Shown in pieces: positions 1 to 38,232 of a DNA stretch of 38,232 bases. The position numbers and the translations under genes were made by a program. Source of the DNA: Chloroflexota bacterium (GTDB lineage: Bacteria; Chloroflexota; Dormibacteria; CF-121); the NCBI GenBank assembly GCA_005881215.1, contig VBDZ01000005.1:1-38232 (forward strand), written 5' to 3'. The notes beneath the pieces are model-generated. The model was given only the letters and a program-made list of their open reading frames with translations. It was not told the origin of the DNA and did no database searches. Each line of letters opens with the position of its first letter. Position 1 is the first letter of the stretch.

Positions 1-1
1 C

Positions 2-415
2 GCCGCCCAGGCGTTGGGGCTCGCCGAAGGCGCCTTCGACCTGGCCCGCCGGTATGCCCGCGACCGGCGACAGTTTGGCAAGCCGATCGCGGAGTTCCAG
101 GGGATCCAGTTCATGCTGGCGGATATGGCCACCCAGATCGAGGCGGCGCGGGCCCTGACCTACGCCTCGGGCGATGCCCTGGACCGCCAGCTTCCGGAGA
201 TCAGCGTCAGCTCGTCGATGGCGAAGCTGTTCGCCTCTGACACCGCGATGCGAGTCACCACCGACGCGGTGCAGATCCTTGGCGGCTACGGCTACCTGCG
301 GGATTTCCCAGCGGAACGAATGATGCGCGACGCGAAAATCACTCAGATCTACGAAGGAACGAACGAGATCCAGCGATTCGTGATTGCCCGAGAAGTGCTC
401 AAGGAGAAGGGGTGA
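2..415 (+). CDS. acyl-CoA dehydrogenase, C-terminal part (5' end outside window)
   Basis: Reading frame open from the window edge; C-terminal ACAD motifs [61 protein letters not shown]. Confidence 0.95.
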
Positions 416-1287
416 CGATCAAGCAGCTGTACGTCGCCGGTGCGGGCCTGATGGGGGCCGGCATCACCCAGACCGCCATCACCTCCGGTTACGACGTCAC
501 CCTGAGGGAGGTCGACGATGCCGTCGTCAGCCGCGGCGTCGAGAGCATCAAGAAGCGGCTCGACAGCCTGGTGCAGAAGGGCAAGCTCGAGGCGGCCCAG
601 CGTGACGCCGCACTGGCTCGCTTGCGTCCGACGACCTCGCTGGAGGCCGCCGGCCGCGCCGACTTCGTGATCGAGGCGATCACCGAGAGCTTCGAGGCGA
701 AACGGGAGCTCTTTAAGCGGCTCGATGGTATTTGCCGGCCGGAGGCCATCCTGGCGAGCAATACCTCATCGATCCCGATCACGAAAATGGCCGCGGTGAC
801 CCAGCGCCCCGACCGCTTCATCGGCATGCACTTCTTCAACCCGGTGCCCGTGATGCCGCTAGTCGAAATCACCAAAGGCCGAGACACCTCGGATTCGACC
901 GTGGCGATCACGCTCGAACTATCGAAAACCATGGGGAAGACACCGATCACGTCGCTCGATTACCCCGGCTTCATCGTCAACCGGATGCTCGTCCCCTTCA
1001 TCAACGAGGCGATCCGGGCCCTGATGCAGGGATTGGGGACGCGCGAAGACATCGACCAGGGCGCGAAGCTGGGGCTGCACCATCCGATGGGCCCGCTCGA
1101 GCTCGCCGACTTCGTCGGCCTCGACACGCATCTCTACATTTGCGGCGTGCTGTACGAAGGCCTGCACGACCCGCAGTTCGCGGCGCCGCCGCTCCTGCAG
1201 CAGCTGGTGGACGCCGGACACTTCGGCCGGAAGTCGGGTCGTGGCTTCTATCGCTACGGTCCCGATGGCAGCCGGGTGCCGGACTAA
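412..1287 (+). CDS. 3-hydroxybutyryl-CoA / 3-hydroxyacyl-CoA dehydrogenase
   Basis: N-terminal GAGLMGAGI Rossmann motif; [29 protein letters not shown] start overlapping upstream stop. Confidence 0.93.
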
Positions 1288-1296
1288 CTCCTCCCC

Positions 1297-2142
1297 TTAG
1301 GCCAGCGGCTTTTCGCGGCGGGGCCGCAGCACGCTGCGGGCCAGGAAAGTCAGTGCGACCACGAAGCAGGCTGCGGCCAGCACGGTCACGGCAGCCGAAA
1401 TCAAGACCCAGATGACGCCGCTTTTAGCGGCGATCTCACTCATGCTGGTCCCGCCGTTGACCAGGTGCAGGGTGACAAATGAGTAGCAGACGATGAAGGT
1501 CGCCACGGCGATCAGCAGGGCTCCCGTTCGACGCACGCGCGCCACCCACAGCCCGCCGGCCAGCCAGATGGAGGCGACGATCGCGGCGGCGAAGGCGCCG
1601 TCTTCGGTGTTCGCCGTTCCAAAGTCGATTCGATGGACCCCGTCGGTAGCCTGCAGGATCACCAACGCGGCCCCGGCGAGCGACGCCACCAGCAGCGCGA
1701 TGGTTTCCAACCGTGGGTTCCGGGCTTTCGGATTGGTCCAGCACACGCCCACGCTGATCACGATCAGGGCGCAAGCCGGCACGAGGGCCATGGCGGCGGT
1801 CGCCACCGGCAAACCTTCGTGCTTGACGAAGGTGCCAAGCGCCGCCGGACCTGAGACGAAGTGGTTCGCCGCGAGCACGCCGAACTGCACGAAGGCGATG
1901 GCACCGGCACCGAAAAGGCCGATCCGATAGCCCTGGAACCCCAGTCCAATGCACGCCAGCCAGAACAGGGCGACGATCAGCGCGATGATCGTGTACAGCC
2001 GATCCACCTGTCCGGCGTGATATTCGTGGAGCACGATGAAGGTGCCCAGGCCGACGGCGATCACCCCGGCAACGAGAAGGACCACCCGGGCGGGAACGAG
2101 GAACGGGCCCTGTGCCCGTCGAACCATTCCCCTCGCCCGCAT
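1297..2142 (-). CDS. polytopic membrane protein of unknown function
   Basis: 281-aa ORF with multiple hydrophobic segments; -10 TAAGAT 7 nt before ATG. Confidence 0.7.
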   Translation of the reverse strand: MRARGMVRRAQGPFLVPARVVLLVAGVIAVGLGTFIVLHEYHAGQVDRLYTIIALIVALFWLACIGLGFQGYRIGLFGAGAIAFVQFGVLAANHFVSGPAALGTFVKHEGLPVATAAMALVPACALIVISVGVCWTNPKARNPRLETIALLVASLAGAALVILQATDGVHRIDFGTANTEDGAFAAAIVASIWLAGGLWVARVRRTGALLIAVATFIVCYSFVTLHLVNGGTSMSEIAAKSGVIWVLISAAVTVLAAACFVVALTFLARSVLRPRREKPLA

Positions 2143-2149
2143 CGCTCAC

Positions 2150-2155
2150 ATCTTA
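2150..2155 (-). promoter_or_regulatory. -10 box TAAGAT, 7 nt before ATG 2142 (leaderless)
   Basis: TAAGAT-gtgagcg-ATG. Confidence 0.6.
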
Positions 2156-2249
2156 CGGGCCGACCCCGGCAGGCTCATTCGGTAGACTGTCTGCTGCAAA
2201 TTTGGGTGCTCAACCGCGCCGGCGGCGTGCGTCCGCCGCGCTCGGCCCC

Positions 2250-3629
2250 ATGCGCGGGTGGTACTACGCCCGCGCCACGGTGGCCGTCATCGCTGGAATG
2301 GCACTGCTCCTGGCAGGCCTGCTGGTCTTCCGCGTGTGGTCGGTGATCCACGCCATCTCGCCGCGTGCCCAGCCGGCCGACCTGGTCACGCTGGTGCATG
2401 CGCAGAGCGACGAGCCCGGCTCCGTTGGCTGGAAGGTGAAACACGATCAGCGGATCAACATCCTGCTGCTCGGCTACGGCGGACCGGGACACGATGGGCC
2501 GTACCTCACCGACTCGATCATGCTGGTATCGATCCGCCCCAGCTCCCACCAGGCGATCATGATCTCGCTACCTCGCGACCTTTGGGTCAAGATCCCCGCC
2601 CTGCCCAAGAACCGCTTCATGCTCGGCAAGCTCAACAGCGCCTACGCGATCGGGATGGATCACGCCGACTATCCGAACGTCCGCAGCGATTGGAAGACCG
2701 CCACCGGCGGGGGCGACCTGGTCGCCGCCACCGTTTCGCAGATCACGGGCCAGCCGATCGACTACTGGGTTGGCGTCGACTTCAAGGCATTTCGCGATGT
2801 CGTCGATGCACTCGGCGGCGTCCGCGTCGATGTCCCGACCAGCCTGGATGATCCCTACTTTCCCCGGGGCGAGACGACCGGCATGATGCATGTCCATATC
2901 GATGCCGGCTGGCAGCCGTTCGATGGCGAGCGGGCGCTGGAGTATGCCCGCTCACGGGAGACCACCTCCGACTTCGACCGGTCCCGCCGGCAGCAATTGA
3001 TCATGCTGGCCGTGAGGCAGCGGGTCTTTTCCTTGAACGCCGTGCCGCGGATGCTATCGCTGCTCGGAGCGTTGCAGGACAACGTGCGTACCAGCCTGCG
3101 CCCCGCCGACCTGCGGCCGCTTGTCGAGCTGGCCGGTCAGATCAAAGATCAGGACATCCGGCGGGTCTCGATCGATACCTCGAACCTGCTCCGCAGCGGC
3201 TATAGCAGCAATGGGCAATACGTTCTCGAACCGTTGGACCCGAGCTACGGGGCGCTGCACCGGTACATCGCGATGGCCCTTCCCGATCGTTCGACGCTCA
3301 CCAGGCAGACGCCCTTTTCGGTACAGGACGGAAGCCGGCGCTACTGGCTGCCGTACGGCGTCGGCACCCCGGCCAGCGTCATGACGACGCTGCTGCAGGC
3401 CGAGGGATGGCAGGCGACCCTTGCGCCAGCGCCGGCCGCCCAGCGGGTGGCGCAAACGCAGATTCTGGACGGCTCGGGAGGCCGGGCGGTGGCGACCGTG
3501 GCCTGGCTGCAGAGCTACTTTGGCGGCGTGATCACCCTCGTTCCGGCGCCGGCCGGCGGCCCCTCGGTGACCGTGGTGCTCGGTTCGGATTTCACCCTGA
3601 AGACCTTCCCGGCGCCCACCACCTCGTAG
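2250..3629 (+). CDS. LytR-CpsA-Psr (LCP) family cell-envelope protein with C-terminal LytR_C-like region
   Basis: N-terminal TM, NILLLGYGGPGHDGPYLTDSIMLVSIRP, SLPRDLWVKIP, ALEYARSRETTSDFDRSRRQQ; start chosen at MRGWYYARATVAV. Confidence 0.9.
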   Translation: MRGWYYARATVAVIAGMALLLAGLLVFRVWSVIHAISPRAQPADLVTLVHAQSDEPGSVGWKVKHDQRINILLLGYGGPGHDGPYLTDSIMLVSIRPSSHQAIMISLPRDLWVKIPALPKNRFMLGKLNSAYAIGMDHADYPNVRSDWKTATGGGDLVAATVSQITGQPIDYWVGVDFKAFRDVVDALGGVRVDVPTSLDDPYFPRGETTGMMHVHIDAGWQPFDGERALEYARSRETTSDFDRSRRQQLIMLAVRQRVFSLNAVPRMLSLLGALQDNVRTSLRPADLRPLVELAGQIKDQDIRRVSIDTSNLLRSGYSSNGQYVLEPLDPSYGALHRYIAMALPDRSTLTRQTPFSVQDGSRRYWLPYGVGTPASVMTTLLQAEGWQATLAPAPAAQRVAQTQILDGSGGRAVATVAWLQSYFGGVITLVPAPAGGPSVTVVLGSDFTLKTFPAPTTS

Positions 3630-3669
3630 GTTCAGTGCGGCGAACCGCCGCTGATAGGATGACCTCGAA

Positions 3670-4617
3670 ATGAGTCTGGCCGGCGCCTTGCTTTCCGGCG
3701 ATGTCCGGGCGCTGGCGAGGGCCATCAGCCTGGCGGAGGACCGGGACCCGCAGGCCACCGAGCTGGTCGCCGAGCTTCAACCGCAGACGGGTAAGGCCTT
3801 CCTGGTCGGACTGACCGGTTCTCCCGGAACCGGGAAGAGCACGCTGGCTGATGCCCTGGTCAAGGTGATCCGCGACCGCAAGCAGACGGTGGGCGTGATC
3901 GCGGTCGATCCCAGCAGCCCCTTCACCGGCGGCGCCGTCCTGGGCGACCGGATCCGCATGTCGCGCCACACCCTCGACAAGGGTGTGTTCATCCGGAGCA
4001 TGGGGGCTCGGGGTCACCTGGGCGGGTTGGCCGCCGCCACCCGCGAGGCGATCCACCTGCTCGACGCCTACGGCCGGGACGTCATCCTGGTCGAGACGGT
4101 CGGCGTCGGTCAATCGGAGCTGGAGATTTCCACCATCTGCGACACCGTGGTGCTCGTCCTGATGCCCGAGTCCGGCGATGCGGTCCAGACGATCAAGGCC
4201 GGCATCCTCGAGATCGCCGATGTCTTCGTCATCAACAAGGTCGATCTGGGTGGGGCGGAAAAGACCCGGCGCTTGATCCAGGACGCGATCGCGCTCGGGC
4301 CCAAGCAGGCGTGGCGGCCGCCGATCGTGCTGGCGTCGGCCGCAAAGGAAGAGGGGATCGAGCCGGTCTGGGACGCGGTCCTCGCGCACCAGGCGTATCT
4401 GACGGAGAGCGGCGCGCTGGCCGCCCGCCGCCAGCAGCGGCTCAAGCAGGAGGTCGTCGCGCTGGTCGCCGAGCGAGCCCGCGACGAGGCTCGGCGGATG
4501 CTCGACGGCGACACTGCGGTGGGACGGCGGCTGCGAGAGAATCGGAATGGGAAACTCAACCCGTACGCCCTCGCCGAGGAGGTTCTCGGACAGCGACGGC
4601 CACAAGGAGGCAATTGA
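3670..4617 (+). CDS. meaB: methylmalonyl-CoA mutase-associated GTPase MeaB/ArgK
   Basis: [18 protein letters not shown]-loop, [38 protein letters not shown]; stop overlaps next ATG (TGATG). Confidence 0.95.
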
Positions 4618-6269
4618 TGGCGGTACGCCGTAAGACCGCCCACGAGGAGTGGGCCGCCCGCTACGGTGGCGGCAAGCGGCCGCCAAAGGAAGGCGCCACC
4701 ACCATCTCCGGCGTGCCGTTGCAGCCCCTGTATACACCCCAGGACCTGGCGGGATGGAGCTACGACGAGAAACTCGGTTATCCTGGCGAGTTTCCGTACA
4801 CCCGGGGCGTCTACCCCTCGATGTACCGCGGCCAGTTGTGGACCATCCGGCAGTTCGCCGGTTACGGCACCGCCGAGGAAACGAACCGTCGCTACAAGTT
4901 CCTCCTCTCCCAGGGGCAGGCGGGCCTGTCGGTCGCCTTCGACATGCCCACGCTGATGGGGTACGACTCCGATGACCCGATCAGCGCCGGTGAGGTGGGT
5001 CACTGCGGCGTGGCCATCGATTCGCTCGAAGACATGGAGACGCTGTTCGACGGCATCCGGCTGGACCAGATCACCACCTCGATGACGATCAACTCGCCGG
5101 CGGCGATTCTCTACGCGATGTACATCGCCGTCGGAGAGAAGGAAGGTCTATCACCCGCGCAGTTGGGTGGCACCCTGCAGAACGACATTCTCAAGGAGTA
5201 CATCGCGCAAAAGGAATACATCTTCCCGCCGGAACCGTCGATGCGGCTGGTGGTGGACACCATCGTGTTCGCGGCGCGGAACATGCCGCGCTGGAATGCG
5301 GTGTCGATCTCCGGGTATCACATCCGGGAGGCCGGCTCCACCGCCGTCCAGGAGCTCGCCTTCACCCTGGCCGATGGCATGGCCTACGTCGAGGCGTCGA
5401 TCGAGGCTGGGCTGCCGGTCGACGAGTTCGCCCCGCGGCTCTCCTTCTTCTTCGACTCGCACATCGATTTCTTCGAGGAGATCGCCAAGTTCCGCGCCGC
5501 CCGACGCCTGTGGGCGCGCATCATGCGGGACAAATACGGTGCCCGCGATCCGAAATCGTGGATGCTGCGCTTCCACACCCAGACCGCCGGCGTCTCGCTC
5601 ACCCGGCAGCAGGTGGAAAACAACATCAGCCGCACCGCCTACGAGGCGATGGCCGCGGTGCTGGGTGGCACCAATTCGTTGCACACGAACTCGATGGACG
5701 AGGTACTGGCACTACCCACCGAGCGGGCGGCCCAGATTGCGCTGCGCACCCAACAGGTGCTGGCGCATGAGACCGGCGTCACCAACACCATCGACCCGCT
5801 GGCCGGATCCTATTTCCTGGAGCAGCTGACCGACGAGATGGAGCGCGGCGCTCAGCAGTACTTCGATCGGATCGATCAGCAGGGCGGCGTCTTGCGCTGC
5901 ATCGAGAGCGGGTTCTTCCAGCGGGAGATCGCCGATGCCGCGTTCGAGTTCGAGCGCAAGCTGGAAGCCAACGAGCGAATCATCGTCGGGGTCAACGCCT
6001 ACAAGGAGGGCGAGGGCGCGCCGGTCCCGACGCTCAAGATTGGGCCGGAAACCGAGCGTGGGCAGGTGGCGCGGCTCGCGGCGCTGAAAGCGCGTCGCGA
6101 CAACACCAGCGCCCGCAACCGGCTCGAGGATCTCAAGCGGGCCGCGCGCGGCCGCGACAACCTGATGCCTCCGCTCCTGAATTGCGTCAAGGCGTACGTG
6201 ACCGAGGGCGAGATCATGGCAGCGCTCAAGGAGGTTTTCGGCGTCTACCGGGAACCGATTCTGTTTTAG
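4617..6269 (+). CDS. methylmalonyl-CoA mutase, catalytic (large) subunit without B12 domain
   Basis: [66 protein letters not shown]; ends without DXHXXG domain. Confidence 0.95.
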
Positions 6270-6359
6270 ATGATCCGGCTGCGCTTCTCAGTCATCGGGC
6301 GGGTGCTGGCCGTCGTGCTGCCGTTGGCGGTCGTGGCCTTCTACCTGCTGAGGCACTGA
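6270..6359 (+). CDS. putative 29-aa single-pass membrane peptide [29 protein letters not shown]
   Basis: ATG immediately follows the mutase stop (TAGATG); TGA 2 nt before the GTG of the B12 subunit; basic N-terminus plus about 17 hydrophobic residues. Confidence 0.5.
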
Positions 6360-6361
6360 TC

Positions 6362-6799
6362 GTGCCCGCGCAGGCGTCGACCAGGAAGCAGGCTCCCGAG
6401 ACCGCGAAGCGATGGCGGGTGCTGACCGCCAAGGTCGGCTTGGACGGGCACGACCGCGGCGTGAAGGTGGTCTCCCGAGCGCTCCGAGACGCCGGCGTGG
6501 AGGTGATCTATGCCGGGCTGCGGCAGACGCCCGAGATGGTAGTCGAGGCGGCGATCCAGGAGGACGTGGATGCGATCGGCGTCAGCCTGCATAGCGGCGC
6601 GCACATGACGCTGATCCCGCGCATCCTGGAGCTGCTCAAAGAGCGCAACGCCTCCGACATCGTGGTGTTTGGCGGCGGCATCATCCCCCAGGATGACGCC
6701 GATGCCCTGAAGAAGATGGGCGTGGTCGAGATCTTCGGACCCGGCACCTCACTGCAAGCCATCATCGATTTCGTGAACCACGGATTCAAGGCGGCGTGA
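6362..6799 (+). CDS. methylmalonyl-CoA mutase, cobalamin-binding (small) subunit
   Basis: [28 protein letters not shown] (DXHXXG), [21 protein letters not shown]. Confidence 0.95.
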
Positions 6800-7638
6800 T
6801 CGCGGCTGCGCCTCGCAAGCTGGGGCGGTTCGAGCTGCACTGCCTCAGCGACGGACAGTGGCGGATGGATGGGGGTTCCGTCTTCGGGGTGGTTCCGAAG
6901 GTGATGTGGGAAAAGCTCAAAGCTCCGGACCCGCGTAATCGCATCCTGATGGCGACCAACTGCCTGCTGGTCCGGACGCCAGACGCCAACGTGCTGATCG
7001 AGGCCGGGATCGGACCCAAGCTGTCGGAGAAGGAGCGCGACATCTACGCCTACGACCGCGATCCCGGGCTGCCGGACGCCCTGGCCGGGGCTGGACTCAA
7101 GCCGCAGGATATCGACCTGGTGGTGCTCAGCCATCTCCACTTCGACCATGTCGGCGCCCTGGTCGCGCCCGGCCGGGACGGCGAGCTCACCCCGCTCTTT
7201 CCGAGGGCGAAGCACGTGGTGCAGGCCGGTGAGCTCGAGGCCTGGCGTCATCCCGATCCGCGGAGCCGGCCATCCTACAAGCCCGAGAACCTGGCCCTGC
7301 TCGAGGAGGAGGGCCGGCTGCTGGTGGTCGATGGCGACGCGCAGCTCGCGCCGGGGGTCCGGGTGCGGGTTACCGGTGGCCACACCGCCGGCCACCAGGC
7401 GGTGTACGTCCAGGACCAGGAGCAAACTGTGGTGTTTACCGGCGACTTTCTCTTCATGCGCGCCTTCCTCAAGATCAACTGGGTCAGCGCACTCGATCTC
7501 TTCCCGCTGGAGGCCATGGAGCGCAAGGCCGCCTTCCTGCGGGAGGCTGCCCGCGAACGCTATCTCATCTGGTTCTACCACGAGACCGAGCAGATGCTCG
7601 GCTACTGGACCGGCGAGGGGTTCGAACCGGTCAGCTGA
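6796..7638 (+). CDS. MBL-fold metallo-hydrolase
   Basis: [31 protein letters not shown]. Confidence 0.9.
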
Positions 7639-7849
7639 CGATCAGCAGGACTTCGGCACCACAGCGCTCGCACTCGCCACGAACGACGTAGTTGCCGGTT
7701 TTGAGGTCCATGGCAGAGGGGCGCAGAATCGCGACCGACTGCCGGCAGGCCCGACAGTTGGCTTTCATCGGCGCCACGGGCACCGCGGGGGCCTGGAAGG
7801 TCCAGGTGTGCGGCGCGACCTGCTGCATGCTGGCGTGGGCAATGGCCAT
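7631..7849 (-). CDS. small zinc-ribbon protein, DUF5679-like C-terminus
   Basis: CRAC...CERC pair, pattern NCRACRQSVAILRPSAMDLKTGNYVVRGECERCGAEVLLI; SD-like AGGAG before the ATG at 7849. Confidence 0.6.
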   Translation of the reverse strand: MAIAHASMQQVAPHTWTFQAPAVPVAPMKANCRACRQSVAILRPSAMDLKTGNYVVRGECERCGAEVLLIVS

Positions 7850-7947
7850 AAACGCTCCTACCTTGTCTAACGCCGCCGCCGCCAAAACGGGCTGCGCCGT
7901 TCGGACCTGCCTGCTACCGCAAACGCCGTAGCGTCTGGCCGGAGGGT

Positions 7948-9237
7948 TTAGTAGACGGTCACCGGCGTGCCGGTCGGCGTCCAGTTCCACAGCCAGACCA
8001 TGTTGCTGTAGGGAACGTTGACACAGCCGTGGGTGCCGTTGTTCTCCCCGTAGGGGTCGTAGTGCGGGTACTCGGTGCCCGGTCCGTAATAGGCCCGCCA
8101 GTAGGCATCATGGATGCCGGCGCCGCCGTTGAACCACATCACCATCTTGACCTTGGAGTCCGGGTACCAGTACGGGGATCCCTTGGGCCACGGCGAGTGC
8201 ATCGTCCAGGGGGAGACCTTCCAGTAAACCTTGAAGTTGCCAGGGTCGGTCTCCAGGCCGGGCCGCCCGGTCGTGACGTAGCTCCAGAACACCTGCTGAC
8301 CGTGCGAGTAGGCCCGGATCACCTGCTCCTTGAGGGAGATCGTGAGCGCCTTCTCCGGCAGGTTTTGCGCCATCGCATCCTGGAGCACCTTGTCCTGGAC
8401 CGCGAGGCCGCCGTTGACCTGCTCGAGATCGGTCGTGGCCGTCACCCGACCGAGCTGTGCCGCCAGCTTCTGCACATGGGCGTCGACGATGGAGACGTCC
8501 ATCTGGAAGATGCGGGCGGTCGACATGTCCGCCTGGACCCGGGATAGAGCGGCACTGGCGCCGGCTCGCGCCACCCCGGCGTCCCCGTGGTCCTGGGCGG
8601 CGGCCTGCGCGGCGTACTGCCCGATCAGCTTGTTGGTGGTTTCCTGGTCCGCTACCAGCAGCGAGAGCTTCGAGAACGGCGCCTTGAGCTCGGTGCTGAC
8701 CGCCCGATAGCCGCTCACCGTTGTCGCGACATCGATCTCGATCTGGGCCTTGTTCGGCAGTCCGGCGAATTCGACCAGGAGCTGGTCGTCGACACCGATC
8801 TGCTTGGCTTTCTGCAGGTTGGCCGTGAGTTGGGCGACCTCCGACCGGGCGGTGTCGTGCGTCTGCGCCATCAGCTTCTGGACCCGGAGGTCCAGCTGCT
8901 CTTTGATCTGGGTCTCCTGGCCGGCGGCCCGGTTGAAAAACGAGATCCGCGACTCATTGAAGGGGGCCGAGGCCGGTGGCGGGGCTTCGCTGGCGGTCGT
9001 CAGTTCCTGGCGTTGGAGATCGGAATACTCCGCCGCACTAAGCCCCAGGTCACTGGCGTGCGCCTGCGCTGCCAGCACCTGGCTTCGCGCCGCCTGGAAG
9101 TCCTGCTCCGCGAACGCTTCGCGCATCTGCTGCCCGAAGATGAATCCGGCGACCAGGACGAAGGTCCCAAGCACCACCACGATCCTGGTGGCGTTGCGAC
9201 GAAGGAATCTAAGAGTACCTGCCAGCACCGTTGTCAC
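7948..9237 (-). CDS. membrane-anchored L,D-transpeptidase (YkuD) with helical stalk
   Basis: N-terminal TM, coiled/helical middle, C-terminal YkuD signature GIHDAYW...GTHGCVNVPYSNMVWLW. Confidence 0.9.
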   Translation of the reverse strand: MTTVLAGTLRFLRRNATRIVVVLGTFVLVAGFIFGQQMREAFAEQDFQAARSQVLAAQAHASDLGLSAAEYSDLQRQELTTASEAPPPASAPFNESRISFFNRAAGQETQIKEQLDLRVQKLMAQTHDTARSEVAQLTANLQKAKQIGVDDQLLVEFAGLPNKAQIEIDVATTVSGYRAVSTELKAPFSKLSLLVADQETTNKLIGQYAAQAAAQDHGDAGVARAGASAALSRVQADMSTARIFQMDVSIVDAHVQKLAAQLGRVTATTDLEQVNGGLAVQDKVLQDAMAQNLPEKALTISLKEQVIRAYSHGQQVFWSYVTTGRPGLETDPGNFKVYWKVSPWTMHSPWPKGSPYWYPDSKVKMVMWFNGGAGIHDAYWRAYYGPGTEYPHYDPYGENNGTHGCVNVPYSNMVWLWNWTPTGTPVTVY

Positions 9238-9304
9238 CGCATTTTACGGGCATCTTGCACATGGGGTAACGGCCAAACGGCGCAAAAGTTCCGGTGAAGG
9301 GCCG

Positions 9305-9334
9305 TTCAGGAGGCGGCAAACGCTGTGTTAAGAT
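9305..9334 (+). promoter_or_regulatory. L25 promoter: -35 TTCAGG, -10 TAAGAT (leadered, with SD)
   Basis: TTCAGG, 18 nt spacer, TAAGAT (17 nt if the -10 is read as TTAAGA); SD AGGAG at 9358-9362. Confidence 0.5.
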
Positions 9335-9369
9335 GGGCGCCGCCCAATTCGGGCTGAAGGAGAAACGCC

Positions 9370-10047
9370 CTGGCTACCGCCGCCCCCGTAACGTTAAAAC
9401 TCGAGCTTCGCGCCGACCGCGGCCGGCACCTCCAGGCGCTCCGCCGGCAGGGCAGGCTGCCCGGCGTGATCTACGGCCACAACGTCGATGCCGTGACCGT
9501 CATGGTGGACGGGCGCGAGTTCGTCAAAGCCTTCCAGAAGGTGGGGCGCAACCAGCTCGTGGACCTCCAGGTCGCCGATGAGCCGGTCCGCAAGGCGCTG
9601 GTCCGCGAGGTGCAACGGAGCCCGCGCGATGGCGACCTGCTCCACGTCGACTTCTACCAGGTCAACCTCACCGAGAAGATCGAGTCCGAAGTGCCGATCG
9701 AGATCGAGGGCGAGGTCGAGCTGGTCTCCAAGGGTGAAGCCGACCTGCAGCGCGGCCTGCACGTCCTGAAAGTCGAGTGCCTCCCGACCGACCTGCCGCC
9801 GGTGATCACGGTCGACGTTTCCGCTCTCAAGGAAATCGACGACGAGATTCGGGTGAAGGACTTGAAGACACCGGCCGGCTGCGAGATCCTCGACGAGCCC
9901 GATGACCTGATCGTCAAGGTCGCTGCCCACCGCGAAGAGGTGGAGGAGGCGGCACCGGCGCCGGCGACAGTCGAGGTGCCGACGGTTGGCGAGACCGAGG
10001 CGCCCGCCGAGGGTGGCACCGAGGGCGAAGCGCCGCCCGAGAGCTAA
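9370..10047 (+). CDS. rplY: 50S ribosomal protein L25/CTC, apparent CTG start
   Basis: LATAAPVTLKLELRADRGRHLQALRRQGRLPGVIYGHN...; in-frame TGA at 9355-9357 leaves CTG 9370 as the only plausible start covering the conserved N-terminus; AGGAG at 9358-9362. Confidence 0.88.
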   Translation: MATAAPVTLKLELRADRGRHLQALRRQGRLPGVIYGHNVDAVTVMVDGREFVKAFQKVGRNQLVDLQVADEPVRKALVREVQRSPRDGDLLHVDFYQVNLTEKIESEVPIEIEGEVELVSKGEADLQRGLHVLKVECLPTDLPPVITVDVSALKEIDDEIRVKDLKTPAGCEILDEPDDLIVKVAAHREEVEEAAPAPATVEVPTVGETEAPAEGGTEGEAPPES

Positions 10048-10061
10048 AGCCAGAGCGCCCC

Positions 10062-10067
10062 TACAAT
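10062..10067 (+). promoter_or_regulatory. -10 box TACAAT, 7 nt before ATG 10075 (leaderless mscS)
   Basis: TACAAT-gggcgcc-ATG. Confidence 0.65.
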
Positions 10068-10074
10068 GGGCGCC

Positions 10075-10944
10075 ATGCTGACGGTCGTATTAGGCGTCGT
10101 TCGATTGGCCGCAACCCCGGCGGCTACGCCAGATGTTGATCATCTCCTCGGGCAGAGCTACCTGCCCACTCGCGATGACCTGCTGAAGTTCGCCGTCGCC
10201 GTTCTCATCGTCATCGTCTTCTACCTCGCGGCCCGGCTGACTCGGTCGCTGGCGCGTAAGGAGCTCGTCAGGGTCAAGGCCGATCCGCAGGTCATCCTGC
10301 TCGTCAGCCGCATCACATTCCTCGCCGGCCTCCTCATCGGCTTCATCGCCGGCTTCACCGTGCTCTTCGGTAGTCCGGCGCTGGTGTTCGGCGGCTTCGG
10401 TTTCCTGGCGCTGGCCCTCAGCCTGGCTTTTCAGGACATCCTGAAGAACTTCATCGCCGGCATCTTCATGTTGCTGGAGCGGCCGTTTCGCCTCGGTGAT
10501 GAGATCACCGTGGACAACCACACCGGCATCGTCGAAAACATCGAGATGCGGGCGACAACGCTGCGAACGAGCGACGGCGAGCAGGTGATCACACCCAACT
10601 CGCTCGTCTACACCGGGACGATCATCAACCGCACCAGGTATCCGACGCGGCTGTTTACGCTGACGGCCAAAGTGCCGGCGGGCGCCGCGCTGGATGGCCT
10701 GGCCGAACGACTGGAGGAGCAGCTCAAAAGCCGACCCGATATCGTCAAAGACCCGCCGCCACATGTCAGCCTGCAACCGAGTCTCGATGGTGGGCTAACG
10801 CTTGAAGTCCGTTACTGGCTCGACTACCGCCGCAACGACCCGCTGGTGGTCCAGGCGTCCGTTGGGCGCCAGATCTATCAGGCGATCCAGTCGCCGACCG
10901 AGCCAACGTCGACAGGTCCCCCGAGGAAGGCGGCCGGGACCTAG
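10075..10944 (+). CDS. MscS family mechanosensitive ion channel
   Basis: VFGGFGFLALALSLAFQDILKNFIAGIFMLLERPFRLGDEITVDNHTGIVENIEMRATTLRTSDGEQVITPNS; ATG 10075 preferred because the 10066 ATG lies inside the -10 box. Confidence 0.93.
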   Translation: MLTVVLGVVRLAATPAATPDVDHLLGQSYLPTRDDLLKFAVAVLIVIVFYLAARLTRSLARKELVRVKADPQVILLVSRITFLAGLLIGFIAGFTVLFGSPALVFGGFGFLALALSLAFQDILKNFIAGIFMLLERPFRLGDEITVDNHTGIVENIEMRATTLRTSDGEQVITPNSLVYTGTIINRTRYPTRLFTLTAKVPAGAALDGLAERLEEQLKSRPDIVKDPPPHVSLQPSLDGGLTLEVRYWLDYRRNDPLVVQASVGRQIYQAIQSPTEPTSTGPPRKAAGT

Positions 10945-10956
10945 ACGGCTCGGCTG

Positions 10957-12258
10957 ATGCGAGCCCGAGCACCCTTCCGCCGAGCGCTGTCTGGCTTTGC
11001 ATCGCTCAGTCCCGCTGCTCGACAGTTCCTCGCCTTCTCCCTGCTGATCTCGATCGCCTCCGGCATCTTCAACCTCGTTTTCAACCTCTACATGAGCGCC
11101 CTCGGTTTTTCCAATGCGGTCATCGGCATCTTCAATTCGCTCCCCGCACTCGCGTTGCTTGGCGTCGGCCTACCCTTTGCGGCCCTGGCGGACCGGATCG
11201 GCTATCGCGTGTTCCTGATCGGCAGCGGGGCGCTGGCGGTGGTGGCCTCGCTGATCCTGGCCCTTGCGGGCGTGCGCCTCCTCGCCGTGCTGGCAGCCGG
11301 CAGCTTCGCCCTGGCACTGACCATCCTGGAGGTACTCGGGGCACCGGTGCTGGCCCAGGTCACCCGGGAGGCGGAGCGGGTCGCCCTCTTTGCGGTCAAC
11401 CAGTCGCTGGCGTGGATCGCCACGCTGCTTGGCGATCTGCTGGGTGGAGCGATTCCCGAAGCCGCGGCGCGAGTGGCGCACTCGTCCAGTGCTTCGGCTG
11501 GCTCGATTCGATCGGCCTTCGTGGCGATGACGCTGCTGACGGTCGCCAGCATGCCGTTTCTGGTGCGCCTGGCCGGCGCGGCCGGGCTGAAGCCCACCAG
11601 AGTGTTTCCGGTTCGCGATCTGTTGAGAGTGGACACGGTCCGCTTCGCGCGCTTCCTGCTGCCTGGCCTGATCCTCGGGATCGGCGCGGGCATGTACCTG
11701 AACTTCATCCAGCTCTATCTGTTACAGCGTTTTGGCCTGACTCCCGGACCCATTGGCGCCATTTTCGCCGTCGGGGCGGCGGCGACCGCGTTGACCACGC
11801 TGGGGGCGCCCAGAATCTCGCGTCGGCTCGGCGTGGCCCGCACCATCGGCCTGCTTCAAGTCGCGGGCTCGCCGCTGGTTCTCGCCCTCGCGTTCCTGAC
11901 GGTTCTGCCGATTGCGGTGCTGATCCTCTACGTGCGGCAGATCGCGCTCAACCTCCAGGCGCCGCTTGGCCAGGTCTTCGGCATGGAATATGTGGAGCCC
12001 GGTCAGCGGGCGCGACTGGCGACCGCGCAGACGGTGGTTGTGGGCATCGGGCTGGGTGGGATCGGCCCCCTGGTCAGCGGCTTTCTCCAGGTGCGCGGTG
12101 GCTACCAGCTGGCCTTCTCGGTGAGTGCCGTCTTCTACCTGCTTGCCGGCCTGACGTTTCTCTTGCTCTTCGGCCGGGTGCGCCTTTCCTCCGAGAGCGG
12201 CCCGCCGGCCGGCATCCCCGGCAGCGCCTCGAGGGATTCGATCGGCGAGTCCCTATAG
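10957..12258 (+). CDS. MFS transporter
   Basis: 12-TM pattern, GVGLPFAALADRIGYRVFLIGSGAL. Confidence 0.88.
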   Translation: MRARAPFRRALSGFASLSPAARQFLAFSLLISIASGIFNLVFNLYMSALGFSNAVIGIFNSLPALALLGVGLPFAALADRIGYRVFLIGSGALAVVASLILALAGVRLLAVLAAGSFALALTILEVLGAPVLAQVTREAERVALFAVNQSLAWIATLLGDLLGGAIPEAAARVAHSSSASAGSIRSAFVAMTLLTVASMPFLVRLAGAAGLKPTRVFPVRDLLRVDTVRFARFLLPGLILGIGAGMYLNFIQLYLLQRFGLTPGPIGAIFAVGAAATALTTLGAPRISRRLGVARTIGLLQVAGSPLVLALAFLTVLPIAVLILYVRQIALNLQAPLGQVFGMEYVEPGQRARLATAQTVVVGIGLGGIGPLVSGFLQVRGGYQLAFSVSAVFYLLAGLTFLLLFGRVRLSSESGPPAGIPGSASRDSIGESL

Positions 12259-12259
12259 T
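12254..12259 (+). promoter_or_regulatory. -10 box TATAGT, 6 nt before ATG 12266 (leaderless rarA), overlapping MFS stop codon
   Basis: TATAGT-caggtg-ATG. Confidence 0.6.
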
Positions 12260-12265
12260 CAGGTG

Positions 12266-13615
12266 ATGGCGCAGGAGACGCTGTTTCCAGCTCCGGAAGA
12301 GGCGGCCGCCGCGAGGGACCAGCCGCTGGCGGCGCGGATGCGTCCGCGCAGTTTGGATGAGTTCGTCGGTCAGGAGCATCTGGTTGGACCCGAGCACGAG
12401 CTGCGTCGCGCCATCGAGGAAGATCGCGTCGGGTCGATGATCCTCTGGGGTCCGCCCGGCAGCGGCAAAACGACGCTGGCCCGGCTGATTGCCCGCGTCA
12501 CCTCGTCGCACTTTGTCCCGCTGAGCGCGGTCAGCGCCGGAGTGGCGGACCTGCGGCGAAACATCGAGGAGGCGCGACTGCGTCGAGCACAGTCGGGGAA
12601 GCGAACCATTCTGTTCATCGACGAGATCCATCGCTTCAACAAGGGTCAGCAGGATGCCGTGCTGCCCTTCGTGGAGGAAGGGGTCATCACCCTGATCGGC
12701 GCGACTACCGAAAACCCATCGTTCGAAGTGAACGCCGCGCTGCTGTCGCGGACCCGGGTGTTCGTCCTTGGCGCCCTGGACGACGTGCAGGTCGGCGAGA
12801 TCATCGATCGGGCCGCCACCAATCCAGAACGCGGGCTCGGGGCGCGGCATGTCGATCTGGACGCGGAAGCGAGGAAAGCGCTGATCCGCCTGGCCAACGG
12901 CGATGCCCGGGTGGCGCTGAATGGCCTGGAGGCAGCCGCCGCGCTGGCCAAGCCGAGGCAAGGGCGGCGACCGGTCACGGCCGCACTGGTGGAAGAGGCC
13001 GTGCAGCGGCGCAATCTCCTCTACGACCGCGCCGGCGAGGAGCACTACAACATCATTTCGGCGCTACACAAGAGTCTGCGCGACAGCGACCCCGACGCCT
13101 CGCTCTACTGGCTGGGCCGGATGCTGGAGGCTGGCGAAGACCCGCTCTACGTCGCGCGGCGGCTGATTCGCTTCGCCTCGGAGGACATCGGGCTGGCCGA
13201 CCCGCAGGCGCTCACCCAGGCAGTTGCCGCCCAGCAGGCTGCCCATTTCATCGGTATGCCCGAGGCCAACCTGGCGCTGGCGCAGGCGGTGGTGTACCTC
13301 GCCACCGCGCCCAAGAGCAATGCGCTGTACGCCGCCTACACCAACGTGCAGGAGGACGTCGAACGGACGCGAGCCGACCCGGTGCCGCTCCATCTTCGCA
13401 ACGCCCCGACTCCCCTGATGCGCAAGCTTGGCTACGGCAAGGGCTACCGGTATGCGCACGACTACGAGGAGGCACAGGTGGAGCAGCAGCACCTGCCCGA
13501 CGCCATCAAGGACCGGACCTATTACCATCCGTCGGACCGGGGCTACGAGAAGATGGTCAAGGAGCGGCTCGACGCCTTCGAGGCGGCCCGCCGCGGGCGC
13601 CCGAAGACCGGCTAA
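12266..13615 (+). CDS. rarA: replication-associated recombination protein RarA/MgsA (AAA ATPase)
   Basis: LAARMRPRSLDEFVGQEHL, GPPGSGKTTLA, FIDEIHRFNKGQQDAVLPFVE, DPDASLYWLGRMLEAGEDPLYVARRLIRFASEDIG. Confidence 0.95.
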   Translation: MAQETLFPAPEEAAAARDQPLAARMRPRSLDEFVGQEHLVGPEHELRRAIEEDRVGSMILWGPPGSGKTTLARLIARVTSSHFVPLSAVSAGVADLRRNIEEARLRRAQSGKRTILFIDEIHRFNKGQQDAVLPFVEEGVITLIGATTENPSFEVNAALLSRTRVFVLGALDDVQVGEIIDRAATNPERGLGARHVDLDAEARKALIRLANGDARVALNGLEAAAALAKPRQGRRPVTAALVEEAVQRRNLLYDRAGEEHYNIISALHKSLRDSDPDASLYWLGRMLEAGEDPLYVARRLIRFASEDIGLADPQALTQAVAAQQAAHFIGMPEANLALAQAVVYLATAPKSNALYAAYTNVQEDVERTRADPVPLHLRNAPTPLMRKLGYGKGYRYAHDYEEAQVEQQHLPDAIKDRTYYHPSDRGYEKMVKERLDAFEAARRGRPKTG

Positions 13616-14076
13616 GTCGTCAGCGCCTCCACGTGGGGGCGTAGCGCCGCATAGCCATTCGCCATCACCCGCTCGTGGTTCCGCGCCAGCGCGCCTTTCG
13701 CCAGGGGTGCCACCAGGTTGAGGATCGGGTTGGTGGTGGCGACGTCCCAGTAATAGACGGCGGAGGTCACTGCTTCAACTTCCGTGAATGCCCACTTACC
13801 CGTACCGACGAGATCTCCGGTCGACCGTAGCAGAATGTGCCGGTATTCCTCGGCTTCGACCACCTCGAGGGCGTACCTGAGGCTGTACGGAAGGGAGCCG
13901 CGCACCTCGCATTCGATGACGGAGCCGATCGATCGTCCGTCCCCTCGGGTGATCGTCACCCGGCGGAAATTCTTCCACCAGTCAGGGTAGCGCTGAATGT
14001 TCAGGACGACGTCCCAAACGCGTTGAACCGGCGACCTGAAGCGCCAATCCGTGACGAAGTGGTAGGTCTCGGGCAC
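13612..14076 (-). CDS. SRPBCC (START-like/polyketide cyclase) family protein
   Basis: DWRFRSPVQRVWDVVLNIQRYPDWWKNFRRV; -10 TAGAAT 7 nt before GTG. Confidence 0.8.
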   Translation of the reverse strand: MPETYHFVTDWRFRSPVQRVWDVVLNIQRYPDWWKNFRRVTITRGDGRSIGSVIECEVRGSLPYSLRYALEVVEAEEYRHILLRSTGDLVGTGKWAFTEVEAVTSAVYYWDVATTNPILNLVAPLAKGALARNHERVMANGYAALRPHVEALTT

Positions 14077-14083
14077 GTGGCCG

Positions 14084-14089
14084 ATTCTA
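14084..14089 (-). promoter_or_regulatory. -10 box TAGAAT, 7 nt before GTG 14076
   Basis: TAGAAT-cggccac-GTG. Confidence 0.6.
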
Positions 14090-14109
14090 TGCCGTCGAAA
14101 ATCGAGCCG

Positions 14110-14140
14110 GGGTAGCCCCGCCCGGCTGGCGAGGCTACCC
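14110..14140 (-). terminator. possible terminator hairpin after the substrate-binding protein gene
   Basis: Perfect 8-bp inverted repeat GGGTAGCC...GGCTACCC; only a weak T-run (ATTTT) downstream on the minus strand. Confidence 0.4.
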
Positions 14141-14158
14141 GACTCCGAGGCTCAGCGG

Positions 14159-15073
14159 CTAAAAGCCGTGATCCTTTACCCAGGTAGCGGCAAGATCGGT
14201 GGGATCCTGCTTGTCGACGTCGGCGCTCTTGTTGAGCGCGGTCAGGTCTTTGGTGTTGAGCTTCGCGTCGATGCTGTTCAACAGCGACGTCACCTCGGTG
14301 TTGGCAACGCTACTCCGGATCAGGGGCACGATGTTGTCCGCCTGCTGCAGATGCTTATCGTCATCGAGCACGACCAGGTCGTTGGCCGAGATGCCACCGT
14401 CGCTGGAGAACACCAGGCCAATGTTGATGGCGCCGCTCTTAAATGCCGCGTAGGTCAACGGGCCGCCGGCGTCGAGCGACTTGAATGCCTTGAAGTGCAG
14501 CCCGTAGGTTTGCGCAAGGCCGGGCTGGCAGAACGGCCGCGTCGGACATTCCGGCGGTCCGCCCAGCGTCCAATTGCTTGCCACCGACGACACGTCGGAG
14601 AGCTTGGTCAGATGGTTTTGGTCGGCCTCGGCCTTCGTGACCGCAAAGGCATTCTGGTCGACTGCCGGCGAGGGGTCCAGCGCCTTGATGCCCTTGGAGT
14701 TGAGATGGGCGTTCAGCTTCTGAACATTGGCTTGGCCATCAGTGCCGGCATCCGGCGTGACGCCTTGTTTTCCTTCGACGAATGTCAGGTCGGTCGCCGC
14801 GTAGCCGGCGTAGAGGTCGATCTGGCCGCTTTCCAAGGCGGGCTCGACGATCTCGCGGTTACCGAGCTTGTCCTTGTAGTTGATGGTGTAGCCCTTGTTT
14901 TTGAGAGCGTCGCCGTAGATGTGGGCCAGGATAATGCTCTCCGAGAAGTTGAACGACGCGATCGTGATGGTCGCCTTCGTGCTGGCCGGTCCACCTGTGG
15001 ATCCGCACGCGGTCGTGATCAGCGCCAGGGCGACCATGCTGGCCCCCAGGACGTAGATTCGCTTCAAACGCAT
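14159..15073 (-). CDS. osmoprotectant (glycine betaine/choline) ABC transporter substrate-binding lipoprotein
   Basis: Lipobox ALITTAC; ITIASFNFSESIILAHIYGDALKNKGYTINYKDKLGNREIVEPALESGQIDLYAGYA; SD AGGGAGG upstream. Confidence 0.9.
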   Translation of the reverse strand: MRLKRIYVLGASMVALALITTACGSTGGPASTKATITIASFNFSESIILAHIYGDALKNKGYTINYKDKLGNREIVEPALESGQIDLYAGYAATDLTFVEGKQGVTPDAGTDGQANVQKLNAHLNSKGIKALDPSPAVDQNAFAVTKAEADQNHLTKLSDVSSVASNWTLGGPPECPTRPFCQPGLAQTYGLHFKAFKSLDAGGPLTYAAFKSGAINIGLVFSSDGGISANDLVVLDDDKHLQQADNIVPLIRSSVANTEVTSLLNSIDAKLNTKDLTALNKSADVDKQDPTDLAATWVKDHGF

Positions 15074-15107
15074 TTGCCTCGCACCTCCCTAGGTAATTAG
15101 TCGAAAA

Positions 15108-15824
15108 TTACGCCGCCGCCAGGTTCGTAGCAGTTTTTGAATCTGGATCACGGATGATTTTGGATGTCCGCAGGCCCGCAGGGGTGGCCAGCCGCTGCAA
15201 GCCGGCCAGGGAAAACTCCACGATCAGCGAGAGCAAGCCTACGAGGATGGCGCCCGCATACAGCATCGGATAGTTCTGCTGGCCGAGGCCATCGACGATG
15301 AAACGGCCGAGTCCGCCCCAGGCCACCAACGCCGCAAGCGTCGCGGTGGCGACGATGTTGACGGCCGACGTACGGAGACCCGCCATGATGAACGGCAGAG
15401 CAATCGGCAGCTCCACACGCCAGAGAACCATGCGGCCGCGCATGCCCATCCCGCGTGCGGCCTCCCGGACGTCGGCATCCACCTCGCGCATGCCGATATA
15501 GCTGTTGGTGACGATGGGTGGAATCCCCAGTGCTACCAGGGCAACGAATGCGGGCACGGCTCCAATGCCGACCAGCTCAACGGCGATCACGAGCAAGGCA
15601 AACGATGGGATGGCCCGGCCGACGTTCGAAATGTTGATGGCCAGGTTGCCCCCGCGGCCGAAGTGGCCCAGGACGACCCCAATCGGTAGCGCGATCGCGG
15701 CTGCCACCAACAGCGAGGCGCCCGACATTGCGACATGCTCGGTCAGCCGGTGGGGGATCCCGCCGTCGCCCTGCCAGTGGGCCCCGTCGAGGAACCAGCG
15801 GGCAACCTGGCCGATGAAGTTCAT
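15108..15824 (-). CDS. osmoprotectant ABC transporter permease
   Basis: BPD permease loop REAARGMGMRGRMVLWRVELPIALPFIMAGLRTSAVNIVATATLAALVAWGGLG; ATGA overlap with upstream permease. Confidence 0.92.
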   Translation of the reverse strand: MNFIGQVARWFLDGAHWQGDGGIPHRLTEHVAMSGASLLVAAAIALPIGVVLGHFGRGGNLAINISNVGRAIPSFALLVIAVELVGIGAVPAFVALVALGIPPIVTNSYIGMREVDADVREAARGMGMRGRMVLWRVELPIALPFIMAGLRTSAVNIVATATLAALVAWGGLGRFIVDGLGQQNYPMLYAGAILVGLLSLIVEFSLAGLQRLATPAGLRTSKIIRDPDSKTATNLAAA

Positions 15825-16504
15825 GCGACGGCTCGACTCCTCGCCCAGGGGGTAACGACCCGCTGGACACCGGCGAGGCTCACGTCGGCGACGATCGCCA
15901 GCGCGACCGAGAGCAGCGTGCCAATCACCAGCGGCGTCTTGAAATCGCGGATCAGGCCGTCGAGGATCAAGCTGCCCAGCCCACCCTCGCCAATCAGCGC
16001 TGTCACCGTCACCAGTCCGATGGTGGTCACGGTCGCGATCCGGATCCCGGCGATGATGGCCGGGACGGCAAGCGGAAAGTCCACCTGTACGAGTTGCTTA
16101 AGCGGCCGGTACCCCATCCCGACCGCCGCCTCGCGCACGTCCCCGGGAACGGAATCCAGGCCGATCACGATATTGCGAATCAAGATCAGCAGCGTGTAGC
16201 TCACCAGACCGATCTCGGCGGTGAGAATCGTGAGCCCGGTAAAGGGAATCAAGAACGAGAACAGCGCGAGGGAGGGAATCGTGTAGAGGATGCCCGTCAG
16301 CGAGAAGATGGGTCCTCGGAGCAGCCGCTCGCGCCACGCCAGCAACCCGAGTGGGACGGCGATCAGGACGCCGAGGCCGACAGCGATGATGGTCAGCTCG
16401 ATGTGCTGGCTGAGTGCGGCCCCGATGACGTCCAGATGGCGAGATACCCAGTCCCACCGGATCCAGGGGTCATCGGCGGCTCCCACAAACCCGGTGGCGA
16501 GCAT
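15821..16504 (-). CDS. osmoprotectant ABC transporter permease
   Basis: REAAVGMGYRPLKQLVQVDFPLAVPAIIAGIRIATVTTIGLVTVTALIGEGGLG; start at MLATGFV based on -10 TAGCAT 7 nt upstream. Confidence 0.9.
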   Translation of the reverse strand: MLATGFVGAADDPWIRWDWVSRHLDVIGAALSQHIELTIIAVGLGVLIAVPLGLLAWRERLLRGPIFSLTGILYTIPSLALFSFLIPFTGLTILTAEIGLVSYTLLILIRNIVIGLDSVPGDVREAAVGMGYRPLKQLVQVDFPLAVPAIIAGIRIATVTTIGLVTVTALIGEGGLGSLILDGLIRDFKTPLVIGTLLSVALAIVADVSLAGVQRVVTPWARSRAVA

Positions 16505-16511
16505 GGGCACG

Positions 16512-16517
16512 ATGCTA
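16512..16517 (-). promoter_or_regulatory. -10 box TAGCAT, 7 nt before ATG 16504
   Basis: TAGCAT-cgtgccc-ATG. Confidence 0.55.
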
Positions 16518-16559
16518 TCAGCCGCCTCGACGGCCCGCAATTTACAGTAGAACTTTCTA

Positions 16560-17675
16560 ATGATTCGCCTGGAACGGGTGACCAAGCACTACCCGGGCGG
16601 TCAGGCGGCCGTCCGCGAGCTCTCGATCGAGTTCCCAACCGGCCAGCTGACCATGCTGGTCGGTCCTTCCGGATGTGGCAAGACCACGACCCTGAAGATG
16701 ATCAACCGGCTGATCGAGCCCACCAGCGGCCGGATCTTTCACGACGACCAGGACGTGACCCATATCGACCCCATCGCGCTCCGGCTGCGGATGGGTTACG
16801 TCATTCAAAACGTTGGGCTCTTTCCCCACATGAACATCGCCGACAACGTCGGCACGGTGCCTCGCCTGCTGGGCTGGGACAAGAGCCGCACGCAGCAGCG
16901 CGTCACCGAGCTGCTCGAGCTCGTTGGCCTGGATCCGCGACAGTTCTCGCGGCGCTACCCGCACCAGCTGTCCGGCGGGCAGCGGCAGCGGGTGGGGGTG
17001 GCCCGCGCGCTCGGCGCCGACCCACCTGTCCTGCTCATGGACGAGCCGTTCGGCGCCATCGACCGGATCGCACGCGAGCGGCTCCAGAATGAGTTCCTTC
17101 GAATCCAGCGTGAGGTTCGCAAGACCGTGATCTTCGTCACCCATGACATCGACGAGGCGATCAAGCTCGGCGACCGGATCGCCATCATGAATCTGGGCCA
17201 GCTCGTCCAGTACGACACTCCGGCGGCGATCCTGGCCAGGCCGGCCACGGATCTCGTCATCGACCTGCTCGGCCCCGACCGCGGCTTGAAGCGGTTGTCG
17301 GTTACGCCTATCGACCTGGGGGCGCTGGAGCAGCCGCCCGTCGTCCACCTGGATGACGCTCTCGTCGAGGCCCGCCGGCAGCTCGACGGGCGCTGGCGGC
17401 GCGCCATCGTCCTCGATCGCGACGACCGGCCGGTCGCCGAACTCGATCGGGACCGGGCCGACGGCGACGGGCGCGCCGGTGACCGTGCCCAGCCGCTCGA
17501 TGCCACGATTTCGGCGGACCGGACGTTATACGATGCGTTCTCGCAAATGCTGATCCATCAGGCGATCTGGGTTGCGGTTGTGGACGGGTCCCGCTTTCGC
17601 GGCGTGCTCACCCCGGAATCGTTCGTGGCGGCGATCCAGCGCGTGCCGGCGGAAGTCGAGGGCGCACGCCGGTGA
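16560..17675 (+). CDS. osmoprotectant ABC transporter ATP-binding protein with degenerate C-terminal CBS-like region
   Basis: Walker A GPSGCGKTTTLKMIN, LSGGQRQRVGVARAL, LLMDEPFGAIDRIARERLQNEF; opposite strand to the permeases. Confidence 0.93.
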   Translation: MIRLERVTKHYPGGQAAVRELSIEFPTGQLTMLVGPSGCGKTTTLKMINRLIEPTSGRIFHDDQDVTHIDPIALRLRMGYVIQNVGLFPHMNIADNVGTVPRLLGWDKSRTQQRVTELLELVGLDPRQFSRRYPHQLSGGQRQRVGVARALGADPPVLLMDEPFGAIDRIARERLQNEFLRIQREVRKTVIFVTHDIDEAIKLGDRIAIMNLGQLVQYDTPAAILARPATDLVIDLLGPDRGLKRLSVTPIDLGALEQPPVVHLDDALVEARRQLDGRWRRAIVLDRDDRPVAELDRDRADGDGRAGDRAQPLDATISADRTLYDAFSQMLIHQAIWVAVVDGSRFRGVLTPESFVAAIQRVPAEVEGARR

Positions 17676-17953
17676 TCCTGAATCGGGGAAACCTGTTCTC
17701 GTTCCTGGTGACGGCCTTCGTCGGCGCGATCTTCCTGCTGATGGTCTTCGAAACCTGGGCGCTGTTCACCGGTAACAAGACGATCAGCGACTATTTCCGC
17801 GAGGCCGTGCACGCGTTTCCGGGTTGGGCGTTCGTCATCGCCGTCCTGGCGGGAATCACGCTCGGGCATTTTCTCTGGGGCCCGGCCACCGGCCGCCTGG
17901 CGCCAGCGCCCCGCCGGCTGAGTCAGCTGAGGAATCGAAACCCTGCAGCTTAA
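17672..17953 (+). CDS. small two-TM membrane protein (paralog A)
   Basis: 93 aa MILNRGNLFSFLVTAFVGAIFLLMVFETWALF...; GTGA overlap with ATPase stop; paralog immediately downstream. Confidence 0.75.
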   Translation: MILNRGNLFSFLVTAFVGAIFLLMVFETWALFTGNKTISDYFREAVHAFPGWAFVIAVLAGITLGHFLWGPATGRLAPAPRRLSQLRNRNPAA

Positions 17954-18155
17954 TCCCGGCGCGATTCTCTCTCTGCTGGTCACGATCTTTGTCGGCGTCC
18001 TCTTCATCGTGATGCTCAGCGAAACGATTGCGCTGGGCAAGGGCCGGGATCCGATGACCAACCTCATCCGATCCGTGATGCGCGCCTACCCTCGCTTCAG
18101 TTATGTCGTCGCGGTTGTGATCGGCATGCTCCTCGGCCACCTGTTCTGGCCGTAA
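17943..18155 (+). CDS. small two-TM membrane protein (paralog B), apparent CTG start
   Basis: 70 aa (M)QLNPGAILSLLVTIFVGVLFIVMLSETIALGKGRDPMTNLIRSVMRAYPRFSYVVAVVIGMLLGHLFWP; ungapped alignment to paralog A from residue 1; in-frame stop TGA at 17928; AGGA at 17930-17933. Confidence 0.75.
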   Translation: MQLNPGAILSLLVTIFVGVLFIVMLSETIALGKGRDPMTNLIRSVMRAYPRFSYVVAVVIGMLLGHLFWP

Positions 18156-18188
18156 GCTCCAAGACGGCCAGGCGTTGAACCGGAAACC

Positions 18189-19091
18189 TTACGCCGTCTT
18201 CCGCCGCTTCTGTGAGGTGCGCCGACCGGCATTTGATGCGTTGCGTTGCGTTGCGCCGCCTTTCTTCCGGGTTGCCTCAACGCTCGCCCGCAGCGCCTCC
18301 ATCAGGTCCACGACTTTCTCGCCGGGCTCGGCCGGCGCTTCGGGCAGTGGTGCGCCTTGGACTTTAGCGTCGATCACCTGCTTGAGCGCGGTCTGGTACG
18401 CGTCTTCGTACCGCTCGGCGTCGAAGCTATCGCTGAGGTTTTCGATCAACGAGACAGCCATCTGCAATTCTTTCGGTGAGACTTTCGCGCCCTCGGCGGC
18501 AATGGCGTCGGTCGATCGGATCTCGTTCGCATAGAACATTGTCTCCATCGACAACACGTCCTGGTAGGGACGGACCAGGCATAGGTTCTCCTTGTCGCGG
18601 ATGGCCACTTTGGCAACCGCGGCGCGCCCGGTCTGCTGGAGCGCCTGCCTCAGCAGTGAAAAGGCCTTGATGCCAGCCTCGTCCGGGGCGAGGTAATACG
18701 CCTTGTCGAAGTAGATCGGGTCGACCTCTTCGAGCTTGACGAAGTCCGAAATGTCGACGGTGTGGACCGTCTTCACGGGAAGGTGATCGAGCTCCTCATC
18801 GGTGAGCGGGACATAGCGCCCCTTGGCATACTCGAATCCGCGCACGACTTCCTCCCAGGGCACGGCCTTTTCGTCTTTGGGGCACCAGCGAACGTTCTTC
18901 AGACGCACGCCGTCCTTTTTGTGGAGCAGGTGGAACCGCACATCGTGCGATTCGGTCGCGGTATGGAGGCTGACCGGGATGCTGACCATCCCGAACGAGA
19001 TCGTGCCCCTCCAGATCGCCCGCGGCGCCCTCCGTGTCCCTTCCGCCGCTCTCGCTGGTTTGCGCGCCGTCCTTTGCGCCATACCTGACAT
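18189..19091 (-). CDS. ku: Ku protein (bacterial NHEJ DNA end-binding)
   Basis: RAIWRGTISFGMVSIPVSLHTATESHDVRFHLLHKKDGVRLKNVRWCPKDEKAVPWEEVVRGFEYAKGRYV; basic C-terminal tail; exact start uncertain. Confidence 0.95.
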   Translation of the reverse strand: MSGMAQRTARKPARAAEGTRRAPRAIWRGTISFGMVSIPVSLHTATESHDVRFHLLHKKDGVRLKNVRWCPKDEKAVPWEEVVRGFEYAKGRYVPLTDEELDHLPVKTVHTVDISDFVKLEEVDPIYFDKAYYLAPDEAGIKAFSLLRQALQQTGRAAVAKVAIRDKENLCLVRPYQDVLSMETMFYANEIRSTDAIAAEGAKVSPKELQMAVSLIENLSDSFDAERYEDAYQTALKQVIDAKVQGAPLPEAPAEPGEKVVDLMEALRASVEATRKKGGATQRNASNAGRRTSQKRRKTA

Positions 19092-19139
19092 CAAGGGTAT
19101 CACCATGGCGTTCGCTCCGCCGGCGCCCTCCGTGGTGGC

Positions 19140-19145
19140 TACACT
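19140..19145 (+). promoter_or_regulatory. -10 box TACACT, 6 nt before GTG 19152
   Basis: TACACT-ccggtg-GTG. Confidence 0.55.
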
Positions 19146-19151
19146 CCGGTG

Positions 19152-19991
19152 GTGCCGCTGGCCGTATTTCCCCTGGTCCTTGTGGCGGCCGTCTGCCACG
19201 CCGCCTGGAACGCACTGATGAAAGCGTCGGAAAACCCGCTGTCCCTGGCAGCAAGGGCGATGACGCTCGGCACCGTTGTCTCGCTTCCGCCGGTCGCGAC
19301 CCTGTGGCTGATCCAGGGGCGCCCGGGCTTGCCGTTCGCAGGCTGGTTGCTTGCCCTCGGATCGGCCATGCTCGAACTGACCTACTTCATCACGCTGTCA
19401 ACCGCCTACCGGCGCGGCGAGCTGTCCGTGGTCTATCCGATCGCCCGCGGGACCGCGCCGCTGCTGGCGGTGGCCGTGGGGGTGGTGATTCTCGGTGAGC
19501 GGCTTCACCTGGTTGCCGTCGCCGGCATCCTCTTATTGCTGGGCGGCATCTGGGCTGTGCGGCGGCCTACCAGCGCCGGGGCGGCACTCGGGCCCGCCGT
19601 GATGACGGGCATTCTGATCGCCGCGTACACCTCGCTCGACCGGGTCGGTGTCCGGTTGGGGCCGCCCTGGCTGTACGGGTGGCTGCTCTGGTTGTTCGCG
19701 GCGATCTTCCTCCTGGTCTTTACGCGGACCCGCCGCGTGACGGAACGACGGTTGACCGACGAGCTGGGCACGTCACTGGCGGTCGGAGTCTTGATGACGG
19801 GTGCCTACTTCATGATCCTGTTCGCGCTGAGCATCGCGCCGCTGGCCATCGTGGCCCCGCTTCGCGAATCGGCGATCGTGCTGGTCACGGCCTGGGGAAT
19901 CTGGCGGCTGGGGGAGCGGCGCGGCGCCTGGATCCGGATAGCCGGCGCCGTCGCTATCGTAGGGGGGATCGCCCTGCTGACGATCGCCTGA
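19152..19991 (+). CDS. EamA/DMT superfamily transporter
   Basis: 10-TM pattern, SVVYPIARGTAPLLAVAVGVVILGERLHLVAVAGILLLLGG; start GTG 19149 or 19152. Confidence 0.88.
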   Translation: MPLAVFPLVLVAAVCHAAWNALMKASENPLSLAARAMTLGTVVSLPPVATLWLIQGRPGLPFAGWLLALGSAMLELTYFITLSTAYRRGELSVVYPIARGTAPLLAVAVGVVILGERLHLVAVAGILLLLGGIWAVRRPTSAGAALGPAVMTGILIAAYTSLDRVGVRLGPPWLYGWLLWLFAAIFLLVFTRTRRVTERRLTDELGTSLAVGVLMTGAYFMILFALSIAPLAIVAPLRESAIVLVTAWGIWRLGERRGAWIRIAGAVAIVGGIALLTIA

Positions 19992-20102
19992 TCAGGGCAG
20001 TGCCGGCCTGAAGGTGGTCAGCGCCGGCAGGACGAAGAACCACATCGCCGCCACGATGATGCCGACGAAGATCAGCATGGAGAAGATTGGCCGGCCAGTC
20101 AT
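19992..20102 (-). CDS. putative 36-aa membrane peptide MTGRPIFSMLIFVGIIVAAMWFFVLPALTTFRPALP
   Basis: Strong SD AGGAGG 9 nt before ATG; hydrophobic core; stop abuts EamA stop; not in ORF track. Confidence 0.55.
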   Translation of the reverse strand: MTGRPIFSMLIFVGIIVAAMWFFVLPALTTFRPALP

Positions 20103-20201
20103 GTCTGAGCCCCTCCTACCTGACTGAACCCACACGAGCCGTCATATCCTGCTCGATCGTTAGGCAGGGAAGAGCAGCCGGAATTCGTATTCGGAAAGGA
20201 G

Positions 20202-20276
20202 TCGGGGCGAGTGGATTTGAACCACCGACCTCACGGTCCCGAACCGTGCACTCTAACCTGGCTGAGCTACGCCCCG
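20202..20276 (-). tRNA. tRNA-Pro (anticodon CGG)
   Basis: CGGGGCG-TA-GCTC-AGCCAGGTTA-GAGT-G-CACGG-TTCGGGA-CCGTG-AGGTC-GGTGG-TTCAAAT-CCACT-CGCCCCG-A; CCA not encoded. Confidence 0.95.
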
Positions 20277-20324
20277 ATCAGCAATTGCCAATGATACCCT
20301 CTCTTTTGCGCGCCGCGGCCTCAG

Positions 20325-20398
20325 GCCCTCGTAGCTCAGGGGATCAGAGCGCCTCCGTCCTAAGGAGGGCGTCGCAGGTTCGAGTCCTGCCGAGGGCA
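20325..20398 (+). tRNA. tRNA-Arg (anticodon CCT)
   Basis: GCCCTCG-TA-GCTC-AGGGGATCA-GAGC-G-CCTCC-GTCCTAA-GGAGG-GCGTC-GCAGG-TTCGAGT-CCTGC-CGAGGGC-A; CCA not encoded. Confidence 0.95.
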
Positions 20399-20407
20399 AT
20401 TGCCTCC

Positions 20408-20413
20408 TAAGAT
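20408..20413 (+). promoter_or_regulatory. -10 box TAAGAT, 6 nt before ATG 20420
   Basis: TAAGAT-gggcgc-ATG. Confidence 0.6.
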
Positions 20414-20419
20414 GGGCGC

Positions 20420-20896
20420 ATGATCGCGACCGACATCAATCCCGCGCTCAAGCCGGCCGAGTTCCTCCTTGGCACCTGGCGCGGCGAGGGTGAAGGCCAG
20501 TATCCAACCATCCGGCCCTTCCGCTACCGGGAGGAGATCCGCTTCTCGCACAATGGCAAGCCGTTTCTGATCTATGCCCAGCGCACCGAGGCGATCGAGA
20601 CGGGCCAGCCGATGCACCGCGAAGCCGGCTACCTGCGGCTGGTGGGCGACGGTCGCGTCGAGTTCGTGATCGCGCAGCCGATCGGCTACGCGGAGATTTC
20701 CCTCGGCCGGGTCGACGGCCACCGGATCGATGTCGAATGCACCAGCGTCGCCCGCACGCCGACGGCAAAGCCGGTCACCTCGATCAGCCGATCACTCTGG
20801 CTCGACGGCGATACCCTGCGTTACGAGCTGAAGATGGCGTTGGAAGGCGTTCCCCTCGCCCGTCACCTTGTGGCGAGCTTCAGCCGCGTCGACTGA
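20420..20896 (+). CDS. nitrobindin-family (FABP-like, DUF1794) heme-binding beta-barrel protein
   Basis: PAEFLLGTWRGEGEGQYPTIRPFRYREEIRFSHNGKPFLIYAQRT...HREAGYLRL. Confidence 0.85.
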   Translation: MIATDINPALKPAEFLLGTWRGEGEGQYPTIRPFRYREEIRFSHNGKPFLIYAQRTEAIETGQPMHREAGYLRLVGDGRVEFVIAQPIGYAEISLGRVDGHRIDVECTSVARTPTAKPVTSISRSLWLDGDTLRYELKMALEGVPLARHLVASFSRVD

Positions 20897-20901
20897 AGCG
20901 A

Positions 20902-21684
20902 TCAGTGGGGGCTCTGCTCGAGCAGTCGTCGCGATACCCGCGTGATGACTCGCCGCGGCGACAGCCGCACCACAACCGGCAGGAGTCGGTTGCCCAGGCC
21001 AGGAATGACGAGCGATTTCCCCGCCATCAGTCCGCGATACCCGGCCAGCGCGACCGAGGCGGCGTCAGCCAGCGACCCCCTGACGAGTCGGGCATCCTCC
21101 AGCTTGCCTCGCTCCTGGAATCCCGACCGCGTCGGCCCGGGAGCCAACGCCGTGACCGCTACGCCGGTGCCCTTCAACTCGTTGGCCAGGGCCTCGGAGA
21201 ATGACAGGACATAGGCCTTGCTCGCGTAGTAGACCGCCATCAACGGTCCGGGCACGAAGGCGGCGGTCGAGGCCAGGTTGAGGACGTGCCCCGCCCCACG
21301 TTCGACCATGCCCCTGAGGAAGAGCTTGGTGAGCGCGGTCAGCGCCACCACGTTGACCTGCAGCATCTCGAGCTCCGCCTGCAAGTCGGTCTCCACGAAG
21401 CGACCGTACACCGGGAAGCCCGCGTTATTGACGAGCGCATCGACCTTCAGCGATGCGGCCGTGACCTCTTCGTAGATCTCATCGACCGTGGATGGGTTCG
21501 ACAAATCCTTGGCCAGCACCAGCGTCTTGACCCGAAACTCGCTCTCCAGTCGGGCGGCGAGCTCGTCCAGTTTGTCGCGGCTGCGGGCTACCAGCACGCA
21601 GTCGTACCGGTCGCGCGCAAACAGCAGCGCCAGCTCGTAGCCGATGCCGCCAGAGGCACCGGTGATCAGCGCGGTCTTACTCAT
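20902..21684 (-). CDS. SDR family oxidoreductase
   Basis: MSKTALITGASGGIGYELALLFA, NNAG, YYASKAYVLSFSEALANEL; ATGA overlap with upstream gene. Confidence 0.93.
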   Translation of the reverse strand: MSKTALITGASGGIGYELALLFARDRYDCVLVARSRDKLDELAARLESEFRVKTLVLAKDLSNPSTVDEIYEEVTAASLKVDALVNNAGFPVYGRFVETDLQAELEMLQVNVVALTALTKLFLRGMVERGAGHVLNLASTAAFVPGPLMAVYYASKAYVLSFSEALANELKGTGVAVTALAPGPTRSGFQERGKLEDARLVRGSLADAASVALAGYRGLMAGKSLVIPGLGNRLLPVVVRLSPRRVITRVSRRLLEQSPH

Positions 21685-22319
21685 GCCGACGGCTCCTCCA
21701 CAAAGCTTTGCTCCCCGGCGCGGATCGGGACCGGTAACCAGTTCTCGCGCGGCGCCAGTGGACACGCCCAGCGCGCGTCATACGCGCACGAGGGGTTGTA
21801 GGCGAAGTTGAAGTCGATCCCGACCTCGGGCGACCCCGCCCGGGTTTCGAGCGCGAGGCCATCGGTGTGCTTCACGGTGTCGAAGAGGTAGCGGCCGCCA
21901 CCATACGTCTCCTTCCCCGACGTGCCGTCGCGGAAGGGGAGGAACAACCCGCCGCCGTAACCCACCAGGCTGAAGACCGTGAGCTGGCACCCCTGGCCGG
22001 CAATCCGAAATCGCAGCCGGCCTGCCCTCCGATAGGTGATCACCCCGTCCTCGCCGCCGGTGTCGATCTCGATCGGGTCACCGGCCTCCATCGCCTCGAG
22101 TCGACAACGCAATTTGAGGTCCCGCTCCGGCTCGAAGTAGCGAAGACCCCGAAAGCTCGGCCGCGCTTCCACCGATAGCGGCGATTGCGGGTGCGTTCGA
22201 AACAACTCGTCGCGACCCTGCCGGAACCGGTGGAGCGCATCCGGACCGGTCAGTCGATAGAGGTCGCCGACCCGCCGTCGCCAGTCGACCAGGTCGAGAT
22301 AGGTTTGCGTGTCGGTCAG
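21681..22319 (-). CDS. DUF1684 family protein, apparent CTG start overlapping helicase stop (CTGA)
   Basis: C-terminus DFNFAYNPSCAYDARWACPLAPRENWLPVPIRAGEQ; frame continues upstream of ORF-track TTG 22205 as (M)TDTQTYLDLVDWRRRVGDLYRLTGPDALHRFRQGRDELFRTHPQSPL. Confidence 0.8.
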   Translation of the reverse strand: MTDTQTYLDLVDWRRRVGDLYRLTGPDALHRFRQGRDELFRTHPQSPLSVEARPSFRGLRYFEPERDLKLRCRLEAMEAGDPIEIDTGGEDGVITYRRAGRLRFRIAGQGCQLTVFSLVGYGGGLFLPFRDGTSGKETYGGGRYLFDTVKHTDGLALETRAGSPEVGIDFNFAYNPSCAYDARWACPLAPRENWLPVPIRAGEQSFVEEPSA

Positions 22320-24859
22320 CTGCCGCGCTCGACCGGTTGGGCCGTCGGCAGGGGTTCGGGAGCGGGCGCCGCCGCCGTCCCGTCGCCGGCGCTCGCGCCA
22401 CCCTGGGCCGCGCCGTTCGTCGCCGGGAAGTTTCCGCGCCGCCGACCGCGCCGGCGCCGGAATTTCCGCGGCGGAGCCGCTCCGTTTTCGGTTGGAGCCA
22501 CCACGTCCGGCGACTCAGCGCCGTTGCTCGCGACCGGGGTGCCCGGTGTGCCCGTCACGACCGGTCGGGGGCCAAACCCGCGCCGCCGCCGGCGCGGTCG
22601 ACCCAGCGGTGCGCCCGCCGGTCGTTGCCGGCGGCGATCGCCGCGCCGCCGCCCGCCGACCGCCGCATCCATGGCGTGCAGCGCGCCGATCCCGGCGACC
22701 CGGCCTTCTCGCTCGATGTGCTCGAGCAGCGGCCGGTAGAGATCCTGTCCTTCGCGGCCGGTCATCGTCTCGATGTCGCCGACTACCACCAGCAGTTGCT
22801 TTGCCCGGGAGATCGCGACGTTCAACCGCTGCGCCTTCTTCAGGAAGCCGATCCGCTCCGCCTCGTTGCTCCGCACCAGGCTGAGGATCACGACGTCGGC
22901 CTCCTCGCCCTCGAAGGCATCGACGGTATCGACGGCCAGTCCCGGGAGCGCGACCATGCGCAATTCCCGGCGCAGTTGGGTGACCTGGTCCTGGTACATG
23001 GCGATCACGGCCACCCGAAGCTGCTCGAGCCCGAGCCGCTGCAGGTGGCGCACCACCCGGCCCACCGCCTCGATCTCGGCGCGGTTCGAGATGCTTCCCG
23101 AGCCGCCCTTCTTTTCCCGGCCGCGGATCGTGAGCCAGGTGAGGTTGCGATTGAACGGCCAGGGCAGCGGCGAGCGCAGTGCCGCCATCTCGGGCGAGTT
23201 GCGCAGCCGGCCGTCGTAGGAGGCGACCGAGACATAGCTCCCGATGGGCGCCGCCATCCGGTACTGCTCGTCGAGCATCACCAGGTTGGTTTCAGGAACG
23301 ACTGCCCAGCTCAACTCGAAGAAGCTGGCATCGCGCACCATGGATTTCGCCTCGTCATCGTCGACCGGGAACGCGGCGGCGCTTTCGTCGAGCACCGGCG
23401 GCAGCTGGCGGTGATCGCCGACCAGCAGCCAGCGCGGCGCCAGGCGCAGCAGGGGCAGGGTCTCGGTGAAGCGCACCTTGTTCGCCTCGTCGAGGATCAG
23501 CCAGTCGAACATCTCAGCTTCTTTACAGGCGAGCGCGATGCGGTTCACGGTGCCGAAGACCACGTGCGCGTTGCGGACCCGTGGGTCATCGGCCTCGACG
23601 ATGCTGGCCCGGAACTTCGGATCGACCTTCTCCGGCTCGGCGATGCGGACCATTCGAAGGGCGTCGAGGCCCTGCAGGCGTTCCTGCGCATTGTCGACCG
23701 CGGTGTTGGCGTGCGAGGTCATCAGGATGCGGACGTTCGGATCGCGGGCCACCAGCTGGCGAACCGTCTCCACGATCGAGGTGGTCTTGCCGGTCCCGGG
23801 CGGTCCCTGGACGAGCTGCATGCTGCCGGGGAAGAGGTTGACCGCGCTGGTCACCGCCTGCCGCTGGCTGGGATTCAAGCGATCATCGAACGGCTGGAGA
23901 TCCGCCGTTCCCGGCGATAACACCTCGTCGGGCGCGATCAGCAGGGCGGCGACGCGCCGCAGGCTGATGTCGCCCGCCGGGAAGCCGTTCAACGTACGCT
24001 GCTGGACTTCGACCACGGCGGTGATCGGCTGCGGCCGGACGGTTCCTGGGCCGAGCACCCCCTCCTCGCGTAACTTGACGAGCCAGCGCCGGCCGCCGCC
24101 CTCGCCGCGGAGCAGGGTCCCCTCACGCTCCGCGCCATGGGCGGTGCGGATGATGACCCGGTCGCCTTCTTTGAAGCCGCCGCGCCGGCTGAGCACGATC
24201 AAGGCGCCGGCGTTTCGGTCGCCATTGGTAGCGCCGCAGACGCCGCACTTCGCACCATTCACCTGGAGGTTCTCGCACTTGCTGCAGATGACGCCTTCGG
24301 TTTCGACCTCGTACGGCCGAGCGTCTTGCTCGGCCTGCCAGGCGAGCCACTGCCGCTCGTGATTGGCGAAGGCCTGGCCGGCCAGCACCAGGGGCAGCTG
24401 GGCCGCTTCCTCGAGGGCGGTCAGCTGGCGCCGCACCCAATCCTCCTCGGGGACATAGGTGGCTTCCTGGGGCTCCGCTTCAGCGACCTCGATCGTCAAC
24501 ACGTCGCCCGCATCCTTGGTGGGATCGGGGTCGGGCTGGACCCGCTCGACGAGGAAGGCGATATCGCGGCCCGGCAGGCCGAACAACTGCCCCACCAGGC
24601 CGAACCGCTCGATGCTGGTCTCGGTCCGTTTCTGCAGGTTCAAGGTGAACCGGACGGGGGCGTTCTTGATGTCCACGTAGCCGTCACCCTCGGTGGCTTC
24701 GGTGAGCAACGCGATCAGGGCGTCCTGCCCCAGGTGGGCGAGCAGGGTCTCGGCCTGGCTCTGCGGCGCGGCGCAGACTTTCAGCCGGACCGCGGTGATG
24801 TCGGGGGCCCGATGGGCGAACGGCGACCCCGCGGCAACAGGCGGCAACCGTAAGGTCAA
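22316..24859 (-). CDS. UPF1/IGHMBP2-like superfamily 1 DNA/RNA helicase with internal CxxC zinc motif and Arg-rich C-terminal tail
   Basis: LVQGPPGTGKTTSIVETVRQL, DWLILDEANKV, LVGDHRQLPPVL, VDTVDAFEGEEADVVILSLVRSN, LNVAISRAKQLLVVVGD; TTG start with AAGGAG. Confidence 0.9.
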   Translation of the reverse strand: MTLRLPPVAAGSPFAHRAPDITAVRLKVCAAPQSQAETLLAHLGQDALIALLTEATEGDGYVDIKNAPVRFTLNLQKRTETSIERFGLVGQLFGLPGRDIAFLVERVQPDPDPTKDAGDVLTIEVAEAEPQEATYVPEEDWVRRQLTALEEAAQLPLVLAGQAFANHERQWLAWQAEQDARPYEVETEGVICSKCENLQVNGAKCGVCGATNGDRNAGALIVLSRRGGFKEGDRVIIRTAHGAEREGTLLRGEGGGRRWLVKLREEGVLGPGTVRPQPITAVVEVQQRTLNGFPAGDISLRRVAALLIAPDEVLSPGTADLQPFDDRLNPSQRQAVTSAVNLFPGSMQLVQGPPGTGKTTSIVETVRQLVARDPNVRILMTSHANTAVDNAQERLQGLDALRMVRIAEPEKVDPKFRASIVEADDPRVRNAHVVFGTVNRIALACKEAEMFDWLILDEANKVRFTETLPLLRLAPRWLLVGDHRQLPPVLDESAAAFPVDDDEAKSMVRDASFFELSWAVVPETNLVMLDEQYRMAAPIGSYVSVASYDGRLRNSPEMAALRSPLPWPFNRNLTWLTIRGREKKGGSGSISNRAEIEAVGRVVRHLQRLGLEQLRVAVIAMYQDQVTQLRRELRMVALPGLAVDTVDAFEGEEADVVILSLVRSNEAERIGFLKKAQRLNVAISRAKQLLVVVGDIETMTGREGQDLYRPLLEHIEREGRVAGIGALHAMDAAVGGRRRGDRRRQRPAGAPLGRPRRRRRGFGPRPVVTGTPGTPVASNGAESPDVVAPTENGAAPPRKFRRRRGRRRGNFPATNGAAQGGASAGDGTAAAPAPEPLPTAQPVERGS

Positions 24860-25023
24860 GGGCGCTCCTTGTAGCGCATAAGATTGGACCTGGCTTTCAC
24901 AGGTGGGCCGACGGCTAGCCACCCCTTCGGCGGAGCGTCGGACAGGCGCGAGCAATCGAACCTGTCTAACCCGGCCCCCAGTATAACGCCAAATAGGGGT
25001 CAACGCCACCGGGTTGGTTGCTC

Positions 25024-25029
25024 TAGCCT
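25024..25029 (+). promoter_or_regulatory. -10 box TAGCCT, 7 nt before GTG 25037
   Basis: TAGCCT-aggaacg-GTG. Confidence 0.5.
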
Positions 25030-25036
25030 AGGAACG

Positions 25037-26587
25037 GTGGCAAAGCCGGCAACCTTGAGCCCCGCCCAGCGGCGAATCCAGCGCGCCCTGGAGGTGGCTC
25101 CGGGGGCCCTGACCTGGACCATTCTGATCGCCCCGGTGGTGGCCTCCTTCGTGTTTGCTCCCTATATCGCGCTCGCCATCTTCCTGGTCGACATCTACTG
25201 GTTCGTCCGGACCGGGACGGTGGTGGTTGGGATTCGCAGCACCTACCGGACGATGAAGCGGACCGCCGCCGAGGACTGGTGGCAGCGTTGCCTTACGCTC
25301 GGGGTCGGTCCGGGCTTGGGCGACCCACGCCGGATCGTCCACGCCGTCCTGATCCCCACCTACACCGAGCCGTATGCCATCCTGCGCGAGACCGTTCGAG
25401 CGATCGCCGACGCCGACTACCCGACGGAGAACAAGGTGGTGGCGATCATCACCCGCGAGACCGACCGCCCCGGCTGGGAAAACGTTCGCCGGCTCCAGGA
25501 GGAGTTCGGCTCACGGGTGCGGGCGTTCTTTCACATCAAAGATCCCCTGCTGCCGGGAATCGTCGTCGGGAAGTCGGCCGCGATGGCCTACGGCGGGCCA
25601 GTTCTCCGCCGCGAGCTGGAGGCGATGGGGCTTGATCCCCGGGAGGTGATCATCACCGACCTCGATTCGGACTTTCGCGTCCACCGCCAGTACTTCGCCT
25701 ACGTGACCTATCACTACGTCACCGACAAACGAGGGCCGGAGTCGATCTTCCAGCCGATCCCGATGTTCCATAACAATCTCTGGCGGGTGCCGTTCGCGGT
25801 CCGGATCATGGCCAGCGCCTGCACCCAGTGGCAGATGTTCCTCTCCTCGCGGCCAGACCGGCTGGTTGCCTTCAGCAGCTACTCGATGTCGCTGGAGCTG
25901 GTGATCAAGGTGGACTACTGGGACGACGATGTGATTCCAGAGGACTCGCGTTTTTACTGGAAGTCCTTCTTCGCCACCAGCGGACGGCTGCGAATGGTTC
26001 CCGTCTTCCTCCCGATCTACGGCGACGCGCCCGAAGCCTCGGACCGGGGGATGCCATGGGAGCGGGTCAAGACCCACGCCAATCAATACAACCAGATCAA
26101 GCGTTGGGCCTGGGGCGTCAGCGACGTGCCCTTCGTCACGGTGCGTCTGTTACGTCATCCGGAGATCGGCCTCTGGCTGCGGGCGCGCCGCTACGGCTAC
26201 ATGATCTTCAACCATCTGACCTGGACCACGCTGCCGGTGCTGCTGCTGTTCGGTGCCGCCCTGCCGAGGCTGCTGCAGGAGGACTGGAACCTGACGACCG
26301 CCGCCGATCGGCTGGCGCTCTACGCCTTCATCCTGATCAACATCGCCTTTCTGAACATCGCCGCCCTGATCCTGGTCGAGCGCCGGATCAACCCGCCGAT
26401 GCCGCGCCAGTGGGGCTTCTTCCACCAGATCTGGGCCTACGTCCAGCTCGGCCTCTATCCCATCGTGGGCCTCCTGTTCAGTGTGCTGCCCGCGCTGGAG
26501 GCGCAGACACGGCTGATGCTCGGCATGTATCTCGAGTACAAGGTGACGGAGAAGGTGGCGGAAGGTCCCCTCGAGGGAACGGCCTGA
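25037..26587 (+). CDS. membrane glycosyltransferase family 2-like (cellulose synthase-like) protein
   Basis: LIPTYTEPYAILRETVRAIADADYP, ITDLDSDFRVHRQYF, C-terminal TM segments; -10 TAGCCT 7 nt before GTG 25037. Confidence 0.82.
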   Translation: MAKPATLSPAQRRIQRALEVAPGALTWTILIAPVVASFVFAPYIALAIFLVDIYWFVRTGTVVVGIRSTYRTMKRTAAEDWWQRCLTLGVGPGLGDPRRIVHAVLIPTYTEPYAILRETVRAIADADYPTENKVVAIITRETDRPGWENVRRLQEEFGSRVRAFFHIKDPLLPGIVVGKSAAMAYGGPVLRRELEAMGLDPREVIITDLDSDFRVHRQYFAYVTYHYVTDKRGPESIFQPIPMFHNNLWRVPFAVRIMASACTQWQMFLSSRPDRLVAFSSYSMSLELVIKVDYWDDDVIPEDSRFYWKSFFATSGRLRMVPVFLPIYGDAPEASDRGMPWERVKTHANQYNQIKRWAWGVSDVPFVTVRLLRHPEIGLWLRARRYGYMIFNHLTWTTLPVLLLFGAALPRLLQEDWNLTTAADRLALYAFILINIAFLNIAALILVERRINPPMPRQWGFFHQIWAYVQLGLYPIVGLLFSVLPALEAQTRLMLGMYLEYKVTEKVAEGPLEGTA

Positions 26588-26609
26588 TCGGCTCCCAACC
26601 GGGGAGGTC

Positions 26610-27836
26610 TCACTGCCCGACGTCCAGCTCACGATCAGCGTGACCGTCGGCTGGGCGATTAGATGAGCCCGGTCGAAGCAGCACGTAGGCGGTGACGCCG
26701 CCGAGAATCAGCCCGCCGTAGAGACCAACCGCCGAGAGCCAGGCCAGCCCCGGGCTGGCCTGATAGACCGTTGCACGGGCCCCGTCCAGTTGCGCCTGCA
26801 GCTCGATCAAAAGCCAGCCGGCGACCCCGAGGCCCAGCAACCACCAGCGTCCATTAAGCCGGGTGTAGACAAACGCGACGGCGAGCAGCAGCGGGGTGAA
26901 ATTCCACAGCGAGTTCTTCGGGGCACAAACGACCCCCAGCCAGAGGCTCAAGGCGAACGCGCCATCCCACGGGTGACCCGGCGCTACCAGCAGCACGACG
27001 ACGGTTGCCAGGGTGAGCAGGAGGACGAGGGTCAGCATGGCGGCTTCGACCGGCAAACCGGAAAGCGGGGCGTGGGTCCAGGTGGAGTCGATCCCCAGCC
27101 GGCTCAGCCAGCCATTGATCGATTCGTTGCTCCAGTAGGTGTCCGGCCCGAGGAAATATCCGCCCCGTTCAGAGAAGCTGCCGCCACCGGAACCGAGTTG
27201 GAAGAGCAGCAATCCGCCGAGCAGCGGGATCCCGGTGGCGAGCACCCGCCAGCGCGGCGGCCGCGCGGTCAGCGCCGCCAGAAACCCGCCCACCGGGTAG
27301 AGCTTGATCGCACTGGCGATGCCGAGCATGAGGCCCGGGATGGCCGCGCGATAGGCGACGGCCAGCAGGAGCAAGACGATCAGGTTCGCCTGACCGAAGT
27401 AGAGCGAGCCGATCACCGGCGGAAAGAGACCGGCCACCACGCCACCCGTGATCGCCAGTGGCCAGCCCAGCTGTGGCAGCGACCGCAGCAGGATAGCGAT
27501 CGCGAACGCCAGCGCCACCAGGCTCAGGATGGAGAAGATCGCGGCGGCGGTCACCGGCGGGAGGAGCGCGAGGGGGCGTATCAGGTGGGCGAAGAAGAGC
27601 GGATACGAGTAGCCGCTGCCCGTCTCCACGTGCACCCCGGCGGCCCGCTGCACTGCCGTCAGCGCGGCGACGTCGTAGGGATTCTCACCGCGATTCAGCA
27701 GCACGCCGGCGGCCCAGTAATCGTAGAAGTCGTTGAGCTGGCCCGACATGCCGATGGTCGCGAAGCTGTAGACGACTCGGAGCAGGGCCACCACGGCGGC
27801 CAGGCACCCGCCGACCAGGGCACGCGGCCCGATCAG
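26610..27836 (-). CDS. GT87/DUF2029-like polyprenyl-phosphate-dependent mannosyltransferase-type membrane protein (5' end uncertain)
   Basis: DFYDYWAAGVLLNRGENPYD...YPLFFAHLIRPLALLPP; polytopic; ORF-track start GTG 27794 truncates TM1, so the start may be CTG 27836. Confidence 0.75.
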   Translation of the reverse strand: MIGPRALVGGCLAAVVALLRVVYSFATIGMSGQLNDFYDYWAAGVLLNRGENPYDVAALTAVQRAAGVHVETGSGYSYPLFFAHLIRPLALLPPVTAAAIFSILSLVALAFAIAILLRSLPQLGWPLAITGGVVAGLFPPVIGSLYFGQANLIVLLLLAVAYRAAIPGLMLGIASAIKLYPVGGFLAALTARPPRWRVLATGIPLLGGLLLFQLGSGGGSFSERGGYFLGPDTYWSNESINGWLSRLGIDSTWTHAPLSGLPVEAAMLTLVLLLTLATVVVLLVAPGHPWDGAFALSLWLGVVCAPKNSLWNFTPLLLAVAFVYTRLNGRWWLLGLGVAGWLLIELQAQLDGARATVYQASPGLAWLSAVGLYGGLILGGVTAYVLLRPGSSNRPADGHADRELDVGQ

Positions 27837-27850
27837 CTGCTGGAGCCGGG

Positions 27851-28849
27851 CTACCGTAGGCCGACCGCTTGCTGGACGCGGTGCAGGGTCGTCTCCGCGA
27901 TTGGGGTCAGGCGCTCGGCCGCGCCGTGCAGATGCCGCATCAGCGCCGCGTCATCGGCCCGGATCTCGCGATAGCGCTGCTGGATCGGGGTGAGCGCCTC
28001 GATCACCGCGTCGGCGACGGTCCCTTTGAGCACGCTGTACGGCTTGCCGGTGAATTCCTGCTCGACCGCGGGCCAGTCCTTGTCTGTGATGGTCCGATAG
28101 ATCTCGAGCAGGTTCGTCACGCCCGGGCCCGCCGGAATGCGCACCTCGGGCTGGGCGTCGGTTTGCGCCCGGGCGAGCTTCTTGCGGATCAGGTCGGGGC
28201 CGTCGAGGATGAAGATCGCGTGACCCGGTGAATCGGCGGCCAGGCTCTTGCTCATCTTTTTCTGCGGATCATCGAGTCCCATGATGCGGGCGCCCGCGGC
28301 CTGGATCATGGGCTCCGGCAGCACGAACAGCTGGCCGAACCGCTGGTTCATCCGCTGCGCCACGTCGCGGGTCAGCTCGATATGTTGTCGCTGGTCTTCG
28401 CCGACCGGCACATAGTTCGTGTCGTAGAGAAGGATGTCGGCGGCCATCAGCGCCGGATAGGCAAACAGTCCGGCGCTCGATCGCTCCCGCTCCCGGCCGC
28501 TCTTCTCTTTGAACTGGGTCATCCGTTCCAGCCAACCCATCGGAATGAAGCACTCGAGGATCCAGGCCAGCTCGGCATGCGCCGGGATGTGCGATTGAAC
28601 GAACATTGCCTGCTCACGCTTGATCCCGCTCGCCAGGTAGACCGCGGCCAGGTCGAGCGTGTTCTCCCGCAGCGCCGCCGGATCCTGCGGCACCGTGATG
28701 GTGTGCAGGTCGACGATGCAGAAAATGTTGTCGTACTTGTCCTGGTTGCGGACCCAATTTCGGATCGCCCCCAGGTAATTGCCCAGGTGTAAGCCACCGC
28801 TGGGCTGGATGCCGGAAAAGACTCGAAGCTTCGTCGTCGCCGACTGCAT
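27851..28849 (-). CDS. trpS: tryptophanyl-tRNA synthetase
   Basis: RVFSGIQPSGGLHLGNYLGAIRNWV, DLHTITVPQDP, KMSKS. Confidence 0.96.
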   Translation of the reverse strand: MQSATTKLRVFSGIQPSGGLHLGNYLGAIRNWVRNQDKYDNIFCIVDLHTITVPQDPAALRENTLDLAAVYLASGIKREQAMFVQSHIPAHAELAWILECFIPMGWLERMTQFKEKSGRERERSSAGLFAYPALMAADILLYDTNYVPVGEDQRQHIELTRDVAQRMNQRFGQLFVLPEPMIQAAGARIMGLDDPQKKMSKSLAADSPGHAIFILDGPDLIRKKLARAQTDAQPEVRIPAGPGVTNLLEIYRTITDKDWPAVEQEFTGKPYSVLKGTVADAVIEALTPIQQRYREIRADDAALMRHLHGAAERLTPIAETTLHRVQQAVGLR

Positions 28850-28855
28850 CCACGA

Positions 28856-28861
28856 ATGTTA
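28856..28861 (-). promoter_or_regulatory. -10 box TAACAT, 6 nt before ATG 28849 (trpS)
   Basis: TAACAT-tcgtgg-ATG. Confidence 0.6.
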
Positions 28862-28884
28862 AGGAACAGGTCGAGCGGCCGAGA

Positions 28885-29319
28885 CTACATCAGGTGAATG
28901 GTCCAGCTGAAGTCGGCGGTCACCGTTTTACCGGCGACCACTGTGACCTGGCGCGGCGCGACGCCGATGCCGGGCACGACGGTGGGGTGGGGCGACGCCT
29001 GAGCGTCGTAGCCGGTTGAGTCCAGCGACACGGCGTACGTGCCGGGTGCGAGCTTGACGGTGTAGGCCCCGCTGCCGTCGGTCACGGCGGTCTGCGCTGT
29101 TGGCGTGCCGTTACCTGACACCAGTCGAAAACTGACCATCGCGCCAGCCATCGCCCTGGCGGAACAGCCGGGCTGCTCCGGGCGGTAGGCGCCACCGCAC
29201 GCCCGCATGGTCACGTGACCGGTCACCGTGCCCGTCGATGGGCCAAAGAGGGCCGGACCGCCGGCGCAGCCGCCGAGGGCGATCGCCAGCAGGCACACGA
29301 ACAGAGCACGCTTCAACAT
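28885..29319 (-). CDS. lipoprotein with carboxypeptidase regulatory-like / Ig-like domain
   Basis: Lipobox LAIALGGC; TDGSGAYTVKLAPGTYAVSLDSTGYDA. Confidence 0.75.
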   Translation of the reverse strand: MLKRALFVCLLAIALGGCAGGPALFGPSTGTVTGHVTMRACGGAYRPEQPGCSARAMAGAMVSFRLVSGNGTPTAQTAVTDGSGAYTVKLAPGTYAVSLDSTGYDAQASPHPTVVPGIGVAPRQVTVVAGKTVTADFSWTIHLM

Positions 29320-29375
29320 CTGTTAATGAGACGGAGCAGGGCGGTGGAAAGTTCCGCCTCAATTCGAGCCTGAAC

Positions 29376-29381
29376 TACAAT
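29376..29381 (+). promoter_or_regulatory. -10 box TACAAT, 7 nt before GTG 29389
   Basis: TACAAT-cccgccc-GTG. Confidence 0.65.
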
Positions 29382-29388
29382 CCCGCCC

Positions 29389-30822
29389 GTGAGTGAGCGC
29401 CTGGCCTCCCGCACCCTGCGCAACAGCGTTCTGGTGGTAGGGGCGAGGGCGCTGGCCAAGCTGGCGGTGTTCGTCGTCGTCGTCCTCCTCTTACGCAGCC
29501 TGGGCGCGGAGCCATACGGCCGGTTCGCGGCGATGGTCGTCTACGTCACCTTGCTGGGCGTCGTCGCCGACCTGGGCCTGCAGACCGTGTTCATCCGCGA
29601 CGTCTCGCGCGACCGGCGCCTGCTCGGCCGCTACCTGTCGAACCTGCTGAGCGCCCGGCTGATCCTCGCCGTCGTGGCGCTCGTGTTGCTCGCGCTGGTG
29701 CTCCGTCTGCTCAGCCCGGCCCTCTTTCCCTTCACCTTCGCCGGCTTTGCCCTGCTACTGACGACGAGTTACTCCAGCCTGCTGCGGGCGGTGTTCTACA
29801 TCCGAGGCCGGCTCGGCTACGAAGCGCTGGCCATCGTGGTCGAGGCCTTGGTGCTGCTGGGCCTGACCAGCCTGGCGGTCCTCAGGCACGCGAGCTGGGA
29901 CGTGTTCATCTGGGTCTATGCCGCGAGCTACCTGTTTACCTGCCTCTTTGCCTTCGCCGTCATTCGCTGGCGGTGGCACGAGGCGATCCACGTCCAGCTG
30001 GAGCCGGCGCTGGTGCGACGCCTGCTGGTGGCCGGTCTCCCGCTCGCCGTCGGGTTCACGGTCACGACCATCTACGCCCAGCTCGACGTCGTGCTGCTGC
30101 AGCTCTTCAAAGGCTTCCAGATGGTGGGGTGGTACTCGGCCGCCAATCGATTCATCGATGCGGTCGCCTGGATTCCGCAGACCGCGATGGGCGCGATCTT
30201 CCCCGCGCTGAGCATGCTGGCCGCCGGCGACCGGCGCCGGCTGGCCTTCGCCTACGAGAAGTCCTACAAGATGCTCGCCGTGCTGGCGCTTCCGCTCGCG
30301 GTCGGGATCGGGATCACGGCCGACTCGCTGGTGCACCTCGCCGCCCCGCGCGGCTTCGATCAGTCGATCCTCGCCCTCCGCCTGCTGGCACCGTCGGTCG
30401 CGCTGCTCTTCGTCAATAACGCTTTCATTTACACCCTGACCGCCATGAATCGCCAGCTGGATTTCACCCGCCTCTCCCTCGCGACGCTCGCCGTGAATGT
30501 CGTGCTCAACCTCCTCCTCATCCCGCCCTATGGCTACCTGGGGGCGGCGGCGGCGTCGACGCTGACGGAGCTGGCGCTGTTCGCGGGCGGCTGGTGGCTG
30601 TTACGCCGGCAGTCGATGCCGCTGGCCGTGCTTGGCAGCGTGGCCCGGGTGCTGGCCAGCGCCGCCCTGATGGGCGCCGTCGTCTACCTGGTCCGGTGGT
30701 GGCCGCTGGCGCTGGTGGTCGTGGTTGGGGCTGCCGTCTACCTCGGGGCGCTGGTCCTGCTGCGGGCGCTCGACGCCGAGGAGTGGTCGATCGTGCGCAC
30801 CGGGTTGATAACCCGCGGCTGA
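29389..30822 (+). CDS. flippase / polysaccharide biosynthesis (Wzx-like) protein
   Basis: LRNSVLVVGARALAKLAVFVVVVLLLRSLGAEPYGRFAAMV; 12-14 TM pattern. Confidence 0.88.
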   Translation: MSERLASRTLRNSVLVVGARALAKLAVFVVVVLLLRSLGAEPYGRFAAMVVYVTLLGVVADLGLQTVFIRDVSRDRRLLGRYLSNLLSARLILAVVALVLLALVLRLLSPALFPFTFAGFALLLTTSYSSLLRAVFYIRGRLGYEALAIVVEALVLLGLTSLAVLRHASWDVFIWVYAASYLFTCLFAFAVIRWRWHEAIHVQLEPALVRRLLVAGLPLAVGFTVTTIYAQLDVVLLQLFKGFQMVGWYSAANRFIDAVAWIPQTAMGAIFPALSMLAAGDRRRLAFAYEKSYKMLAVLALPLAVGIGITADSLVHLAAPRGFDQSILALRLLAPSVALLFVNNAFIYTLTAMNRQLDFTRLSLATLAVNVVLNLLLIPPYGYLGAAAASTLTELALFAGGWWLLRRQSMPLAVLGSVARVLASAALMGAVVYLVRWWPLALVVVVGAAVYLGALVLLRALDAEEWSIVRTGLITRG

Positions 30823-30830
30823 GGCTCGAC

Positions 30831-30836
30831 TAGACT
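30831..30836 (+). promoter_or_regulatory. -10 box TAGACT, 6 nt before GTG 30843 (apt operon)
   Basis: TAGACT-gctcgg-GTG. Confidence 0.6.
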
Positions 30837-30842
30837 GCTCGG

Positions 30843-31391
30843 GTGAGCGGCGCCCTTGCCAGCGATGGGGCCGTCCTGCGAGCCCTCAAGGACAAGATCC
30901 GCGATGTGCCCAATTTCCCCAAGGACGGCATCCTCTTCAAGGACATCACCAGCTTGCTCCAGGATGCCGGTGCCTTCCGCCAGGCGGTGGACATCATGGC
31001 CGAAACCTACCAGGGCAAGGCGGTGGAGCTGGTGGTCGGCGTCGAGTCACGCGGCTTCATCTTCGGTGGCGCGCTCGCCTACCTGCTGAACGCCGGCTTC
31101 GTGCCGGTCCGCAAGGAGGGCAAGCTCCCCGGCCAGAAGATTTCCGAATCTTATGCCCTCGAGTACGGGTCCGCCGTCCTCGAGATCCACCAGGATGCGA
31201 TCAAGCCGGGTCAGCCGGTGGTCATCGTCGATGATCTGCTGGCCACCGGAGGGACGGCGCGGACCACCGCCCGGCTGGTGCAGCAGCTCGGCGGCAAGGT
31301 CGTCGGCATCTCCTTTTTGATCGAGCTGAAATTCCTCAAGGGGGCCAACCACCTCTCGGAGTACAACGTCGTCTCCCACCTGAAGTTCTAG
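30843..31391 (+). CDS. apt: adenine phosphoribosyltransferase
   Basis: LKDKIRDVPNFPKDGILFKDITSLLQDAGAFRQAVD, VGVESRGFIFG, VVIVDDLLATGGTARTTARLV. Confidence 0.96.
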   Translation: MSGALASDGAVLRALKDKIRDVPNFPKDGILFKDITSLLQDAGAFRQAVDIMAETYQGKAVELVVGVESRGFIFGGALAYLLNAGFVPVRKEGKLPGQKISESYALEYGSAVLEIHQDAIKPGQPVVIVDDLLATGGTARTTARLVQQLGGKVVGISFLIELKFLKGANHLSEYNVVSHLKF

Positions 31392-34784
<3,393 letters not shown>

Positions 34785-34847
34785 CGGACAACGGGCCCGC
34801 CGGCCCACGCGAGCGGCGCGCTCCGTGCCAGGCGAGCGTTTGAGGCG

Positions 34848-35807
34848 TTGATCACCCTCGTCACCGGCATCGACGGCTTCGCCGGGAGCCACCTGAGTGA
34901 CCTGCTGACCCGCCGGCGCCACACCGTCCACGGGACGACCCGACGCGTGAGCCCGGATCCTCACGCGGAATTGTCGGCGTCGGTCACCACCCATCAGGTC
35001 GACCTGCTCCACCAGGACCAGGTTGAGCGATTGGTCCAAGCCGTGCAGCCGCGCTGGGTCTTCCACCTGGCGGCGCTCAGCAGCCCGGCCGCATCCTGGG
35101 ACGATCCGGGCGGAACCATCGCCACCAACGCCGGCATGCAGGCGAACCTGCTCGGCGCACTGCTGTCCCTCCGCCCCATGCCCCGCGTCCTGGTGGTCGG
35201 CTCGGGTGATGAGTACGGCCGGCCGCAGGGGCGCGCCCGGCGGCTGAGCGAGGAGGCTCCGCTGCGACCGATCACCCCCTACGGCGTCAGCAAGGTCACC
35301 CAGGACCTGATGGCGCTGCAGTATTTCCTCAGCCGTGACCTCCCCGCCGTCCGGGTGCGCCCGTTCAACCATGCCGGGCCGCGCCAGTCCTCGGACTTCG
35401 CCCTGGCGAGCTTCGCCCAGCAGATCGCGCGGATCGAGCTCGACAAGCAGCCGCCGACCCTGAAAGTCGGCAACCTCGAGGCCCGCCGCGATTTCACCGA
35501 CGTGCGCGACATCGCGCGCGCCTACCTGCTGGCGGTGGAGAAGGGCAAGCCCGGTGAGGTCTACAACATCGGCTCGGGGTCAGCCCCCCGGCTCCGCGAG
35601 CTCCTCGCAATCCTCTTGAAGATGACGCGCGCGAAGGTCGCGCTGGAGGTGGATGCCACCCGCAAACGCACCGCGGAGGCGGACGTCTACGTTTGCAACG
35701 CACGCTGCTTCCAGCGGCTGAGCGGCTGGCGGCCGCGGATCTCGCTGGAACGGATGCTGCGCGACACGCTCGAATACTGGCGCCGCCGGGAGCGGAGCGG
35801 CGACTGA
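34848..35807 (+). CDS. NAD-dependent epimerase/dehydratase, GDP-6-deoxy-mannose reductase (Rmd)-like
   Basis: LVTGIDGFAGSHLSDLL, YGVSKVTQDLMALQYFLSRDLPAVRVRPFNHAGPRQ, YNIGSG. Confidence 0.85.
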   Translation: MITLVTGIDGFAGSHLSDLLTRRRHTVHGTTRRVSPDPHAELSASVTTHQVDLLHQDQVERLVQAVQPRWVFHLAALSSPAASWDDPGGTIATNAGMQANLLGALLSLRPMPRVLVVGSGDEYGRPQGRARRLSEEAPLRPITPYGVSKVTQDLMALQYFLSRDLPAVRVRPFNHAGPRQSSDFALASFAQQIARIELDKQPPTLKVGNLEARRDFTDVRDIARAYLLAVEKGKPGEVYNIGSGSAPRLRELLAILLKMTRAKVALEVDATRKRTAEADVYVCNARCFQRLSGWRPRISLERMLRDTLEYWRRRERSGD

Positions 35808-36877
35808 TGGCCCGCCACATCGTGATCCTGGCCGGCGGGAGCGGCACCCGCCTCTGGCCGCGATCGCGGGAAAAGTCGCCGAAACATCTGCTGACCCTGC
35901 ATGGCCGCCAGTCGCTGTTGCAGTCGACCTTCCAGCGGGTCCAGAGGCTGACCGAGAACGTCTACGTCGTCACCGAGCAGTCGCAGGTGGAGAGCATCCG
36001 GCTGCAACTCCCCGAGCTGACCACCGAACGCTTCATCATCGAGCCGGCCCGGCGGGGCACCGCCTCGGCTCTTGGCCTGGCGGCTCTCGCCATCGCCGAA
36101 CGCGACCCGCGCGCGACCATGCTCTCGGTGCATGCTGACCACTACCTGGGCCAGGACGAGGAGGCCTACCTCAAGACGCTCGAGGCCGAGGCCCGCTGGG
36201 CCGAGTCAAGGCGCTCGCTGGTGACGGTTGGGCTCACGCCACCGTACGCCTCCACCGCGTTCGGATACATCCAGGTGGGCCCGGCGCTCGATGGCCAGGG
36301 TGGCGCGGCGGTGCATCAGGTGAAGGCCTTCGTCGAAAAACCCGACCTGCAGACCGCGGAGCGCTACCTGAAGAGCGGTGACTTTCTCTGGAACCTCGGC
36401 CTGTTTGCCTGGCCGATCGACGTCCTCTTCGACGAGATGGCCCACCATGCGCCGGCGCTCTTTAAGGGGCTGGAGGTGGTCAAGGCATCGCGGCGGGCGG
36501 GCCGCGCCGACGAGGCCGATGCGGCCTACAGGACCCTGCCCACCGAGGCCGTCGACTACGCGGTGATGGAGCGCACCAGCAACCTGCTGGTCGTCAAGGC
36601 CGCCTTCGAGTGGCACGACCTGGGGTCCTGGGCGGACCTGCACGACATCCTGGAACAGGACCAGGCCGGGAATTTCGTCGAGGGTGAGTCGGTCTTGATC
36701 GACTCCCGGAACTGCATGATCCATTCGCCGAGCAAGCTGGTGGCGGCGGTGGGGCTGGAGGACATGGTGGTGATCGAGACCGACGATGCCATCCTGATCT
36801 GTCCCAAGGCTCGCTCCCAGGACGTGAAGCTGATCGTCGACCGGCTCAAGCAGTTGGGCAAGACCGAGTACCTCTGA
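35807..36877 (+). CDS. manC: mannose-1-phosphate guanylyltransferase
   Basis: [60 protein letters not shown]. Confidence 0.94.
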
Positions 36878-36884
36878 CCGTCGT

Positions 36885-36890
36885 TACACT
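36885..36890 (+). promoter_or_regulatory. -10 box TACACT, 6 nt before GTG 36897 (gmd)
   Basis: TACACT-gtggcc-GTG. Confidence 0.55.
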
Positions 36891-36896
36891 GTGGCC

Positions 36897-37925
36897 GTGG
36901 CAAAGCGCGCCCTGATCACCGGGATCACCGGCCAGGACGGGTCCTACCTGGCGGAGCTGCTGCTGGACAAGGGCTACGAGGTTCACGGGGTGGTGCGCCG
37001 CTCCTCGACCATGAACCGCGGCCGCATCGACCACCTCGAGCACGCCCATCCATCGCACCTCGAAGGCGTGCGCTTCACGCTCCACTACGGTGACATGACG
37101 GACTCGGGCGGCCTCAACCGGCTGGTGATGACCGTCGAGCCGGACGAGATCTACAACCTGGCGGCCCAGAGCCAGGTCCACATCTCCTTCGACCAGCCGG
37201 AGTACACCGGAAACACCGACGGGCTGGGCACCACCCGGTTGCTGGAGGCGATTCGTGCTACCGGCCGCCCCACCCGGTTCTACCAGGCGTCCACCTCCGA
37301 AATGTTCGGCTTGACGCCGCCGCCGCAGAACGAGCAGGCACCGTTTCATCCACGCAGTCCCTACGGGGTCGCCAAGCTCTACGCGCACTGGATGACCGTC
37401 AACTACCGCGAGGCGTACCAGATGTTCGCCTGCAGCGGCATCCTCTTCAACCACGAGTCGCCCCGACGCGGCGAAAACTTCGTGACCCGCAAGGTCACCC
37501 GCGGCATCGCTTCCATCCTGGCCGGGCGGGCCGGCAAGCTGCGGCTCGGCAACCTCGACGCCAAGCGTGACTGGGGGCATGCCCGCGACTACGTCGAGGC
37601 GATGTGGCTGATGCTGCAGCAGGAGGCGCCGGACGACTACGTGATTGCCACCGGCATTCAATGGAGCATTCGCCAGCTGGCGGAGATCGCCTTCGGGCTG
37701 GTCGGTCTCGACTGGCAGCAATACGTCGAGGTGGATCGGGCTTACTTCCGGCCGGCGGAAGTTCCCGACCTGCGTGGCGATCCGAGCAAGGCGCGGTTAA
37801 GGCTCGGCTGGCGGCCCCGGATCACCTTCGAGGCGATGATTCGGGAGATGCTCGAGTCGGACCTCGCGGCCGCCGGCTTGAAACCCGACACGCACCTGCG
37901 CACCCCGTCCGCGAAAGCGAGCTAG
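36897..37925 (+). CDS. gmd: GDP-mannose 4,6-dehydratase
   Basis: [82 protein letters not shown]. Confidence 0.96.
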
Positions 37926-37936
37926 ACCTCCCCGGC

Positions 37937-37942
37937 TACGAT
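37937..37942 (+). promoter_or_regulatory. -10 box TACGAT, 7 nt before GTG 37950
   Basis: TACGAT-taggtcc-GTG. Confidence 0.55.
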
Positions 37943-37949
37943 TAGGTCC

Positions 37950-38232
37950 GTGACCGTCGAGATCAAGTTCGGCACCGACGGGTGGCGTGGCATCATCGCC
38001 GACGATTTCACCTACGAATCCGTTCGGGTCGCGACCCAGGGGATCGCCCAGTACCTCAGCAGCCGGCCGAACCCATCCGCGATCGTCGGCTACGACACCC
38101 GCTTCGCCTCCGATCTCTTCGCTCGCGAGGTCGCCCAGGTGCTGGCGGCCAACGGGGTCACGGTGTTGATCATCGACGCGCCGGCGCCGACCCAGGTCGC
38201 CACCTACGCCATCCTCGACAAGAAGACGAGCG
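37950..38232 (+). CDS. phosphoglucomutase/phosphomannomutase, N-terminal part (3' end outside window)
   Basis: IKFGTDGWRGIIADDFTYESVRVATQGIAQYL...IVGYDTRFASDLFA; frame open to window end. Confidence 0.93.
   Translation, partial: MTVEIKFGTDGWRGIIADDFTYESVRVATQGIAQYLSSRPNPSAIVGYDTRFASDLFAREVAQVLAANGVTVLIIDAPAPTQVATYAILDKKTS

Follow-up and report, generated by a model that had tools for sequence, protein, structure and literature searches.

The window, a 38,232-nucleotide stretch of DNA analysed at its full length, is contig C152 of a 2.79-Mb Candidatus Dormiibacterota soil MAG that is 88% complete and has a G+C content of about 66%. Along it lie a gene for ribosomal protein L25 of the CTC type, a tandem pair of genes for small membrane proteins, a DUF1684 gene that overlaps an AAA helicase gene, and a GT87 glycosyltransferase gene (Table 1). 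For four of these genes an earlier note had proposed initiation at CTG, with three proposals regarded as well supported (9370, 17943 and 22319) and one as weaker (27836). We compared these loci with 14 genomes of the same genus and three further genomes of the same family, taking ATG, GTG and TTG as the canonical start codons.

Table 1 Genes and sequence elements of the window that bear on CTG initiation.
Feature	Coordinates	Strand	Remarks
TTAAGAT, probable -10 element ahead of L25	9328..9334	+	Conserved in the genus
Shine-Dalgarno AAGGAG of L25	9357..9362	+	Present in all genus genomes
Ribosomal protein L25 gene (CTC type)	9370..10047	+	Probable CTG start; Pfam L25p and TL5_C
Upstream small membrane protein gene	17672..17953	+	GTG start; paralogue of the 17943 gene
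Small membrane protein gene	17943..18155	+	Probable CTG start; 11-nt overlap with the preceding gene
DUF1684 gene	21681..22319	-	Probable CTG start in a CTGA overlap; Pfam DUF1684
AAA helicase gene	22316..25009	-	Its TGA stop overlaps the DUF1684 CTG
GT87 glycosyltransferase gene	26610..27836	-	Start codon not assigned

The L25 start sits in the context TGA AGG AGA AAC GCC CTG GCT ACC GCC, where CTG 9370 lies 7 bases past the AAGGAG and 12 bases past the in-frame TGA at 9355-9357. The frame offers no canonical codon before the GTG at 9466, which is residue 33 of the 225-residue product, and the Pfam L25p match begins at residue 9. Among the 14 genus genomes that carry the gene (window included), the start column holds CTG in 13 and GTG in one, and in G001 and G006 a TAA stands immediately 5′ of the CTG. 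The family's other genera start L25 with GTG or TTG, and a sister family mostly uses ATG.

The downstream member of the membrane-protein pair reads TGA GGA ATC GAA ACC CTG CAG around its start, and the first canonical codon of its open frame comes only after 26 codons; the alternatives to CTG 17943 are ATC 17934 and ACC 17940, both of them weaker. Read from their starts, the tandem paralogues have the N-termini MQLNPG and MILNRG. Most relatives have GTG-CTG at this site, while the window and G005 have ACC-CTG, and CTG seems to have taken over as the start once the GTG was lost. The paralogous membrane proteins encoded at 17672-18155 are 70-93 aa long, have no Pfam match and are confined to the genus among the 19 genomes searched.

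In the DUF1684 frame, no ATG, GTG or TTG occurs between an in-frame stop near 22514 and position 22205, where the first canonical codon is residue 39 and falls well within the conserved N-terminus. Its orthologues start with CTG in G003 and G010, with TTG in G007, and with ATG in G001 and G006. The three well-supported proposals of the earlier note are therefore upheld, each in a frame that lacks a usable canonical start. The weaker fourth is not: CTG 27836 of the GT87 gene is CTC in two close relatives, G005 and G001, out of five in the genus that carry the gene, and was rejected as a start. A different codon of this gene, CTG 27818, aligns with a TTG of G005.

A scan for CTG starts covered 0.93 of the 2.79 Mb of the window's genome (902 complete genes) and recorded coding signal reaching upstream of the first ATG, GTG or TTG; the long contigs were partly chosen from a listing of AAGGAG-N(4-9)-CTG sites, which gives a mild bias to Shine-Dalgarno-led cases. 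Ten genes have solid CTG starts, against one doubtful case among the 664 genes of two control plasmids taken together, pSymB and pRHL1 (P = 0.03, a modest difference). With about 54% of such starts detectable, the ten solid cases correspond to an estimated frequency of about 2% of genes. They comprise the L25, 17943 and DUF1684 genes of the window together with argS, atpG, a nucleotidyltransferase-like gene on C214, a SIS-type gene on C45, MFS transporter genes on C144 and C9, and a lipoprotein gene on C8, where names outside the Pfam-tested set were given by sequence resemblance. The start of argS is CTG in all 18 family genomes and forms a CTGA in every one; that of atpG, which encodes a standard AtpG N-terminus, is CTG in 6 of 7 genomes and ATG in the other. 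The C214 gene starts with CTG in four genomes, GTG in one and ACG in one, and the SIS gene with CTG in 5 of 5.

The earlier note had divided the contexts of its proposed starts into Shine-Dalgarno-led, Shine-Dalgarno plus overlap and overlap only. The starts found here are led by a Shine-Dalgarno sequence (L25, atpG and the nucleotidyltransferase gene) or overlap an upstream stop as CTGA (argS, DUF1684, the SIS-domain gene and an MFS transporter gene). The geometry of these CTGA overlaps is identical to that of ATGA-type coupling overlaps, from which they differ in starting with CTG rather than ATG, GTG or TTG.

The overall share of genes without a canonical start is not raised, being 3.2% here as compared with 3.4-3.6% in pSymB and pRHL1; only the CTG signature differs, and we discarded the raw rate as a measure. 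An EM fit of start-codon weights for all 61 codons, which ranked CTG first in the window's genome and in G003 and is given little weight, was also set aside, as it was noisy and any added codon raised the likelihood. When the canonical starts of relatives were mapped onto the genome, CTG was the top non-canonical codon (8 of 126), but several of these were internal starts called wrongly. Sites of the form AAGGAG-N(4-9)-CTG are fewer than in a reversed control, and the pattern by itself proves nothing. The ksgA gene was left doubtful as a CTG-start gene, with CTC at the site in G012, and prfB, a candidate missing-start gene, shows the known frameshift site of release factor 2. This programmed frameshift site, AGGAGC ATCTTTGAC, lies on the minus strand of G000:C204 near 34846. 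Sister families also show a few CTG starts (G019; pooled other families). A histidine-phosphatase-like gene (LTRFFLIRHAEVENPHRVLYGH) has a CTGA-overlap start in L217 and L218, which belong to other Dormiibacterota families, and given this gene CTG starts may extend beyond the window's family.

The main weight of the case for CTG starts is conservation, not counts. The start columns of L25 and argS hold only CTG or GTG and that of atpG only CTG or ATG, whereas internal CTG columns, with the window's genome as reference, take other codons, mainly CTC but also CTT, in 9 of 9 cases in L25 and 36 of 36 in argS. In L25 and atpG the CTG column thus trades with ATG, GTG or TTG and not with synonymous leucine codons. 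In the stretch from the CTG to the first canonical codon, changes fall on the three codon positions as 60/37/164 in L25 and 5/0/36 in atpG, and because third-position changes prevail, the intervening codons are translated. The C of the argS CTG doubles as the free third base of the last proline codon of the upstream gene, where A, G or T would give a canonical start and leave both proteins unaltered. All 18 of the 18 genomes retain this C, as compared with two further columns among the final 150 codons of the upstream gene that are CCC in the window's genome and stay CCC in 3 of 18 and 9 of 18, a difference that suggests selection on the argS CTG itself. The broader claims that CTG starts exceed chance expectation and recur as a trait of the lineage are borne out by this contrast between NTG-only start columns and varied internal CTG columns, by the counts from the scan, and by conservation over the genus and, for argS, over the whole family.

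Every one of 61 genomes carries the anticodon stem-loop GGGCTCATAACCC of the initiator tRNA, with its core single-copy in the window's genome, and the RsmD 16S methylase is likewise found in 61 of 61. IF3 aligns over its full length with solved Thermus and E. coli type IF3 chains, a comparison made at the level of the whole-chain alignment. The window's own genome yielded no 16S gene, and the 16S check rests on G003 and G015, in which the sites around 790, 926, 1338/1339 and 1400 as well as the anti-Shine-Dalgarno sequence are ordinary. The infC gene (G000:C45:64047; L001:1252) has an ACG start that follows AAGGAGG and lies one codon past an in-frame TGA. This arrangement is kept in 17 of 17 family genomes (including L325-L340), and the outgroups use ATC (Ca. 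Dormiibacter and Longilinea) or ATT (Levilinea). A near-cognate infC start marks IF3 autoregulation, for which discrimination has to work, and E. coli infC has an AUU start with such autoregulation. Because infC keeps its conserved near-cognate ACG, our analysis suggests that IF3 proofreading against near-cognate codons still operates. The infC of this family resembles that of E. coli in its near-cognate start, here family-wide, but uses ACG instead of AUU or AUC, and most of the CTG genes are not translation-factor genes. Candidate non-NTG starts elsewhere in the genome are an ACG after AGGGAG in a glutamine-synthetase-like gene (G000:C17:17384, minus strand), an ATA in a sigma factor gene (G000:C45:29264) and an ATC in a pseudouridine synthase gene (G000:C45:45942).

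We consider it likely that the CTG codons are genuine translation starts, weak ones, which the standard machinery reads and selection in part maintains. The usual fMet initiator tRNA would read CUG despite a first-position C-U mismatch, such that the protein would begin with Met, and the low affinity of the codon could be made up for by the strong Shine-Dalgarno sequence in the genes led by one and by reinitiation at the CTGA overlap in the others named above. CUG is probably retained in part on purpose, as a start whose low strength determines how much protein is made, because ATG, GTG and TTG are each one change away and are usually not taken. One example may be the ratio of one gamma to three alpha subunits, provided that atpG stands behind atpA in the usual operon order. 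A bolder version, which we offer as possible though doubtful, would make CTG a standing, family-wide fourth start codon of Dormiibacterota in about 2% of genes, aided by some adaptation of the initiation machinery (rRNA modification, IF1, IF2 or fine changes in IF3) and serving essential operons as a low-strength setting under selection.

The earlier note had instead suggested that decoding may be relaxed in this lineage, through IF3, the initiator tRNA or 16S features. On this reading, a change in IF3, the initiator tRNA, the 16S rRNA or its modification would raise CUG initiation in general, and CTG starts would drift in neutrally. The recurrence of CTG starts in unrelated genes, the few in sister families, and the ACG, ATA and ATC candidates in the sample would all fit such relaxation, but inspection of infC and the initiator tRNA speaks against it. 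The tRNA core is unaltered and RsmD retained throughout, IF3 looks ordinary in the alignment, the 16S sites are ordinary in the two family genomes, the ACG of infC in all 17 family genomes is as expected if IF3 discriminates, and the argS C over 18 genomes looks selected rather than drifting. We therefore regard relaxed decoding as unlikely. It is markedly less probable that translation begins elsewhere, either at a canonical codon that is out of frame or upstream, with a frameshift to follow, or at a different near-cognate codon, ATC for example. The L25 gene is preceded by an out-of-frame ATG at 9333, at the end of TTAAGAT, an ATC lies ahead of CTG 17943, and prfB of this genome seems to use a programmed frameshift; the ATG at 9333, however, falls within the probable -10 element, G005 has ATT in its place, so that this ATG plus a frameshift is ruled out for L25 in that genome, and the NTG exchange in L25 and atpG points at the CTG itself. 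Finally, the genomes are metagenome assemblies, in which assembly or sequencing errors might have made CTG from ATG, GTG or TTG, yet as many as 18 genomes, each assembled separately, share the same CTG. Such error is refuted for L25, argS, atpG and the SIS gene, CTG 17943 is present in two species, and we give this explanation almost no credence.

Genuine but weak CTG initiation has partial parallels in other bacteria. Proteogenomics of Deinococcus deserti, like our organism a bacterium outside the usual models, has reportedly turned up non-canonical start codons beyond ATG, GTG and TTG; the Dormiibacterota case differs in that its evidence is family-wide conservation, with CTG used in several core genes. 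No report of CTG starts in Dormiibacterota was found in the open-access literature searched. CUG initiation complexes are less stable than those on AUG, GUG and UUG, and CUG is not a common bacterial start (PMC11497404). In that E. coli work, fMet tRNA sits on CUG with a first-position C-U mismatch and normal positions 2 and 3, as we propose here, but CUG is inefficient there, and the discrimination-lowering C30-G40 tRNA variant is absent from our genomes. Mycobacteria share a high G+C content and abundant GTG starts with Dormiibacterota, yet a mycobacterial screen of leadered initiation showed no enrichment of CTG, which made up 0.03% of selected reads, and its authors state a paucity of CTG starts (PMC4633059).

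The systematic mis-annotation of N-termini that the earlier note foresaw stands insofar as it follows for any gene finder restricted to ATG, GTG and TTG; the finders in common use do not consider CUG, and CTG-start proteins are probably annotated too short in Dormiibacterota. Such a finder would trim 32 residues off L25, and trimmed N-termini have consequences for annotation, domain calls and proteomics in a soil phylum that has received little study. Selected start-codon strength becomes directly testable, in argS and atpG, as a setting of protein ratios. With CTG conserved on L25, argS and atpG, that is, on core genes for a ribosomal protein, a tRNA synthetase and ATP synthase, a whole lineage would rely on a codon that most bacteria avoid.
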